Assembly: GCA_016124575.1 (NCBI GenBank)
Contig: WGNM01000005.1
Span: forward strand, 84,118-148,117
Length of the DNA: 64,000 bases
Source: Cryomorphaceae bacterium
Lineage (GTDB): Bacteria; Bacteroidota; Bacteroidia; Flavobacteriales_D; Sanyastnellaceae
Direction: 5' to 3'
Shown: piece by piece, positions 1-64,000 of the stretch
Layout of the letters: the number at the start of each line of letters is the position of its first letter
Numbering within the stretch: the stretch's first letter is position 1
Notes under the pieces: model-generated
Told to the model about the DNA's origin: nothing
Database searches by the model: none
What the model saw: the letters and a program-made list of their open reading frames with translations, nothing else
Program-made: the position numbers and the translations under genes

Positions 1-196
1 TGTGATCAAATCCTCCATGTAAAAAAGGCATCGTGAAAATACCTATTAAACCATTCAATCGACGCGGATGATTGCCATGGCGTGTAAGTCCCCATGCGAA
101 CTCCTTGTCGAGTAAAAATATCGCCCAGATGGCAAGAAGAAAAGCAAAATTGAATAATAGGATGTCGTAAACCTTCTTTTTATCTTCGGGCTGCAT
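1..196 (-). CDS. Rhomboid family intramembrane serine protease, N-terminal part (cut by window edge)
   Basis: Only the first 65 codons are inside the window; the gene continues to the left. The start is the ATG at 196-194. The protein opens with a charged stretch (MQPEDKKK), then a hydrophobic segment at about residues 10-29 that should be the first membrane helix, then a loop ending in LNGLIGIFTMPFLHGGFDH. That last motif (an L-x-G-L-x-T-x-x-F-x-H-x-x-x-x-H pattern) is typical of rhomboid proteases at the L1 loop to TM2 transition. The catalytic Ser and His lie further on and are not visible, so activity cannot be judged. Divergent from the small secreted protein at 266. The family call rests on this single motif region. 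Confidence 0.72.
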   Translation of the reverse strand, partial: MQPEDKKKVYDILLFNFAFLLAIWAIFLLDKEFAWGLTRHGNHPRRLNGLIGIFTMPFLHGGFDH

Positions 197-265
197 GTGT
201 TAACTATTGTTAAGGCATTTGAAAAATTGCCGATATTCGGTGACCTTTCAATAAAAGTGCTTGAA

Positions 266-526
266 ATGAAGAAGCTTACCATTCTCTTATTTTTCACTGT
301 TTCGGTTACTGCCACTGCATTTGCCGGTAACGAGGCTGACCCAAAAGAGCCAGAACCTAAGCACAGCCAGCAATATACATTTTCTCTGACGAAAGCCTAT
401 TTCGCCTTGTTTAACCTTTTTACCATTGAAACTTCGGTGGCTGATACCTCGCGTCAGGAAGTAAAAAAGCCGAAGCCGAAAGTAAAGGGTGAAGATGACT
501 TTTTGTTTTTCCCGATTGGGATGTAA
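266..526 (+). CDS. Small secreted hypothetical protein
   Basis: An 86-residue protein starting at the ATG at 266. An open frame extends upstream to 197, but the ATG at 266 places a clean signal peptide at the N-terminus: MKK, then a hydrophobic core TILLFFTVSVTATAFA, with likely cleavage after AFA. The mature part is short, rich in Lys, Glu and Pro, and ends in a Phe-rich FLFFPIGM. No known domain is recognised. It sits between the divergent rhomboid gene and a nucleoside phosphorylase whose promoter lies just after the stop codon. Probably exported to the periplasm or outer membrane. Function unknown. Confidence 0.6.
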   Translation: MKKLTILLFFTVSVTATAFAGNEADPKEPEPKHSQQYTFSLTKAYFALFNLFTIETSVADTSRQEVKKPKPKVKGEDDFLFFPIGM

Positions 527-530
527 GACA

Positions 531-560
531 TTGACAATACACCCTTGAGCGTTACCTTTA
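531..560 (+). promoter_or_regulatory. Promoter of the nucleoside phosphorylase gene
   Basis: TTG at 531-533, 19 bases, then TACCTTTA at 553-560. This matches the Bacteroidota pattern TTG-N17-23-TAnnTTTG with one mismatch. Only four bases (CACC) separate the -7 box from the ATG at 565, so the transcript may begin at or next to the start codon. Confidence 0.65.
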
Positions 561-564
561 CACC

Positions 565-1452
565 ATGAAGGTCGACCGTTTTAACACAGGAGTTATTCCT
601 GCTTCTCAACTTATTCTTCGTCCAGACCACAGTGTCTACCACCTCGGTGTCAAGGGCAGTGATATCGCCGATACGGTGCTCGTAGTGGGCGATCCGGATC
701 GTGTTCCCCTGATCAGCAGCCGGTTTGATTTTATTGATCGGAAAATCAGCGGACGAGAATTTGTGATTCACACAGGCGACTATCAAGGCAAGCCAGTAAC
801 TGTTTTGTCGACAGGCATTGGGGTCGACAACATCGATATCGTAATCAATGAATTGGATGCAGCAGTGAACGTAGACCCTGTTACCAGGCGAGTAAACGAT
901 CAGTTGCGGACATTGAACATTATCCGCCTTGGAACCTGCGGGGCCTTGCGCGAAGATGTCCCAATTGGAACCGTAGTGGCCTCAACCTTCGCTGTGGGCT
1001 ATGACGGAGTGCCGTGGCATTATGGAGGTGAGATGACAGCGCGTGAAGCCGAGGTTGCTGCTCGTTTTGAAATGGCGACAAATTGGCCTGACGTCTTTGC
1101 AAAAGCATATTGCGCTCAGTGCGATGAAGGATTGTTGCAGCGTATCGGACATGATTTCGAGCACGGGATAACCTTTACCGCAAATGGATTTTATGGTCCA
1201 CAAAACAGAAGTGTGCGTTTGCCGCTTAGAGATGATGCGATGATGGATAAGTTGCGGACAATCGAATGCCATGGCTACCGAGCAACGAATTTTGAGATGG
1301 AATGTGCGGGTATTTATGCATTGGCATCGATGCTCGGACACAAAGCATTGACCTGCTGTGTTGTGCTTGCAAACAGGTATGCAGAAGAATTCACAATCGA
1401 CCCTGAAAAAGAGGTGAATCGATTGATTGACGCGGTTTTGGAGCGATTGTAA
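565..1452 (+). CDS. Nucleoside phosphorylase (uridine phosphorylase-like)
   Basis: A 295-residue cytoplasmic enzyme of the PNP/UDP phosphorylase superfamily, which cleaves nucleosides with phosphate into base and ribose-1-phosphate for salvage. Visible motifs are GDPDR at residues 42-46 (phosphate-binding loop), STGIG at 82-86, RLGTCGAL near 121 and FEMECAGIYALA from 243, whose Met-Glu pair contacts the ribose. Length and motif order fit the uridine-phosphorylase-like group common in Bacteroidota; the exact nucleoside preference cannot be read from sequence. The ATG at 565 is chosen because a good -7 box ends four bases before it and the family N-terminus (IPASQLIL, HLGVK) follows at once. 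The next gene on the same strand starts 94 bases downstream, with its own probable promoter. Confidence 0.88.
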   Translation: MKVDRFNTGVIPASQLILRPDHSVYHLGVKGSDIADTVLVVGDPDRVPLISSRFDFIDRKISGREFVIHTGDYQGKPVTVLSTGIGVDNIDIVINELDAAVNVDPVTRRVNDQLRTLNIIRLGTCGALREDVPIGTVVASTFAVGYDGVPWHYGGEMTAREAEVAARFEMATNWPDVFAKAYCAQCDEGLLQRIGHDFEHGITFTANGFYGPQNRSVRLPLRDDAMMDKLRTIECHGYRATNFEMECAGIYALASMLGHKALTCCVVLANRYAEEFTIDPEKEVNRLIDAVLERL

Positions 1453-1507
1453 CACCGTAGTATGGAAAAGTCCAACGGGCGACCTTCCTGCACCCTCAAG
1501 CTGTGAC

Positions 1508-1515
1508 TATTTTTG
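1508..1515 (+). promoter_or_regulatory. -7 box (TATTTTTG) upstream of the SirB1-like gene
   Basis: An exact TAnnTTTG match 31 bases before the ATG at 1547, between the phosphorylase stop and the next gene. No clear -33 TTG at ideal spacing was seen. Confidence 0.45.
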
Positions 1516-1546
1516 GAATGCAGCAATCACAGGCTGTGTTATAATC

Positions 1547-2425
1547 ATGAGTTCATCAGAATTATCTGCACTTATTACACTGATCGAAGATCCAGATGAA
1601 AGTATTTTTCATCATGTGAAAAACGAATTGGTGGCTCGGGGAAGGGAAGTGATTCCAGAATTGGAGCAATATTGGGAATACAACCGCTTTGGCACGCTGT
1701 TTCAGCAACGCGTCGAAGAATTGATTCACAACATCCAATTCAATCTTGTGGGTACGAGTCTCAAAGAGTGGATGAACGCAGAACACAATGATTTGCTCGA
1801 AGGGGCTATTTTGATAAATAAATACCAATACCCATCTTTCGATGAGGCAGAAGTACGTAGACAAATCGCGGCCATTCGACAGGATATTTGGCTTGAGCTC
1901 AACGATAACCTAACTGCCATTGAACATGTCAACGTGTTCAACCACATCCTGTATAAATTACACGAATTTCAGGGGAATAAAGCGAACTATTCAGCACCTC
2001 AAAACAGCTACATCGCTGATGTCCTAAACACTAAAAAAGGAAACTCCCTCAGCCTTGCCTTAATCTACCAAGTGCTGGCAAACAGTCTTGAGATTCCGAT
2101 TTACGGCGTGAACCTGCCAAACCATTTCTTGCTGTGCTACCTCGATGAGAACCGATTGGGGATGTCGCCAGAGGAGAGCGAAGACAAAGGGATTCTATTC
2201 TACATCAATCCGTTCAACGGCGGCGAGATCATTCACCGCGATGAGATCGACGACTTTTTGTTTCACTTGAACCTTCCGCAGGAGGTGAAGTATTACGAGC
2301 CGTGTAAGAATGAAGAGATCATTCGGCGCATGATCAATAATTTGATTTTTGCTTACGGACAGCAGAACAAAGAAGAGAAGGTGGCAGAGTTGAAGGCATT
2401 GCAAGAAATGCTTGCACAGCGCTGA
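1547..2425 (+). CDS. SirB1-like transglutaminase-core protein
   Basis: A 292-residue protein. The open frame reaches back to 1427 inside the phosphorylase gene, but the ATG at 1547 (MSSSELSALITLIEDPD) gives the usual start for this family and lies after a -7 box. The N-terminal half is helical and charged. The C-terminal half carries the Transglut_core2 signature: NSYIADVLNTKKGNSLSLAL, then LEIPIYGVNLPNHFLLCY. As in other SirB1-type proteins the cysteine expected in a true transglutaminase is replaced by Ser in the KGNSLSL motif, so it is probably not a transglutaminase. The role of the family is poorly defined. It ends one base before the convergent sugar transferase gene. Confidence 0.8.
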   Translation: MSSSELSALITLIEDPDESIFHHVKNELVARGREVIPELEQYWEYNRFGTLFQQRVEELIHNIQFNLVGTSLKEWMNAEHNDLLEGAILINKYQYPSFDEAEVRRQIAAIRQDIWLELNDNLTAIEHVNVFNHILYKLHEFQGNKANYSAPQNSYIADVLNTKKGNSLSLALIYQVLANSLEIPIYGVNLPNHFLLCYLDENRLGMSPEESEDKGILFYINPFNGGEIIHRDEIDDFLFHLNLPQEVKYYEPCKNEEIIRRMINNLIFAYGQQNKEEKVAELKALQEMLAQR

Positions 2426-3013
2426 TTAGCGGACAATCTTTACAAGCGTTCGGAAAATCAATTTTACATCGCCAAGCATCGACTGTGTTTGGACGTATTG
2501 AAGTTGCAGCGCCAATTTTTTAGGCAGCACTTCATTAATATAGGTGGCTTCAGCATCCTTGGCGTGCCCAAGAAGAATATTTTCATCAATAAATTCTAGC
2601 GACGCCAAATCGGTAAGGCCGGGACGCACGCTGAGCACTTTTTGCTGTTCAGGCGAGTAGAGCGCGACATATTTAGGCACTTCAGGACGAGGTCCCACAA
2701 AACTCATATCGCCAGCTAGAATATTGATAAACTGCGGCAACTCATCGAGTTTGTATTTGCGCAAGAAATACCCAATGCGTGTGATGCGCGAATCCTTTCC
2801 ACCAACGGTGATTTGTCCGCTTTTCTCAGCACCCACCCGCATCGACCTAAATTTTATCAATCGGAATTCGCGGCAGTCTTTACCGACCCGCACTTGATTA
2901 AAAAACGGATTTTTGCCATCTCCCAAAAAAATAAGGACGGCAAAAAGAATGAAGAATGGAGCCGCTACAAGGATGCCCATCACCGCCCAAAAGATGTCGA
3001 AAAGTCGCTTCAT
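2426..3013 (-). CDS. Sugar-phosphate (polyprenyl-phosphate glycosylphosphotransferase) transferase, PglC/WcaJ-core type
   Basis: A 195-residue monotopic phosphoglycosyl transferase, expected to move a sugar-1-phosphate from a nucleotide sugar to undecaprenyl phosphate at the inner membrane, the first step of a surface glycan. It has the family start KRLFDI, a re-entrant hydrophobic segment at about residues 10-31, then FRLIKFRSMR, the catalytic-type motif KYKLDELPQFINIL (Asp-Glu pair), GDMSFVGPRPE and RPGLTDLASL. The length equals the small PglC-like core without extra N-terminal helices. The start codon overlaps the stop of the upstream aminotransferase (ATGA), so the two are translationally coupled. 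Together they resemble the PglE/PglC pair that makes and loads an amino sugar. Confidence 0.92.
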   Translation of the reverse strand: MKRLFDIFWAVMGILVAAPFFILFAVLIFLGDGKNPFFNQVRVGKDCREFRLIKFRSMRVGAEKSGQITVGGKDSRITRIGYFLRKYKLDELPQFINILAGDMSFVGPRPEVPKYVALYSPEQQKVLSVRPGLTDLASLEFIDENILLGHAKDAEATYINEVLPKKLALQLQYVQTQSMLGDVKLIFRTLVKIVR

Positions 3014-4227
3014 TTCAAAGTTTCACGAATAGAGTCGACAACATTTCGAACGATGCGTGTCACCTGATGGTCGGCCAATCCGAACCACACAGGCAAAGAG
3101 ATTTCATTTTGGTAATAAGCGAAAGCGTTCGGATAGTCATCCATTTTATACCCGAGATCTTTGTAGAAGGAGAGGAGGGGCAAAGGTTGGAAATGAACAT
3201 TAACGGCTACGCCTTTTTCTTGAATGCGATCGATGATGGCATCGCGTTGCTCTTCACTACAATTGTTTACCCGCAGCATGTAGAGGTGATACGATGATTC
3301 AGAATTTGTATTCTCAAATACAGGAGTTTCTACTTCAGGAATATCTGCAAAAAGGCGGTTGTATAGCTCGCAGGTGCGCTTACGCCAACCAAGCGTTTCG
3401 TCGTACCTTTTCAATTCTACCAACCCGATGGCCGCTTGTAAATCGGTCATATTGCACTTGAAGCCAGCTTCAATTACATCGTACCTCCAACTACCACCTA
3501 CAGTTTTCGAAAAAGCATCTTTTGTTTGTCCGTGCAGCGATGAAATACGCATCCTGTTGCGCACACCATAGTTATCGAAAGGAGCGGGCAGATTGAAAGC
3601 CAAAGCTCCGCCTTCAGCGGTGGTTAGATTTTTGACAGCATGAAATGAATAGCCCGTAACATCCGCTTGCGCACCAACCATTTCATCTTTGTATTTCGCA
3701 CCGAAAGAATGGGCAGCATCGGCGAGAAAAAGGACACGTCCGAGTAGTTTTTGAACATCATTTGAAGGAACGAACACGTCTGACTTGTCTTTCAAAACAG
3801 CCATGATGCCATCGTAGTCTACTGGCATACCTCCGATGTCTACAGGCATTATGACCTTCGTTTTCGATGTTATCGCGCGTTCCATTGCTTTTATGTCGAT
3901 ATGACACGTGCCAGGAACAACATCAACCAGCACAGGAGTCGCGCCAACATGAATGACGATGTTAGCCGTGGCAGCATAGGTGTAGGCCGGGAGAATTACT
4001 TCGTCGCCCGGTCCGACCCCGAACCAGCGCAGCACGAGTTCGCAAGCGTTTGTCCATGCGTTCAGACAAATCACAGCACGGTCGTGCACATACCCGCTGA
4101 CTTCGGCTTCGAAAGCACGCAGTTGTGGTCCAGAAGTGATCCATCCAGAGCGCAATACATCTGTAACAGCTTGAATGGTAACCTCGTCGATTCGAGGTGG
4201 TGAAAAAGGTATACGATCATCTGCCAT
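3010..4227 (-). CDS. DegT/DnrJ/EryC1/StrS family PLP-dependent sugar aminotransferase
   Basis: A 405-residue enzyme that adds an amino group to a keto sugar nucleotide, with glutamate as usual donor. The start is the ATG at 4227; the frame stays open to 4356, but a -7 box (TACTTTTG) ends four bases before 4227 and the family N-terminus IPFSPPRIDE follows directly. Visible features are the PLP-site region LADAAHSFGAKYKDE and the Schiff-base lysine in YSFHAVKNLTTAEGGALAF. The C-terminus has the substrate-binding SSYHLYMLRV and VNVHFQPLPLLSFY. It overlaps the sugar-phosphate transferase by four bases. The two genes form a small operon for a surface glycan; the rest of that pathway is not in this window. 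Confidence 0.93.
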   Translation of the reverse strand: MADDRIPFSPPRIDEVTIQAVTDVLRSGWITSGPQLRAFEAEVSGYVHDRAVICLNAWTNACELVLRWFGVGPGDEVILPAYTYAATANIVIHVGATPVLVDVVPGTCHIDIKAMERAITSKTKVIMPVDIGGMPVDYDGIMAVLKDKSDVFVPSNDVQKLLGRVLFLADAAHSFGAKYKDEMVGAQADVTGYSFHAVKNLTTAEGGALAFNLPAPFDNYGVRNRMRISSLHGQTKDAFSKTVGGSWRYDVIEAGFKCNMTDLQAAIGLVELKRYDETLGWRKRTCELYNRLFADIPEVETPVFENTNSESSYHLYMLRVNNCSEEQRDAIIDRIQEKGVAVNVHFQPLPLLSFYKDLGYKMDDYPNAFAYYQNEISLPVWFGLADHQVTRIVRNVVDSIRETLK

Positions 4228-4231
4228 AAAG

Positions 4232-4239
4232 CAAAAGTA
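4232..4239 (-). promoter_or_regulatory. -7 box (TACTTTTG) of the aminotransferase operon
   Basis: An exact TAnnTTTG on the minus strand, separated from the ATG at 4227 by four bases (CTTT). It lies back to back with the promoter of the divergent pterin dehydratase gene. Confidence 0.55.
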
Positions 4240-4266
4240 CCTAGTATATTTGATGGAGACGATTTG

Positions 4267-4274
4267 TACCTTTG
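4267..4274 (+). promoter_or_regulatory. -7 box (TACCTTTG) of the pterin dehydratase gene
   Basis: An exact TAnnTTTG match 14 bases before the ATG at 4289. Its position argues against the upstream in-frame ATG at 4253 as the start. Confidence 0.6.
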
Positions 4275-4288
4275 AAAAAAATTCATCT

Positions 4289-4522
4289 ATGTGGCAGGAA
4301 ATAGATAATAAGTTGGTGAGGGAATTCAGATTTCGGGATTTCGAAGAGGCGTTCACGTTTATGACACGGGTTGCCTTTATTGCTCACAAGCAGAATCACC
4401 ACCCCTCATGGTCGAATGTATATAACTATGTGCGCCTAGAATTGAGCACACACGAAGCCGGACATATTGTAACAACCAAAGATCGCCAGTTTGCTATGGC
4501 TGTAGACGAAATACTACAGTAA
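4289..4522 (+). CDS. 4a-hydroxytetrahydrobiopterin dehydratase (pterin carbinolamine dehydratase)
   Basis: A 77-residue protein starting MWQEIDNKL. The family dehydrates 4a-hydroxytetrahydropterin so the cofactor of aromatic amino acid hydroxylases can be recycled; in bacteria it can also act in other pterin chemistry. Visible are the conserved FRFRDFEEAFTFMTRVAF and the active-site motif AHKQNHHPSWSNVYNYV with its histidine pair, then LSTHEAGHIVTTKD. A longer frame opens at 4175, but it would overlap the divergent aminotransferase gene and start upstream of the promoter. Slightly shorter than the usual 95-115 residues, as is common for Bacteroidota copies. No hydroxylase gene is nearby. The Crp/Fnr regulator begins 17 bases after the stop, so read-through into it is possible. 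Confidence 0.87.
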   Translation: MWQEIDNKLVREFRFRDFEEAFTFMTRVAFIAHKQNHHPSWSNVYNYVRLELSTHEAGHIVTTKDRQFAMAVDEILQ

Positions 4523-4539
4523 GAAATTAATCTCTCTTT

Positions 4540-5214
4540 ATGACTGAATTAAGTCCGTCTGAAATTCAACAACGCCTCGCAGCAACGTTTCCACAGTTTG
4601 ATAATGAGTTAACCGAGAAGTTAGCATCGGTAGGGCACATGATCGAGTTCAAAGCAGATGAACAGTTGATGCGCACTGGGCAATACTTCAAGAACACCTT
4701 GTTGGTATTAGACGGAAAGGTTAAGTTAACCCGAGAAGATGAAGATGGCAACGAGTATTTTTTATACTATTTAGAGGCCGGCAAGGCATGTGCTTTATCG
4801 ATGATATGCGCTACAAAAAACGAAGCCAGTCAGATTCGCGCCAATGCCGTTGAAGATGTTACAGCCATAGCAGTACCCATTCAATTTATGGATCAGCTCA
4901 TGCTTGACCATAAAAACTGGTATTACTTTGTTTTAGAAACCTACCGCTCACGATTTGAAGAGCTTCTTGTAGTTATTGATCAGGTGGCATTTCGCTCAAT
5001 GGATGAGAAACTGATCTTTTATTTAAAGCGTCAATTTGATGCTTTTGACACGAATATCATCCATACCACACACCAGACCATTGCTTACGATTTGAATTCT
5101 TCACGAGAAGTTATCTCTCGCTTGCTCAAGAAGTTAGAGCAGAATGGATTTGTGACCTTGCACAGGAATTCCATTGAAAAACTGAATCTTGACCAAGATC
5201 AGTTTCCTTGGTGA
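4540..5214 (+). CDS. Crp/Fnr family transcriptional regulator
   Basis: A 224-residue DNA-binding regulator. The N-terminal half is a cyclic-nucleotide-binding-type beta-roll (about residues 20-125), with LLVLDGKVKLTRED as the typical strand pair. A long dimer helix follows, and the C-terminus is a Crp-type winged helix with TIAYDLNSSREVISRLLKKLEQNGFV as the DNA-reading helix. The cAMP-binding Arg-Ser signature is absent and there is no four-Cys FNR cluster. Instead two cysteines, C84 and C90, lie in the roll in the motif CALSMIC. The next genes downstream encode rhodaneses, a persulfide-dioxygenase-like enzyme and thioredoxin, so the regulator probably controls sulfane-sulfur handling and the cysteine pair is a candidate sensor. 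That role is inference. Confidence 0.9.
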   Translation: MTELSPSEIQQRLAATFPQFDNELTEKLASVGHMIEFKADEQLMRTGQYFKNTLLVLDGKVKLTREDEDGNEYFLYYLEAGKACALSMICATKNEASQIRANAVEDVTAIAVPIQFMDQLMLDHKNWYYFVLETYRSRFEELLVVIDQVAFRSMDEKLIFYLKRQFDAFDTNIIHTTHQTIAYDLNSSREVISRLLKKLEQNGFVTLHRNSIEKLNLDQDQFPW

Positions 5215-5271
5215 CCAAAGGTACAGATAGCCCGAACCTCATGGTTGAACTTTGCAGAAAAGATTACAACT

Positions 5272-5580
5272 ATGTTCTTCGGAAGAAAAAAAACAGCAAG
5301 TCCTGAACTGAAAAATGAAATTCTAGAAAATTCAGGCATCGTTATCGATTGTAGAACTGCTTCTGAGCGCGCGTCAGGAATGGTTAAAGGGGCGTTGACT
5401 GCCGATTGGCTCGGTGGAGAACTTCACAGCAAAGTGAAATCGCTCGATCCTTCGAAACATTATTATTTGTATTGCCGTTCGGGAGCCCGCAGCGGACAAG
5501 CAACCTCATTTCTTAAATCACACGGATTTAACCATGTAACGAACCTCGGTGGATACGATGATGTCGCCGACTTGTTCTAA
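5272..5580 (+). CDS. Single-domain rhodanese-like sulfurtransferase
   Basis: A 102-residue cytoplasmic protein. The start is the ATG at 5272 (MFFGRKK); an upstream TTG at 5245 in the same frame is less likely. The domain covers nearly the whole chain: VIDCRTASER in the first half and the active-site loop CRSGAR at residues 68-73, whose Cys68 would carry the persulfide. The six-residue loop is that of thiosulfate sulfurtransferases of the GlpE/PspE type. It ends with NLGGYDDV. It lies 57 bases after the Crp/Fnr gene and 30 bases before the persulfide-dioxygenase-like gene, so an operon is likely. Probable role: shuttling sulfane sulfur between low-molecular-weight thiols and the dioxygenase. 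Confidence 0.9.
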   Translation: MFFGRKKTASPELKNEILENSGIVIDCRTASERASGMVKGALTADWLGGELHSKVKSLDPSKHYYLYCRSGARSGQATSFLKSHGFNHVTNLGGYDDVADLF

Positions 5581-5610
5581 GCTTTGGTGAGCCGTTAAAA
5601 ACGTCACATT

Positions 5611-6993
5611 ATGCAAGTTACACAGCTTTACACAAAGTGTTTGGCACAAGGTGCCTACTTTATTAGCTCCAAAGGAGAAGCAGCAGTTATCGACCCGCTG
5701 CGTGAAACAGAACCATACATCAAACTGGCAGCAGAAAATGGTGTCAAGATCAAGTATATTTTTGAAACGCATTTCCATGCGGATTTTGTAAGCGGACATA
5801 TCGATTTGGCTAAGGAAACCGGTGCAACAATCGTCTACGGTCCTACGGCTGTGCCTTCTTTTGATGCTTATGTAGCAAAAGACAACGAAGTTTTCAAGGT
5901 GGGCGATCTTTCGGTAGCGGTGTTGCATACTCCCGGACATACCATGGAGTCGTCGACTTTCCTTATGCGCGATGCGGATGGAAAAGATCAGGCTTTGTTT
6001 ACAGGTGATACCTTGTTTTTAGGTGACGTCGGTCGTCTGGATCTCGCTCAAAAAGCAGCGAATATGACGCGTGAAGAACTGGCAGGCTTGCTGTTCGACT
6101 CGCTTAGAGAGAAAATCATGGTGTTGTCGGATGATTTGGTTGTTTATCCGGGGCACGGACAAGGATCTGCGTGTGGTAAGGCCATGTCGTCAGACACGGT
6201 GGATACGCTAGGGAATCAGAAGGCGACAAACTATGCATTGCGTGCGAATATGACACGTGACGAGTTCATCAAAGAGGTGACAGAAGGTTTGCTGGCTCCT
6301 CCAAGCTATTTCCCGAAAAATGCAGCGATGAACAAGTTTGGGTATGAAAGCATTAAAGATATTCAAGTGCGCGGTACCAAAGCCCTTTCGGTAGACGAAT
6401 TTGTTGCTGGTGCAGCACAAGAAAATGCTGTTATTCTGGATGCACGCGATGCAAATGCGTTCATCAAAGGATACGTTCCTGGTGCATTTTCAATTGGCAT
6501 TTCTGGTGATTTTGCTCCGTGGGTTGGCATCATCTTGACTGATATCACTGCTCCAATTTACCTGGTTGCAGATGAAGATAAGGTTGAAGAAGCTGTAGTT
6601 CGTTTGGCACGCGTAGGATACGACAATGTCCAAGGCTATTTGAAAGGCGGTATTGAAGCATGGAAGAACAGCGGCAAGCAGTTAGCAACCATCAAGTCGG
6701 TGTCGGCAGAACAATACATCGCTGAAGGACAAAATACTCCTGTAGTTGACGTCCGTAGGTACTCCGAATTTAATGTCGCCCACATTGATGAGGCAAAAAA
6801 CATCCCACTCGATTTCATCTACTCTCACTTGGGTGATTTCCCGAAACAGACATTCTATGTGCACTGTCAGGGTGGTTATCGCTCAGTGATTGCAGCGTCG
6901 GTGTTAGCAAAACACGGTATTGATGCGGTGAATATTGAGGGCGGTTACGAAGGTTTGGTTAAAGCCGGACAACCAATGGTTGAGATGGCGTAG
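5611..6993 (+). CDS. Persulfide-dioxygenase-like metallo-beta-lactamase-fold protein fused to two rhodanese domains
   Basis: A 460-residue fusion. Residues 1-245 form a metallo-beta-lactamase fold of the ETHE1/Blh group: the metal-binding run is H54-F-H56-A-D58 with H63, then HTPGHT near 109, FTGDTLFLGDVGR, and VYPGHGQGSACGK. Family members oxidise glutathione or other thiol persulfides to sulfite. Residues about 260-350 are a rhodanese fold that lacks the catalytic cysteine (the loop reads VADEDK). Residues about 365-455 are a second rhodanese with an intact loop, HCQGGYRS. Such MBL-rhodanese fusions couple persulfide formation or release to oxidation. In this bacillithiol-making organism bacillithiol persulfide is a plausible substrate. 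Same strand as the rhodanese upstream and trxA downstream. Confidence 0.9.
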   Translation: MQVTQLYTKCLAQGAYFISSKGEAAVIDPLRETEPYIKLAAENGVKIKYIFETHFHADFVSGHIDLAKETGATIVYGPTAVPSFDAYVAKDNEVFKVGDLSVAVLHTPGHTMESSTFLMRDADGKDQALFTGDTLFLGDVGRLDLAQKAANMTREELAGLLFDSLREKIMVLSDDLVVYPGHGQGSACGKAMSSDTVDTLGNQKATNYALRANMTRDEFIKEVTEGLLAPPSYFPKNAAMNKFGYESIKDIQVRGTKALSVDEFVAGAAQENAVILDARDANAFIKGYVPGAFSIGISGDFAPWVGIILTDITAPIYLVADEDKVEEAVVRLARVGYDNVQGYLKGGIEAWKNSGKQLATIKSVSAEQYIAEGQNTPVVDVRRYSEFNVAHIDEAKNIPLDFIYSHLGDFPKQTFYVHCQGGYRSVIAASVLAKHGIDAVNIEGGYEGLVKAGQPMVEMA

Positions 6994-7069
6994 TTTTTTA
7001 GTTTTTGGCGTCGAACCACTCATTGAAGATGTTTCCTTGATCGGAAGAAGCATTTTGATGGGTGGTTCT

Positions 7070-7077
7070 TATATTTG
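7070..7077 (+). promoter_or_regulatory. -7 box (TATATTTG) of the thioredoxin gene
   Basis: An exact TAnnTTTG ending four bases (AAGT) before the ATG at 7082. It sits after an imperfect inverted repeat (GAACCAC ... GTGGTTC) in the 88-base gap that follows the persulfide-dioxygenase-like gene, so trxA may have its own start. Confidence 0.55.
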
Positions 7078-7081
7078 AAGT

Positions 7082-7384
7082 ATGGCAAAAGAATCATTTA
7101 AAGAGATAATAAACTCAGAAACACCGGTACTGATCGATTTCTTCGCGGAGTGGTGCGGGCCTTGTAAAGCAATGGCTCCAGAGCTGAAAAAGTTAAGTGT
7201 GATGGTAGTAGATCGTGCTCGGGTTTTGAAAATTGATGTCGATAAAAACCCTGCCGTTGCTCAAGCATACCAAATTCGCAGCATACCTACGGTGATGATT
7301 TTTCGTCGTGGTGCGGTAGAATGGAGGGCAGCAGGATTTCAAACTGCTGATCAATTGTTGCATGCAATCAATGCTTTGAAATAG
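7082..7384 (+). CDS. trxA: Thioredoxin
   Basis: A 100-residue classical thioredoxin without signal peptide or membrane helix, so cytoplasmic. The active site is W24-C25-G-P-C28 in FFAEWCGPCKAM; the cis-proline loop is in IRSIPTVMIF. Length and motif spacing match TrxA. It would reduce protein disulfides and, next to rhodaneses and a persulfide-dioxygenase-like enzyme, could release sulfur from persulfidated cysteines. A -7 box four bases before the ATG suggests independent transcription besides read-through. Flavobacteria carry several thioredoxins, so the symbol is by family and not proof that this is the main one. Confidence 0.9.
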   Translation: MAKESFKEIINSETPVLIDFFAEWCGPCKAMAPELKKLSVMVVDRARVLKIDVDKNPAVAQAYQIRSIPTVMIFRRGAVEWRAAGFQTADQLLHAINALK

Positions 7385-7475
7385 GAACTCACGGATTTTA
7401 AGTTGGCGAACACCGCCATTGAGCTTCGTCCGAGGGATTGTAAATCAGGCAGTTGTCGGTAGCGATTTTTCGCAT

Positions 7476-8249
7476 TCACATCAAGAAGATGCGCGCTTTA
7501 CCAACACTTAATTCTGTTTCAATATAGATCGGAATTCTCCGGTAGTCGGCAGTGACATATACTTCCATGTTTTCTCCAGCTTTGAAAATGGTGCCTTCTA
7601 TAAGTGCTGGTTTGAATAAATAGCAGGCGTATTCTTTATCATCTCGCGGATCTTTCCAGATTGTTTTTCCTTTGTACCGCAGATAGGAGGGGTGGTATGC
7701 CCCATCAAGATAGAAGGTGAGGGGGATTTTACTTTCCACAGTCATCATGCTAAAGTCGAGGGTCCGACAGTGATAAATCGCGGTGATGACGTCATAAGCG
7801 TCCTTCATCGTCGGCAAGCTGCCATGTCTTATTTCCTTTTTATCGTCTGCGATTTTGTAAAATATTGAATCTGATTTTACATGATAGTCGCGGTTGTACT
7901 GCCGACTTCCTTCCTGACCGTATCTGAGAAATCGTTTCGACTGTAGGTTTGCATCGGCGTAGGATTCATAGGTTGATCTCACCTTGTAAAACCAATCCCA
8001 ATGGGTGTATGATTGTCCGTACCCTTTGAACTTAAAATACGTTTGTCCGCCAGATACGGTATCAGCTACCGAGAAGGTCGCCATCCCGGCCTCCACCCAA
8101 ATGATACCCCATTGATAGACAAGCTCATAATTGAGTATCTCGCCTTTTTTAAAGGGTAGATTTTTTTGAGCCATTGCATTGCCGAGGGAGAGCAATGAAA
8201 AAAGGCCCCATAAGAGGCCTTTAGAATAAGATGAATCAGTTATTCTCAC
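7476..8249 (-). CDS. DUF3108 domain-containing secreted protein
   Basis: A 257-residue exported protein of unknown function. The start is a GTG at 8249-8247 that overlaps the stop of the DUF1573 gene (GTGA), implying translational coupling. Residues 1-28 look like a signal peptide with hydrophobic core GLLWGLFSLLSLGNAMA and cleavage before QKNLPF. The mature part opens FKKGEILNYELVYQWGIIWVEAG, characteristic of DUF3108, and continues as beta-rich sequence to the end (DYRRIPIYIETEL). Codons for KGLLWGLF form a terminator-shaped hairpin on the mRNA (separate entry), so expression may be reduced relative to the gene upstream. Cell location is probably periplasm or inner face of the outer membrane. 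Confidence 0.85.
   Translation of the reverse strand: MRITDSSYSKGLLWGLFSLLSLGNAMAQKNLPFKKGEILNYELVYQWGIIWVEAGMATFSVADTVSGGQTYFKFKGYGQSYTHWDWFYKVRSTYESYADANLQSKRFLRYGQEGSRQYNRDYHVKSDSIFYKIADDKKEIRHGSLPTMKDAYDVITAIYHCRTLDFSMMTVESKIPLTFYLDGAYHPSYLRYKGKTIWKDPRDDKEYACYLFKPALIEGTIFKAGENMEVYVTADYRRIPIYIETELSVGKARIFLM
8198..8222 (-). terminator. Terminator-like hairpin inside the DUF3108 signal-peptide codons
   Basis: On the minus strand AAAGGCC, an eight-base loop and GGCCTTT form a perfect 7-bp stem followed directly by further T (six T in a row counting the stem end). It lies 24 bases after the DUF1573 stop but within the first codons of DUF3108. Confidence 0.5.
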
Positions 8250-8797
8250 TGTGCAGTTTCTGCTGGAGTTACCTGAGCTTTAATCTTCAAAATGGTTTGC
8301 TCAGGTGAGGTGTTTGCTGTAACAGTAACCTGCTTTGTCTGAGCGTTTTTCTTTCCTTGAGAGTTGAAAGCAACTTGAATTTCTCCTTGTCCGCCTGGAG
8401 GAATTGGTTCTTTCGGACATTGAGGAACGGTGCAACCGCAAGATCCTTTACAGTTCTCAAGAATCAAAGGCTCTGTTCCGGTGTTGGTAAATTTAAAAAC
8501 GTGCTCAACTTTATCACCTTCGTTCATGGTTCCAAAGTCCCACTCGTATTCAGAAAAAGACATCGATGTTGCTGGTAGGCTCGACGATTTTGATGGCTCT
8601 TCAGGAGCTTTTCCTTCTATTGGATTCGCTCGGTCAGATGGTTGAGCTACTGCAGCAGTTTGATTCACTGCACTCACTTCGGTGCCAATTGGTTTAGAAA
8701 TGACATCTTCGCCACCTCCACTGTACATTTTGTATGCGATGACGCCTAAAAACGCTGCGATTACTGCTAGTAATCCTACTTTCATTCCGTTACTCAT
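8246..8797 (-). CDS. DUF1573 domain-containing membrane-anchored protein
   Basis: A 183-residue protein. Residues about 5-24 form one hydrophobic helix (VGLLAVIAAFLGVIAYKMY) that is either an anchor or uncleaved signal; a Ser/Pro/Ala-rich linker runs to about residue 75. The rest is an Ig-like DUF1573 fold: FGTMNEGDKVEHVFKFTNTG, then the cysteine motif CKGSCGCTVPQCPKEPIPPG, typical of Bacteroidota DUF1573 proteins. Function is unknown; ASPM/SPD2/Hydin-like relatives are thought to bind other proteins. It has its own -7 box at 8823-8830 and overlaps the downstream DUF3108 gene by four bases. Confidence 0.9.
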   Translation of the reverse strand: MSNGMKVGLLAVIAAFLGVIAYKMYSGGGEDVISKPIGTEVSAVNQTAAVAQPSDRANPIEGKAPEEPSKSSSLPATSMSFSEYEWDFGTMNEGDKVEHVFKFTNTGTEPLILENCKGSCGCTVPQCPKEPIPPGGQGEIQVAFNSQGKKNAQTKQVTVTANTSPEQTILKIKAQVTPAETAQ

Positions 8798-8822
8798 GGT
8801 TTTATCAATTTCAATGGTGCTA

Positions 8823-8830
8823 CAAAGGTA
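8823..8830 (-). promoter_or_regulatory. -7 box (TACCTTTG) of the DUF1573-DUF3108 operon
   Basis: An exact TAnnTTTG on the minus strand, 25 bases before the ATG at 8797, in the short gap after the S41 protease gene. Confidence 0.6.
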
Positions 8831-8842
8831 TTAAATATCATG

Positions 8843-10459
8843 TCAATTTTTAAAGTCTGCATGGGCAAGCTTTGCTTTTTCGAAAGTGCCGTCGTGTAAA
8901 ACATTGATGGCTTTCATATAAGCCGGACTAAGTTTATTCACTACTTCGTAAAACACGTTGTAGTCGTATAAGTTTCTTCCGATCAAAGCTTTCATGCGTA
9001 TTGAAACAGCATTGAAAGAACGATCCCAATCTTCTTTCACGAATGGTACTCCTTCTTTCTCAACATATTTCACCAATCCATCCGTGATGTCACGTGTGAC
9101 TTCAAAGTTTTTCACGAATTCATCTGAGTTTTTATACTTCGATGAAAGCATGTCTCTGTTTTGGTCGACCCAAGTTAGTGCATATTGATTCATCGCACCT
9201 TTCCTTAACATATCGTTAAAGTATTCGCTCGAATATGTCGTGTCGATGGGAACAAAGATGTCTGGCAAAATACCGCCACCACCGTACACAGTGCGTTTTT
9301 GAATGTTGGTCGTAAATTTCAATGAATCGGGGAGGTCTAGCTTTTCTAAGCTCAATAATTCACCCGTCTCAAATCGTTCGTACTTTTCTTTCTGGTATGC
9401 TTCTATTCCGTCATCATACGGTTTCTGTATGCACCTTCCAGAAGGGGTGTAGTATTTTTGTACGGTGAGTCTTACGGCTGATCCATCTGGCAGTTCAACC
9501 GGACGTTGCACCAGTCCTTTTCCAAACGACCTGCGTCCAACAATCAGTCCGCGATCCCAATCTTGAATGGCTCCTGAAACAATTTCACTAGCTGAAGCAG
9601 ATCCTTCATCGATAAGAACCACAAGTCGCCCTTTTTCGAACAATCCCGGACGGCGTGAATAGGTCTCATCTTTCGGAAATGATCTTCCCTCGGTATAAAC
9701 TAGCAAACGGTTGTCTGATAAAAATTCATCGGCCATTTCAATGGCTGTATTGAGCAATCCGCCACCATTGCCTTGAAGATCAAGTACGAGGCTGTTCATT
9801 CCTTCAGATTTCAATTTAACAAGTGCTTCACGAAGCTCTGTCATGGTTGTTTTTGCAAACCGGTTAACTTTTACATAGCCAATTTGATCGTCGATCATGT
9901 ACGACGCATCAACAGAATAAATAGGGATTTTATCGCGTACGATATCGAAGTCAAGTAACCTTTTTACACCGCCTCGTTTGATTTCTACTTTTACGGTTGT
10001 CCCTTTTGGACCTTTCAACATTCCCATAACATCTTGGTTGTTGATGCCAATTCCTGCTACGGGTTTACCATCAACGTTGATGATCTTATCCCCGGCCATG
10101 ATGCCAAGCTTTTCCGAAGGTCCACCGGCAATGGTTGCTACCACGAAAATGGTGTCTTTCAAAATGTTGAACTGTACGCCGATACCTTCGAAATTTCCCT
10201 GCAAGGGTTCATTGGCAGCAGCGAGCTCTTCTTTACTGATGTACACAGAGTGTGGGTCAAGCTCTTCAAGCATGTGCACAATGGCATGCTCAACGAGTTC
10301 TTCGCTGTTGACAGAGTCAACGTACATGCGCTCAATGTAATATAGGAGTGTGTTGAATTTTTCTACAGTTGATTTTGGGTCGTTGTTTTGACCAATGGCA
10401 CCGGTAGAAATGATTAACGTTAATGCGGCAAGGGTGCCCTTCAGGAAGAAATATTTCAT
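8843..10459 (-). CDS. S41 family C-terminal processing peptidase (CtpA-like)
   Basis: A 538-residue exported serine protease. Residues 1-23 are a signal peptide (cleavage near AIG-QNN). A PDZ domain lies at about 95-175, with FEGIGVQFNI and IMAGDKIINVDGKPV. The S41 catalytic core follows: GYVKVNRFAKTT, LVLDLQGNGGGLL, then the Ser in VLIDEGSASASEIVSGA and the Lys in GRRSFGKGLVQRP, which form the Ser-Lys dyad. A C-terminal helical extension of about 150 residues is usual for Bacteroidota members. It probably trims periplasmic proteins, as tail-specific proteases do. A perfect 6-bp hairpin (10473-10487) sits 13 bases before the ATG. It follows the penicillin-binding protein gene after 102 bases on the same strand. 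Confidence 0.95.
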   Translation of the reverse strand: MKYFFLKGTLAALTLIISTGAIGQNNDPKSTVEKFNTLLYYIERMYVDSVNSEELVEHAIVHMLEELDPHSVYISKEELAAANEPLQGNFEGIGVQFNILKDTIFVVATIAGGPSEKLGIMAGDKIINVDGKPVAGIGINNQDVMGMLKGPKGTTVKVEIKRGGVKRLLDFDIVRDKIPIYSVDASYMIDDQIGYVKVNRFAKTTMTELREALVKLKSEGMNSLVLDLQGNGGGLLNTAIEMADEFLSDNRLLVYTEGRSFPKDETYSRRPGLFEKGRLVVLIDEGSASASEIVSGAIQDWDRGLIVGRRSFGKGLVQRPVELPDGSAVRLTVQKYYTPSGRCIQKPYDDGIEAYQKEKYERFETGELLSLEKLDLPDSLKFTTNIQKRTVYGGGGILPDIFVPIDTTYSSEYFNDMLRKGAMNQYALTWVDQNRDMLSSKYKNSDEFVKNFEVTRDITDGLVKYVEKEGVPFVKEDWDRSFNAVSIRMKALIGRNLYDYNVFYEVVNKLSPAYMKAINVLHDGTFEKAKLAHADFKN

Positions 10460-10561
10460 TCGTTTTTATTTGTTGCTCGTTGAGCAATGATCAGACCATT
10501 TAAAAGTAGTCTGTCTTTTCTACTCATCAGGTTAAAAAAGGTTAAGCAAAAATTAGAATTT

Positions 10562-12913
10562 TTACTGGTCTCCCAAAACTTCAAAGGGATGAATGGCTTG
10601 ATTTCCATCTTCGTCTAATACAACGATGGTGTGTTTGCCAGGCTGAATAGGCCATTGAAGGCGATGCAAATGGTGCGTGTTGCCAACATATGTATCGTCA
10701 ATGTGCCAATGCAATGTGGCATCATTAGTTCGCGATACGGCCTCCAAAACGAGTGGTTGTTGGTCGCCGTTGAGGTCGCGCGTGATGCGGATTTTGCTGT
10801 TATGGAGGGGGCGTAGGATATCAATATTGCTTTCGTTATCACTTTCCACACAACCTTCTAACCACGGTGGTAGTTGTTGGTATTCGGGATGGTGATTTTT
10901 GTAATACCATGCGGCCAGGTTTGGCAACTCGAAGAATACGGCTTCTTGTGGCGCGTCGTAACAGGAGCGGTCTACACGATGGAGGTGCTCTCGGTCTACG
11001 AATGTTTGCTTATGAAAACCACATGTTTCAGATTTTAAGCAGGTGGTAGGTATCGCCGTGCTGTCGACACCCGTGCACCATCTTGAAGCGCGCATGCCGC
11101 TCTCTCTGCATATTACGCTCTCCGAATAGTCGTCGTATGGTTTATTGAACCAACGCGTTTCAGGAAGTATGTCGAAAAGCTCAAATAAGAGAGGAGCAGC
11201 CGCTTGGGTGCCAATCACTCCTGGTCTTCCTACGCCGTCTCCGTTTCCAATCCACACGGCGACGATGTAATTGGGCGTCGCTCCTACCGCCCATGCATCT
11301 CGAAATCCATACGATGTGCCTGTCTTCCACGCTATCCTCCGGGCAGAAGAAAGGAATTCCCATCCTGTTTCGCTTTGCGGACGAACGACCGACTCCAATG
11401 CATTGAACGTTTCGTAAATGGCTCCAGCAGAGAAAATTGGTGGGTGATCGGTTAAGGCTCCTTGGGTATAAAATCGGTTGGTGGCATGCACTGAAACATC
11501 TGCTACCTGCTGATACTGTCCGTTGTAGGTTTGGAAATCAATGAGGGTTTTCGCCATGTAGCGATAGGCTCCCGCCAGCTCTTTCAGCGTTACTTCACCG
11601 CCACCAAGTACCAGCGACAATCCGTAGTGATTTGAGGCTTCGTTCAATTGTCCAAACCCCAATTTCTTAAGTCGCTCATGAAACGGTGCGATTCCATGCC
11701 TACGCAACATATTCACGGAAGGAATATTCAATGATCGCGCGAGTGCAACATCCGCCGAAATGGCGCCTCTAAAGCTTTTGTCGAAATTTTGCGGCGAAAA
11801 ACCACCAAAATTTACTGGGGTGTCAAACACCAATTCTTTCGGCGCTAACTGTCCGTCATGAAGCATAGCGGCGTACAAAAAGGGTTTCAAAATACTTCCC
11901 GAACTTCGCGGTGCATTGGTGATATCCACGAAGTGGCCATTGGCCGGGTTTGTGCCTTTTGTGTTTCCAACGTAAGCAAGGATGTTCCCGGTTTCAACGT
12001 CTATGATGAGCGCAGCAGCGTTGTGGACAAGGTTTTTCTCGTATTCCTGATGGTAGCGCTCGATGATTTCGATCGCTCGTTCTTGGGTTTGAAAATCGAT
12101 GGTTGTGGTAACTCTTTTCATATCGGCTGAGCGCCGGATGTCTTCGAGGAGGTGCGGCGCAAGCTGAGGCAATGGTCTTGGTTTGCCGGGCACCGGTTCT
12201 TCAATGCTTAAGGCATAGGTGACTTCGTCGATGGTGTTGTTATCGTACAAGCGCTTTAACAGTCGATTTCTTTTTTCGATTAACCGTTCTTGATTTTTCC
12301 CGGGAAATATTAGGGAAGGAGCATTGGGTAATACGGCCAATGTTGCTGCTTCTGCCCAACTGAGCGAATGAGGGTCGCGCCCGAAATATCGCCATGATGC
12401 GGCCTCTATGCCAACAACATTGCCTCCCATTGGCGCGTATGTTGCGTACATCATCAAGATTTCATCTTTGCTGTAGGTGCTCTCCAAACGCAGTGCACGG
12501 ATCATTTCCGTTATTTTTTCAAAGATGGAGCGTGAAGGATTGTTCCGACTAAGGCGTACCACTTGCATCGATAGTGTGCTGCCTCCGGAAACAATGCGTT
12601 TTTCAGCAAGGTTTTGCTGCATGGCGCGCACCATACTCGGTAAATGAACGCCGAAGTGATCTTCAAAATGACGATCTTCAAATTCTATTATCGCAGCTTT
12701 AAATCGATAGGGGACGCTGTCTGATTGGTCAAATCGCCACTGTCCGTCTGAGGCTATCGTTGCCCCTAACAATTGGTCGTTTCGGTCCAAGACAACCATC
12801 GAGAGAGGCGCATTGAAGAGTCGGTCGGGCAGACAAAAAAAGAAAAACACGATGCCCACTGCCAATGTGAGTCGCACTATTTTTTTCCACCTTTTTCGAA
12901 AACCGAGAAACAT
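10562..12913 (-). CDS. pbpC: Penicillin-binding protein 1C (bifunctional glycosyltransferase/transpeptidase)
   Basis: A 783-residue class A penicillin-binding protein anchored by one N-terminal helix (about residues 12-29). The GT51 glycosyltransferase domain (about 60-230) shows EDRHFEDHFGVH with its catalytic Glu and GGSTLSMQVVRLSR. The transpeptidase domain (about 285-560) has the Ser-x-x-Lys motif in GSILKPF, the SxN motif in SLNIPSVNM and KTGTSYG. The C-terminal 90 residues are the BiPBP_C module that marks PBP1C, ending in a beta-rich HTIVVLDEDGNQA. It polymerises and cross-links peptidoglycan in the periplasm. The ATG at 12913 follows a -7-like box by four bases. Upstream of the S41 protease gene on the same strand. 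Confidence 0.95.
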   Translation of the reverse strand: MFLGFRKRWKKIVRLTLAVGIVFFFFCLPDRLFNAPLSMVVLDRNDQLLGATIASDGQWRFDQSDSVPYRFKAAIIEFEDRHFEDHFGVHLPSMVRAMQQNLAEKRIVSGGSTLSMQVVRLSRNNPSRSIFEKITEMIRALRLESTYSKDEILMMYATYAPMGGNVVGIEAASWRYFGRDPHSLSWAEAATLAVLPNAPSLIFPGKNQERLIEKRNRLLKRLYDNNTIDEVTYALSIEEPVPGKPRPLPQLAPHLLEDIRRSADMKRVTTTIDFQTQERAIEIIERYHQEYEKNLVHNAAALIIDVETGNILAYVGNTKGTNPANGHFVDITNAPRSSGSILKPFLYAAMLHDGQLAPKELVFDTPVNFGGFSPQNFDKSFRGAISADVALARSLNIPSVNMLRRHGIAPFHERLKKLGFGQLNEASNHYGLSLVLGGGEVTLKELAGAYRYMAKTLIDFQTYNGQYQQVADVSVHATNRFYTQGALTDHPPIFSAGAIYETFNALESVVRPQSETGWEFLSSARRIAWKTGTSYGFRDAWAVGATPNYIVAVWIGNGDGVGRPGVIGTQAAAPLLFELFDILPETRWFNKPYDDYSESVICRESGMRASRWCTGVDSTAIPTTCLKSETCGFHKQTFVDREHLHRVDRSCYDAPQEAVFFELPNLAAWYYKNHHPEYQQLPPWLEGCVESDNESNIDILRPLHNSKIRITRDLNGDQQPLVLEAVSRTNDATLHWHIDDTYVGNTHHLHRLQWPIQPGKHTIVVLDEDGNQAIHPFEVLGDQ

Positions 12914-12917
12914 GCTG

Positions 12918-12925
12918 TAAAACTA
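12918..12925 (-). promoter_or_regulatory. -7-like box (TAGTTTTA) of pbpC
   Basis: Seven of eight bases match TAnnTTTG on the minus strand; four bases (CAGC) separate it from the pbpC ATG at 12913. Confidence 0.42.
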
Positions 12926-13055
12926 CAATGGAAGAGGGCAAAGATGTAGGGATTTCTATTATTTGATGGTATTTACAAAGTCAGTGTACAGCTAATAAAA
13001 GGTTGAAAATCCTATTCTGCGATATTTTCGGGAGGTATATCCCAATTAAAGACCC

Positions 13056-13063
13056 TATTTTTG
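13056..13063 (+). promoter_or_regulatory. -7 box (TATTTTTG) of the trypsin-like protease gene
   Basis: An exact TAnnTTTG 20 bases before the ATG at 13084. The 170-base gap between the divergent pbpC and protease genes holds nothing else recognisable. Confidence 0.5.
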
Positions 13064-13083
13064 GAAAAATCTAATCTGTAATC

Positions 13084-14739
13084 ATGAGGAAAATTCTACT
13101 TCTTTTGTCTTTGTTCTCAGTTGTCGGTGTATCGGCTCAATACGACGAGAATCCACCACCAAGTTTTTCACACCACTTTGAAAGCGATCCTGGAATTGTA
13201 AATTTTGAAGGGTTCGATTACGACGAACTCGAAGCTGAGGCGAAGTTTTTTGAAGAAGAAGAGGGAAGAACCATGAATGGTAAAATCCGTTTTCAAGATT
13301 TTGATTTTTTCAATAAGGCGTCGGTAGAAGTAACCGCCAATGGTACTGAGATTTGGCGATTGCACTTTCATGCCGATGGCGCTCAAGCAGTGAACGTATA
13401 TTTCAACAATTTCCATTTGCCAGAAGGTTCTGGATTGTGGATATACAATGAAGATGGGACGTTTTTTGACGGACCACATAGCACTGAAGAGAACAATGAC
13501 CACGGACAATTCATGACCAACACTGTATTTGGTGAAGACTTGGTTATGGAATATGTACAGCCGGTGAATGTAGTTGGTGAAGCTCGTTTGAATGTGATGG
13601 GTTTGGGCTACATTTTCCGCATGGCGATTGATCCTCTTGAAATCGCTCGTGGTGGAGGTTCTCAATCTTGTGAAGTAAACGTTAACTGCCCAGAAGGAGA
13701 TGAGTGGCAATGTCAGCGAGATAGCGTCGTGCGTTTGCAAATCACCGATGGAGGTAACCAGTTCTTATGCACTGGCTCACTTGTGAATACAACAGCGCAA
13801 GATTGTCGACAGTACATGCTAACAGCTTTGCACTGCGTAGAAGGTATTTCGGCTTCCGATTTCAACTTTTTGCAATGTAAGTTCAACTACGAACGCGCTA
13901 ACTGCGATGGTGGTGCATTCTCAAGTTCTCGAAACCGGACAGGTGCTATTCTGCTGGCAGACAGCAACGATGGTGGTGGAAATAGCGGGTCAGATTTCGC
14001 ACTTTTCGAAATCGAAGATGAAATCAATGATGCTTGGAATCCTTTTTTCGGAGGTTGGGATGCCTCTGGTACAGGCGCAACAAGCGGTGTCGGAATTCAC
14101 CACCCGGCAGGTGATTTGAAGAAAATTTCAACCTTCACTGCTTCGCTTCAAAGTGTTTTCTACGGAGGCCCTGGTAGCCACTGGAGAGTGGTGTGGGTTG
14201 CAACAGAAACCGAACATGGTGTAACGGAAGGCGGTTCATCGGGGTCGCCAATTTACAATGCGAATAAACAAGTGGTAGGAACGCTAACAGGTGGGTCAAG
14301 CTTTTGCGATGCACCGTCAGCACCTGATTTTTATGGTAAAATGAGCTACCACTGGACGAGTAATCCAAACTCAGCGAATGAGAAGCTGAAAGTGTGGTTG
14401 GATCCTACCAATAGCGGTGCGACTTCGCTTTGGGGGGCTTACAGACCATGTCAAGCTCCTTCGATTTGCGGAACCGTTGCTGTTGAAGAATCTTTAGCAG
14501 ACAATGGCATTGCCATGATGCCAAACCCTACAACAGGTGAGTTCTTTGTCCGCGCTGATCAAGGCGTTGATGTAATAAGCATTCGTGTTTTTGATGCGAA
14601 CGGACGTTTGGTGGCGCAAGAAGCTATGAATGGTCCAGTGAAGCAAATGAATATTTCAAACATTGAGGCAGGATCATACCTGGTAGTATTTGATACCAAA
14701 TTGGGCAACTCGTTTGTCCAGAAGTTGGTGAAGTACTAA
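13084..14739 (+). CDS. Secreted trypsin-like serine protease with T9SS type A sorting domain
   Basis: A 551-residue exported protein. A signal peptide spans residues 1-18 (cleavage after VSA). Residues about 20-190 form a beta-rich propeptide-like region. The protease domain (about 205-460) has the chymotrypsin-fold triad: His in MLTALHCVEG, Asp in SGSDFALFEIED and Ser in EGGSSGSPIYN, with several cysteine pairs, resembling the lysyl endopeptidase/Achromobacter protease I group. The last 75 residues (from MPNPTTGEFFV through GSYLVVFDT to QKLVKY) are a type A C-terminal sorting domain, so the mature enzyme should cross the outer membrane by type IX secretion and be attached or released. A strong terminator follows the stop codon. 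Confidence 0.93.
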   Translation: MRKILLLLSLFSVVGVSAQYDENPPPSFSHHFESDPGIVNFEGFDYDELEAEAKFFEEEEGRTMNGKIRFQDFDFFNKASVEVTANGTEIWRLHFHADGAQAVNVYFNNFHLPEGSGLWIYNEDGTFFDGPHSTEENNDHGQFMTNTVFGEDLVMEYVQPVNVVGEARLNVMGLGYIFRMAIDPLEIARGGGSQSCEVNVNCPEGDEWQCQRDSVVRLQITDGGNQFLCTGSLVNTTAQDCRQYMLTALHCVEGISASDFNFLQCKFNYERANCDGGAFSSSRNRTGAILLADSNDGGGNSGSDFALFEIEDEINDAWNPFFGGWDASGTGATSGVGIHHPAGDLKKISTFTASLQSVFYGGPGSHWRVVWVATETEHGVTEGGSSGSPIYNANKQVVGTLTGGSSFCDAPSAPDFYGKMSYHWTSNPNSANEKLKVWLDPTNSGATSLWGAYRPCQAPSICGTVAVEESLADNGIAMMPNPTTGEFFVRADQGVDVISIRVFDANGRLVAQEAMNGPVKQMNISNIEAGSYLVVFDTKLGNSFVQKLVKY

Positions 14740-14757
14740 TTAGCAAAACCGTCTTTT

Positions 14758-14787
14758 AAAAGGGCTGCCATTGGTGGCCCTTTTTTG
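14758..14787 (+). terminator. Rho-independent terminator after the trypsin-like protease gene
   Basis: A GGGCTGCC / GGTGGCCC stem (eight pairs, two G-T) with loop ATT, flanked by AAAA and a run of six T. It starts 19 bases after the stop codon. Confidence 0.8.
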
Positions 14788-14917
14788 TTTTCGTTTTTTA
14801 GTTGTCCACTTTCTTCCAGTTCCTTCATTAAGGAATTATTTTTTCCGAAAATTGCTTTCCTACATGCAACCATTTGATGCTTAAAAGCATATTCATCTGT
14901 AGCTACTATAAAAGCAG

Positions 14918-14925
14918 TACCTTTG
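14918..14925 (+). promoter_or_regulatory. -7 box (TACCTTTG) of the giant PKD protein gene
   Basis: An exact TAnnTTTG 28 bases before the ATG at 14954. Confidence 0.6.
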
Positions 14926-14953
14926 TGCCGCTTTTTTGCCAAAATGCTTTACA

Positions 14954-17900
14954 ATGAAGTGGTTGTTATCGTTGGGGTTCATCTTTCTCTCTCTTTGGGC
15001 GTCTTCGCAATGCGAGGTCGATGCCGGTGAAGATGTTACCATTTGTCAAGGTGAATCGGTTGTAATTGGTGGAAACCCAACTGTTGTTCAATCCAACGGA
15101 AATCCAAACATCAGTTGGTCAGGTGGGGCTGGTAACAGCGATAACCCAACGGTGTCGCCAAATTCTACAACAACCTATACCGTTACACTCACAGGCAATG
15201 GCTGCAATGAAACAAGCAGCATCACTGTAACCGTTCTGCCTTCTCCCAACGCTAACTTTACTTTTGGACCAAACAATGCGTGTGCAGGTGCTCCTGTTAC
15301 TTTTACGAATACTTCTTCGAATTGTCCGTCTTGTACCTATAGCTGGGATTTCGACAACCCAAGCTCCGGCAGCAATTCGAGCTCGGCAAACAATCCTACC
15401 CATGTTTTTGATGCTGTTGGAAATGGTAACCAAGTCTTTAACGTTTCCCTGACCGTCACCGCTGCGAATGGCTGTACCGATACCCAAACAACTGCTGTAA
15501 CTGTGCAACAAGCGCCAAATGCGGTGCTTATTGAAGATGCAAACTTTATTCAATGTCTGGGCGTGCCGGCCTTCGATGCTTTTGTAACCGATGCGTCTAC
15601 CCCCGCCAACAATGCGTCGTACACCATTGTATGGGGAGATGGAACACCAAACTACTCTTCGTCTGCAGCGCCAAATTTTGAAATGCATACCTACAATGGG
15701 TTGGATATCTTTGATTTGACCTACACGGTTGAAGGTAACAATGGTTGCCAGACAACCGAAACCTATGTTGTAACAAACATATCGAATCCTGCAGTGGGTG
15801 CGGCAAACCCGGGTAATACGTTGCAGTGTGGACCAGTGGAATTCTGCTTCCCGCTGAGCAACTACCAAAACAACCACCCTTCAACAATTTATATATTAAA
15901 CTACGGCGATGGCTCTCCGACTCAAACGATCAACCACCCGCCGCCAACTGAGATTTGTCACGAATACTCAACGTCCTCTTGTGGCTCGGTGCCTGCGTTT
16001 TATACGTTTAGTATCGAAGCTGAAAACAACTGCCCAAATACTTCTTTGGCAACAATTTCTCCTATCCAAATAGGAACTCCTCCAATTGCTAGCTTTTCTC
16101 CTGATCAGAACCCAGGTTGCGTAAATATCCCTATTACGTTCATTAACAACTCTTTACCTGGTTACAATTTGAACTGTAGTGGGAACGTGGCGTACACGTG
16201 GGATTTTGGTGATGGATCGGCGCCGTTAGGACCTCAAATCAACGGGGGCAATGTCAGCCATACTTACACGGCTACCGGAACCTATACGGTTACACTCACT
16301 GCCGGAAACGCGGGCAGCGTGGCATCTTCATGCGGACAAACCACATTTGAATTTGATGTCTGCATTGAATCTGCCCCAACGCCAATATTTACGATGAGCC
16401 CTACTGTTGGATGTCTGCCTCTAACAAGCGCCGTAGACAATACTTCGAACAACGGGATTTCTTGTAACCTGTTCCGTTCTTGGGTGGTAAATTATATTGC
16501 CGATACGTGCACTCCAACCGGTGGAAGCTTCTCGTATCAAGGGGGGACGAATGCTGGCTCCGATGAACCGATTTTCCAGTTTACATCGCAAGGAACTTAC
16601 ATTGTGACGCTGGAAATGCAGAATGCATGCGGACTTTTCACTGATGTAGAATCGGTTACTGTAAATACTGTTCCTGAAGTTGATGTGCTGCCGTTTGCTG
16701 CAATCTGTGCCGGACAATCGGTGAGTCCTTCTGCGATAATTGATAATTGCAACTCTCCAATTCTGTCGTACGCATGGACAATGACGGGTGGAAGTCCGGC
16801 TTCTTCTGCAGCAGCATCTCCCGGTGCAGTGACTTATGCGAATCCAGGTAACAACTATACTATTTCTTTAACAGCCACCAATGAGTGCGGTCCAACTACT
16901 TCTGCAGAAAATCTGGTTGTGCAGGCTCCTCCGGTAATCAATATTTCACCTGTAGATCCCGTTATCTGCGCTGGTCAACAAATAACGCTAACTGCTTCTG
17001 GTGCAAATACGTATTCTTGGGCCGCTGGAACGGGGATAGTTTCTACTAGCGGTGGCAATGCTACGGTTGCTCCAAATACTTCGACAACTTACACGGTGAA
17101 TGGAACGAGCTCTGCTGGGTGTCCTGCTTCTCAAACAATTGATATCGACGTCAATCCGCTGCCTATCGTGGCTCCTTTAGACATCTATTCAATCTGCCAG
17201 GGTGAGTGTATAACGCTCGGATTGAACATCAGCGGTGGTTCAGCTCCATATGTTTCGTACTCATGGTCTCCTGCTACTGGTCTCGATGACCCTTCTTCTC
17301 CAACACCCACTGCTTGTCCGAATAACTCAATTACCTACACAGCAACTGTTACAGATGTGAATGGATGTGTTGGCACCATTACAGTTCCTGTTACGGTGTT
17401 CCTCCCAACGGCTGTAAATGCCGGACCAGATATTACGGTGTGCAACCAACCGGTGGGTGAGCAACTAACAGGATTTTCTCCTGCTGGTGGGGTGTGGACT
17501 GGGACGAACGTCACTAGCACAGGTCTGTTCACGCCAAGTGGCACGGGAACGTTTACCCTTACCTATACTTATACAAATGCGAATGGGTGCGTTAGCGCTG
17601 ATCAAATAATTGTAACGGTTATCGATCCGCAAATTGCAGATGCTGGTCTGGATGTCGAAATATGCGCGCTTTCGCCTGCTTTCAATTTGGTGCCCGTTAC
17701 GCCCGGTGGAACATGGTCAGGAACTGGTGTAGCTGCAAATGGTGTCTATACGCCGTCAACTGCGGGTACGTTTACGCTGACGTATACGCTTGGCGGGGGA
17801 TCGTGTTTGTCGACCGACCAGATTGAGGTGACTGTATGGCAACTTCCCGCGCCAAATGCTGGAATAGATGCCCCTATATGCGCTGGTGATAGTATTCAAT

Positions 17901-20900
17901 TGAACGGTTCGAGCATTGGCGGACTTCTGCCATATACATCTACGATATGGAACAATGCAGGTTCTCTAAGTGATGCGACCATATTCGACCCGTGGGCGTC
18001 GCCGGTTTCTACGACTTCGTATACGTTGACTGTTACCGATGCCAACAACTGTGTGGCGCAAGATGTTGTCCAAATTCAAGTGCTGGCGGCTCCAATAGTG
18101 GCGGCCGGACCGGACATAACTGTTTGCGACCAACCGATAGCTGAGGTTTTAACAGGATACTCGCCGCTAACTGGAGCAACAGGAACGGGGGAGTGGACAG
18201 GTCCTAACGTGACGACCAACGGGACATTCACTCCGAATGGATCTGGGGTTTTTACTTTATACTACACGTTTACAAACCTAGCAGGTTGCTTTAATGTCGA
18301 TTCTATTCAAGTCACCGTTGCGTCTCCTGTCAACGCGAATGCTGGACCAGATTTGGATGTCTGCTTGAATACTCCGGCTTTCAACCTCGCCGCGGGTGGG
18401 TCATGGAGCGGTACAAATGTTAGTCCTGCGGGTGTTTTCACTCCGGCATCTACGGGAACGTTTACGTTGACTTTTACGACGGGAACGGGCACTTGTCAGA
18501 CGAGTGATAATACCGATGTAACCGTCCTTGAACTTCCTACAGTAAACGCCGGGTTGGACGTCTTCATTTGTGAAGAAGATAGCATTCAACTGCAGGCTGT
18601 GGTGAATTCAACAAATGCGGGGGCCATCAATTACAACTGGGTAGGACCAGCGGTGAGTGATAGCCAAATAGCTGATCCTTTTGTCCAACCTGCTGCTAGT
18701 CAATCATACACGATCACGGTTACCGATGCCGCAGGATGCGTAAGCAGCGATGCTTTAATTGTAAACGTAAACGGATTGCCGATTGTAAACGCTGGAGCCG
18801 ATATCACGGTGTGTGATCAGCCTATAGCAGAGGTATTAACCGGTTTCTCGCCGCTCCCAGTTGGGGTTGAAATAGGTGAGTGGACGGGTACTGGTGTTTC
18901 CAATGCGAATGGAGAGTTTACATCGCCGGGCATCGGAATGTATACGTTGTACTACACGTTCGCAGATATCGCGGGATGTGTGAATGTAGACTCCATTGAA
19001 GTTACTGTAGTAGCGCCCGTAGTAGCTGATGCTGGCTTGCCACAGTCTATGTGCCTAAACAATGGTCCGTATACCCTTGTCAATTTTGTTCCCGCCAGCG
19101 GCGGGGATTGGTCAGGCGTGGGTGTGGTTGACCCAATTGGAACGTTCGATCCTTCAGTAGCCGGTGTTGGTACGTTTACCTTAACCCTAGAAAACGGTTC
19201 TGGAACGTGTTTCACGACTGATGATGTCGAAGTTACTGTCTTGCCTTTGCCTGTCATCAATGTAAGTACCGACCCTGTTTTCTGCGGCAACGATGGAATT
19301 CAACCATTGGGTGCTTTTTCGCCAACTGGTGGAATATGGGAAGGCACAGGAATCAACGATGCAGCATTGGGATTGTTCGACCCTGCGATAGGCACTGGAA
19401 CTTATCCGGTATTTTATTGGTACACAGATCCTGCAACAGGATGCGCTGATACTTCCAATGTTTCCGTTAGTGTTAGTCCGGTGCCAGTAGCCGACTTCAC
19501 GCTTGCTCCACAAGGGTGCACAAATGCTGCTGTAGATATCCAAAACCTCTCTACAGGGGCACAATCGTATCTTTGGTATTGGGGCAATGGAGATACTAAC
19601 GTTGGATTCGAGCCAAGCTATACTTATAACGCTGAAGGCTTTTTTGATGTCTCTCTCGTGGCGACAAATGCTTTTGGTTGTGTCGACAGTACGTCTTTTC
19701 AAAATGAAATAATCAATCCACCAACAGCTGACTTGACGTTGCTTCCTGCAGAAGGATGTGCGCCGCTTGTGGTAGATTTCGATAATTCATCAACCGGACA
19801 GTATCTCTCTTTCGAATGGGACTTGGATATCACAACCAGCGCAGATTCGATTCCGCCCACTCAAACCTACCAGCAAGGAAACGATGTCGTTTTCTACGAT
19901 ATTTCACTAACGGTTTCAAATTTCTGCGGCTCTCAAACAGATACAGATATCGTAACTGTCAATCCACAACCTATTGCTGGTTTCGGGACCGACTACGATG
20001 AGTTCTGCACTCCGTGGCCGGCGGAGATCAACAATATTTCAGTGGGCAATCCAGATACGTATTTGTGGGATTTTGGCGATGGTTCAACATCCACCTTGGC
20101 GGAGCCAATGGTGCATACCTTTTATACCGATACGGTGCCTACCCAATACACAATTACGCTTATCGCGACGAATGAATGTGGGGTAGACACAGCCTCTTAC
20201 ACGATCACCGTTTTGCCAAACACAGTAACAGCCTTCTTCAACACGAACGTAACTGAAGGCTGTCAGCCGCTGGTTGTCGAGTTTACCGATTTCTCCGACG
20301 GTGGCACCGTGGTGGCTTATGACTTCGGCGATGATGCAATTTCTAACAACCCCAACCCAACGCATACATTCACTGAACCAGGCGATTACATCATCTATCA
20401 GTTTGTAAATAATGGCTGTAGCTTCGACACTACCACGGCCATGGTGACGGTGTTTGCATCTCCAGTGATGGATTTTACAACCGCTGAGCCATCGGTTTGC
20501 GCCAATACAGGTGTTCAATTCATTAACCTCAGTACCGATGTAAACAACGTTATCTGGGATTTTGGTGATGGCAATACCACCGATGAAACAAACCCCATCC
20601 ATACCTATCCTGATGGTGGGGTGTATACGGTTACCTTGTCTGGAACTTCAATGTTCAATGAATGTGAAGCTTCGATTCAACAACCGTTTTCTGTTACGGC
20701 ATCGCCAGTGGCGAATATCAGTGTAGCTAGCCAAGTGGGCTGTTCGCCATTCACGGTGAACTTCAGCAATACAACAACAGGTGGCTTGTTTTATAACTGG
20801 GATTTTGGAGATGGTGAAACAGGTAACGGACAAAACGTGTCGCACACCTTCTTGAATGATACAGGCAACCCATTGGGGTATACTGTGGTTATGGTCACCG

Positions 20901-21982
20901 AGAACATCCAGTTGTGCTCCGATTCTATGATCATCGATATCGTAGTCTCTCCAACACCTGTTGCCGACTTTACTTTGAGTGAAGTTGAAAGCTGCTACGC
21001 GCCGTTTGAAATCACAACAGAGAACAACTCAGTATTCGCCAATGGCTATGAATGGTCTTTCAATCCATTCGGAACGTCGCAGTTGATTGAACCATCAATC
21101 ACGGTCGATGCAGTGGGCACTTGGAACGTCACGATGGTGGCATCAAACGCCTACGGTTGCGAAGATGCAATGACGCAACAAGTAACCATCAACCCACTTC
21201 CTGTTGCGAATTTCACGAGCAGTCAACCTTTTGGCTGCATCGATTTGCCGGTGTCGTTCACGAACCTTTCAACCGGAGCTGCAACTTACGAGTGGGATTT
21301 TGGTGATGGCGACCTTGCGGTAGCAAACAATCCTTCGCATACCTATGATGAAGATGGCTACTTCACGGTGTCTCTCATTGCTACAACCAATGCCGGCTGC
21401 GCTGATACGTTGACGTTCAATAACATGATCGCCGCTTATCCACTCCCAATTGCTAATTTCACTTATTCTCCAGATGTCGCCAATATCTACAATGCGAACA
21501 TCGCTTTCCAAGATCAATCGGTTGACCCTTATGCGTGGAACTGGAACTTCGGTGATGGTACGTATTCAAGTGATCAAAACCCTGAACACTCATACGCCGA
21601 AGCAGGTACCTATGGCATACAATTGACGGTGAACAATATATACGGCTGCGAAGACAGAGATGAGGGCATCGTAACCATTATTGATCAGTTCAATATCTAT
21701 GTTCCGAATGCGTTTACGCCTGATAACGATAACATCAACGATATCTTTAAACCGGTAATTGTCGGACGTGATCTCATTGATTTCTACGAATTCAGAATCT
21801 TCGATCGCTGGGGTGTTTTGGTTTTCGAGACCCAAGACATGGATGCTTTCTGGATGGGTGATTTCCGACAAGGTGGACAGTATTATGTGCAGTCAGATGC
21901 CTACGTGTGGCAGGTTAAAATCCGTCTGAAAGACGCTGAGAAAAGTGAATTGATTGAAGGACATGTGACGCAGGTGCGGTAG
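14954..21982 (+). CDS. Giant PKD-repeat cell-surface protein with T9SS type B (gliding-motility-associated) sorting domain
   Basis: A 2342-residue secreted protein starting at the ATG at 14954 (an upstream TTG at 14936 is less likely). Residues 1-19 are a signal peptide (cleavage near ASS-QCEV). The body is a chain of Ig-like and PKD domains; many carry the PKD signature WDFGDG (for example near residues 415, 1700, 1870 and 1940) and the phrase V-T-L-x-A-x-N-x-x-G-C. The middle part has three tandem super-repeats of 228-229 residues starting at residues 821, 1049 and 1278, each opening with AG-x-DITVC. The last 95 residues, from YVPNAFTPDNDNINDIF through FDRWGVLVFE to HVTQVR, form the type B sorting domain. 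Expected role: long surface adhesin or filament exported by T9SS. Regulated from the -7 box at 14918. Confidence 0.93.
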   Translation: MKWLLSLGFIFLSLWASSQCEVDAGEDVTICQGESVVIGGNPTVVQSNGNPNISWSGGAGNSDNPTVSPNSTTTYTVTLTGNGCNETSSITVTVLPSPNANFTFGPNNACAGAPVTFTNTSSNCPSCTYSWDFDNPSSGSNSSSANNPTHVFDAVGNGNQVFNVSLTVTAANGCTDTQTTAVTVQQAPNAVLIEDANFIQCLGVPAFDAFVTDASTPANNASYTIVWGDGTPNYSSSAAPNFEMHTYNGLDIFDLTYTVEGNNGCQTTETYVVTNISNPAVGAANPGNTLQCGPVEFCFPLSNYQNNHPSTIYILNYGDGSPTQTINHPPPTEICHEYSTSSCGSVPAFYTFSIEAENNCPNTSLATISPIQIGTPPIASFSPDQNPGCVNIPITFINNSLPGYNLNCSGNVAYTWDFGDGSAPLGPQINGGNVSHTYTATGTYTVTLTAGNAGSVASSCGQTTFEFDVCIESAPTPIFTMSPTVGCLPLTSAVDNTSNNGISCNLFRSWVVNYIADTCTPTGGSFSYQGGTNAGSDEPIFQFTSQGTYIVTLEMQNACGLFTDVESVTVNTVPEVDVLPFAAICAGQSVSPSAIIDNCNSPILSYAWTMTGGSPASSAAASPGAVTYANPGNNYTISLTATNECGPTTSAENLVVQAPPVINISPVDPVICAGQQITLTASGANTYSWAAGTGIVSTSGGNATVAPNTSTTYTVNGTSSAGCPASQTIDIDVNPLPIVAPLDIYSICQGECITLGLNISGGSAPYVSYSWSPATGLDDPSSPTPTACPNNSITYTATVTDVNGCVGTITVPVTVFLPTAVNAGPDITVCNQPVGEQLTGFSPAGGVWTGTNVTSTGLFTPSGTGTFTLTYTYTNANGCVSADQIIVTVIDPQIADAGLDVEICALSPAFNLVPVTPGGTWSGTGVAANGVYTPSTAGTFTLTYTLGGGSCLSTDQIEVTVWQLPAPNAGIDAPICAGDSIQLNGSSIGGLLPYTSTIWNNAGSLSDATIFDPWASPVSTTSYTLTVTDANNCVAQDVVQIQVLAAPIVAAGPDITVCDQPIAEVLTGYSPLTGATGTGEWTGPNVTTNGTFTPNGSGVFTLYYTFTNLAGCFNVDSIQVTVASPVNANAGPDLDVCLNTPAFNLAAGGSWSGTNVSPAGVFTPASTGTFTLTFTTGTGTCQTSDNTDVTVLELPTVNAGLDVFICEEDSIQLQAVVNSTNAGAINYNWVGPAVSDSQIADPFVQPAASQSYTITVTDAAGCVSSDALIVNVNGLPIVNAGADITVCDQPIAEVLTGFSPLPVGVEIGEWTGTGVSNANGEFTSPGIGMYTLYYTFADIAGCVNVDSIEVTVVAPVVADAGLPQSMCLNNGPYTLVNFVPASGGDWSGVGVVDPIGTFDPSVAGVGTFTLTLENGSGTCFTTDDVEVTVLPLPVINVSTDPVFCGNDGIQPLGAFSPTGGIWEGTGINDAALGLFDPAIGTGTYPVFYWYTDPATGCADTSNVSVSVSPVPVADFTLAPQGCTNAAVDIQNLSTGAQSYLWYWGNGDTNVGFEPSYTYNAEGFFDVSLVATNAFGCVDSTSFQNEIINPPTADLTLLPAEGCAPLVVDFDNSSTGQYLSFEWDLDITTSADSIPPTQTYQQGNDVVFYDISLTVSNFCGSQTDTDIVTVNPQPIAGFGTDYDEFCTPWPAEINNISVGNPDTYLWDFGDGSTSTLAEPMVHTFYTDTVPTQYTITLIATNECGVDTASYTITVLPNTVTAFFNTNVTEGCQPLVVEFTDFSDGGTVVAYDFGDDAISNNPNPTHTFTEPGDYIIYQFVNNGCSFDTTTAMVTVFASPVMDFTTAEPSVCANTGVQFINLSTDVNNVIWDFGDGNTTDETNPIHTYPDGGVYTVTLSGTSMFNECEASIQQPFSVTASPVANISVASQVGCSPFTVNFSNTTTGGLFYNWDFGDGETGNGQNVSHTFLNDTGNPLGYTVVMVTENIQLCSDSMIIDIVVSPTPVADFTLSEVESCYAPFEITTENNSVFANGYEWSFNPFGTSQLIEPSITVDAVGTWNVTMVASNAYGCEDAMTQQVTINPLPVANFTSSQPFGCIDLPVSFTNLSTGAATYEWDFGDGDLAVANNPSHTYDEDGYFTVSLIATTNAGCADTLTFNNMIAAYPLPIANFTYSPDVANIYNANIAFQDQSVDPYAWNWNFGDGTYSSDQNPEHSYAEAGTYGIQLTVNNIYGCEDRDEGIVTIIDQFNIYVPNAFTPDNDNINDIFKPVIVGRDLIDFYEFRIFDRWGVLVFETQDMDAFWMGDFRQGGQYYVQSDAYVWQVKIRLKDAEKSELIEGHVTQVR
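17414..19470 (+). repeat. Three tandem ~687-bp coding super-repeats
   Basis: Inside the giant gene, the motif encoding AG-x-DITVC-x-QP-(I/V) recurs at 17414, 18098 and 18785, giving periods of 684 and 687 bases. Each unit holds three related Ig-like subunits; the third unit is the most diverged at its end. DNA copies differ at many third positions, so the duplication is not recent. Confidence 0.75.
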
Positions 21983-22007
21983 ACTTCGGCTTGGTTTTGA
22001 TCTCAAA

Positions 22008-23456
22008 TCAATACGAGGTTTTCTTTTTCAGAGTGATGTCACCAATGTTATAAGCGTAAATTGCAGCGGGTAAGAAAGTGATTTTTAACGGGTCCGTTTT
22101 CGTGGTACCACTTTGATCTATTGATGTAACCAAAGCATATTGCAGCTCGTTCGTTCCGCAAAAATCAATCAAACTCTTTAATTGCAGTGGCTTTTCCAAG
22201 TATCGATTGCTCCATTTGATTTCTACAGCCCATAAAGGCTTCAGTTTTTGATCATCTACCAAAACGAGATCTACCTCTCCTTCTTTTCTACCATCCTTCC
22301 AACGGGCATACGTCAAGTTCATATTCTCTCGGTGCATCCATTGCGAAAGGACTGCTGTTTCAACCATATTGCCCATTTCATCGTCGGTTTCTATTATAGG
22401 CGAAAACAGCGCTGTTCTGAGTGAAGTATTAGTCAAGTATACTTTGAAGCTCGATACCCTTTTTAACCGTTTGGCATTAACATTAACCTTGTAGAGGACT
22501 TTTATTAGAAAGGCAGCTTCCAGATATTCTAGGTATTTCTTAAGTGTGTCTTTTTGAATAGCACTTTCTCTAGACATCGTTTCATAAGAAAATTCGTTGC
22601 CTGTATTGTAAGCAATGTAAGTGAAGAATCTGTTCAGCTCTTGAACGTCTTTAATGCCATATAGACTTGGTAAGTCTCTAAGTAAAACTTTGTCTACGAT
22701 GTCGTTTTTTACATACCGCCCCATGTCGCCTTGAATTTTTTCCGACAGAACGACTTCAGGATATCCGCCGAAATTTAGGTAGTGGACAAATTCCTTGTTG
22801 AAGGCTTTTATGTCGTGAGCAAGGCAATACGGGATAGACTTGTCGCCGTATTCTATTGTGCCATTGTATATTAAGTGATTCATTTTTTTCAAATGAATGT
22901 ATTCCTGAAAGGTGAGTGGAGGCAGCATGAAATCGGTAAATCGTCCTGCTCCGCTTTCTGTGCTATGCCACTTTAGTGCTGCAGCTGCTGAGCCCGATAC
23001 TATGAATTTCGTTTCAGGATACGAATCAACCAAAACTTTCAAATGGCGCTCCCAATCCTTCAAGTACTGTATTTCATCAAGAAAAATAAAACAGCCATCC
23101 AGCGTTGTCCGATTAAGCGTTTTGCTGCACAATTTGAGTATATCTTCTAAACTCAAATGGATGTATATGGGATTGTCGATGCCAACAAAGAAAATTTCCT
23201 GTGGGTTTACCTGCTCATCAATCAATTTCTGAATGCTGTGAAACAACATAACGGTTTTGCCAACACGCCTCGGCCCCATTAGCACCAAGGCCCTACGTAT
23301 CTCCTTTTCTTTCACAAATGGATAGAATACATCGAAATACAACCGCTTCTCCATGGCATTGTATAGCTCAGGTATGCGCCTACTCACCCACCATGGGTTT
23401 TCATAGTTTAGTCGCTCGAGTATTTTTTCTGTCGGAATAAAATTTATTCTTTCCAT
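22008..23456 (-). CDS. AAA+ ATPase with C-terminal DUF4143 domain
   Basis: A 482-residue cytoplasmic protein. It has a Walker A motif G61-PRRVGKT at 61-68, Walker B GCFIFLDEIQYLKDWE near 141, and a sensor-like VSGSAAAALK. The C-terminal third (from about 330) includes the DUF4143 fold, with EVDLVLVDDQKLKPLWAVEIKWSNR, an Asp-Glu-Lys arrangement like a PD-(D/E)XK nuclease remnant. Such ATPases occur in many copies in Bacteroidota and archaea and move horizontally; their function is unknown, though an antitoxin- or nuclease-like role has been suggested. The gene lies between the end of the giant PKD gene and a decayed copy of that same end (23762-23863), suggesting it arrived by insertion or that a duplicate decayed around it. 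Confidence 0.88.
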   Translation of the reverse strand: MERINFIPTEKILERLNYENPWWVSRRIPELYNAMEKRLYFDVFYPFVKEKEIRRALVLMGPRRVGKTVMLFHSIQKLIDEQVNPQEIFFVGIDNPIYIHLSLEDILKLCSKTLNRTTLDGCFIFLDEIQYLKDWERHLKVLVDSYPETKFIVSGSAAAALKWHSTESGAGRFTDFMLPPLTFQEYIHLKKMNHLIYNGTIEYGDKSIPYCLAHDIKAFNKEFVHYLNFGGYPEVVLSEKIQGDMGRYVKNDIVDKVLLRDLPSLYGIKDVQELNRFFTYIAYNTGNEFSYETMSRESAIQKDTLKKYLEYLEAAFLIKVLYKVNVNAKRLKRVSSFKVYLTNTSLRTALFSPIIETDDEMGNMVETAVLSQWMHRENMNLTYARWKDGRKEGEVDLVLVDDQKLKPLWAVEIKWSNRYLEKPLQLKSLIDFCGTNELQYALVTSIDQSGTTKTDPLKITFLPAAIYAYNIGDITLKKKTSY

Positions 23457-23473
23457 AAAATTTCTTATAAATT

Positions 23474-23481
23474 CAAAAATA
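23474..23481 (-). promoter_or_regulatory. -7 box (TATTTTTG) of the DUF4143 ATPase gene
   Basis: An exact TAnnTTTG on the minus strand, 17 bases before the ATG at 23456, at the edge of a very AT-rich stretch. Confidence 0.45.
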
Positions 23482-23761
23482 GTATAAATAAGAAGAATTA
23501 AAACAACTTAAAAATACATAATATGCATAAATAAGTGTTTTTTATAATTAATTATCTTCTATTTTGACATTTATTGAAGGAGGCGGGCTGAAGTGTCGAA
23601 CAATCTGTTTCCCGTCGTTGAGTAAATTAAGTATCTAGCTTGTTTTAATATATGATTGGCCCGGCAGACTAAGGATCATCCCCGTATTTCCATTTGCCTA
23701 GTTGATGAAAACATGGCTTATCGGCAAATGAATCACAATATAGCTAGGCCACTTCACTATA
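23482..23761. other. AT-rich gene-free gap with one inverted repeat
   Basis: Together with the next entry this is the only gene-free stretch over 300 bases (23457-23904). The left part is strongly AT-rich. An inverted repeat CATTTGCC (23691-23698) / GGCAAATG (23723-23730) with a 24-base loop is present. No open frame, RNA gene or transposase remnant is recognised in it. Confidence 0.55.
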
Positions 23762-23863
23762 CGTCTTAAATACGCTGAGAAAAACGAATTGGTAGAAAGA
23801 GATGTGACGCAGGTACGGTAAGGGAGTGTCAGCAGAACCGACTGTGATCGCAATACGAGGGTT
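23762..23863 (+). pseudogene. Remnant of the 3' end of a T9SS type B gene (copy of the end of the giant PKD gene)
   Basis: Bases 23762-23820 match 21924-21982 of the giant gene at about 50 of 59 positions with no gap, and translate to RLKYAEKNELVERDVTQVR before a TAA, against RLKDAEKSELIEGHVTQVR in the intact gene. The bases after the stop also share TGATC and CAATACGAGG with the sequence after the intact gene. Upstream the frame is broken by a TAG and resemblance fades. It is a relic of a duplicated or displaced C-terminal sorting domain, not a functional gene. Confidence 0.8.
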
Positions 23864-23904
23864 GGTTCATGCGCTTTCTGAATCGAAGCTGGAATTGTCC
23901 TTTG

Positions 23905-26025
23905 CTATTTAATAAAGGCGAGCTTCGCTTTTTCTACTTTGGTTTTAAAGACACCGAAAGCCACCACGGCGTTGTTGCCGTCGAGCTCAATCACAGTGCC
24001 GCTTTGTTTACCACCAACCAACTTCACCAACGATCCTACTTTGATAAGATCTAGCTCTGGCTTCGGCTTTTTCTTGGTTTGCTTTTTTGCAGCAGCTTTA
24101 ATCTTCAGTTCATCGGCACGTTTGGCATCTTCTATCTTGGTCTTCTCAACGGTGATGAACTTCTTGACGTCTTCCAGCAAGGTTTTATTCTGCGTCCCTT
24201 TGCCTTTGGTTGCGAACTGGTCAATGAATGTCTGCATCTTACGTCCGCGAATCAAGTAATGGTTATTGCGCTCTATCATCTCTTGCTGACTCTGCAACTT
24301 CTCTTCATACTTGGCTTGCCGACTTTCAAAACTTTCTTTGGCTTTTAAAGCATCTAGCTCGGCCTTTCGCGCATTTGCTACGAGCTTTTCAAACTCTGAT
24401 TTCTCTTTCTGCAACTCGGCGATGAGGTTGTCCATTTGGACTTTGTTTATGTCTAGCCTGCTCTTCGCATCTTCAATCAATGCCTGCGGTATACCGTTGA
24501 TCTCGGCAACCTCAAAGGTGAATGAACTGCCGGGTTGTCCTATGTCTAAGCGGTACAAAGGCTCCAGCGATTCTTTGTCGAACAACATGGATCCGTTGAT
24601 GGCGTTACGTAAATGCGAAGCCTTCAATTTGATGTTGCCATAGTGGGTGGTGACAACGCCGAAGCTTTTACGGTTGTAAAGTTCTTCAAAAAAGACTTCT
24701 GCGAGGGCGCCCCCTAGATCGGGGTCAGAACCGGTGCCGAATTCGTCGAGCAACAACAAACTTCGCCTATTTGCGACATCCAAAAAATGCTTCATCCGCT
24801 TCAAGCGATAGCTATACGTGCTGAGCTGGTTCTCTATGCTCTGGTTGTCGCCAATATCGGTGAGGATGCTGTGAAATAAGCACATCTTACTGTTCGGACT
24901 GGCTGGAATCAATAGTCCGCTTTGCAGCATGATTTGCAACAAACCTACTGTTTTTAAGGTGATGCTTTTTCCGCCAGCATTCGGTCCTGATATCACGAGC
25001 ATGCGGCTGAATTTGTCCATCCGCAGCGATTGGGCATGTGTCTTATTCCCACTTTTCTTGTTGGTCAACAACAAAATGGGGTGGTAGGCGTTGATGAGGT
25101 CGATCTCCTGCTCGTCGCTAATGGCGGGCATGTCGGCATTTATTTCCAATGCCAACTTGGTTTTCGCATTGATGAAGTCTAACTCCGGCAGCAGCTTCTG
25201 ATAGGCTTCTATCAACAGCAACGATTTGCGAATCTCCCGTGTCAAGGCCATCAATATGCGGTAAATCTCTTTGCGCTCGTCGTCTTGCAACATCTCAAAC
25301 TCAAAGTTCAAGGCGGTGTTCGCCTGTGGCTCAATAAAGGTTACGTTTCCGGTTTTCGAACTGCCCAAGGCCATCCCAGGAATCTTGCGTTTGTGGGTGC
25401 TCATCACGGCCAACACCCTGCGCTCATTCACAAATCCTTCTTTGGTGTCTGCCAACCACCCTTTGTCGATGAACTCTTTGAGCTCTTTGTTGAAGTTTCG
25501 GTTTATCTTCCTGCGTACTGATTGTATTTCTTGTCGTATGCGGTACAATTCAGGGGAGGCGTCGTCGCGCACCAAGCCGCGTATATCGAAGACCTTTTCG
25601 ATGGGGTCTATGATCTCTGTGGTGTGGTAAACGTCGGCATGCAGGGTACTTAAGCGCACGAAGGTGTCTTTGTTTTGCTTGAAAAATGCAACGAGCGAGT
25701 TCACCAATCGCGAAGCATCAATGAGGTGGCGAAAGCTTTCTTCAGAAAGCACTGAATCGCGCACGGCGAGGATGCGAATCTCGCGGTGTAATTCTTGGTA
25801 GTCGAGGGCTGGGAAGGTGTATCCTTCGGTGCGTATGCGGTGGAATTCTTTGACTAAACTCAACGACTCAACAACATCTTTTCGCTGTATCATGGGCGAG
25901 ATGTCGGTGGAACGTATGCGCGCGGTATCTCCAATGCAGTAGTCGTGCAGCATAATGCGGATGACGTCGAACTCTAAATCGGTCACCACTTGCTCATCGA
26001 AATAATGCATCAACTGCTCACTCAT
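23905..26025 (-). CDS. mutS2: MutS2-type DNA mismatch-repair-like ATPase lacking a Smr domain
   Basis: A 706-residue protein. The N-terminal half is the MutS lever/clamp-like helical region; the ATPase core has Walker A GPNAGGKSITLKT (near residue 350), then DIGDNQSIENQLSTYSYRLK and the Walker B region LLLLDEFGTGSDPDLGGALAE, with THYGNIK. It continues into the long coiled coil usual in MutS2 (about 500-610, rich in Lys/Glu). The C-terminus ends in a small KOW-like segment (VGSLVKLVGGKQSGTV). The Smr nuclease domain of Bacillus-type MutS2 (about 780 residues) is missing. MutS2 proteins act on recombination intermediates or collided ribosomes, not classical mismatch repair. Its ATG overlaps the miaA stop by four bases. 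Confidence 0.92.
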   Translation of the reverse strand: MSEQLMHYFDEQVVTDLEFDVIRIMLHDYCIGDTARIRSTDISPMIQRKDVVESLSLVKEFHRIRTEGYTFPALDYQELHREIRILAVRDSVLSEESFRHLIDASRLVNSLVAFFKQNKDTFVRLSTLHADVYHTTEIIDPIEKVFDIRGLVRDDASPELYRIRQEIQSVRRKINRNFNKELKEFIDKGWLADTKEGFVNERRVLAVMSTHKRKIPGMALGSSKTGNVTFIEPQANTALNFEFEMLQDDERKEIYRILMALTREIRKSLLLIEAYQKLLPELDFINAKTKLALEINADMPAISDEQEIDLINAYHPILLLTNKKSGNKTHAQSLRMDKFSRMLVISGPNAGGKSITLKTVGLLQIMLQSGLLIPASPNSKMCLFHSILTDIGDNQSIENQLSTYSYRLKRMKHFLDVANRRSLLLLDEFGTGSDPDLGGALAEVFFEELYNRKSFGVVTTHYGNIKLKASHLRNAINGSMLFDKESLEPLYRLDIGQPGSSFTFEVAEINGIPQALIEDAKSRLDINKVQMDNLIAELQKEKSEFEKLVANARKAELDALKAKESFESRQAKYEEKLQSQQEMIERNNHYLIRGRKMQTFIDQFATKGKGTQNKTLLEDVKKFITVEKTKIEDAKRADELKIKAAAKKQTKKKPKPELDLIKVGSLVKLVGGKQSGTVIELDGNNAVVAFGVFKTKVEKAKLAFIK

Positions 26026-26942
26026 GGGTGTCTCATTTGCTCGTCACTCCAAGCCAAAAGTGCTTCTTTATCGCGTCGGTCGAACCAAGTAATATCACTT
26101 TGCTTCTTAAACCAGGTCATCTGCCGTTTGGCAAAATTGCGGGTGTGCTGCTTGATCAACTCTATGCTCTCTTCCAAACTGATTTTGCCATCGAAATGTT
26201 CAAACAGTTCTTTATATCCTACTGTATTTAAGGCGTTCGCACCACGGTGCGGATGTAAAAGTCGCGCTTCTTCTACAAGTCCGGCCGCTACCATTTGGTC
26301 TACCCGCATGTTGATGCGTTGATACATTTCTTCGCGCTCGCAGGTAATACCCGCAATGGCGTATCTGAATTTCCGAATTTTATTGGTGTTCTTTCTCAAT
26401 TCGGAATATGCGTTTCCCGATGTGCGACACACTTCCAATGCGCGTATCAATCGTTGGTGGTTATGTATGTCCATCTCCCCAAAATGCACAGGGTCGCGCT
26501 CTTTCAACTCTTCCTGCAGCGCTTCTATTCCGTTCTCTTCCAATTCTTTTATTAGCGCTTCGCGGATGGTGGGGTCCGATGGCAATGCGTCGAATCCGTG
26601 CAGCACGGCATTTACATACAATCCCGATCCTCCGGTCATAATTGCTGCGTTGTGATTCTCGAAATGTTTATCGAGAAAAGAGATGACGTCGCGCTCGAAA
26701 TCGCCTGAAGAGTAGGGGGTGGAAATGTCTAAAAAATCTATGAAATGGTGCTTTGCCGCTTGCTGTTCTTCAACAGTCGGATGCGCTGTGCCTATGGCTG
26801 TGTTGCGGTAAAGCTGTCGGCTATCGGCAGAAACGATTTCCAATCCATGGTGTTTGGCAAGGTCTATTGCTGCAGCAGTCTTACCAACAGCTGTTGGCCC
26901 GACGATGACTAGTAAGAGCGGACGTGTATTAGTAGTCGTCAC
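26022..26942 (-). CDS. miaA: tRNA dimethylallyltransferase
   Basis: A 306-residue enzyme that adds an isopentenyl group to A37 of tRNAs reading UNN codons. Motifs are the P-loop VGPTAVGKTAAAIDLA, the substrate-binding SADSRQLYR, the MTGGSGLYV loop, and RNFAKRQMTWFKKQ near the C-terminus. No ATG stands near the P-loop; the GTG at 26942-26940 gives the normal family length and begins 12 residues before the P-loop. The frame extends further upstream with an in-frame ATG at 26999, but that would add an Ala/Thr-rich tail overlapping the Asp/Gly-rich end of the previous gene. Start therefore is moderately certain. Overlaps the upstream stop and mutS2 start, so a three-gene operon is likely. Confidence 0.92.
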   Translation of the reverse strand: MTTTNTRPLLLVIVGPTAVGKTAAAIDLAKHHGLEIVSADSRQLYRNTAIGTAHPTVEEQQAAKHHFIDFLDISTPYSSGDFERDVISFLDKHFENHNAAIMTGGSGLYVNAVLHGFDALPSDPTIREALIKELEENGIEALQEELKERDPVHFGEMDIHNHQRLIRALEVCRTSGNAYSELRKNTNKIRKFRYAIAGITCEREEMYQRINMRVDQMVAAGLVEEARLLHPHRGANALNTVGYKELFEHFDGKISLEESIELIKQHTRNFAKRQMTWFKKQSDITWFDRRDKEALLAWSDEQMRHP

Positions 26943-27522
26943 TGTCGTAATCGCCTCCGCCGCCTCCGCCCCAACCGTGGTCGTCGTTGCCGTAGGCATC
27001 GTCTTCGTCCAAATAAGCATCCAATTCAGGATCGCCCGTGCTGTAGCGGTCTTCTTCTTCGTAAACTTCTTCTTCCGGCTCGAACTCCAAACCGGCAAAA
27101 AGATCCGATTCTTTGGATGTCTGCTCCGGTGCTTCGCCATACACGAGCGTCACTTTCGGGTACAAGGTAGACGGAGCTGCTTTTTTGATTTCAACCAACT
27201 CGAGGTAGAAACACCACATGCGCAGAAAATCGAAGACGTAGATTACCTTTTCTTCAGGTGAGGTTAATTTGTCGGCAAGCTTCACGTCAGACATAGATGC
27301 TACCTTTGAGGCGCCATCATTCATTTCCATCAAGGTGATCTCTTCTCCGCGCTCCCAGGTGTCGTTGCTGAGGTAGAAAGATGCCATTTCGCCTTCCGAA
27401 AAGTCAAATGCAGTCAGAATAGACTGGTGCAATTCTTCGAATGTCGACTCGGTTTTGATCTCGATGTCTCTGAAAATGTCTTCATCAGTATCGATGACGA
27501 CGCGGAATTTGAAGATGTTCAT
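26929..27522 (-). CDS. Plasmid pRiA4b ORF-3-like family protein
   Basis: A 197-residue cytoplasmic protein starting MNIFKFRVVID at the ATG at 27522 (an in-frame extension to 27549 is less likely because the -7 box would overlap or lie too close). The family core (about 1-130) is visible in FKFRVVIDTDEDIFRDIEI, FEELHQSILTAFDF, then KVIYVFDFLRMWCFYLELVEI. The C-terminal tail is strongly acidic and glycine-rich, with GWGGGGGGDYDSDDY at the end. The family occurs on plasmids and chromosomes with no agreed function. In this phylum it is often found beside miaA. Its stop overlaps the proposed miaA start. Confidence 0.85.
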   Translation of the reverse strand: MNIFKFRVVIDTDEDIFRDIEIKTESTFEELHQSILTAFDFSEGEMASFYLSNDTWERGEEITLMEMNDGASKVASMSDVKLADKLTSPEEKVIYVFDFLRMWCFYLELVEIKKAAPSTLYPKVTLVYGEAPEQTSKESDLFAGLEFEPEEEVYEEEDRYSTGDPELDAYLDEDDAYGNDDHGWGGGGGGDYDSDDY

Positions 27523-27546
27523 GGAAAATGTAGTGCTTAACGACCA

Positions 27547-27554
27547 CAAAGGTA
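27547..27554 (-). promoter_or_regulatory. -7 box (TACCTTTG) of the pRiA4b ORF-3-like/miaA/mutS2 operon
   Basis: An exact TAnnTTTG on the minus strand, 24 bases before the ATG at 27522. Confidence 0.6.
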
Positions 27555-27559
27555 CAAAT

Positions 27560-28159
27560 CTATTGTTTCAGACGGTAGCCAATGGCGAGTTCCAATCGAT
27601 AGATTTTTGAATCTCTATTTTCAGCAGCAGCTCTTTTTTTTGCATCATCCCACGCGAGTGGCTCTGCCCAATGCACTGCCGATTTCCCAGCACCTGCAAG
27701 TACTTCGAAATAAAATGGTGATTGTTCGGTGTCTATGCGCATTCCGACAGATATTCCGAAACCCGCAGCTACTCCTTTGCGCAGCTGTCCTTGCTCATAC
27801 AGTGGCGAGATGCTGTATTCTCTCAGGCGAGCTAGCTGCCCAAAAGCGCCGAAAAACAATCCGCGGTGGTTGCCTTCTGCGTAAGCTTTGTTGAGGTATA
27901 AGCGGAATTCAGGGTATACAGATACGCCACCTAAGCTGTAATCTTGTCGTGTGGCTGATATTAAATCTTGATTGAGCGCAGCGTATTGTCCCACTTCGAA
28001 GTGGATACCAAGGGTGTATGGACGAGTGGTTTCGTGCTCATAGCCAACGCCAAAAATAGGTTGACCAGTCAGAAAATAACTATTCTGAAAGCGTATGTTC
28101 GATTGCGAAAACGCAAGGAAGGGAATACAATATAGGGCGATAACGAGTATTATTCGCAT
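27560..28159 (-). CDS. Outer-membrane beta-barrel-like hypothetical protein
   Basis: A 199-residue exported protein starting at the ATG at 28159 (a TTG three codons upstream is less likely). A signal peptide covers residues 1-19 (cleavage after LAFS-QSN). The mature chain alternates hydrophobic and polar residues in strands ending in aromatic residues (PIFGVGYEHE, GGVSVYPEFRLYLN, GLFFGAFGQLARLREY, LELAIGYRLKQ), the pattern of an eight-stranded outer-membrane barrel. No family is recognised with certainty. It follows the bacillithiol protein YtxJ gene by 36 bases on the same strand, with a TATATTTA box between. Function unknown. Confidence 0.7.
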   Translation of the reverse strand: MRIILVIALYCIPFLAFSQSNIRFQNSYFLTGQPIFGVGYEHETTRPYTLGIHFEVGQYAALNQDLISATRQDYSLGGVSVYPEFRLYLNKAYAEGNHRGLFFGAFGQLARLREYSISPLYEQGQLRKGVAAGFGISVGMRIDTEQSPFYFEVLAGAGKSAVHWAEPLAWDDAKKRAAAENRDSKIYRLELAIGYRLKQ

Positions 28160-28195
28160 CGTATGCAAGCATTAGGTTGCAGTAAATATAGCGAA

Positions 28196-28537
28196 TCAGA
28201 TCCATTTTTTAACATCTGCGGCGTCAATTCGCTCATGCGATGTGTTCTCTACTGCTTTTCCTTTTTTTACAACGATCAACTGCGGCGATTGGTGGACAAC
28301 GTTTAAATCGTGGGCAATGCGATTGGATATGCTTCTAAATGCGATAAGGTCTAAGAAATAGGTCGAAACACTCTCTTGCTCATAACCATAGGTTCGCTCA
28401 AAATTCCGCAATGCGAAAGCACTGATCGAACAACGGGTGCTGTGTTTGAAAATTAAAACCACGCGGTCGTGCGATTCTTCAAGCGCTTTTTGAAGATCGG
28501 CGTCGGTTTCTATGTTATTCCATACGATTGCGGCCAT
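28196..28537 (-). CDS. ytxJ: Bacillithiol system redox-active protein YtxJ
   Basis: A 113-residue thioredoxin-fold protein. The motif IFKHSTRCSISAFALRNFE places Cys36 at the position of the single active cysteine of YtxJ-type bacilliredoxin-like proteins (Cys-x-Ile-Ser). A cis-proline-like QSPQLIVVKKG lies near residue 84. The family is found in organisms that make bacillithiol and probably removes bacillithiol from proteins. The presence of bshA at 40.5 kb supports that link. No signal peptide, so cytoplasmic. Divergent from the gene at 28585; the two starts are 47 bases apart and share the promoter region. Confidence 0.87.
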   Translation of the reverse strand: MAAIVWNNIETDADLQKALEESHDRVVLIFKHSTRCSISAFALRNFERTYGYEQESVSTYFLDLIAFRSISNRIAHDLNVVHQSPQLIVVKKGKAVENTSHERIDAADVKKWI

Positions 28538-28556
28538 GACTGAGGTTCTAAATTAT

Positions 28557-28564
28557 TAGCTTTG
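28557..28564 (+). promoter_or_regulatory. -7 box (TAGCTTTG) of the gene at 28585
   Basis: An exact TAnnTTTG 20 bases before the ATG at 28585, in the gap between divergent genes. Confidence 0.55.
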
Positions 28565-28584
28565 CAGCGAAATTAATCATTCCC

Positions 28585-29115
28585 ATGGATACGCGAATCA
28601 TAAAAGGTGCAGTTGCACTGCTTGCTCTAGCTTACACTGTTTACTTATATGCTACCGGACATTGGGGTTCAGGTATCGGTATGACGCTGGTGTCGGCCGT
28701 TTTGGTGCTTGTCTTCTTGCGCAGCATGCGCATGATCATGGTGTTCTTTCATTTGCGCCAACAGCAAATGGAGAAAGGAAAGAAGTGGCTCAACCGCATC
28801 AATCCAAATCATTTGTGGAAAAAACAACGTGGATACTACTATTTCCTTACAGGTAGCACGCAGCTTGAAACGAACTTGAACGAGGCTGAGAAGAATTTGA
28901 AAAAAGCACTCACGTATGGACTTCGTGCTGACCACGATAAAGCTGCTGTGAAGTTGAATTTGGCAGCCATCGCTTCAGCGAAGCGGAAACCAAAAGAAGC
29001 GCAAATACTTTTAATGGAAGCTAAAAAGCTGGATACGAAGGGTTTGCTGAAAAACGATATCAAAACGTTCGAAAAAGCACTTAAAAATCCAAAGGTGGTC
29101 TATCGGAGACGTTAA
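28585..29115 (+). CDS. Two-helix membrane protein with a TPR-like cytoplasmic tail
   Basis: A 176-residue protein of unknown function. Residues about 8-26 and 30-55 are hydrophobic and likely cross the inner membrane (GAVALLALAYTVYLYATGH, MTLVSAVLVLVFL). The rest is cytoplasmic, basic and helical: GYYYFLTGSTQL, LNEAEKNLKKALTYGL and KAAVKLNLAAIASAKRKPKEAQILLMEAKKLD have the small/large residue pattern of two or three TPR-like repeats. The final 35 bases overlap the convergent gene at 29081. Similar short DUF2892-like membrane proteins occur in Flavobacteriales; no function is known to me. Confidence 0.8.
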   Translation: MDTRIIKGAVALLALAYTVYLYATGHWGSGIGMTLVSAVLVLVFLRSMRMIMVFFHLRQQQMEKGKKWLNRINPNHLWKKQRGYYYFLTGSTQLETNLNEAEKNLKKALTYGLRADHDKAAVKLNLAAIASAKRKPKEAQILLMEAKKLDTKGLLKNDIKTFEKALKNPKVVYRRR

Positions 29116-29407
29116 CCTTGGCAGCACGCTGAATTTGCTGAAGTCTTGAAAGCAAATGCAGACTCTTGCGCTGCGTGTCGTGACTGATGGTACGGTAGTG
29201 ATTGTCTAAATCGGTAGAACCATTCTTGTAGTTGTGCGCATCTATCTTTAAAATTTGATAGTTGGTTTCTTCTGACGCGTCACGAATGATGCGGTTCAGC
29301 TCATCACTATCCTGTGGATAATGAATGAGGTGTGTGAAGCACTGTTCTACAACATCGTTCATGATGCTGTGTACAGCTTGATGCAGATCGTTTCGATTTG
29401 TTGACAT
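29081..29407 (-). CDS. Hypothetical 108-residue cytoplasmic protein
   Basis: Starts at the ATG at 29407. The sequence is hydrophilic and helical (LHQAVHSIMNDVVEQCFTHL, RIIRDASEETNYQILKIDAH, TQRKSLHLLSRLQQIQR) with no membrane segment or known motif. It overlaps the end of the convergent gene at 28585 by 35 bases, so one of the two ends may be wrong, though both frames look coding in composition. Upstream lies a perfect AT-rich palindrome (29438-29463). Function unknown. Confidence 0.6.
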   Translation of the reverse strand: MSTNRNDLHQAVHSIMNDVVEQCFTHLIHYPQDSDELNRIIRDASEETNYQILKIDAHNYKNGSTDLDNHYRTISHDTQRKSLHLLSRLQQIQRAAKVNVSDRPPLDF

Positions 29408-29437
29408 TGTTCAGGTTTCAGGGCAAAATGAAATTAA

Positions 29438-29463
29438 GGATTTTTTTTGATTAAAAAAAATCC
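29438..29463. repeat. Perfect AT-rich palindrome
   Basis: GGA and eight T, loop GATT, eight A and TCC form an 11-bp perfect stem in the gap between the E1 gene end and the hypothetical gene at 29407. Followed by three CCAT units. It could act as a bidirectional terminator; no protein family is known to bind it. Confidence 0.55.
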
Positions 29464-29520
29464 ATCCATCCATACCTATAAAACCAATATACGTCGGTAC
29501 TAAACTCTATTTCGTCGAAA

Positions 29521-31530
29521 TCAATAGTTTAGTAGCTCTTCAATAGTTGCGCCTAGTCTGTTAGACGCGAGGAAGTTGTTTTCTAAGCCAACAGCGAACG
29601 GCACTGGGGTATCTAAACTGGCACATCGGCGCACTGGCGCGTCAAGCCATTGCCAACAGTTTTCGGTGATGAGGGCGCTAAGCTCTCCTCCAATTCCACC
29701 TGTCAAACAGTCTTCGTGAAGCACAAGGGCTCTTCCTGTTTTCTTTACGCTGGTATATATGGTGTCGGTATCCAATGGTGCCAAGGTGCGCAAGTCGATG
29801 ACCTCTATAGATTGTTCTTTGTGCTGCTCGGCATAGGCCATCGCCCAATGAACACCCATTCCATAGGTTACTATGGTCAAGCGTTCGCCTTTCACAACGA
29901 TGTTGGCTTGTCCGAATGGTATAGAGTAATAAGCATCTGGAACTTGCTGGGCTACGCTGCGGTAAATGGCTTTGTGCTCAAAAAACAGCACGGGATTCGG
30001 GTCTTCAAAAGAACGTGTCAACAGTCCTTTGGCATCAGCAGGAAAGGCTGGGTAGGCAATGCGCAATCCGGGTGTGTGGAAAAACCATGCTTCATTGCTC
30101 TGGCTGTGAAAAGGTCCTGCTGCAACTCCCGCTCCTGTTGGCATTCTTACCACTACGTCGGCCTTTTCTTCCCAGCGGTAATGAAGCTTCGCAAGGTTGT
30201 TGATGATTTGGTTGAACCCACAAGTAACGAAATCGGCAAACTGCATCTCCACCATTCCTTTCCATCCTTTCATTGAAAGTCCCAATGCGCTGCCTATTAT
30301 AGCACTTTCACACAAGGGGGTGTTACGCACACGCTCTTTTCCAAATTGGTCCAGAAATCCTTCGGTAACTTTAAATACGCCGCCGTATTCGCCAATGTCT
30401 TGTCCCATCAAGACAAGGTTGTCGTGCTTCTCCATGCTCTGTCGCAATCCGTCAGAAATGGCGTCGATGAACCTTTTCTCACTGCTTGGTCCGCTTGGCG
30501 GGGTAGCAGGTGTGCTGAATGGTTCAAAGAGGTCGTTCACTTCGCGTTCGGTAGAGACATCAATGGCAGGCAAGGCCAAGGCTTCTTTCAATTCGGCGTT
30601 GATGTGCTCTTTAATCTCTGCGCGCACTTTTTCTGCATATTCCGGAGTAATAACACCTGAACTTAGCAAAAAGGCTTCGTAGTTGTCAACGGGGTCTTTG
30701 TCTTCCCACGACTCAATCAAACCTTCTGGGTAGTATTTGGTTCCTGATGCTTCTTCATGTCCGCGCATTCTGAAGGTCATGAACTCCATGATAATCGGAC
30801 GTGGATTTTCACGTATGCTTTCGGCAGCCTTTTTTACGGCTTTATAAACTTCTAAAATGTTGTTTCCGTCTACTTGAATGGCGTCTTCTTGGGGTATGCC
30901 ATAGCCAATGGCTTTGTCGATAAAGCGGGCACAGCGGAATTGGTCACGCGATGGGGTCGATAGTCCCCAGGCGTTGTTTTCTATGGCGATAATAACAGGC
31001 AAATCCCATACGGCTGCTACGTTGAGTGCTTCATGGAAATCGCCTTCGCTGGCGCCGCCATCACCTGTAAATACGATGGTGGCTTTCTTCTCTTTGCTAA
31101 TTTTATTCGCTAGGGCGATGCCGTCGGCAATACCGAGTTGTGGTCCGAGGTGAGAAATCATTCCCACGACGTTATACTCCATGGTTCCGAAGTGAAACGA
31201 GCGGTCACGTCCTTTGGTAAACCCTTCTTCTTTTCCTTGGAATTGGGCAAACAGGCGCTTCAAAGGCAATTTACGCGATGTGAAAATCCCGAGATTTCGG
31301 TGCATCGGAAGTATGAACTCGTCGTCGTTCATCCCAGCAACAACTCCTACCGATATTGCCTCTTGTCCCATGCCACTGAACCACTTGGAGATCTTCCCTT
31401 GACGCAGCTGGCTCAGCATCTTTTCTTCAATAAGCCGGGGTAGCAAAATGCTTTTATACAGTTCCAACAGGATTTCGTTGTCTACGCCTGTGGTGTTAAA
31501 TTGCAATACGGGTTTTTCTAAAGTCGACAT
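29521..31530 (-). CDS. Thiamine-dependent 2-oxoacid dehydrogenase E1, fused alpha and beta subunits
   Basis: A 669-residue cytoplasmic enzyme in which the alpha and beta chains of a heterotetrameric E1 are joined. Residues about 1-330 are the alpha part, with the thiamine diphosphate motif from GDGGASEGDF to ENNAWGL. A linker rich in Pro/Ser (about 335-350) leads to the beta part (about 355-669), with MGQDIGEYGGVFKVTEGF, LCESAIIG, and LVLHEDCLTGGIGGELSA. Best matches by motif are branched-chain 2-oxoisovalerate dehydrogenases, though pyruvate is possible. No E2 or E3 gene is in the window. It has a -7 box 19 bases before the ATG. Confidence 0.93.
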   Translation of the reverse strand: MSTLEKPVLQFNTTGVDNEILLELYKSILLPRLIEEKMLSQLRQGKISKWFSGMGQEAISVGVVAGMNDDEFILPMHRNLGIFTSRKLPLKRLFAQFQGKEEGFTKGRDRSFHFGTMEYNVVGMISHLGPQLGIADGIALANKISKEKKATIVFTGDGGASEGDFHEALNVAAVWDLPVIIAIENNAWGLSTPSRDQFRCARFIDKAIGYGIPQEDAIQVDGNNILEVYKAVKKAAESIRENPRPIIMEFMTFRMRGHEEASGTKYYPEGLIESWEDKDPVDNYEAFLLSSGVITPEYAEKVRAEIKEHINAELKEALALPAIDVSTEREVNDLFEPFSTPATPPSGPSSEKRFIDAISDGLRQSMEKHDNLVLMGQDIGEYGGVFKVTEGFLDQFGKERVRNTPLCESAIIGSALGLSMKGWKGMVEMQFADFVTCGFNQIINNLAKLHYRWEEKADVVVRMPTGAGVAAGPFHSQSNEAWFFHTPGLRIAYPAFPADAKGLLTRSFEDPNPVLFFEHKAIYRSVAQQVPDAYYSIPFGQANIVVKGERLTIVTYGMGVHWAMAYAEQHKEQSIEVIDLRTLAPLDTDTIYTSVKKTGRALVLHEDCLTGGIGGELSALITENCWQWLDAPVRRCASLDTPVPFAVGLENNFLASNRLGATIEELLNY

Positions 31531-31549
31531 GGATGCACTGAAATTTCCG

Positions 31550-31557
31550 CAAATCTA
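31550..31557 (-). promoter_or_regulatory. -7 box (TAGATTTG) of the E1 dehydrogenase gene
   Basis: An exact TAnnTTTG on the minus strand, 19 bases before the ATG at 31530. Confidence 0.5.
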
Positions 31558-31627
31558 CTGATTAGTCTTGTGCTTCTTCTAATTTTTCATTCACCAAAAG
31601 CGGGGTTTTCTTTGTCGATTGGATAGC

Positions 31628-31635
31628 TATCTTTG
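31628..31635 (+). promoter_or_regulatory. -7 box (TATCTTTG) of the COG2509-type oxidoreductase gene
   Basis: An exact TAnnTTTG 16 bases before the ATG at 31652. Confidence 0.5.
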
Positions 31636-31651
31636 TGCGGATTTCTAAAAG

Positions 31652-33217
31652 ATGCCACAAACTACCCGTCTACGTCTGCGTCCTGAAGAGGCATTCGATC
31701 AAAATGTGCTGCTGAAAGCTGCTGCGCGTGAATTGCATGTGGCAACTTCCAACATCCGCCATGTGGCGATTCGAAAGAGGTCAATTGACGCTCGACGTGA
31801 TGTGTTTTATCAATTGGAGGTGATCGTTTTTATGATCGATGAAGAGGTGGTTTTGCCTGAGTATCATATCGATTACCCGAATGTAAGCGGTGCGCCAGAG
31901 GTACACATCATTGGGTCGGGACCTGCGGGATTGTTCGCTGCTCTGCAGTTGATTCGTTTGCAACTAAAGCCGGTGGTCTTTGAGCGTGGAAAGGATGTGA
32001 GAAACCGTCGTCGCGATTTGGCGCTCATCACACGTGGACATGTGGTGGATGTCGATTCAAACTACTGTTTCGGTGAGGGTGGAGCAGGCACTTATTCGGA
32101 TGGTAAGCTCTACACGCGTTCAACGAAGCGGGGCGATATTAATGAGGTTTTACATGTCCTCGTCGCACACGGCGCGGATGATGATATTTTGGTGAATGCG
32201 CATCCCCATATCGGTACCAATAAGCTACCGGGCATCATTGAAGATATGCGAAACACGATTATCCAAGCGGGTGGAGAGGTGCATTTTGACACGCGAATAA
32301 CCGATATTGTTGCAACGGATGGCAAGCTAACTGGCGTATGGGCGGGCGATAAACATTTTGGTGTCAATCAGTTGATTTTGGCTTCGGGTCATTCAGCTCG
32401 CGATGTTTTCGAACTTTTCGAAGCGAAGGGATGGGCGATTGAAGCGAAGACGTTTGCCCTGGGTGTGCGTGTTGAACATCCTCAAGCGTTGATCGATAAG
32501 ATTCAATACCACCGCGATGAACGTGGTGAGTTTTTGCCGCCAGCATCGTACAGCCTTGTATGCCAGGTCGATGAAAGGGGGGTGTATTCTTTTTGCATGT
32601 GCCCGGGTGGTATCATTGCACCATGTGCCACTGCGCCGGGGGAAGTGGTAACAAATGGCTGGTCACCATCTAAAAGAAACAATCCGTTTGCGAATTCTGG
32701 AATGGTGGTGACGGTAGAAAAAGAAGACTTGGAACGAGCAGGTTTCACGGGTCCTTTAGCGGCGATGCACTTTCAGGCAGCTGTAGAAAAGCGTTGCTGC
32801 GAAGCGGCGGGTGGTACCCAAGCAGCACCGGCGCAACGTCTTGTAGATTTTATTCGTGGGGTTAAAAGCACAGACTTGCCGGGGTGTTCATATATGCCAG
32901 GGGTTGTATCTGTCAACCTTCACGATGTCTTGCCTGAATTTGTAGCGAAGTCTTTGGCGGCCGCTTTTCAAGAGTTCGGACGAAAAATGAAGGGTTTTCT
33001 GATCAAAGAGGCCATTGTAGTAGCTCCTGAAAGTCGCACTTCTTCTCCGGTCCGCATCCCGCGGGATGTCGTTTCGTTGATGCACCCTGATGTATTTGGC
33101 CTTTACCCATGTGGTGAAGGTGCCGGTTACGCAGGGGGTATTGTGTCTGCGGCAATTGACGGACAAAAACTTGCCCGTCAGATCGCCAAAGATCATTACT
33201 CTGTTAGTGTTACTTGA
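31652..33217 (+). CDS. FAD-dependent dehydrogenase of the COG2509 type
   Basis: A 521-residue flavoprotein. Residues 1-85 form an N-terminal domain seen in this group (RLRLRPEEAFDQ, VAIRKRSIDARRDVFYQLE). The FAD-binding Rossmann motif is VHIIGSGPAGLFAALQLI at about 88-105, followed by FERGKDVRNRRRD. Later motifs are CFGEGGAGTYSDGKLYTRS, LGVRVEHPQ and PCGEGAGYAGGIVSAAIDG near the C-terminus, which completes the FAD site. The substrate is unknown for the family. No signal peptide, so cytoplasmic. The last 22 bases overlap the convergent outer-membrane protein gene. Confidence 0.9.
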   Translation: MPQTTRLRLRPEEAFDQNVLLKAAARELHVATSNIRHVAIRKRSIDARRDVFYQLEVIVFMIDEEVVLPEYHIDYPNVSGAPEVHIIGSGPAGLFAALQLIRLQLKPVVFERGKDVRNRRRDLALITRGHVVDVDSNYCFGEGGAGTYSDGKLYTRSTKRGDINEVLHVLVAHGADDDILVNAHPHIGTNKLPGIIEDMRNTIIQAGGEVHFDTRITDIVATDGKLTGVWAGDKHFGVNQLILASGHSARDVFELFEAKGWAIEAKTFALGVRVEHPQALIDKIQYHRDERGEFLPPASYSLVCQVDERGVYSFCMCPGGIIAPCATAPGEVVTNGWSPSKRNNPFANSGMVVTVEKEDLERAGFTGPLAAMHFQAAVEKRCCEAAGGTQAAPAQRLVDFIRGVKSTDLPGCSYMPGVVSVNLHDVLPEFVAKSLAAAFQEFGRKMKGFLIKEAIVVAPESRTSSPVRIPRDVVSLMHPDVFGLYPCGEGAGYAGGIVSAAIDGQKLARQIAKDHYSVSVT

Positions 33218-35334
33218 GGTGTGGTTTGGTTCAGCATGTTCTGAATCTCTGCCAACGAAACGGTGCTTCCGTTGAAATCTCCAACGATGTTGGCTTCTGA
33301 GAAACCGTATTCATGGACAAGCGCCAATACTGTTTCAGCTTCCATCAAACTCTTCACTGGCTTGCTATATACGTTCGTGGTGCCATTTGCCTCGCGGTGT
33401 GGAACGGCGTTGCCGAACTCCAATAGCTGATACATGATGTCTACTGGTACTTGTCCTTCGAAACTCGCTATCAATACTTTGTACGAAATCTTCGATGTGT
33501 CGATGGCTTCTTTGTTTTCGACATCTGCAACTACTTCTGGCTTGTCGGCTATCACGCCTGATTTTGCTTCTTCAATGGTGATGCGCTCTCCACCGCGGTA
33601 GGCCGTGATGAAGGCACCCTCAAATCCTTCAAGCAAGAGGTTGATTTTGCGAAGTGCTGCGTCGTTAACGGTTGTGTACGGACGTGTAACGTAGCGCGTA
33701 AGGCCATCAGAACCAAGGATGTTCAATACGTCTGGAACGTCTTTAAAGATGTTCTCAGAAAGTGCATAGCGGAAGGCTCCAATCTGAACACGGTATTTCA
33801 CGGTGTTGTTGGTTTCATTTTCCATCAAGGCACGTTCTGCCAAAACTTGTTCAGTCATTTCATCTTCCATCTCAGTAGTTCCGATCACGAGTGCAAAGCC
33901 GTCTTGGTTTGTTCCCAAAACAACTGACGCTTCAATGCCGTCTTGCTGCAATTCGATTTTCTTCTTGATCGCATCAGGAAGGTGGTCATAGGTTCCGGTC
34001 ACAAAAACTTTTTCGCCGTTCTCTTCTACTGCTTGAATGTCATCAATAGCCAAGAGTTGGTTGATTTGTTCTTGAGACAATCCTTCTCCTTCGCGCAAAA
34101 TGCGGACGCGGTACTCTGCTTCGGCGGCTCTCGACATGTCGGAATTCAGCTGTGCATACTCTTCAAGCATGCGCGACTCTCCAATCCATGGAATTGAATC
34201 GTGCCACATCATGTGGTGGTCATAAATGTCTTCGTCGGCCATGGCCACTCCGTTTCCATCTACATATGTATGCGGTGAGTTCGGCTCGTCGTCTATGTAG
34301 TCGGCAAATCCGTCGCCATCGGTGTCTATCGGACAACCTTTTTCGTCTACAGCGACACCTTCTGGCGTTCCCCAACAGCGGTCTGCATAGTCAGGAACTC
34401 CGTCCATATCGGTGTCTTCAAGTACTACAAGTAGGTTCCCGTTTTCATCTAAAAATTCACCTGGAATTCCCGGTTGACGGCTGCGCATAGGGTTGAGATC
34501 ATAGTTCAAAGAGAACGATGAGAACAAGAAGCGATCATTTTTCGCATCTCCCTTGCGCACGCCTGTGCTGTTTGATGATAGGTTATCGACATTGTCGGTC
34601 ATTGTGAAATGATAGCTTGTGCCTAAACGTCCGCGGAAGCGATCGGTCATATAAAACTGAACGCCGACACCAACTGGAATGGCGATGCTTCTTTCACGAT
34701 ATGGACCTAAACCATCGAGATTCTGATTTCTTAAGTCGGTTTCATATACGTAGTCGCGTTGCAACATGATGGCATCCGATGCATTCTCTGCTGATTGGTC
34801 GATGCTGCGAATGGTGCCATCGTCCCAATAATTGTACATGTTGCCTTGGGCATCGTAGAGGTCGGTTTTTGAAAGAAATTCAAAGGCTTCGATACCTGCT
34901 GAAATGAAAGGCTCTGCCATACGGTTACGCGGCAAGAAATTACCGAAGTTGTATGAAAGACTAAATCCACCTGATCGAATTTGACTTTGCATATTCAATC
35001 GGCGTGGATCTGTGTTTTCATCAATATGAATTGTACCGAACATGGTATACAATCGCGCATCTAGATAAGATGTCAATTCATTAGTAATATCTAATGTATA
35101 GGCCATGTCTGCTGAACCCGGGTGGTACCCTCGGTTGTCGCGACCCATGTCACCAATAAACATCAAACTTCCGATTCCGATACCCAGTCGTGGCTTCAGT
35201 TTAAAAGCTGCCATAGCGGGTGCTTCTTCAGTGGGAATGTATTCCTGAACTGTACTGTCAATCTGAGCCTGAAGCGAAATCGTCATGCAAAGTGCAATAA
35301 CGAGAGAGAGGTGAAGACGTAAATTCATAATCAT
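33196..35334 (-). CDS. Outer-membrane beta-barrel protein with thrombospondin type 3 repeats and a SPOR-like C-terminal region
   Basis: A 712-residue exported protein. Signal peptide at residues 1-24 (cleavage after LQA). Residues about 45-280 look like an outer-membrane barrel (LGIGIGSLMFIGDMGR, SGGFSLSYNFGNF, VGVGVQFYMTDRFRGRLGTSYHF). Then come two calcium-binding type 3 repeats, DTDMDGVPDYADRC and DTDGDGFADYID (about 305-350). The C-terminal half holds repeated units of the type YRVQIGAFRYALSE and YKVLIASFEGQVPVD, which resemble SPOR-like peptidoglycan-binding folds. The architecture is like OmpA-type envelope linkers, with SPOR-like units in place of the OmpA domain. Function unproven. 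It overlaps the COG2509-type gene by 22 bases at its 3' end. Confidence 0.82.
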   Translation of the reverse strand: MIMNLRLHLSLVIALCMTISLQAQIDSTVQEYIPTEEAPAMAAFKLKPRLGIGIGSLMFIGDMGRDNRGYHPGSADMAYTLDITNELTSYLDARLYTMFGTIHIDENTDPRRLNMQSQIRSGGFSLSYNFGNFLPRNRMAEPFISAGIEAFEFLSKTDLYDAQGNMYNYWDDGTIRSIDQSAENASDAIMLQRDYVYETDLRNQNLDGLGPYRERSIAIPVGVGVQFYMTDRFRGRLGTSYHFTMTDNVDNLSSNSTGVRKGDAKNDRFLFSSFSLNYDLNPMRSRQPGIPGEFLDENGNLLVVLEDTDMDGVPDYADRCWGTPEGVAVDEKGCPIDTDGDGFADYIDDEPNSPHTYVDGNGVAMADEDIYDHHMMWHDSIPWIGESRMLEEYAQLNSDMSRAAEAEYRVRILREGEGLSQEQINQLLAIDDIQAVEENGEKVFVTGTYDHLPDAIKKKIELQQDGIEASVVLGTNQDGFALVIGTTEMEDEMTEQVLAERALMENETNNTVKYRVQIGAFRYALSENIFKDVPDVLNILGSDGLTRYVTRPYTTVNDAALRKINLLLEGFEGAFITAYRGGERITIEEAKSGVIADKPEVVADVENKEAIDTSKISYKVLIASFEGQVPVDIMYQLLEFGNAVPHREANGTTNVYSKPVKSLMEAETVLALVHEYGFSEANIVGDFNGSTVSLAEIQNMLNQTTPQVTLTE

Positions 35335-35430
35335 TTTATTACGTCGGGGTATACGCGTAGACTATGAAAAGGTTTTAATTCGCTGTCTTCTTCGTTTAAA
35401 ACACAAGTAAAATCAATAGATTCAGGAATG

Positions 35431-36561
35431 TTAATTTTTTTCGGTGATACATTTTGCCGACAACATTTCTCCAATCTTCGATCCGATTGCTACACCCATT
35501 CCGCCCATTCTCACACCGCAGAAGACATGTGGGGAAAGTTTTTCTACGATGGGTGTCCGTTCACCTCCAATGCCCAAATACCCAATCCACGCATGTTCAA
35601 TCTGAAAGTCGTGGTTTGGTATGATTTGCTCTTTGAGAAGGCGCACCAATTCCTGCTCTATAAAGGGAGGTACGTTGCCGTAAGGCTCTTCTTTCCAGTG
35701 ATGATCGAGATGTCGGCCGCCTCCAATTAAGACTCTGTTGCCGACGTTTCGAAAGTAAAAATAGCCCTCGTTGAGGTGAAAGGTTCCAGAAAATGGTAGG
35801 TCATCGATTGGAGTGGTTACCAAAACCAAGTTTCGGGCAGGTAAAACGTCGAGTTGGGCTTTCAATTCTTTTGCAAAGCCGTTGCTGCAAATGCACGCTT
35901 GATGCGCTTTCAACACTCCTCCTGAAAACACAATGTCGGCGCCGTTTGTTCCTTCTTCAACAGCCAAAACGTTCATTCCGGTGATCAGCTCAATATCGTT
36001 TTCACGAAGTTTGCTCCGCAAGGTCGCTGCCAACTTACCTGTGTCTATTGAACCTTCTAGATGGTTGGCAATGGAGTGATTGAATTTTCTAAAGGTAGAA
36101 GGCACTTGGGTGATGGTGTATGGTTTTTCGCCTACAATTTCAGCCATGAAGTCGTTGAGGTCAGTCAATGCATTTGCGCATTCTTCGAAGCGAGTGGAAT
36201 TGTTTTCGAACAATTCCATGCTGCCACAAGGAAGGTATCCGATGCTTTCTGTGCCGAGCATGGCTTGCATTTTATGCAGACCTTCCCAGCGAAGCGAAAC
36301 AATGTTTTTTACGTCATCCGTACCGTGCGTGCGCAAGTCAGAAAGAATCTCCGACGGACTTCCAAAACAAGCGAAACCAGCGTTGCGAGTGGTGCCACCC
36401 AAGCCAAACGGACTTCTATCAATAACCACAATGCGTGCCGATGGATTTGATTGACGAAAATAGAGCGCAGTGAACATGCCTACAATTCCGCCACCTACAA
36501 TACCAAGGTCGCAAGTCCCCAGCAGCGTTGCCGATTCCCAATAGCTCATCCGATTATCCAT
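35431..36561 (-). CDS. FAD-dependent oxidoreductase of the DAO/glycine oxidase family
   Basis: A 376-residue flavoprotein. The N-terminal FAD site is CDLGIVGGGIVGMFTALYFRQ, then IVVIDRSPFGLGGTTRNAGFACFG. Later motifs are NSLxxxG-like FSGGVLKAHQACICSNGF, YFYFRNVGNRVLIGGGRH and, near the end, FCGVRMGGMGVAIGS. The fold is that of D-amino acid oxidases and gamma-glutamylputrescine oxidases, which oxidise an amine with release of hydrogen peroxide; the true substrate is not evident. No signal peptide. The start at 36561 is supported by a -7 box that ends four bases before it. A monocistronic unit by position. Confidence 0.88.
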   Translation of the reverse strand: MDNRMSYWESATLLGTCDLGIVGGGIVGMFTALYFRQSNPSARIVVIDRSPFGLGGTTRNAGFACFGSPSEILSDLRTHGTDDVKNIVSLRWEGLHKMQAMLGTESIGYLPCGSMELFENNSTRFEECANALTDLNDFMAEIVGEKPYTITQVPSTFRKFNHSIANHLEGSIDTGKLAATLRSKLRENDIELITGMNVLAVEEGTNGADIVFSGGVLKAHQACICSNGFAKELKAQLDVLPARNLVLVTTPIDDLPFSGTFHLNEGYFYFRNVGNRVLIGGGRHLDHHWKEEPYGNVPPFIEQELVRLLKEQIIPNHDFQIEHAWIGYLGIGGERTPIVEKLSPHVFCGVRMGGMGVAIGSKIGEMLSAKCITEKN

Positions 36562-36565
36562 GCGT

Positions 36566-36573
36566 CAAAGGTA
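36566..36573 (-). promoter_or_regulatory. -7 box (TACCTTTG) of the DAO-family oxidoreductase gene
   Basis: An exact TAnnTTTG on the minus strand, separated from the ATG at 36561 by four bases (ACGC). Confidence 0.55.
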
Positions 36574-36682
36574 TTTTATAAGTGTTAAAAATGCTTTTTT
36601 AATGGTTCCGAACGCAGAAAAATCCGCGAATCATATCTTTTTCGTTAATTTTACGTTTCACTGAATAGTGCAATGACAAGCA

Positions 36683-39460
36683 ATGCAAGGAAACTACCCG
36701 AAATATCATCTTCAATCCTTTAGAAATCTGCTTTTGGTAATGCTGTTATCGGTGTTTTCCGTGGCTGTTTTCGGACAAAGTGAGATCATCCTAATTCACG
36801 GCGGTGTGAAAGATACCGAGTCGATGAAAAAGATGGAAGGTGTTCAAGTCAAAGTGCTTCAAAACGGCAAAGAAATGGAGAACGTAACCACTTCAGGAAG
36901 TGGTAAGTACGAGTTCGAACTGCCATTGGGGTTCAACTATATTCTTCAGTTTTCAAAACAAGATTTTGTCACCAAAAAGCTCGAACTCAACACAAAAGGA
37001 ATTCCTATGGAAGACCTGGAAGGTGGATTCCAGATGACGGTAGACATGTCGCTTTTTGCTTATGTGGAAGGCTTTGATCTTTCAATTTTAGATGCTCCGA
37101 TAGGAAAAGCTTCCTTTGATCCTGTTCGAAACTCTGTAGAGTTCGATTATGATTATACCGGACGCATGCAGCAGAAAATTGATGCGGAATTTGAACGTCT
37201 GAAGAAAATGGCTGGCGAGCAGGAAAAACTCAGAAAAGAGTTTGATGAGCTAGTAAAGAAGGGAGATCAAAAAGTTATAGAGAAGAAATATGCCGAAGCC
37301 ATTGATAAGTATGATGCTGCTTTGCGCCTATTCCCAAAAGAAGAACCTGTAATAGCTAAGAGAGCTGATGCACAGGCAAAGCTCGACGCTGAAAATGCAG
37401 CTGCAAATCTCGAAAAGAAGTACAATGATTTGATGGCGAATGCGAAGAATAACATCAAAAAGGAAAGCTTCGACGATGCTGTTTCTAACCTCAATGAAGC
37501 TATCAAACTGAAACCAGAAGAACGCGAGCCGAAAGATTTATTGGCGGAGGTAGAAAAGAAGAGAGGTGCGCTTCAGAATAAAGCGAAGTATGACCAGCTT
37601 ATAACAGCAGCAGACAAAGAATTCTCAAGTAAAAATTACGCTATATCTATTGAAAAGTACCAGGAAGCTTTAGCCTTGATTGGCACTGAACAATACCCAC
37701 GAGAGCGCATAAAAGAAGCGCAGCGTTTGATTGACGAGGCTTTGTCTAGTGCAATGGCAGCAGAGCAAAAAGAGAAGCGCTACAAAGAATTGATTGACCT
37801 CGGTCAAAAGAACCTCGGTTCAAAAGAGTACCAAGTGGCTCTCAGAAACTACGAGGAGGCAAAGACGATTAAGCCGGGTGAAAAACTACCTGTTGACAAG
37901 ATTGCTGAGATCGAAAAGATACTTGCTGACCTCGCAGCAAAAGAAGCTGCTGATCGCGCCAATGAATCTGCCAATGCTGAAGCAGAGCGCATCGATCGGG
38001 AGTACAAAACGCTGATCGCATCGGCAGACAAAAAGTTCGACGGTGAGCAATTGGAAGATGCCAAATCAGACTACCTCGCGGCTTCTCAATTAAAATCGGC
38101 AGAGAAATATCCAAAATCTCGGATCCAAAGAATTGATGAGTTGCTGGCTGAAAAGTCGGCTGCCAATTCAAACGCTTTGGCCGAAGAACAACGCCGAAAG
38201 GCCGAAGCAGATCGCCTGGCTCAAGAAGAGGCAGACCGATTGGATCGCGAAAATCGCGAGGCGTCATTGGATGCAGAACGTAGGAAGAAATTAGAGGCTG
38301 AAGAAGCTGAACGCAATCGCCTAGCTCAAGAGAAAGCTCGTAAAGAAGAAGAGGAACGCAGAAGAAATGAGGCGTTCGCGAACAATGCGAACTCTTCTAC
38401 AGAAGACGAAGCTGAACGTTACTACCGTGAAGCTCATGAGAATGAGCAACGTGCGAAAGGCAAAACCATTGAGCAAATAAAGCAAGACAGAAAAGACGAT
38501 GTCACCGGTTACACAGCAGATGCCAACCAACGTCGAAAAGAGAATTTGGAAGAGCGCGATCAGGTAAATGAAACGTTAGAGATTATATACCGCGATGGTG
38601 AATTGAACAGAGCTGGTAAGGTTGACGATAAAACGCGCGAAAAAGAAAAGTCGCAAAACACATTGCAGACGTTCGATGCAAATTCTCAAGCGCGCAGAGA
38701 AGACTATAAAGAAGAAGAGTATGCAAAAGGCGAGACGTACTCAGCTTTGGCATTGAACGATTTGAATCGCGCAGAAAAAATAGACAATGTAGAACGCGAA
38801 AAGCAAATGTACCAAAGCACCAACGATGGTTACATCAGTAGAAGTGGTGCCATTCGTCAAGACAATGAATACGAAGCCGAACGTCAAAAAGATGGCAATC
38901 GCAATCAAGCAAATAGAGGAGAAGATGTACGCTTAAACAATGCCTCCGACAAGGAAACTGAGAAGGCAGCCAATTCAGAATATTACCGCGATGTAACAGG
39001 AGCGGCGAATGAAAGATTGTCGTCAAACTACGAAGATACCGAAGACAAAAAGAAGCAGTACCGCGATATAAGCGAGGGCAAAGAGGTTTTGCTTGAAACA
39101 AATGAATACAACGTCAACAAGGAAAAAGAGAACAACGCTTATTTCTTGAGTGATAGAAGCGAGGAAGCTGATCTTCGAAAGTCAGACAAAAGAAGTGAGC
39201 TTTTCGTTAAGGATACTGGCAAACAAAAAGATTTTGATGACTACATCCTGCCTGCAGGAGCCCAAGACCTAGAAGAAGGAATTGAGGAACGCTCGTACGA
39301 GGAAGGCAATAAGATGGTGATTGAGCGTACCGTAAAACGCGGTAACAAGGTCGACATCTTCCGTAAAGTGATTTCGAAAACAGGAACCTACTACTTCAAA
39401 AATGGCCGCTCCATCACTGAGGTGCAATGGAAACGCGAAACATTGGATGTAAAAGACTAA
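36683..39460 (+). CDS. Large exported charged protein with carboxypeptidase-like and helical TPR-like repeats
   Basis: A 925-residue protein of unknown function. A signal peptide spans about residues 1-33 (cleavage near VFG-QSE). Residues about 35-125 resemble a carboxypeptidase-regulatory-like beta fold (GGVKDTESMKKMEGVQVKVL, GKYEFELPLGFNYIL). Residues about 165-500 carry four to six copies of a 70-residue helical unit with the pattern KKYAEAIDKYDAAL-(R/K)-x-x-P and a following AQAKLDAE-type helix, like extended TPRs. From about 500 to 850 the chain is almost entirely charged (Arg, Glu, Lys, Asp, Asn, Gln) with Tyr at intervals, a likely long helix or disordered rod. The last 75 residues regain a fold (EGNKMVIERTVKRGNKVDIFRKV). 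Four bases separate it from aroQ, so the two are probably co-transcribed. Confidence 0.82.
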   Translation: MQGNYPKYHLQSFRNLLLVMLLSVFSVAVFGQSEIILIHGGVKDTESMKKMEGVQVKVLQNGKEMENVTTSGSGKYEFELPLGFNYILQFSKQDFVTKKLELNTKGIPMEDLEGGFQMTVDMSLFAYVEGFDLSILDAPIGKASFDPVRNSVEFDYDYTGRMQQKIDAEFERLKKMAGEQEKLRKEFDELVKKGDQKVIEKKYAEAIDKYDAALRLFPKEEPVIAKRADAQAKLDAENAAANLEKKYNDLMANAKNNIKKESFDDAVSNLNEAIKLKPEEREPKDLLAEVEKKRGALQNKAKYDQLITAADKEFSSKNYAISIEKYQEALALIGTEQYPRERIKEAQRLIDEALSSAMAAEQKEKRYKELIDLGQKNLGSKEYQVALRNYEEAKTIKPGEKLPVDKIAEIEKILADLAAKEAADRANESANAEAERIDREYKTLIASADKKFDGEQLEDAKSDYLAASQLKSAEKYPKSRIQRIDELLAEKSAANSNALAEEQRRKAEADRLAQEEADRLDRENREASLDAERRKKLEAEEAERNRLAQEKARKEEEERRRNEAFANNANSSTEDEAERYYREAHENEQRAKGKTIEQIKQDRKDDVTGYTADANQRRKENLEERDQVNETLEIIYRDGELNRAGKVDDKTREKEKSQNTLQTFDANSQARREDYKEEEYAKGETYSALALNDLNRAEKIDNVEREKQMYQSTNDGYISRSGAIRQDNEYEAERQKDGNRNQANRGEDVRLNNASDKETEKAANSEYYRDVTGAANERLSSNYEDTEDKKKQYRDISEGKEVLLETNEYNVNKEKENNAYFLSDRSEEADLRKSDKRSELFVKDTGKQKDFDDYILPAGAQDLEEGIEERSYEEGNKMVIERTVKRGNKVDIFRKVISKTGTYYFKNGRSITEVQWKRETLDVKD

Positions 39461-39464
39461 TCGC

Positions 39465-39893
39465 ATGAGTCGATCCAGACCTGTTGTTGTGATCATCAAT
39501 GGTCCAAATTTAAATCTTCTGGGGACTCGTGAGAAGGGTATTTACGGCGATAAATCGCTTGAAAATATCATCGCTGATGTGCAAACCAAATTTCCAGACT
39601 TCGATATCATTTCATATCAATCGAACATCGAAGGAGAGCTCATTGACGCCATTCAGAAATATGGCTTTTCAGCTTTGGGGATTGTCTTTAATCCGGGAGG
39701 GTATACGCATACTTCAGTAGCGCTGAGAGACGTCATAGCGGCCATTACAACTCCTGTGGTTGAGGTGCATATTTCGAACATTCATAACCGAGAAGACTTT
39801 AGAAGACTTTCACTTTTGGCCCCTGTATGCAAAGGAGGTGTTGTAGGTCTCGGCACGTATGGTTACGAAGCAGCAGTACGCAGTTTTCTGTAA
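39465..39893 (+). CDS. aroQ: 3-dehydroquinate dehydratase, type II
   Basis: A 142-residue enzyme of the shikimate pathway converting 3-dehydroquinate to 3-dehydroshikimate. Motifs match the family closely: INGPNLNLLGTREKGIYG with the catalytic tyrosine, FNPGGYTHTSVALRDVI, and EVHISNIHNREDFRRLS with its active-site histidine. Cytoplasmic, normal length. It begins four bases after the stop of the 925-residue exported protein and lies on the same strand, so it may depend on that promoter. The downstream gene is convergent, six bases away. Confidence 0.97.
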   Translation: MSRSRPVVVIINGPNLNLLGTREKGIYGDKSLENIIADVQTKFPDFDIISYQSNIEGELIDAIQKYGFSALGIVFNPGGYTHTSVALRDVIAAITTPVVEVHISNIHNREDFRRLSLLAPVCKGGVVGLGTYGYEAAVRSFL

Positions 39894-39899
39894 GAAATA

Positions 39900-40490
39900 T
39901 CAATTATCAGCAAGCTTCTTTTTTGTCCGAGCCGGTATTTCACGCAAGGCTTTGTCGATAATGCGTGCGAGCTCTTTCGCTTCCTTATCTTCCAACTGCT
40001 TTCCAAATTGAATGCGCTTTCTTAAATATTGAAAGCCGAGTGTTTCTCCTCCCATGATCCAAGGCGCGCGCTCCATAAACTGGAAGAACTTGGTTGAATC
40101 GTAGGCTATGGTTCCAAACTTTTGGATGTTTTCGGTAGCGTAAAACTGCGCTTTCCCATAAGTGCCAAACGCATTTTTGATCGATAGCTCAGTTTCGAAT
40201 ACGCGAAGCATTTCTTTGCCATACAAACGCCAAGCAACCACTTTGCTTCCCTTAACGAGGAAGTATGCCCAAAAGGCAGAACAAACGGCATAAAAGAATC
40301 GCTCGTTCTGATCGGATGTGGTTTGCCAGTTGTATATAAACACAACTCCGACAAACACCCACAGGGCGGTCCATAAAATCATCAGCGTGATATACAACGG
40401 TGTTGTCTGCTGTGTGATTATTACGGTTAATTCGTCGTCTGTTCTTTTAAAACTCACACGATCACTTATTCTCTTTGGTTCCGCAATCAT
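39900..40490 (-). CDS. Hypothetical membrane protein with two N-terminal helices
   Basis: A 196-residue protein. Two hydrophobic segments at about residues 32-54 (YITLMILWTALWVFVGVVFIY) and 65-84 (FFYAVCSAFWAYFLVKG) should form a membrane hairpin; the remainder is a beta-rich cytoplasmic part (RVFETELSIKNAFGTYGKAQFY) followed by a basic helix. No known motif. Its ATG overlaps the bshA stop by four bases (ATGA), so it is coupled to bshA in an operon with the GH3 gene upstream. No function can be given. Confidence 0.78.
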   Translation of the reverse strand: MIAEPKRISDRVSFKRTDDELTVIITQQTTPLYITLMILWTALWVFVGVVFIYNWQTTSDQNERFFYAVCSAFWAYFLVKGSKVVAWRLYGKEMLRVFETELSIKNAFGTYGKAQFYATENIQKFGTIAYDSTKFFQFMERAPWIMGGETLGFQYLRKRIQFGKQLEDKEAKELARIIDKALREIPARTKKKLADN

Positions 40491-41620
40491 AGTTGAACCA
40501 GGTTTAACACGTCCTGGTAAAGTTGTTCGTACATCGGTAATATTTTGCCCAAGTCGAAATCGTAAGCACGCTCCTTCGCTTGTTTTTTGAATTTGTTTAA
40601 TCGGGCTTCGTTATCTAACAAATAAAGGGTGTTTTTGATCATGTCTTCAACATCGCCAACATCACTCATCATGCCGGTGACGCCGTGACGGTTTACCTCT
40701 GGCAGTCCACCCGTATTGGTAGAAATTACAGGAACACCCGCAGCCATCGCCTCAAGGGCCGCCAATCCGAAACTTTCCGATTCAGAAGGCAATAAGAATA
40801 GGTCGGCGATTGATAGCACCTCGGTAGGGTCTTTCAACTTTCCTAACATGATGACGTCTTCGCAGGTCTTCAGCTCTCTGCATAGCTGCTCAACGCGCGA
40901 TCGCTCAGGGCCATCTCCTACGAGCACCAATTTCGCAGAAACGGTTTTTCTTACTTCAGCAAATACCCGAACTACGTCTTCAACGCGTTTTACAGCTCTG
41001 AAGTTTGAAATATGGACAAGTACTTTCTCACCATTTGGGGCATGGGCCTCTCGCAATTCAGTGTTTTCTGGCATGTTGTATTGCTCCATGCAAACAAAGT
41101 TGGGAATAACCGAAATGTCTTTGTTTACTCCGAATAGCTTGTAGGTATCGTTTTTCAGACTATTCGAAACTGTCGTCACTCCATCGCTTTTATTGATGGC
41201 AAACGATATCACGGGTTCAAAAGAGGCATCTCGTCCGAGCAAGGTGATGTCGGTACCGTGAAGGGTGGTTATTACAGGCAAATGGATATCACTCTCTGCA
41301 AGTATCTGTTTGGCCATATACGCAGCCGAGGCGTGCGGTATTGCGTAGTGCACATGCAATAAATCGAGCTTTTCGTGCATGGCAACATCAACCATTTTAC
41401 TTGCAAGAACCAATTCGTAAGGCGGATATTCAAACAATGGGTACTCCGCCACTGCCACTTCATGGTAAAAAATGTTCTTGTGAAAACTACCCAATCGAAC
41501 CGGCTGGTTGTAGGTGATAAAATGTATTTGATGTCCTTTAGCAGCCAATGCAATGCCTAGCTCTGTGGCTACAACACCGCTTCCCCCGAAGGTTGGATAA
41601 CAAACAATACCAATTTTCAT
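40487..41620 (-). CDS. bshA: N-acetyl-alpha-D-glucosaminyl L-malate synthase (bacillithiol synthesis)
   Basis: A 377-residue GT4-family glycosyltransferase that joins UDP-GlcNAc to L-malate, the first step of bacillithiol. Diagnostic motifs are MKIGIVCYPTFGGSGVVATELG at the start, HVHYAIPHA, TTLHGTDITLLGRD, VSNSLKND and, in the nucleotide-binding half, PSESESFGLAALEAMAAGVPV with the conserved glutamates, then NTGGLPEV. The order and spacing match BshA rather than other GT4 enzymes. Cytoplasmic. It follows the GH3 fusion gene by 18 bases and overlaps the membrane-protein gene downstream. bshB and bshC are not seen in the window. It supports a bacillithiol-using redox system. Confidence 0.95.
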   Translation of the reverse strand: MKIGIVCYPTFGGSGVVATELGIALAAKGHQIHFITYNQPVRLGSFHKNIFYHEVAVAEYPLFEYPPYELVLASKMVDVAMHEKLDLLHVHYAIPHASAAYMAKQILAESDIHLPVITTLHGTDITLLGRDASFEPVISFAINKSDGVTTVSNSLKNDTYKLFGVNKDISVIPNFVCMEQYNMPENTELREAHAPNGEKVLVHISNFRAVKRVEDVVRVFAEVRKTVSAKLVLVGDGPERSRVEQLCRELKTCEDVIMLGKLKDPTEVLSIADLFLLPSESESFGLAALEAMAAGVPVISTNTGGLPEVNRHGVTGMMSDVGDVEDMIKNTLYLLDNEARLNKFKKQAKERAYDFDLGKILPMYEQLYQDVLNLVQL

Positions 41621-41638
41621 GCGCTAATCCGGTATTCA

Positions 41639-44620
41639 TTACTTACCGATATCGCCTAAGAATTCTTGATTTTTTCGCGTGCGCGCGGCACGGATGGCAT
41701 CATAGATAACTTGTTGGATATCGGTGCGGATGTTCATATTCAACAATTTCTTGTTTTCCGCATTTGGATATACTCGGTTCGACAAAAATACATAAACCAA
41801 TTGTTCTGACGGGTCTGCCCACACCATTGTTCCTGTAAATCCTGTATGGCCAAAGCTCGATTTCGATGCAGCCATGCATGTTGGGCCTCCATTTCCTCCT
41901 GTTGGCTTATCGAAACCGGCACCACGTCGGTTGCCATCATCGCAGTACTGGCAAGAGGTATATTCTTTCAATGTGCTTGGCTGTATGTATTGTCGGCCGC
42001 CATAACTGCCGCCATTCAAAAACATTTGCATCATGGCAGCTAGGTCGTATGCGTTCGCGAAAACTCCGGCATGTCCGCCTACTCCTCCCATCATTGCTGC
42101 CCCAGGGTCGTGCACATATCCACGCACCAATTGATTCCTGAATGTGTTGTCGCGCTCTGTTGGTGCAATCATTTCAGCATCCATTCGCTGAAGCGGATGA
42201 TACCCCATTGATCGCAATCCCATGGGTTTGTAAAAAACGGAGTCGACATATGCGTCGATGGTCATGTGGTTCTTTCGTTCTATGATCTGCTGAATGAAAT
42301 AGTATCCGAGGTCGCTGTACTTGTACTCTTTGTCTTTGCGCAGCGATAGTCTGGCTATCTTGTTGAAAATGGTATCGCGATAAGCATCGCGGATGTACAG
42401 GTTTTCGGCAACTTGAGTGGTGTACCCTGTTTCTGGAGCAGTGCGATAAAATTTCGGATTTGGCTGTCCTTTAGAAATGGTCTCTTCGTAAAAAGGAATC
42501 CACGCGGGAAGCTGGGCGTAGTGACTCATCATTTCCCGCAAATTCATGTTGTAACATTTGGAGGTGTCAGACAAGTCGAGATAGTCGCACAGGTTGTAGT
42601 CCAAATCTATTTCACCCTGATCTTGCATGTGCATCAAAGCTGCAGTCGACGATACTATCTTTGTTATGGAGGCAAGGTCATAAACGGTATGCGGTGTTAC
42701 GGGCTCGTCGCCTTCATAGGTAAGTTTGCCGTATGAGCGATCAACGATGATGTCGCCGCCGCGCGCAACAATCACTCTGCAGCCTGGGTAAGCTTCTTCA
42801 CGAATGCCTTTTAGCGCGATAGAATCGATTTGCGAAAAATCGTCGTCCGTAAATCCTGCCGTTTCTGGTAAAACGGTGCGAAGTCGAACAGGCATGTCTA
42901 TTGGTTTCCCATCCCCAATTCCGTAGATTTTGTCAGGAGTTATAGGGAGACGGCCTTGTGCTTTTGCTGCACCAATGATAACTTCTGCGGTGATCCATTG
43001 ACTCAAGGTGTCGTCTTGGTAAACGACCAAAAGGGCGTCAGACTTATCAATCCCACGCATGTCTTTCAAGGCATACGGGTTCGTGAAAACGTTGACGATG
43101 ACTTTTGTTTTGCTGTTAATTGCGTTGATGATGCGGACACTTTGGTTTGATACGCCAAAATTGGTTGACGGACGATTGCTTGCGCCAAGGAGGTTGACGA
43201 CAACGAAATCGTATGTGCTTAATTTTTCTTCGAACTCTTTCGAAGCATTGAAGTCGGGGTTTTTGGGAAGGTTGTAATAGTCGGCATCTACAAACCTGCT
43301 CAATGATCTCTTGAAGGTCTCCGAGTCTGACCCAAAGGTTAGCACAGCAACCGACTTATCGGGCTGCAAGATCAGCGGTAAAAGATCTTTGTTTTCGAGA
43401 ACGGTAATCGAAGATTCTATCAGCTCACGGTGCAGAGCGTGTGCTTGTGGGCGCTGCAAATCTTCAACAATGTTATTCGGGTCAACGAATTTATTCTGTG
43501 AAAGTCCACACCAGAATTTAGACTTTAATATTTTCAAGCAGTGGGTATCTATTTCTGCTTCACTCAGCGATGAGTCGGCAATTGCTGCCTTGATGCGCGC
43601 AACGGCGTTAGGAACATTCTCAGGAAAAAGTAAGATATCGTTGCCAGCCTTCAAGGCCATCAAATCGACTTCACCAGGGGTTGAATAATTGGCAACACCT
43701 TTCATGTTCATCGCATCGGTGAAAATCAATCCTTCGAAATGCATCTCATCGCGCAACAATCCGGTCACGATTTTACTTGAAAGGGTAGAAGGTAGGTCGG
43801 GTGTAGAATCAAGTGCCGGTATATTCAGGTGAGCCACCATCATAGCTGATAAGCCATTTTTGATGAGTTGCTTGAAAGGATAAAACTCGATAGAGTCAAG
43901 TCGGTCGAGTGAATGATCAATGCGAGGCAATGTCTTGTGAGAATCTGATTTGGTATCGCCGTGACCTGGGAAATGCTTGCCTGTTGCAATTACACCACCG
44001 TCTTGCAGTCCTTTCATGTAAGCCTCTCCAAGTCTGCTCACATGCTCTCTGTTCTCTCCAAAAGCGCGGTTGTTGATGACGGGATTTGCAGCGTTGTTAT
44101 TGACATCTATAACGGGTGAAAAGCTAACATGTACCCCCATCCGATTGAGTTGCCATGCTTGTTCTCGTCCGAATGCATACACCAGGTCGTCGTCGTAGGT
44201 TGCGCCAAGAGTCATCTGACGCGGGAATTTTATCGTGCTGTCTAACCGCATACTCAAACCCCATTCGGCATCCATGCCTATGAGCAAAGGGACTTTAGAG
44301 ATGGATTGATAGTAGTTGTTGTGTTGCGCCTGACGAACAGGACCTCCTTGCATGAATATCAAACCACCAATGTGATAATTTTCAATCAGGTTAGCGATTT
44401 CTTTGGTGTGACTCGTGTCTTTGTTCGAGTATGCAGCCACCATAAAGAGTTGACCTATTTTTTCATCCAACGTCATGTTGGTGAGTAAGGAGTCAGCCCA
44501 ATCTGTGTTCGATTGAAGAAATGGTGGTTGAATGCCCCTGCTTTGCTGACTTATAGAGCAATGCGGGTGAAAGAAAAGTATGATGAAGACTGTAAAGTAC
44601 AGTAGGCGTGTGCGCTGCAT
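41639..44620 (-). CDS. GH3 beta-N-acetylglucosaminidase fused to a serine beta-lactamase-like domain
   Basis: A 993-residue exported protein. A signal peptide covers residues 1-24. Residues about 35-380 are a GH3 NagZ-type domain: GMDAEWGLSMR, then KHFPGHGDTKSDSHKTLP, which holds the NagZ-specific Asp226/His228 pair, and nucleophile Asp302 in TDAMNMKG. A GH3 C-terminal fold spans about 400-560. From about 590 to 985 comes a class C beta-lactamase/esterase-like domain with SxxK in LASITKIVSS, YSDLGYYF at the YxN position (Asn replaced by Asp) and GHTGFTG at the KTG position. NagZ enzymes release GlcNAc from muropeptides; the second domain may act on peptides or amide/ester bonds. The fusion is a known Bacteroidota type. 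Confidence 0.92.
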   Translation of the reverse strand: MQRTRLLYFTVFIILFFHPHCSISQQSRGIQPPFLQSNTDWADSLLTNMTLDEKIGQLFMVAAYSNKDTSHTKEIANLIENYHIGGLIFMQGGPVRQAQHNNYYQSISKVPLLIGMDAEWGLSMRLDSTIKFPRQMTLGATYDDDLVYAFGREQAWQLNRMGVHVSFSPVIDVNNNAANPVINNRAFGENREHVSRLGEAYMKGLQDGGVIATGKHFPGHGDTKSDSHKTLPRIDHSLDRLDSIEFYPFKQLIKNGLSAMMVAHLNIPALDSTPDLPSTLSSKIVTGLLRDEMHFEGLIFTDAMNMKGVANYSTPGEVDLMALKAGNDILLFPENVPNAVARIKAAIADSSLSEAEIDTHCLKILKSKFWCGLSQNKFVDPNNIVEDLQRPQAHALHRELIESSITVLENKDLLPLILQPDKSVAVLTFGSDSETFKRSLSRFVDADYYNLPKNPDFNASKEFEEKLSTYDFVVVNLLGASNRPSTNFGVSNQSVRIINAINSKTKVIVNVFTNPYALKDMRGIDKSDALLVVYQDDTLSQWITAEVIIGAAKAQGRLPITPDKIYGIGDGKPIDMPVRLRTVLPETAGFTDDDFSQIDSIALKGIREEAYPGCRVIVARGGDIIVDRSYGKLTYEGDEPVTPHTVYDLASITKIVSSTAALMHMQDQGEIDLDYNLCDYLDLSDTSKCYNMNLREMMSHYAQLPAWIPFYEETISKGQPNPKFYRTAPETGYTTQVAENLYIRDAYRDTIFNKIARLSLRKDKEYKYSDLGYYFIQQIIERKNHMTIDAYVDSVFYKPMGLRSMGYHPLQRMDAEMIAPTERDNTFRNQLVRGYVHDPGAAMMGGVGGHAGVFANAYDLAAMMQMFLNGGSYGGRQYIQPSTLKEYTSCQYCDDGNRRGAGFDKPTGGNGGPTCMAASKSSFGHTGFTGTMVWADPSEQLVYVFLSNRVYPNAENKKLLNMNIRTDIQQVIYDAIRAARTRKNQEFLGDIGK

Positions 44621-44729
44621 TTGCGTATTTGAATTGGCTTACTAAGGTATAACGCACAATTCATGCCTTTAAGCTATGGCATTCGTTTTATCAACAAAGA
44701 ATGTTGGACCAAAAAAGGAGAAGTTGTTT

Positions 44730-45440
44730 TTAGTTCTGAGCCGATATAGGAGCCTCAATGACTTTGTTGATTTGCCCTATGATAAAGGTGAATTGCTCAT
44801 CGATGGTAAGGTGCGAATTGTCTACTACAATGGCGTCTTCCGCTTGACGCAGTGGGTCGTGATCTCGCGTCGAATCAATGGTGTCGCGCTTGTTAACGTT
44901 CTCGAATACCTCTTCGAATGTCACATCCGTGCCGTTGGCACGCAACTCTTCAAACCTGCGCTGCGCTCTAATTTTTGGTTCTGCTGTCATGAAGAACTTT
45001 ATGTCGGCATCTGGAAGAACGACAGTTCCGATATCTCTTCCATCCATCACCACGCCTCTCGATTCGGCCATGCGCTGTTGCAGGCGTACGAGTTTTTTGC
45101 GGACATTTAGTTGACTAGCGATTTTGGATACATGTCCAGAAACTTGCATCGAGCGAATTTCTTTTTCGACATTTTTTCCATTCAAATATGTTTCCGTCTG
45201 TCGGGTATCGGTATTGTACTTAAACGTGATGTACAGGGTGTCGAGAACAGTGTCGAGTTTGTCTTCAAGCAACTGGTCGTTGCGAATGATGTTGTTGCGC
45301 AATGCGTGCAGGGTTACTGCTCTGTACATGGCACCCGTGTCAATGTAGACGTAGTTTAATTCTTTCGAAAGTGCTTTGGCCAAGGTGCTTTTACCACATG
45401 AAGAGTACCCGTCGATGGCAATGTTGATCTTCTTTCTCAC
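44730..45440 (-). CDS. cmk: Cytidylate kinase
   Basis: A 236-residue enzyme that phosphorylates CMP and dCMP with ATP. The P-loop is IAIDGYSSCGKSTLAKALS at about 5-23, followed by YIDTGAMYRAVTLHAL; the CMP-binding and lid motifs are MDGRDIGTVVLPDADIKFFMTA and RDTIDSTRDHDPL. The start is a GTG at 45440; no in-frame ATG lies between it and the P-loop. Same strand as porQ upstream (53 bases away). The cmk-porQ pairing is common in Bacteroidota. Slightly long at the C-terminus, ending in VIEAPISAQN. Confidence 0.95.
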   Translation of the reverse strand: MRKKINIAIDGYSSCGKSTLAKALSKELNYVYIDTGAMYRAVTLHALRNNIIRNDQLLEDKLDTVLDTLYITFKYNTDTRQTETYLNGKNVEKEIRSMQVSGHVSKIASQLNVRKKLVRLQQRMAESRGVVMDGRDIGTVVLPDADIKFFMTAEPKIRAQRRFEELRANGTDVTFEEVFENVNKRDTIDSTRDHDPLRQAEDAIVVDNSHLTIDEQFTFIIGQINKVIEAPISAQN

Positions 45441-45493
45441 GCGACAACGATTTGCCGCGAAGATACCTTATTTTCAACGTAATTTCCAATGAA

Positions 45494-46531
45494 TCAACGC
45501 CAATCAGCTAATCGGGTCGTTACGGTGAAGTTGTTCGATGGACCAGCAAAGTGGTAGGTTGCTCTTCCGTAACTCAATTGGAATTTTTTAATCTTGAATC
45601 CCAGCCCCCATGAAAGACCTGCTGTGCCTGGGCGATCTGAAAGTTTCATTTCTTGACGGCGGCGGTAGTTATAGCCCAATCGTACAGCGAAATTTTCGCC
45701 CAACAAGACTTCAGTCCCAACGATAACATGCCGCATGAGCTTATCTCCAAATTCCCAGCTTTTTCCTGAGCTCACTTCTCCAGTGATGGGGTCTATGGTT
45801 TGGTTTGAATTGCTGCTGTAAAAAGAATTGTTCCAGTTGTTCAATTGATCAAATACAAGGGAAAACCGAAAGGGAGCATGCATCAATTGCTTTGTTATTC
45901 CAATTTGAAAATTCGCCGGAAGGGTGTCGCTGACGTTGGCTGTATATCCTTTTAATTGATAGCCGAAATTCGAGAACACGGCTGCTGCTGTGAATTTGCG
46001 TTTGGCGTTGTAATAGGTTGCAGATAAGTCAACAGCGGCTCCAACAGATGTGTATCCAGCCAAAGTTGAGTAGATGCCTTTTAGGTTGGCTCCAACGGTG
46101 AAGTTGGAATCGATGGGCAAGGCGGCTCCAATAATCAAGGCGTAGTCTCCCGCTTGAAACGTGCCAATGTTGGCTCCAGATAGGTCGCGTTGGGTTATTT
46201 TTCCGTAGTCGACATATTGCATGGTGGCCGACATGGTTAGACCTAAACTATCGAAATGGTGCGCATAAGCCGCAAAACCTAAATTGATATTGCTGAAATA
46301 GTTTACATAGCTAAGGGCCACCTGACCAGCGCTTGAGCTATCTAACAAAGAAGGGTTGTAGAGAGCTAGGTTTAAATCTCCGTCGCGCACCGCCAATAGA
46401 CTTCCTCCAACCGAGGCAACGCGGGCGCTGCTAGGAATGTTCAGCGAATTAAATACTGTGCTACCATTGGTTTGGGCATCTGCGCTGAAGGCAGCACAAA
46501 CGAAAAATAGGAGTAGGGATCGCTTCACCAT
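45494..46531 (-). CDS. porQ: Type IX secretion system outer-membrane protein PorQ
   Basis: A 345-residue outer-membrane protein. Signal peptide at 1-19 (cleavage after ADA). The N-terminal FNSLNIPSSARVASVGGS is the family signature also seen in PorV. A 14-strand FadL-like barrel is predicted from alternating strands such as GQVALSYVNYFSNINLGFAAY, ATYYNAKRKFTAAAVFSNFGY and FAVRLGYNYRRRQEMKL. PorQ works with PorZ, PorU and PorV in attaching T9SS cargo to the cell surface in related bacteria. Neighbouring cmk supports the call. A structured leader lies upstream (hairpin at 46544-46563). Confidence 0.92.
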   Translation of the reverse strand: MVKRSLLLFFVCAAFSADAQTNGSTVFNSLNIPSSARVASVGGSLLAVRDGDLNLALYNPSLLDSSSAGQVALSYVNYFSNINLGFAAYAHHFDSLGLTMSATMQYVDYGKITQRDLSGANIGTFQAGDYALIIGAALPIDSNFTVGANLKGIYSTLAGYTSVGAAVDLSATYYNAKRKFTAAAVFSNFGYQLKGYTANVSDTLPANFQIGITKQLMHAPFRFSLVFDQLNNWNNSFYSSNSNQTIDPITGEVSSGKSWEFGDKLMRHVIVGTEVLLGENFAVRLGYNYRRRQEMKLSDRPGTAGLSWGLGFKIKKFQLSYGRATYHFAGPSNNFTVTTRLADWR

Positions 46532-46727
46532 AATGTTTTGGTTCCTTGCCTAACGAAGCAAGGGTTGAAATATTGCATCATTCACAGTCGTGAACTGATT
46601 ATTATCAATCGTCAAACTGACAGGTGTCAAAAGTAATAAAGAAACGTTTACCCATCTTTGTTAAAGGTATAAGGTGTTAATCACCTGGAAGTTCAACTTC
46701 CATTCATGGGTGATTCTTTCGAAGCGC
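46532..46727. other. Structured intergenic region upstream of porQ
   Basis: Part of the 239-base gap between porQ and lon. It contains hairpins CCTTGC/GCAAGG (46544-46563), GGAAGT/ACTTCC (46687-46701) and an outer TCACC/GGGTGA pairing, and a -7 box on the minus strand at 46628. No open frame; a leader or small RNA is possible. Confidence 0.45.
46628..46635 (-). promoter_or_regulatory. -7 box (TACTTTTG), candidate porQ promoter
   Basis: An exact TAnnTTTG on the minus strand, 96 bases before the porQ ATG at 46531, giving a long leader with a hairpin 12 bases ahead of the start. Confidence 0.45.
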
Positions 46728-46767
46728 AAAAGATTAGGCCAGCACTCAATGGAGCGCTGGCCTAATC
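46728..46767 (-). terminator. Strong hairpin terminator after lon
   Basis: A perfect 12-bp stem GATTAGGCCAGC / GCTGGCCTAATC (arms 46732-46743 and 46756-46767) beginning four bases past the lon stop, followed on the minus strand by TTTT. Confidence 0.78.
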
Positions 46768-46770
46768 GTT

Positions 46771-49197
46771 TTATGCAACTTTCAATGGGTTAATAACTTT
46801 CTCTTTTAAAAGGGCGTGGTCTATTACTTCCATCATTTCATCAACATAGTGAAACTTCAAGTTTTTGAGGTATCGCTCGTTGATCTCTTCGATGTCTTTT
46901 TTGTTTCTAGTAGACAAGATGATTTCTTTTATTCCCGCTCTTTTGGCAGCTAAGATTTTCTCTTTTATTCCGCCTACTGGCAACACCCTGCCGCGGAGCG
47001 TGATTTCACCGGTCATGGCGACAAATTTTTTGACTTTTTTCTGCGTGAAGGCAGAAGCCAAAGCGGTAAGCAGGGTGATACCAGCCGAAGGACCGTCTTT
47101 CGGAATGGCTCCTTGCGGTACGTGGATGTGGACATTCCATTTATCAAAAACCTCTTGGTCGAGGCCCAGTTGATCAGAATGGGCTTTCAGATATTCCAAT
47201 GCCAAAACGGCTGATTCTTTCATCACATCGCCGAGGTTTCCCGTCAAAGTCAGTTTACCCTTACCCTTGGTTAAACTTGTCTCGATAAACAAGATATCTC
47301 CGCCTGTCGGAGTCCATGCTAAACCGGTAACAACCCCTGCTACGTCATTGCCTTGATATTTGTCTTTTTCATGACTTGGCCCAAGCACTTTCGGCAATTC
47401 ATCCAGCGAGATATCTTTTGTGAATTTCTCTTCCATAGCCATTTGCTTGGCTCTGTTTCGAACCAGTTTCCCAATCCGTTTTTCAAGTCCGCGTACGCCC
47501 GATTCATTCGTATATTCTTCTACCACGCGCTCAACAACTTCGTCTGAAATGGCAATTTGTTCAGAAGTAATTCCCGTTTCTTCGAGGTGCTTTGGCACGA
47601 GGTGTCGCTTGGCAATTTCAACCTTTTCTTCAACGGTGTAGCCCGTTACTTCAATGATTTCCATGCGGTCGCGCAGGGCAGGTTGTATTGAACTCAATGA
47701 ATTGCAGGTGGCGATGAACATCACTCTGCTGAGGTCGTAATCAACGTCGAGGTAGTTGTCTGAAAAGCTGTTGTTTTGAGCTGGGTCGAGGACTTCTAGC
47801 AGGGCAGAAGAAGGATCGCCATGGTGATCTTTGCCCAGTTTGTCGATTTCATCGAGCACGAATAACGGATTCGAGGTGCCAGCTTTTTTGATGTTGTGGA
47901 TTATTCTTCCCGGCATTGCTCCTATGTACGTTCTGCGATGTCCGCGAATTTCCGCTTCATCACGCAAGCCGCCCAAACTCATCCTCACATATTTTCTTCC
48001 GAGTGCTTCAGCGATGCTTTTCCCGAGCGAAGTTTTACCCACACCTGGAGGGCCGTACAAACAGATGATTGGCGATTTCATGTCGCCTTTTATTTTCAAC
48101 ACCGCTAGATGCTCAATGATGCGTTCTTTTACTTTTTCTAGTCCGTAGTGGTCGCGATCAAGTATCTCTTGTGCGTGTTTTAAATTGAAATTGTCGCCGC
48201 TGCAATGGTCCCAAGGCAGGTCGAGCATTAGGTCTACATAGTTAGATTGTACAGAGTATTCGGCACCTTGTGGGTTCATGCGCTCCAGTTTGCGGAGTTC
48301 ACGGTCGAATACTTTGCGGACATCCTCGCTCCATTTTTTGAGTTCGGCTTTTGCCTTTTTCGCAGCGATTTCCTCTTGGATGGGGTTGTTGCCGAGTTCT
48401 TCTTGAATCTGCTTCATTTGTTGATGCAAGAAGTATTCTCTTTGCTGTCTGTCGATATCGACCTTTACTTTCGACTGAATATCATTTTTCAGCTCAAGCA
48501 TTTTCAGCTCACGGTGCATGAATTCGAGCACTTTTTCAGCGCGCTCTTTCAAATCGGTGATTTCAAGCAGCATTTGCTTGTCTTCAACAGGCGAGTTCAT
48601 GTTCGAAGAAACGAAGTTTACCAAGAACGATAGGCTTTCGATGTTTTTTATTGCGAAGCCCGCTTCACTCGGTATATTCGGCGATTGGTGGATGATTTTC
48701 AACGCCAATTCTTTCATCGTTTCTTGCAAAGCCTTTGTCTCTTCGGTAGTGGCAAACGACAATTTCTCATCGAACTCCTGGATGCGTGCTTTGATGAAAG
48801 GCGTTTCTTGCATGATCTCGGTCCATTCAAAACGCTTCTTACCCTGAATGATAACAGTGGTGCTGCCATCAGGCATTTTGAGCATCTTCATGATGGTTGC
48901 TACCGTGCCGACTTTGTTCAAATCGGTTGGAGCCGGTTCTTCTATGTCGGCATCGTTTTGCGACACCACACCAATGATTTTATCTGATTTGTGCGCTTCG
49001 TTGATTAGGCGAATCGACTTGTCTCTTCCTACTGTGATTGGAATCACCACGCCGGGGAAAAGGACCGTGTTGCGAAGCGGTAAAATTGGCAGTATTTCAG
49101 GTGCCTTTTCACGGTGCATGGCGTCCTCATCTTCAGGTGAAATGAGGGGGATGTAGTCGTGATCTTGTATTTCGGAGAATTCCATTGAATCGTTCAT
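46771..49197 (-). CDS. lon: ATP-dependent protease Lon
   Basis: An 808-residue cytoplasmic protease. The start is the ATG at 49197 (MNDSMEFSEIQ); a TTG at 49239 in the same frame is less likely. The LAN substrate-binding domain runs from about 40 to 240 (ILPILPLRNTVLFPGVVIPITVG). The AAA+ module has LYGPPGVGKTSLGKSIAEALG and FVLDEIDKLGKD. The proteolytic domain carries the Ser in PKDGPSAGITLLTAL and the Lys in VGGIKEKILAAKRAG, the Ser-Lys dyad. It degrades misfolded and regulatory proteins. Upstream, the sequence AACGTTGC occurs twice, 12 bases apart, ending 11 bases before the start. Confidence 0.97.
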   Translation of the reverse strand: MNDSMEFSEIQDHDYIPLISPEDEDAMHREKAPEILPILPLRNTVLFPGVVIPITVGRDKSIRLINEAHKSDKIIGVVSQNDADIEEPAPTDLNKVGTVATIMKMLKMPDGSTTVIIQGKKRFEWTEIMQETPFIKARIQEFDEKLSFATTEETKALQETMKELALKIIHQSPNIPSEAGFAIKNIESLSFLVNFVSSNMNSPVEDKQMLLEITDLKERAEKVLEFMHRELKMLELKNDIQSKVKVDIDRQQREYFLHQQMKQIQEELGNNPIQEEIAAKKAKAELKKWSEDVRKVFDRELRKLERMNPQGAEYSVQSNYVDLMLDLPWDHCSGDNFNLKHAQEILDRDHYGLEKVKERIIEHLAVLKIKGDMKSPIICLYGPPGVGKTSLGKSIAEALGRKYVRMSLGGLRDEAEIRGHRRTYIGAMPGRIIHNIKKAGTSNPLFVLDEIDKLGKDHHGDPSSALLEVLDPAQNNSFSDNYLDVDYDLSRVMFIATCNSLSSIQPALRDRMEIIEVTGYTVEEKVEIAKRHLVPKHLEETGITSEQIAISDEVVERVVEEYTNESGVRGLEKRIGKLVRNRAKQMAMEEKFTKDISLDELPKVLGPSHEKDKYQGNDVAGVVTGLAWTPTGGDILFIETSLTKGKGKLTLTGNLGDVMKESAVLALEYLKAHSDQLGLDQEVFDKWNVHIHVPQGAIPKDGPSAGITLLTALASAFTQKKVKKFVAMTGEITLRGRVLPVGGIKEKILAAKRAGIKEIILSTRNKKDIEEINERYLKNLKFHYVDEMMEVIDHALLKEKVINPLKVA

Positions 49198-49298
49198 AGT
49201 CTTATCTGGCAACGTTTTTAGCAACGTTAGGTGTTGCAAACGGATTGCTCGATAGTCAAACTATGTGCCAATGGGAATTGTCTGAAAAAATGGCGCAA

Positions 49299-50489
49299 TT
49301 ATGACCGAAATGTCTCTGTAGACTCGAAAATATGTCGCAAAACAGCAATATCTTGTTCAGTAAGGTCAATATGTCGTCGTGCCATCACGCGTTCTGCTGT
49401 CATCATGGCTTTGTCGAAATCGTACGTCTCGGTTCCATCGGCACCGCCCCACGTGAAGGAGGGGATAAATTTAGGAGGAAATCCACCACCGAATATGTTT
49501 GCGGCTACACCAGCTGTTGTTCCCGTGTTGAACATCGTGTTGATGCCACATTTGCTGTGGTCGCCCATGATCAATCCACAAAAAGTGAGTCCGGAGTTCG
49601 CCATCCGCCGCGAGGCGTAGTTCCAGATTTTAACTTCAGAGTAGTTGTTTTTTAGGTTCGATGTATTGGTGTCGGCACCTAAGTTACACCACTCGCCCAA
49701 AACTGAATTGCCCAGAAAACCGTCGTGGCCTTTGTTGCTATACCCCATCAACAAGCTGTTCGATACCTCGCCGCCAACTTTGCAATGCGGACCTATTGTA
49801 GTAGCGCCGTATATTTTACTGCCGGCTTTGATGGTTGCATGTTCGCACAAGGCAATGGGTCCGCGCAATATTGAGCCTTCCATTACCTCGCTGTTATCGG
49901 ACAGGTAGATGGGGCCGCCAGTGGTGTTGAAGAACGATCCTTCAGCAACGACATTTTGTCCGACAAAAACCAAGGTTGGATCGCCGATCACCGTGCATGT
50001 CTGTGAAAGCTTCGCACTGGGTCTATTCGCCGTGAGTCTTTCAAAATCGTAGGTTATAGCTTCGTGATTGAGAGAGAAAAGGTCGGTAATATTGGCGAGC
50101 ATTTTTATAGGAGCAGGCACATCTTTAAAGGATATGTTTTCTACAATATCGTTCAAAAGAGCGCCCTGTTCGGGGATGTTGGAGGTTCTGAAAGCAATGG
50201 GAGCATTTTTAGAACCAAATCCCTCACCTGGCTGTAGTAGAAGCAGAGATTCACGGATTTGCAAATTTGGTATTGCTCGCGCATTGATCCACAGAGAATT
50301 AGCCTCACAGAATAGCGGGAATTTTTCTTGTAGATAAGGTTCTGTGTTAAAGGAAACAGGAGTGTTCAGGAGCGATAGCCACTTCTCAGACAACTTTGAA
50401 ATACCAAATCGCAAAGCTCCGATAGGGCGGGTGAAAGCCAACGGTAGGAACTCTAACCGTTTAAAATCGTCAAAGAGAATAGTGTGCAT
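49299..50489 (-). CDS. Putative sugar nucleotidyltransferase of the GlmU type (NTP_transf_4 + left-handed beta helix)
   Basis: A 396-residue protein. The N-terminal half (about 1-190) is the NTP_transf_4 domain peculiar to Bacteroidota (ILFDDFKRLEFLPLAFTRPIGALRFGI, SLWINARAIP). The C-terminal half (about 195-390) is a left-handed beta helix with hexapeptide turns (GDPTLVFVGQNVVAEG, EGSILRGPIALCEHATIKAGSKIYG, CNLGADTNTSNLKNNYS), as in GlmU and other acyltransferases. The usual GXGTRM nucleotide loop is absent, so the true activity is uncertain. Members are annotated as GlmU family proteins. Between lon and the divergent MerR-type gene. Confidence 0.88.
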   Translation of the reverse strand: MHTILFDDFKRLEFLPLAFTRPIGALRFGISKLSEKWLSLLNTPVSFNTEPYLQEKFPLFCEANSLWINARAIPNLQIRESLLLLQPGEGFGSKNAPIAFRTSNIPEQGALLNDIVENISFKDVPAPIKMLANITDLFSLNHEAITYDFERLTANRPSAKLSQTCTVIGDPTLVFVGQNVVAEGSFFNTTGGPIYLSDNSEVMEGSILRGPIALCEHATIKAGSKIYGATTIGPHCKVGGEVSNSLLMGYSNKGHDGFLGNSVLGEWCNLGADTNTSNLKNNYSEVKIWNYASRRMANSGLTFCGLIMGDHSKCGINTMFNTGTTAGVAANIFGGGFPPKFIPSFTWGGADGTETYDFDKAMMTAERVMARRHIDLTEQDIAVLRHIFESTETFRS

Positions 50490-50630
50490 ATCGAGATATC
50501 TTCAAAGTGTAAATTTAGAAACTCCCGATATATCCGAGAATTTTAATTGCTTTGTATTGGAAATAAAAGTTTTAACGGACGAAACATTGTTGAGCAAATC
50601 TTGTTATCCTATTTGAACTGAGTGGTACTT

Positions 50631-51515
50631 ATGCAGCAATTTTCCATCAAAGATCTTGAGTCCTTTACCGGTATTAAGGCCCATACTATACGTATATGGG
50701 AGCAAAGGTACAATCTTCTGGAGCCGCAGCGGACATCGACCAACATTCGTTATTACACCGACAACGACTTAAAGCACTTGTTGAATGTAGGTGTACTCAT
50801 AGACAACGGGTACAAGATTAGCAGAATAGCTGAGATGACGGAAGTTGAAATGACCGCAATCATTTCCAAACTCAACACCGAAGATACCAAAGAGCAGCAC
50901 TATTTGAATTTGTTGAAGATCAGCATGCTCAACTACGACGAAGCCTTGTTTTGTTCGGTAGTGGATGCATATTTAGCTGACCATTCTGTAGATCGCATTT
51001 TTGAAAGACTTTTCATGCCCTTTATGCACCAAGTTGGCATACTGTGGCTGACGAGTGTTATTTGTCCGGCACAAGAACATTTCATTTCAAACCTTCTCCG
51101 CCAAAAATTATTTAGCTGGATTGACCAATCGCCAATCTCTGTGGATGATGCCAAGCCTTTGCTCGTTATGTTTCTTCCGCAAGGCGAGATTCACGAAATT
51201 AGTTTGCTCTTATTTCATTACATGGCCCGTCAAAAGGGGCGAAAGAGCATTTTTCTCGGACAGTCGGTGCCGTTTGAAGATTTACTTCAGATCTCACAGA
51301 AATATCCGCATGCACAGTTTGTTTCGTACTCCACAACATCGCCTTCAGCCAAGAACGCTCAGCAATATATAGACAGGATACACAGAGAGTTTAGCAATTC
51401 TCAGGTTAAGTTTCACCTCGGAGGAAAGATGCTTCAGGAAGTTAAAGTACCTGCTGACTCATGCGTGACTGTATATACTTCTGGAGGCCAATTGGCAGAA
51501 TCTATATTTATCTGA
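50631..51515 (+). CDS. MerR family regulator with cobalamin-binding domain (CarH/LitR-like)
   Basis: A 294-residue regulator starting at the ATG at 50631 (a GTG three codons upstream is possible). Residues 1-70 are a MerR winged helix (FSIKDLESFTGIKAHTIRIWEQRY, then NIRYYTDNDLKHL). Residues about 90-165 are the four-helix B12 cap with the W-x9-EH motif (W139, E149, H150), and about 175-294 a Rossmann B12-binding fold with E186-I-H188-E-I-S191, where His188 is the expected lower ligand of cobalt; the usual Gly is Ser. In Thermus CarH the residue after the Trp is a His that ligates cobalt in the light state; here it is Leu140. Homologues repress carotenoid and sigma genes in the dark. An ECF sigma gene follows 121 bases downstream. 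Confidence 0.9.
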   Translation: MQQFSIKDLESFTGIKAHTIRIWEQRYNLLEPQRTSTNIRYYTDNDLKHLLNVGVLIDNGYKISRIAEMTEVEMTAIISKLNTEDTKEQHYLNLLKISMLNYDEALFCSVVDAYLADHSVDRIFERLFMPFMHQVGILWLTSVICPAQEHFISNLLRQKLFSWIDQSPISVDDAKPLLVMFLPQGEIHEISLLLFHYMARQKGRKSIFLGQSVPFEDLLQISQKYPHAQFVSYSTTSPSAKNAQQYIDRIHREFSNSQVKFHLGGKMLQEVKVPADSCVTVYTSGGQLAESIFI

Positions 51516-51547
51516 TATTCAATTAGATAAATCCTACCCACTAGCTT

Positions 51548-51577
51548 TGTTTAAAAAATCTGTTAAAAAGTTAAACA
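51548..51577 (+). promoter_or_regulatory. Distal operator-like dyad upstream of the ECF sigma gene
   Basis: TGTTTAA (51548-51554), 16 bases, TTAAACA (51571-51577): a perfect 7-bp inverted repeat. An identical arrangement occurs 52 bases downstream. Candidate binding site of the adjacent MerR/B12 regulator. Confidence 0.65.
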
Positions 51578-51599
51578 GCTCGTGTTTCGTGTCGGAAAA

Positions 51600-51629
51600 T
51601 GTTTAATCTTTGTATCGAAAGGTTAAACA
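51600..51629 (+). promoter_or_regulatory. Proximal operator-like dyad overlapping the ECF sigma promoter
   Basis: TGTTTAA (51600-51606), 16 bases, TTAAACA (51623-51629). Its spacer contains a -7-like AATCTTTG (51605-51612), and the sigma ATG is seven bases after the dyad, so a bound repressor would block transcription. Confidence 0.68.
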
Positions 51630-51636
51630 AAAAGAT

Positions 51637-52140
51637 ATGTCAACAATCGAATTCAATAATCTGCTTTCAACGCACCGCGATTTTTTACAGGGATTTGCGT
51701 ACAATTTTACGCGTGACCATGAAGACGCCAACGACTTGATTCAAGACACCTTTTTAAAAGCCTTGAGGTACAAGGACAATTTCAGAGAAGGGACCAATAT
51801 CAAGGGGTGGTTGTTTACCATCATGCGGAACATATTCATCAATAACTACAAGCGGAAGAAGTTTCAGAACACCATAACAGACAGCACCGATAATTTGTAT
51901 TATTTGAATGCTTCGCAAGACATGCGGTACGATGGCGTGACGGGTAAAATTGACGAAAAAGACATTCGTTCAGCCATAGGGGATTTAGGCAACGACTTCC
52001 GTGTTCCTTTTACGATGTTCATAGAGGGATATCATTACGATGAGATTTCGGAGAAGTTATCGATTCCGATGGGTACAGTGAAAAGTAGAATATTTCATGC
52101 ACGCAAGAAGTTGATGACTCAATTGGCAGATTACAGATGA
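51637..52140 (+). CDS. ECF-type RNA polymerase sigma factor
   Basis: A 167-residue sigma-70 family factor starting at the ATG at 51637 (MSTIEFNNLLS). A TTG at 51610 in the same frame would lie inside the operator. Region 2 is GFAYNFTRDHEDANDLIQDTFLKALRY (about 20-46) and KGWLFTIMRNIFINNYKRKKF; region 4 is GYHYDEISEKLSIPMGTVKSRIFHARKKLM (about 128-157). There is no anti-sigma gene beside it. Its partner upstream is the MerR/B12 regulator, a pair that in other Flavobacteriia controls carotenoid genes; none are in this window. The last 10 bases overlap the convergent methyltransferase gene. Confidence 0.93.
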   Translation: MSTIEFNNLLSTHRDFLQGFAYNFTRDHEDANDLIQDTFLKALRYKDNFREGTNIKGWLFTIMRNIFINNYKRKKFQNTITDSTDNLYYLNASQDMRYDGVTGKIDEKDIRSAIGDLGNDFRVPFTMFIEGYHYDEISEKLSIPMGTVKSRIFHARKKLMTQLADYR

Positions 52141-52832
52141 GAGAATCGCAACAGGAAATCGTGATGCGGACCTTTTTGAAGTATTTCGAATTTCCACATA
52201 TTGCGCGCAGCTATTTCAGCGAGTAGGGCAGGGGCGGGGTATATCCAATTGAAAGATTCCGCCATGTCTTTCCATTCAAGCTCGAAAAATACGCAGCCGT
52301 AATAGGCATCTGATGTTTCTGATACATCGATGTCATCAATTTCATCAAAATACGAGATATCAGACGTGTCTCCAATGATTTGTCCGCCCGGGCTCAACAA
52401 TCCCATCGCGTGTTTTAGCAACCGTTCAGTGCCTTCCACATCCTGTCCCATTCCAAAACCGTTCATTAGGAGAAGAATGGTATCGAATTTTTGATCATTG
52501 TATTTGAAGAAGTCGGCACAGACAACATTTTTAACTCCACGAGACGAGCAGACATCGGCTGCTTTTTCTGAAATTTCGAGTGCTGTTACATCGATGCCAT
52601 TTTCTTGAAGCCACATTGCGTGGCAACCGGCTGCAGCTCCTACATCAAGCGTTTTACCACATGCCAGTTTGAGGGCATTTTGTTCAAGCATCGGCATATT
52701 TTCAAAACTTCGAAAGAAATAGGAAGGGAGTAATCCATCTTGCTCAATGCCATCAATCCACACCGATATTGGAGCATCCTCGCCGCTGGCGAGAAAAGCT
52801 TGGAAGGCACTACCGAAAATATCGTCTTGCAT
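52131..52832 (-). CDS. Class I SAM-dependent methyltransferase
   Basis: A 233-residue enzyme. The SAM-binding Rossmann core shows motif I as TLDVGAAAGCHAMWLQENGIDVTALEIS (about 80-107), an acidic DVCSSRGVKNVVCADFF, motif IV-like FDTILLLMNGFGMG, and LLSPGGQIIGDTSD. The substrate is unknown. No signal peptide. The start at 52832 is supported by TACTTTTG four bases upstream. It ends 10 bases inside the convergent sigma gene. Single-gene unit by position. Confidence 0.88.
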   Translation of the reverse strand: MQDDIFGSAFQAFLASGEDAPISVWIDGIEQDGLLPSYFFRSFENMPMLEQNALKLACGKTLDVGAAAGCHAMWLQENGIDVTALEISEKAADVCSSRGVKNVVCADFFKYNDQKFDTILLLMNGFGMGQDVEGTERLLKHAMGLLSPGGQIIGDTSDISYFDEIDDIDVSETSDAYYGCVFFELEWKDMAESFNWIYPAPALLAEIAARNMWKFEILQKGPHHDFLLRFSHL

Positions 52833-52836
52833 GGTG

Positions 52837-52844
52837 CAAAAGTA
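52837..52844 (-). promoter_or_regulatory. -7 box (TACTTTTG) of the methyltransferase gene
   Basis: An exact TAnnTTTG on the minus strand, separated from the ATG at 52832 by four bases (CACC). Confidence 0.55.
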
Positions 52845-52970
52845 GTCGAAGAGAGTTAAATTTCGAGATCAACTGCATACCGTTGAAATAAATTTTAATA
52901 TTCTATCCTAGTCTGAGCAACCAAACGCATCTTTGTACAGTCTATTGTTTATTAGGAAGTAACTCTGACC

Positions 52971-55900
52971 ATGAAGTATCTAAATCGACTATCATTACTG
53001 TTATTCACCATGTGGACAATCACAGCGGTGGCACAACCAACAGTAACTACTGGCTTAACATTGGAACAATACGTCAACGAAGTCTTGCTTGGTTCTGGTG
53101 TTCAAGCATTTAACATCCAGTTTACCGGTGATCCAGTTCAGTTGGGTTATTTAGAAGGTGTAGATCCTGCCGCATTTCCCTTAGAATCTGGTTTGGTTTT
53201 GTCGAGTGGTGCTTCTAATAACATAGCTTCATGTGGATTTGACGATGTTCCTTTTGGATCAGGGGTTTCTGGCGATGCAGACTTGTTGAATATTGCGAAC
53301 TCAGTGCCTGGAATGATAGGTCAGAATTTCAACGTAGGATCGGTAAACGACCTGTGTGTTTTAGAGTTCGACTTTGTGGCAACGGGCGATACTGTGAAGT
53401 TCAATTACATTTTTGGTTCAGACGAATATCTAGCATGGATCAATAGTTCATTCAATGATATTTTCGCCTTTTTCCTTTCAGGCCCTGGTATTACAGGCCC
53501 GTACGATAGTCCGGCTGGTTTTCCGGATGGTGCCATGAACATCGCTCAAGTTCCGAATACTGACCCACCGCTGCCTATTACCATTTCGTCGGTGAATCCG
53601 GGCATCAATGCTCAGTACTACAACGACAATCCGAACAACGATGAGGTGTGCATCAATGGTTATACAATAAAGTTGGAGGCTCTGGGAGAGGTTATTTGTG
53701 GAGAAACGTACCACATAAAATTGGCCATTGCTGATGGATCGGATACTGCCCTTGAGTCGATTGTAATACTTGAGGCGGGATCATTTACAAGTAATAGTGT
53801 TGTTCAGGTTGATCTTTCGATCGATGTGGGTGGGCCGGATGCAGATACGATGTATGAAGATTGTGGCGTAGCGACATTGACATTTACACGCCCTATCGAT
53901 ACCCTAATCGATATTGAAGAGATGATTGTAATTGAATACCAAGGTACTGCAATCAACGGGGTGGATTACACCTTGCTTCCTGATACGGTTATTTTTGCAC
54001 CAGGAGTTCAAAGTGTAAGTTTCGATGTGGATGCATTTGAAGATGGATTGGCAGAAGGAATTGAAGAAGTTATTTTCGAAATTTTGAACTTAGCGGCCTG
54101 CAATGGTGACGGGTTAACCAGCTATTTCCAGTTTTTCATTAACGACGAGCCAGAGCCATTGGTGGTTACTGGTTATACGACAGAGATGTGTCAGGGAGCT
54201 GATTTAGAAATTGAACCAATCATTGAGGGAGGTTATGGTAACTTCACCTACGACTGGTCGACAGGTGAAACTGATCCAAGCATTTTCGTTAGTCCCGGCG
54301 CTACAACAACCTACAACGTTATCGTTAGCGATACCTGTGGTATGCCTTCTGATGATGCCGATATCTTGGTTAACGTGCTCATATTCCCTCCTTTGGAAGT
54401 GAATATTTTAGGGGGTGATCTATTGTTAGAATGCAATGGTTTCGCGACCATTTCTGGTTCAGCTGCAGGTGGAGATGGTGTTTATGAATGGACATGGGAA
54501 GATCAAGACGGAAACAACCTATTTGGATTTGATAATACCTTGTGGTACAATGCTTGGCAAGGTGCTGATCAAATTGTTTTAACAGTAACGGATGGTTGTG
54601 GATTTGGGGAATCGAGTGTCATAAATGTCGCCATTAACGCGCCCGCTATTGTTATTGATTTCGAAGGTCCACTATCTGTTTTGTGCAATGCGAATTTCAC
54701 AATTGATCCGAATGCATCGGGAGGCAGTGGAGGCTTGAACTACACATGGACGCAAGGGTTTAACTTTTTAGGGTTTAATTCAACCTTGACAACATCGACG
54801 TCTTCGGATATTACCATTACATTGAACGTTAGTGATTTTTGTGGACAATCGGAGGAAATCGACATCGACATTGAGGTTGAAAGTCCACCAATTGCCGTCA
54901 ACATGCCATTGGAGCTGACGGGTCCATGTACAGAAGTATTTGAGATAGTTGCTTTCACCGATGGTGGCAGTGGCGGAGGTACCTATCAGTGGTTTGCTGA
55001 TGGTGCATTGGAAGCTACAGGCAACAACGTGAATAACATTACACCGTTGGATTTTCAGTCTTTCAACGATGCTTTGATTTCACTCACTGTTACAGACGGT
55101 TGCGGTGCTACAGACACACAGAGCACCGTCATCAACATCGTGAACCCAGCTTTGGAAATAGAAATTGGTGAAGATATTTATGCAAGTTGCATAGACAATA
55201 CAGCCATTGCAGTTGATATTTTAAGTGGAAGCGGAGGATACCAGTACGAGTATTTTGTTGCCGATACCTCGCATTCAGTAACATCCGACATCGTTTTACA
55301 ATCATTCAACACCGTTCCTGTAAGTGTGAATGTAACCGATGGCTGTGGTGGATTTGCGACTGATCAATTGCTGTACATTATTCCAGACATTCCATTGAAC
55401 CTTGTTTTGAGTGCTGACACATCTATTTGTGCGGGTGATGGCATTTCGATATCTGCTTTAGCGAGTGGAGGGGAAGAAGGTTTTTATTACTACTGGCCGT
55501 TGATCGGACAATTTGGGCCTGATCAGTATGTTGCTCCTTATTCGACAACTGGGTTTGAAGTGATTGCTACAGACATTTGTGGTCGCACCATTTCTGGAAC
55601 AATCGGCGTTGAGGTTCAGTTCTTATTTAGCAACTTCTACGTACAAGACTTAGAAGATAATCTTTACCAGTTCACGGCTACACCTGAGCCAGAGTGTGAT
55701 GGTTGCATTTATTCATGGTATTTCGGCGATGGAGATTCAAGCGATGAAGAAGCACCGATGCACCAATATGATGGTTTGGGCGATTACATTGCAAGTCTAA
55801 CCGTCACCAATAGCATTGGATGTACAGATTCAGCTTATACAACTATCGTAGGACCGATTGTATTCTACGTACCGAACGCGTTTTCTCCGAACAATGATGG

Positions 55901-56135
55901 AATAAACGATGTTTTCAGAGCTTATGGAAGTGGTATCAGCGAGTTTGAGATTACCATATTCAACCGTTGGGGAGACGTTGTTTTCACAAGTACCAACATC
56001 GAAGATTTCTGGGACGGGTCGGATGCTGGTGGTGCTTACTTCGTGCAAAATGAAGTGTACTCGTACATTTTGAGAATAAAAGGAAACAATACTGACGGAA
56101 TAGAGCAGAATGGCTCCATATCTGTTTTGAGATAG
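52971..56135 (+). CDS. Choice-of-anchor L surface protein with T9SS type B sorting domain (copy 1)
   Basis: A 1054-residue exported protein with signal peptide 1-21 (cleavage after AVA). Residues about 25-265 form the choice-of-anchor L domain (TLEQYVNEVLLGSGVQAFNI, FPLESGLVLSSG, GDTVKFNYIFGSDEYL, GSDTALESIVILEAGSF). A Calx-beta-like module follows (about 285-375: GTAINGVDYTLLPDTVIF, DAFEDGLAEGIEEV). Then come several Ig-like units with Cys-flanked strands, and a PKD domain near 880-955 (YSWYFGDGDSSDEEAP). The last 91 residues, FYVPNAFSPNNDGINDVF through FNRWGDVVF to SVLR, are the type B sorting domain. A probable adhesin at the cell surface. Its paralogue follows 136 bases downstream. Confidence 0.92.
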   Translation: MKYLNRLSLLLFTMWTITAVAQPTVTTGLTLEQYVNEVLLGSGVQAFNIQFTGDPVQLGYLEGVDPAAFPLESGLVLSSGASNNIASCGFDDVPFGSGVSGDADLLNIANSVPGMIGQNFNVGSVNDLCVLEFDFVATGDTVKFNYIFGSDEYLAWINSSFNDIFAFFLSGPGITGPYDSPAGFPDGAMNIAQVPNTDPPLPITISSVNPGINAQYYNDNPNNDEVCINGYTIKLEALGEVICGETYHIKLAIADGSDTALESIVILEAGSFTSNSVVQVDLSIDVGGPDADTMYEDCGVATLTFTRPIDTLIDIEEMIVIEYQGTAINGVDYTLLPDTVIFAPGVQSVSFDVDAFEDGLAEGIEEVIFEILNLAACNGDGLTSYFQFFINDEPEPLVVTGYTTEMCQGADLEIEPIIEGGYGNFTYDWSTGETDPSIFVSPGATTTYNVIVSDTCGMPSDDADILVNVLIFPPLEVNILGGDLLLECNGFATISGSAAGGDGVYEWTWEDQDGNNLFGFDNTLWYNAWQGADQIVLTVTDGCGFGESSVINVAINAPAIVIDFEGPLSVLCNANFTIDPNASGGSGGLNYTWTQGFNFLGFNSTLTTSTSSDITITLNVSDFCGQSEEIDIDIEVESPPIAVNMPLELTGPCTEVFEIVAFTDGGSGGGTYQWFADGALEATGNNVNNITPLDFQSFNDALISLTVTDGCGATDTQSTVINIVNPALEIEIGEDIYASCIDNTAIAVDILSGSGGYQYEYFVADTSHSVTSDIVLQSFNTVPVSVNVTDGCGGFATDQLLYIIPDIPLNLVLSADTSICAGDGISISALASGGEEGFYYYWPLIGQFGPDQYVAPYSTTGFEVIATDICGRTISGTIGVEVQFLFSNFYVQDLEDNLYQFTATPEPECDGCIYSWYFGDGDSSDEEAPMHQYDGLGDYIASLTVTNSIGCTDSAYTTIVGPIVFYVPNAFSPNNDGINDVFRAYGSGISEFEITIFNRWGDVVFTSTNIEDFWDGSDAGGAYFVQNEVYSYILRIKGNNTDGIEQNGSISVLR

Positions 56136-56155
56136 AATGTTATACAATAACAAGG

Positions 56156-56178
56156 AAGCCTCGAAAGAGGCTTTTTTG
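56156..56178 (+). terminator. Rho-independent terminator between the two anchor-L genes
   Basis: AAGCCTC, loop GAAA, GAGGCTT and a T run (six T counting the stem end), 20 bases after the stop of the first copy. The two paralogues are therefore separate transcription units. Confidence 0.85.
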
Positions 56179-56241
56179 TTGGAATCCAATACAGACAGTA
56201 GGATGAATGCCATTTTGTTCGAATAATCGAATGGTGAAAGT

Positions 56242-56249
56242 TATCTTTA
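56242..56249 (+). promoter_or_regulatory. -7-like box (TATCTTTA) of the second anchor-L gene
   Basis: Seven of eight bases of TAnnTTTG, 22 bases before the ATG at 56272, downstream of the terminator. Confidence 0.42.
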
Positions 56250-56271
56250 CTGTCTTGCAAGCGAAGATTAG

Positions 56272-59200
56272 ATGAAAAGAAGAATATGTTTAACAGCCAT
56301 TGGTGTTTTAATGGTTGGTGTTGTAATTGCGCAACCAACAGTTACGACCAATTTAACAGTCGAGGAGTATGTAAATGATTACTTGCTCGGGAATGGAATT
56401 CAAGCATCGAATATTACTTATTCAGGAGCACCCGTTCAGATTGGCGTTGTTGAGAATGGTATTGCCAACGGACTTCCTATTGAGGCGGGCTTGGTGCTTT
56501 CTACCGAAGCTGCTACAAATCTCGACTGCTCGCCAGGATTTATAGATTTTGGCACAGGTATTAATGGCGAGCCAGATTTGCTTTCAATTGCCAATAGTGT
56601 GCCGCCTCTGATAGGTCAGAATTTTAACGTGCTCGGTGTTTTTGACGTCTGCACATTAGAGTTTGACTTCGTTGCCACAGGCGATACCATGAGTTTCAAT
56701 TACATTTTTGGATCCGATGAATACCTCACATTTGTCAATACCCTGTACAACGATATCTTTGCTTTTTTCCTCTCTGGTCCGGGCATTACAGGCACGTATG
56801 ATAGTCCGCCGGCTTTTCCAAATGGCGCCATCAATATCGCCACGGTGCCAAATTCGAATCCACCGCTTCCAATCACCATATCGAGCGTTAACAATGTCAC
56901 AAATACAGAATATTATCTCGATCACGCAGCAGGGACACCGAATGATATCCCGACCTGCTTGAATGGGAATACAATTTCCTTGCGCGCTTTTTCAGAGGTT
57001 CAATGTGGAGAGACTTACCACATCAAATTGGCAATTGCTGATGGCAGTGACCCTGCGCTGGCATCTTATGTTATGCTTGAAGCCGGTAGTTTTCAATCGA
57101 CCACTGTTGTAGAAGTAGCACTTTCCATAGATGTGGGTGGCGACAACCTTTTCGAAGATTGCGGAGAAGGCGTGTTGACCTTTACCCGTCCGGTAGATAC
57201 AGACATCGAACAAGAATCGATGGTTTTAATTGATTACTCTGGATCGGCAATCAATGGGGTAGACTATACCTTACTGCCCGACACCATTATTTTCCCAATT
57301 GGTGTTTATTCATTGAGCTTTCCGCTCGATGCGTTTGAAGATGGAGTTTCTGAGGGCGTAGAAGATGTGACCATGCAAATAGTAAACATTGCCGCGTGTG
57401 ATGGTATTGGCGTGACCTCTTATTTTGAATTCACCATAACTGATGAGCCAGAGCCATTGGTTGTGAACGATTTAACAGTGAATTTCTGCAATGGGGTACC
57501 TGTAGAGCTCGTTCCTTCAATTGAAGGAGGTTATGGAGTGTTTTCATATGAATGGTCGAACAACCAGACCGATGAAACCATATTTGTGACAGAGTTTGCC
57601 AATACGACTTATTCAGTAATTGTTTCTGACACTTGCGGCATGTCGCCAGATGATGGAGTATTCACCTTGGTAGGCTGGCCTGCATTGGAGTTGGAGTTGA
57701 TAGGAGATGTGATTAGCAACGGACAAGTAGAGCTTGATTGTAATGCATTTGGAACCCTTGAAGTTGATGCAACTGGCGGATCAGGCGATTTCTCATATTA
57801 TTGGTACAACCAGAACGGTAATAACTTGTTTGGGTTTGAAGAGAGTCTTTTTGTTGGTTCATGGAACGGCGAAATGACAATCAACGTTGATGTTACCGAT
57901 GAATCGTGCGGAAATGTTGAAACATTGTCTATAGACCAAGTCATTTTATTTCCGGCGATGTTTCTGACATTACCGCAGACATTGCAAGTGAGCTGTGGGA
58001 CATTGCAAAGTTTGACCGTTGGAATAGAAGGTGGACAAGCACCATTTCAGTACAATTGGTATGTGAACAATGTCTTTCAAAGCAATGCAGCGACATATAA
58101 CTTCACCGCTGCGAATGATGCTACGATAGCTTGTGTGATAACAGATGCTTGCGGACAAGAGCAAACCGTATTTATGGAATTGACTGTGCTCACCCCAGAA
58201 GTGGTTGTATCATCACCCACCTTGTTTGAAGGGACATGTTTAGATGAGTTCAGTATTACGGCAAATGCTGCTGGCGGTTCAGGAGTAATCACGTATCAAT
58301 GGTCAGATGGGACGGGCATAATTGGCAACGAACAAACCATTACCTATCAGTCGAACGTGGATGTTGTATTGACAGTAACAGCTATCGATGCATGCGGCAC
58401 ACAGGCAACATCATCCACTGCGGTTCAGATAGTAAACCCATTGTTGGTTGTTGATCTGGGTCAAAATATTTTCGCCAGTTGCATTGATGTAACGGAGATT
58501 CAACCGATCATTACAGGTGGGGTTGAACCGTTCGAATTTCAGTGGTTTGTTGCCGATACAGCTTATTCGAACACCCAAAACATCAATATACAGTCGTATG
58601 AGACCATGGTTGTTGTTGTACAGGTGACGGATGTATGCGGACAATTTGATGAAGACAACACCATTTATTTCGTGCCAGATATTCCCGTCAACGTCACCGT
58701 TGTTCCGGATACATTGATTTGTTTTGGCGACTTCATTTCAACTGTAGCAACTGCAGAAGGAGGAGAGGGAGGATTTACCTATTACTGGCCGGAGTTGGAT
58801 CGTGAAGGCGATACCCAAACGGTTGGTCCGCTGCGCGACACCACCTTGTTTGTTGTTGCAACAGATATTTGTGGCAAGACAGGGATAGGCAGTGTTGATA
58901 TTGACGTACAGCGATTGATTGCAAGCTTTGTTTCTGAAGAGATAGAAACCAACTTGTATCAGTTCACCACCGAAACGAATATAGATTGCACCGATTGTTT
59001 GTATGATTGGGATTTCGGTGATGGATCATCCGCGCTGGAGCGCGACCCTTTGCATCAGTTTGACGGACGATTTGAGTACACCACACAGTTGGTGGTTACC
59101 TCGCCAATTGGTTGTCAGGGCTTTTATCACGCACCGGTTGTAGTTCCGATTTTATTGTATGTCCCCAATGCCTTCACACCCGATCAAGACGGTATTAACG

Positions 59201-59427
59201 ACTTTTTCCAAGTGTATACAAGTGGCATCGACGAGTTTAGCATTCAGATATTCAACCGTTGGGGAGAGGTTGTTTTTGCTTCTCAGGATCCCGAAGCCAT
59301 TTGGGATGGTAGCCACCAAAACGGCGATTATTTCGTGCCGAATGGAACATATGTTTGGCTCATTGAGATCAACGGAGTGAACTTTGATGCCCGCAAAGAA
59401 ACGGGTACTGTTACAATTTTGCGATAG
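56272..59427 (+). CDS. Choice-of-anchor L surface protein with T9SS type B sorting domain (copy 2)
   Basis: A 1051-residue paralogue of the preceding gene with the same module order and clear similarity over the whole length: signal peptide 1-20, anchor L domain (TVEEYVNDYLLGNGIQASNI, LPIEAGLVLSTEA, GDTMSFNYIFGSDEYL), Calx-beta-like module (GSAINGVDYTLLPDTIIF), Ig-like units, a PKD domain (YDWDFGDGSSALERDP) and a type B sorting domain from YVPNAFTPDQDGINDFF to TVTILR. The two copies are conserved most in the anchor and sorting domains and differ in the central Ig region, as expected for old tandem duplicates under diversifying use. Likely a surface adhesin exported by T9SS. Confidence 0.92.
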   Translation: MKRRICLTAIGVLMVGVVIAQPTVTTNLTVEEYVNDYLLGNGIQASNITYSGAPVQIGVVENGIANGLPIEAGLVLSTEAATNLDCSPGFIDFGTGINGEPDLLSIANSVPPLIGQNFNVLGVFDVCTLEFDFVATGDTMSFNYIFGSDEYLTFVNTLYNDIFAFFLSGPGITGTYDSPPAFPNGAINIATVPNSNPPLPITISSVNNVTNTEYYLDHAAGTPNDIPTCLNGNTISLRAFSEVQCGETYHIKLAIADGSDPALASYVMLEAGSFQSTTVVEVALSIDVGGDNLFEDCGEGVLTFTRPVDTDIEQESMVLIDYSGSAINGVDYTLLPDTIIFPIGVYSLSFPLDAFEDGVSEGVEDVTMQIVNIAACDGIGVTSYFEFTITDEPEPLVVNDLTVNFCNGVPVELVPSIEGGYGVFSYEWSNNQTDETIFVTEFANTTYSVIVSDTCGMSPDDGVFTLVGWPALELELIGDVISNGQVELDCNAFGTLEVDATGGSGDFSYYWYNQNGNNLFGFEESLFVGSWNGEMTINVDVTDESCGNVETLSIDQVILFPAMFLTLPQTLQVSCGTLQSLTVGIEGGQAPFQYNWYVNNVFQSNAATYNFTAANDATIACVITDACGQEQTVFMELTVLTPEVVVSSPTLFEGTCLDEFSITANAAGGSGVITYQWSDGTGIIGNEQTITYQSNVDVVLTVTAIDACGTQATSSTAVQIVNPLLVVDLGQNIFASCIDVTEIQPIITGGVEPFEFQWFVADTAYSNTQNINIQSYETMVVVVQVTDVCGQFDEDNTIYFVPDIPVNVTVVPDTLICFGDFISTVATAEGGEGGFTYYWPELDREGDTQTVGPLRDTTLFVVATDICGKTGIGSVDIDVQRLIASFVSEEIETNLYQFTTETNIDCTDCLYDWDFGDGSSALERDPLHQFDGRFEYTTQLVVTSPIGCQGFYHAPVVVPILLYVPNAFTPDQDGINDFFQVYTSGIDEFSIQIFNRWGEVVFASQDPEAIWDGSHQNGDYFVPNGTYVWLIEINGVNFDARKETGTVTILR

Positions 59428-59468
59428 GACGCTGTACTTTGCTATCTTGCCGCACCTAAATAAGCAAG

Positions 59469-60794
59469 ATGAAACAAGTTACTGGCAATTTCAAAACAGC
59501 ATTTATAGCTGTTACCTCTTTGTTTTTCATGTGGGGCTTTATCACCGTACTGGTAGATGCGCTCATACCACGTTTGAAGGAAGTATTCGAATTGCAATAC
59601 TACCAAGCCTCGCTCGTCCAATTTGCATGGTTCATGGCATACGGTTTAGTTGCCATTCCAGCCGGCATGTTGCTCACACGCATCGGCTATAAGAAAGGGA
59701 TTGTGGTGGGATTGGCAACGGCAGGACTTGGGTGTATGCTTTTTTATCCAGCTGCTGAGCTTCGTGTCTTCGGTTTGTTTCTTACTGCATTGTTCGTGTT
59801 GGCTTCGGGCATAACGATGTTACAGGTCGCGGCGAATCCATACATCGCAGTTTTAGGTCCACCGAGCGGTGCAGCCAGTCGATTGAATCTGGCACAGGCA
59901 TTTAATAGTCTGGGAACCACCATTGCTCCAATGGTGTCGGCAGCCTATTTGTTGGGCGATCAGATCATGGGGAAAGATGCCATTGCGGCTATGGATGAGG
60001 CTCAGAAGCAGGCTTATTACGCCTCAGAGGCTGAATCAGTGCAGATGCCATTTTTGGTTGTAGCAGGTTTTTTCGCCCTTTTGGCAGTTTTTATGTCGAT
60101 TTCACACCTGCCTAAAATCTTAAGTGGCGAGCGCAAAACCATATCAGAGTATTTCAAAGTTTTGCGGCACAAGAGACTTCGTTTTGGCGTGTTAGGAATC
60201 TTCGTATACGTAGGAGCAGAGGTGGCCATTGGGAGTTTTCTGACCAACTATTTTCTCAACTTAGGGTTAGCGGAAGCAGTGTTGCGGAATCCGACGATGA
60301 ACCATCTGGCATCGTCTATTACTTCTGTTTTCAGCGGAAAATCTATAGGTGATTTGGATGAGAAAGGAGTTGTTGGAGCGTTCTTGATTTTTTATTGGGG
60401 AAGTGCCATGATAGGTCGTTTTGTTGGTGCTTGGCTCACCAGCAGATTCAGACCTGCTCATGTTTTGCGTGTTTTTGCCTTTGGCGCCATAGCACTCGTG
60501 TTGCTTTCAATTAGCACCAGCGGTTTCTTGGCCATGTTCAGCATTTTGCTTGTTGGTTTTTTCAATTCGATCATGTTTCCAACCATATTCACCTTGTCTT
60601 TAGACGGACTAGGAGAAGAGACACCAGAAGCTTCAGGGGTTTTAGTGACATCCATCGTAGGTGGGGCATTTATTCCGATGATAGTTGGTGTAACGATCGA
60701 TAGTTGGAATTTCGGAATTGCTTTTTTTATCCCTGTGGTGTGTTATCTAACAATTGTCATGTTCGCTCGCTATGCTAGTAGGGATAGGGTATAG
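59469..60794 (+). CDS. Sugar MFS transporter (FucP/glucose-galactose permease type)
   Basis: A 441-residue inner-membrane protein with about 12 hydrophobic helices. The first helix holds TSLFFMWGFITVLVDALIPRLKE, the signature of the FucP (L-fucose:H+ symporter) branch, and helix 4 has ITMLQVAANPYIAVLGPP, also typical. Family members import fucose, glucose, galactose or N-acetyl sugars with protons; the sugar is not clear from sequence. A cytoplasmic loop near residue 215 is rich in charges. It starts 41 bases after the anchor-L gene on the same strand; no terminator is evident between them. Confidence 0.92.
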   Translation: MKQVTGNFKTAFIAVTSLFFMWGFITVLVDALIPRLKEVFELQYYQASLVQFAWFMAYGLVAIPAGMLLTRIGYKKGIVVGLATAGLGCMLFYPAAELRVFGLFLTALFVLASGITMLQVAANPYIAVLGPPSGAASRLNLAQAFNSLGTTIAPMVSAAYLLGDQIMGKDAIAAMDEAQKQAYYASEAESVQMPFLVVAGFFALLAVFMSISHLPKILSGERKTISEYFKVLRHKRLRFGVLGIFVYVGAEVAIGSFLTNYFLNLGLAEAVLRNPTMNHLASSITSVFSGKSIGDLDEKGVVGAFLIFYWGSAMIGRFVGAWLTSRFRPAHVLRVFAFGAIALVLLSISTSGFLAMFSILLVGFFNSIMFPTIFTLSLDGLGEETPEASGVLVTSIVGGAFIPMIVGVTIDSWNFGIAFFIPVVCYLTIVMFARYASRDRV

Positions 60795-60937
60795 GGCGAA
60801 AATCAGAGTCTTTACAGAAATGTAACTTATTCACAATTATGCCAATAAACGTGAAACATTGCAACAAAGACGTTGAAAGCCTGTTTAGTTTTTGTAAGTT
60901 GCTCCGCTGAGCAGACTTAGCAAAAGAACATTAGGTT

Positions 60938-61090
60938 ATGGCAACAAGAAGAAAACAGAAAGCTGTTATTGAGGATTCTCGACCCGTGATGAAGATTCAG
61001 CTCGATTATAAGACAGTAATTACACTGCGAGATCCTGACAAATTGGAGTTCTGGAAACAGAAATATCCTCTTTTACAAATTTTAGATTAA
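60938..61090 (+). CDS. Small hypothetical protein (50 residues)
   Basis: ATG at 60938, TAA at 61088-61090. The product opens with a basic stretch (MATRRKQKAV) and continues with KIQLDYKTVITLRDP and a C-terminal KLEFWKQKYPLLQILD. It lies in an otherwise empty 292-base gap and its stop overlaps the stop of the convergent gene by four bases. Upstream is a GTTTAGTTTTTGTAAG segment that resembles a -7 box with one extra base. Composition and clean termination favour a real gene. No function recognised. Confidence 0.6.
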   Translation: MATRRKQKAVIEDSRPVMKIQLDYKTVITLRDPDKLEFWKQKYPLLQILD

Positions 61091-61626
61091 TTCGGATGGG
61101 AATCGAGGATGGCCTCGATTTCCTCCATTTTCTTTTCGCTGTATAGTCCTTTGGCACGGTATAGCACTTTTCCATCGCGGTCGATTATAAAGAGGTAGGG
61201 AAGTTCTTTCTCTTCCATCTTTAAAACAGAGACATACGGTTCCAATTCTCCTTTGTAGAATAGCAAATAAGGATACAGGTCTTTACGGTTGCTTTCCCGC
61301 ATTTTGTCCATTGAGATTTCATAAGCCATTTTCTTCGCGCCCGTATACATGGGGATGAAGTAGAAATTGACATCGTACAGATGATCCATGATTCCGCGTT
61401 TCAAGACAAATTTGTTGAACATCGGTTCGTACCATCCTTTTAGAATATCTTCAGACTTTTTCGAATATGCCATTCCGACAATGGTTAGTTTGTCTTGTGT
61501 GTCAGTAGGCACAACAATTTCACGGTTATCGAGTGTTTTGCCCGGCAATTCAGGAAACGGTTTGCCAACCTGACCGAATGAGGTGCAAATAATCAAGGCA
61601 AACGCAGACGTAAGGAAAAGTCTCAT
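61087..61626 (-). CDS. Exported thioredoxin-fold protein without active-site cysteines
   Basis: A 179-residue protein with signal peptide 1-18 (cleavage after SFG-QVG). The mature part opens GKPFPELPGKTLDNREIVVP, like the start of AhpC/TSA-type or TlpA-type thioredoxin folds, and has the later PYLFIIDRDGKVLYRAKG that matches their beta strand and turn. The CxxC motif is missing: the mature chain contains no cysteine at all, and the usual position reads AYSKKSED. Therefore it is not an oxidoreductase; a binding or assembly role is possible. Follows the peptidase gene by 35 bases on the same strand. Confidence 0.72.
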   Translation of the reverse strand: MRLFLTSAFALIICTSFGQVGKPFPELPGKTLDNREIVVPTDTQDKLTIVGMAYSKKSEDILKGWYEPMFNKFVLKRGIMDHLYDVNFYFIPMYTGAKKMAYEISMDKMRESNRKDLYPYLLFYKGELEPYVSVLKMEEKELPYLFIIDRDGKVLYRAKGLYSEKKMEEIEAILDSHPN

Positions 61627-61661
61627 AGGAGTGTTTTAAAGTGAACGATGAATATTTAAAA

Positions 61662-63320
61662 TCATTGCAGGCCCAAAACTGATGCGCCTTGATTAAAAAT
61701 AACATCTACAGGTATGTGGGCTGTTTGCAGACGATCGAGATCTTTTTGCAAATCGGCATCCACAAATCCCTTTTCAGACATCAATTTTTGGACACCTTCG
61801 TAATCGCCTTCACCTTGCAGAGAGAGAATCAAAGCGCTCAGCGATTTAACAGCTTCAACCATCGCTTCGGTATTCACACTGTATTTGCCCGTTGTTTCAT
61901 CACGTGAGAATGCACCAGCCTCTCTGAAGTAGTTGAATCGAAGCATATTCGCTTTGCCATGAGCACTAGATGCACCGAAACGCACAGAGCGAAAAATTCC
62001 TGCTAAGAAGGTCACGTAATTGTCCATTACAACACCTTCGTTTATTTCCCCCATCTCATAAAGTTTAGAAACCATCCACAGTCCAAGGATATCTGCCTTC
62101 CCTTCTTCAAGGGCAGAGCTTTCCTCTTTCAGAGCCTCGCGCACAGTACCTTTGCCACAGATGGTGTTTTTGATGCCCAGTCCATGCGCTACTTCGTGGA
62201 ACATGGTATTTCCGAAGAACGCATCGAAAGTAATGTGTTGGCGTTGATCATCGGCAATAAGCACATCGGCTAAAGGGATGAGGATTTTATCAAACTTAGC
62301 GCGCATAGCGTTTTTAAGTTGCGACCTACGGGTTCCATATTGCTGTTGAATCTCTTCGTCGTTTGGTAAGTTTACAGCGATGGTTTTGCTGCCTGCATTG
62401 CAGTCGCCAGCATAAAAAATAACATCGTACGCATTCAATTGGGCATTTGAACCTATGGCGTCTTGTTTATATTTCTCATCGCACGGCAATTCTTTTTGAA
62501 GTGCGGGAAGCAGGGCGCTATAGCGTTCGAGGCGTTGGCTCCATTCACGGTCTTTTACGAGGATGTAACATTCGTGAGCTGCTTTGTAAGCATAGAGGTG
62601 ATCTTCATAGTTTTCGATTGGACCGATGACAACATCGATGGTGTTGTCGGTCAGGTTCAGCCACGCAATATCGCTTGCGTTGTAGCGATCGGTTTCGAGT
62701 GCTTTGGCGCGCTCTTCGAGGTAAAAAGAGAAAGAGGCATTGGTTGTTAGCTTCGACGCTTCTCTAAGCAGACTTGCAGCGCGAGAAATCTCCTCTTTAA
62801 AGTATTCGTGGTAGAAAATAGATGTCAGCGCGCCCGTTGAGTCTCTGCGAACCATTGTATACAAGCTCGATTTGAAAGGATTGTCCCATGCTTCAAATTC
62901 TTCCTTTGTCATATCAGCAGGATAGAATTGAGCACCGGCTGGCTTTTCACCAACACCACTTAGAAATGGGGCGTTATCGTTCAATCGATCCCACGGACCG
63001 TAGTTGGCCATTGCATAAGTACGTGCATCTTCATCTGCGATAGCGTTTAGGAGTTCAGATTTATCGCCATAAGCCTCTTTCCAGAAGAGTTCATCCATAA
63101 TTGCTCCAGCTTCGAGCAACAGCGGAATGATCTTTCTGTCTTCATCGGAGAATACCGAAGTATCGGTAGTGAGCGTAACTGGGATGTAGGTATTTGCTTC
63201 TTTTTCAGTTAGCAAAGATGCGTATGTAGCTGCAGTTGGCATTTCTTCTTTCTTCGGTTCAGAAGTGGAACAAGAGAAAAGCACAATGGCCACCAATGTA
63301 GTAAGGGCGGTATTTTTCAT
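61662..63320 (-). CDS. M49-like zinc peptidase (dipeptidyl-peptidase III relative), lipoprotein
   Basis: A 552-residue exported protein. The N-terminus MKNTALTTLVAIVLFSCSTSEP is a lipoprotein signal peptide with a lipobox at LFSC, so Cys17 should carry lipid. The zinc site is MFHEVAHGLGIKN, an HExxH form, followed 40 residues on by SSALEEGKADILGLWM, which matches the EExxAD/E motif of M49 peptidases. Classical DPP III has a six-residue HExxGH, but HExxH variants are known in bacteria. It would cleave dipeptides from the N-terminus of oligopeptides at the membrane surface. Upstream is a small winged-helix-like gene on the same strand (20 bases). Confidence 0.87.
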   Translation of the reverse strand: MKNTALTTLVAIVLFSCSTSEPKKEEMPTAATYASLLTEKEANTYIPVTLTTDTSVFSDEDRKIIPLLLEAGAIMDELFWKEAYGDKSELLNAIADEDARTYAMANYGPWDRLNDNAPFLSGVGEKPAGAQFYPADMTKEEFEAWDNPFKSSLYTMVRRDSTGALTSIFYHEYFKEEISRAASLLREASKLTTNASFSFYLEERAKALETDRYNASDIAWLNLTDNTIDVVIGPIENYEDHLYAYKAAHECYILVKDREWSQRLERYSALLPALQKELPCDEKYKQDAIGSNAQLNAYDVIFYAGDCNAGSKTIAVNLPNDEEIQQQYGTRRSQLKNAMRAKFDKILIPLADVLIADDQRQHITFDAFFGNTMFHEVAHGLGIKNTICGKGTVREALKEESSALEEGKADILGLWMVSKLYEMGEINEGVVMDNYVTFLAGIFRSVRFGASSAHGKANMLRFNYFREAGAFSRDETTGKYSVNTEAMVEAVKSLSALILSLQGEGDYEGVQKLMSEKGFVDADLQKDLDRLQTAHIPVDVIFNQGASVLGLQ

Positions 63321-63340
63321 AGGGGTAAGATTCGAAATGA

Positions 63341-63613
63341 TTATGAAGCTACAGAGAGCAATTCAGACGGTGCGAAAGATAGGGCTTCACGTCCTTTGCG
63401 CGTTAAGCTGTAGCCATGCTTGTTTTGAATGTGGTCGGTAACATACAGATTTGCTAGACGTTCGCCAACATGCGCTTGGCTGAGGGATATGCTTGATTCG
63501 CTTTCGATGCGTTTCCAGAAGAGGATTTCGATTTCTCCTAAGCGAATAAGTGTGCCGTGCTGTTGTTTATAGGTATGGATAACATCCAGGATCATGTAGT
63601 CGTACTTGTCCAT
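63341..63613 (-). CDS. Small winged-helix-like protein
   Basis: A 90-residue cytoplasmic protein. The order of helices and the C-terminal basic wing (YDYMILDVIHTYKQQHG, SLSQAHVGERLANLYVTDHI, HGYSLTRKGREALSF) suggest a winged-helix DNA-binding or adaptor fold, where SLTRKGREAL is typical of the beta wing of MarR/PadR-like proteins. No clear family match. It precedes the M49-like gene by 20 bases, so it may share its transcript and could regulate it. Function inferred from fold pattern only. Confidence 0.6.
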   Translation of the reverse strand: MDKYDYMILDVIHTYKQQHGTLIRLGEIEILFWKRIESESSISLSQAHVGERLANLYVTDHIQNKHGYSLTRKGREALSFAPSELLSVAS

Positions 63614-63709
63614 GCTTAGAGGTTTTGTCGTAGGTAATTGTCAGTCTTCGAAAATACCTTTAACACCCGCGCAAACTGCGGTGTTTCGTAATATTTTATC
63701 GACAAGATA

Positions 63710-64000
63710 TTAACGTGAAGTAGACTTTTGTTCACCGTAAAGGAATCCTTCTTCGACATAGGTGTAGAAATTAGCGAAGAAATTCCGGATGTAGTTCAGG
63801 TCGCGATCGCGGTGATTCGACATTTCGAAAGGGTTGTGGAATTTGACAGTTTTTCTGCGGTGATCTATGGCGATGGGCATCAAGGTAGCTTTGCAGTTTT
63901 GGGCCACAGCGTAGAAAAGGTCATCGCCATTGGCATTCAGATCACCAAAGTGATTGTAGGTGAAGACAAGCGAGTGATTGCTTTTTTTGTTAGCGTATGT
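63710..64000 (-). CDS. Hypothetical protein, C-terminal part (cut by window edge)
   Basis: The last 96 codons of a gene that begins beyond the right edge; the frame is open to base 64000. Visible sequence includes NHSLVFTYNHFGDLNANGDDLFY, AVAQNCKATLMPIAIDHRRKTVKF and YIRNFFANFYTYVEEGFLYGEQ. No signal, membrane helix or known motif in this part. An internal GTG at 63907 could be mistaken for a start but the frame continues upstream with coding character. Function unknown. Confidence 0.6.
   Translation of the reverse strand, partial: TYANKKSNHSLVFTYNHFGDLNANGDDLFYAVAQNCKATLMPIAIDHRRKTVKFHNPFEMSNHRDRDLNYIRNFFANFYTYVEEGFLYGEQKSTSR

Follow-up and report, generated by a model that had tools for sequence, protein, structure and literature searches.

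Phased inverted repeats before an ECF sigma gene as putative operators of a CarH-like regulator in Bacteroidota

The window considered here, by which we mean the whole 64,000-nucleotide stretch of a Cryomorphaceae bacterium genome that was analysed, contains an ECF sigma factor gene preceded by two copies of a long inverted repeat, with a gene for a MerR regulator directly upstream. The locus raises the question of which protein, if any, would use these repeats as an operator, and what it would control by doing so. The elements concerned are as follows.

50631-51515, + strand: CarH-like MerR regulator, 294 aa, the presumed dyad binder (Pfam, NCBIfam and PDB matches)
51548-51577, no strand assigned: distal dyad TGTTTAA-N16-TTAAACA, putative operator O1, from sequence, upstream of the -33 region
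51582-51584, + strand: place of the -33 element, a degenerate GTG in the window and TTTGG in most relatives, from an alignment of 38 windows
51600-51629, no strand assigned: proximal dyad TGTTTAA-N16-TTAAACA, putative operator O2, from sequence, covering the -7 box
51605-51612, + strand: -7-like box AATCTTTG inside the proximal dyad; TTTAATcTTTG is highly conserved in the family promoters
51637-52140, + strand: gene for an ECF sigma factor of 167 aa, presumed to be the target (PF04542, 1.2e-15; PF08281, 2.8e-10)

Both dyads match the pattern with zero mismatches, their starts are 52 bp apart, and the proximal copy covers the -7-like box and stops seven bases before the sigma ATG (51637), all of which agrees with the sequence-only reading that drew attention to the locus. 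That reading also called the two 30-bp dyads identical, which holds for the 7-bp arms and the spacer length but not for the spacer sequences. A scan of the window allowing up to two mismatches gave three dyad matches where 0.49 were expected. The genome-wide search that had been proposed as a check found no perfect match other than these two dyads in the genome, which is 3.68 Mb in size. At two mismatches the whole genome gave 26 matches and the reversed-pattern control 42, and because this total does not exceed the control, the two-mismatch scan is uninformative as a site finder and only near-perfect sites carry information. The perfect pattern occurs in 48 of 81 family genomes, mostly one to three times in each, and the reversed pattern gave zero in all but one of the 81.

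The order MerR-sigma is maintained across the window's family, and two dyads nearly always occupy the intergenic region before the orthologous sigma gene, so the expectation that the pair would be kept before sigma genes in relatives is borne out there. Among promoters with a recognisable dyad pair (start-to-start distances of 34-70 bp were searched), 35 have their dyads 52-55 bp apart and three, all from other families, 42-44 bp apart; no other distance was found among the accepted pairs. These spacings are five or four helix turns, and such helical phasing fits the cooperative binding that had been proposed from the paired, evenly phased design. The 38 aligned windows, which are mostly family sigma promoters and include a few rows that are off-register matches, give the consensus TTTGTTTAA...TTAAACAAAa-tTTGg-...-tTGTTTAATcTTTG...TTAAACAAA, in which the distal dyad is followed by a -33-like TTTGG and then by the proximal dyad enclosing the -7-like box. 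The proximal dyad is the most conserved block of the promoter, and the window's own -33 element is weak. Housekeeping promoters of Bacteroidota are marked by a -33 TTG and a -7 TAnnTTTG. As a putative operator, the pair is conserved over a large branch of Bacteroidota.

Genomes of this kind commonly carry AT-rich repeats, and the dyads might be taken for RNA hairpins or chance AT-rich palindromes. We give this a negligible probability: the perfect pattern is essentially missing from reversed controls, the promoter would not transcribe the distal copy, which is upstream of it, and the distance between copies tracks the helix repeat while the spacer sequences vary. The reversed controls, the phasing and the rhodopsin test described below all contradict it, and a pair of protein-binding sites is the reading that we pursue.

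The upstream neighbour had been described as a MerR regulator with a B12-binding domain, and Pfam confirms this (PF13411, 5.9e-16; PF02607, 5.3e-9; PF02310, 4e-4): an N-terminal MerR HTH is followed by a four-helix B12-binding_2 domain and then by a Rossmann B12-binding domain, whose match falls under its gathering score. Thermus CarH is the top PDB match both by sequence (E about 1e-27) and by fold, with only about 22% identity in the structural alignment, and CarH is the best NCBIfam model at 86.5 bits, far under the equivalog cut-off of 400. The Wx9EH motif is present as WLTSVICPAQEH; in 30 homologues no variation is seen at W139, E149 or the axial H188, and very little at H150. From the lower-axial motif D/ExHx2G/P...SxT/V...GG the window protein keeps ExH, has S at the G/P position and retains SxT and GG, both of which vary among the 30 homologues. 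The window genome also encodes a cobalamin adenosyltransferase, and sensing of adenosylcobalamin (AdoCbl) by the regulator is likely.

Alternatively, the regulator could act as a dyad-bound repressor without need of B12, as CarA does, and be switched by some other signal or by an antirepressor. This is unlikely, although it has in its favour the partly eroded lower cobalamin motif together with two precedents: CarA of M. xanthus, whose similar layout places two dimers, binding cooperatively, on two inverted repeats over ~55 bp in all (PMC8156234, PMC9304148), and LitR class II, which works through a LOV partner (PMC9758184). CarA, however, lacks the Trp of Wx9EH, which is invariant here, as are the Glu and the axial His; the genome has the adenosyltransferase, and the fold is like that of CarH's cobalamin domain. 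We continue with an AdoCbl-sensing, CarH-like repressor as the preferred reading.

Gene order bears on whether this protein would be the binder. A search of 60 relatives recovered the MerR gene in 51; in one family genome (G003) crtB is present and MerR was not found. In other families of the order MerR is linked to carotenoid genes, where the dyad separates the MerR gene either from sigma-crtI-crtB or, at the sigma-less loci L044, L054, L055 and L065, directly from crtI; at L065 and L060 a dyad also stands upstream of the MerR gene itself. Because the dyads stay with MerR where sigma is absent, it is the MerR gene, rather than sigma, that is their constant partner. The half-site TTAAACA includes the TnnACA core that CarH operator repeats share (PMC9304148). 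The sequence-only reading had inferred the neighbouring MerR protein as the binder, and both the conservation of the sites and their co-location with its gene, even in sigma-less loci, speak for it; we consider with good confidence that the dyad pair would be the operator of the adjacent CarH-like regulator.

Known members of this group provide the comparison for such an operator. The window system is like CarH of Thermus thermophilus and Bacillus megaterium in the domain order, fold, Wx9EH motif and axial His of the regulator, and in having TnnACA in each half-site, an operator overlapping the promoter and a carotenoid target. It is unlike CarH in that its target is an ECF sigma gene and in that an N16 inverted-repeat pair takes the place of three to four tandem 11-bp direct repeats (nnnnTnnACAn) (PMC9304148). 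The earlier statement that known regulators of this kind bind tandem inverted repeats is correct for CarA of M. xanthus, the B12-independent paralogue, but not for CarH (PMC9304148), and since the characterised CarH operators are tandem direct repeats, the mode of DNA binding would differ here. The operator design departs from those of CarH and is more like the one that CarA uses at the carB/crt promoter of M. xanthus, where one inverted repeat lies upstream and a second over a promoter element, although its half-sites have another sequence and spacing. LitR/PplR class II proteins of Pseudomonas likewise have two operator copies, one of them over a promoter element, and a regulon that includes photolyase and cryptochrome genes (PMC9758184). 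Their site, T(G/A)TACA-N12-TGTA(C/T)A, is unlike these dyads, and unlike the window regulator they keep the four-helix B12 subdomain alone and have a LOV partner.

The presumed target has sigma-70 regions 2 and 4 only (PF04542, PF08281). No anti-sigma gene follows it, the next gene being a convergent methyltransferase. Two tandem paralogous secreted proteins of ~1050 aa are encoded in the window at 52971-56135 and 56272-59427 (+), and a gene for a similar protein comes directly after the sigma gene in many family genomes (L024, L026, L027, L029, L035-L037, L039, L043).

The crt genes of the window genome (crtI, crtB, idi, crtD, cruF and lycopene cyclase) are on another contig, unlinked to MerR-sigma. 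No dyad was found at this crt operon, and a promoter for the ECF sigma factor was therefore sought there. In 28 family genomes the region ahead of crtI shares the element TGAACAA-N14/15-TGTT, perfectly in 13, with at most one mismatch in 21 and with at most two in all 28; shuffles gave means of 0.02, 0.29 and 3.4, respectively, a comparison that is descriptive because the element was derived from the same sequences. The window genome (G000) has two matches at locus L047.

Contig C2:51729-51755: ECF-type promoter before crtI, TGAACAT-N14-TGTC, two mismatches
Contig C2:57140-57166: second ECF-type promoter match, ~50 bp before a crtZ-like gene inside the crt operon

A scan of the genome for this promoter gave eight matches, two of them within the crt operon, against three in controls, which is not enough to delimit a regulon for the sigma factor. 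The crtI-upstream element looks like an ECF promoter and would fit a relay from the regulated sigma gene, which suggests a cascade from a CarH-like repressor through an ECF sigma factor to carotenoids. Activation of the sigma gene by its own product was considered and rejected: its promoter does not have TGAACAA-N14/15-TGTT at the right spacing, for which reason a housekeeping -33/-7 promoter is preferred. In M. xanthus, CarQ is also an ECF sigma factor in a light-carotenoid pathway and activates a crt gene (PMC9304148), but it belongs to a B12-independent branch and is held by the anti-sigma CarR, whereas the sigma gene here has no anti-sigma neighbour and would itself be under a CarH-like operator.

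Away from MerR, family dyads are found before crtI-crtB (L098), before rhodopsin genes accompanied by a blh or cyclase gene (L104, L107, L108, L109, L115), before photolyases, where they are shared with divergent genes (L102, L103, L106, L109), and before secreted fasciclin proteins (L099, L100, L102, L103, L105, L106, L110-L114), with examples of these gene identities checked by family search. No rhodopsin gene was found in the window genome. Of its three one-mismatch dyad sites, L004 and L005 lie in no obvious regulon context. The third, the best remaining dyad of the genome (contig C1:1293-1322; L178), is placed as expected from the family pattern, some 40 bp before a fasciclin (FAS1) gene.

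Across the class, a dyad with at most one mismatch lies within 300 bp upstream of 28 of 60 rhodopsin genes (16 perfect) in a sample taken without kinship correction, while shuffles of the same set gave a mean of 0.15 and a maximum of 2, and the reversed pattern 0. A matrix trained on family loci (L016-L043, L068-L097), in which sigma-promoter sites dominate and a few other family sites are included, placed 29 of 57 rhodopsin genes above the 1% false-positive level, and none of the 60 coding controls. In a second set, made up of 80 genes that include some from named organisms but none from Dokdonia or Polaribacter, where light induction of rhodopsin has been published, and that may overlap the first in part, 35 had the dyad (20 perfect; shuffles 0.29). 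The culturable relatives Marivirga arenosa, Hymenobacter amundsenii, Algoriphagus antarcticus and Thermaurantimonas aggregans are among those whose rhodopsin gene is preceded by a dyad. About half of the rhodopsin genes have no recognisable dyad. In two genomes (G238:C1, G265:C119) the rhodopsin gene is close to a CarH-like MerR gene. Taken with the carotenoid and photolyase sites, the dyads of the rhodopsin genes, which code for light-driven pumps, point to an undescribed light-response regulon.

That dyads also occur far from the MerR gene might indicate a different transcription factor as their binder. We judge this very improbable: across families the MerR gene stays next to the dyads whether or not sigma is present; the half-site agrees with the CarH TnnACA consensus; and a MerR protein is present in 59 of the 60 rhodopsin genomes, against 184 of 295 in the class as a whole, figures uncorrected for relatedness. 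The CarH-like regulator is retained as the probable binder.

From the observed sites, with their conservation, phasing, position and target genes, we infer the following mechanism, to which we assign a probability of roughly 0.7. One regulator dimer would occupy each 30-bp inverted repeat, and the ~52-bp phasing would set two dimers on the same face of the helix, allowing cooperative binding. With the distal dyad abutting the -33 region and the proximal one covering the -7 box and the start of the ECF sigma gene, RNA polymerase would be excluded. Loss of the bound state, most likely by photolysis or lack of AdoCbl, would release the sigma gene, whose product would then drive the unlinked carotenoid operon from the TGAACAA-N14/15-TGTT promoter. 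Other dyad genes would be released directly, namely the fasciclin gene in the window genome and rhodopsin, photolyase and crt genes in relatives.

The place of the distal dyad, immediately upstream of the -33 region, would also suit a MerR-type activator, and classical MerR proteins can activate. Such a role is improbable here, as a proximal dyad over the -7 box and start region favours occlusion, several rhodopsin dyads start only 32-38 bp before the ATG, and CarH/LitR proteins are known as repressors (PMC8156234, PMC9758184).

With repression as the preferred mode, we think it on balance probable that a light regulon extends across the class, in which a CarH-like repressor with an operator type of its own, the phased TGTTTAA-N16/17-TTAAACA dyads, would directly control rhodopsin, photolyase, fasciclin and carotenoid genes, with a two-step ECF-sigma route to carotenoids in one family. 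A literature search on CarH/LitR with proteorhodopsin or Bacteroidetes found no description of it, nor, in the searchable papers, an operator for CarH-like regulators beside Bacteroidota carotenoid genes or a regulator for Bacteroidota rhodopsin genes; most subscription journals lay outside this search and the novelty is provisional. If true, this would supply the missing regulator of rhodopsin in these bacteria, and the regulon, especially its rhodopsin genes, would be the part of interest to specialists. Phototrophy based on rhodopsin is common in surface waters, which gives its light switch a wider interest. A CarH-type repressor with an inverted-repeat operator and an ECF-sigma relay would mean that a single sensor allows one-step as well as two-step wiring. 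With the operator defined, control of both carotenoid and rhodopsin genes becomes testable using a single protein and a short stretch of DNA as probe.

In the intergenic regions of L036, L039 and L026 several dyad copies have arms that have shifted to TGTTGAA or TGTTCAA, possibly a sign that they have co-evolved with the DNA-binding domain of the regulator.
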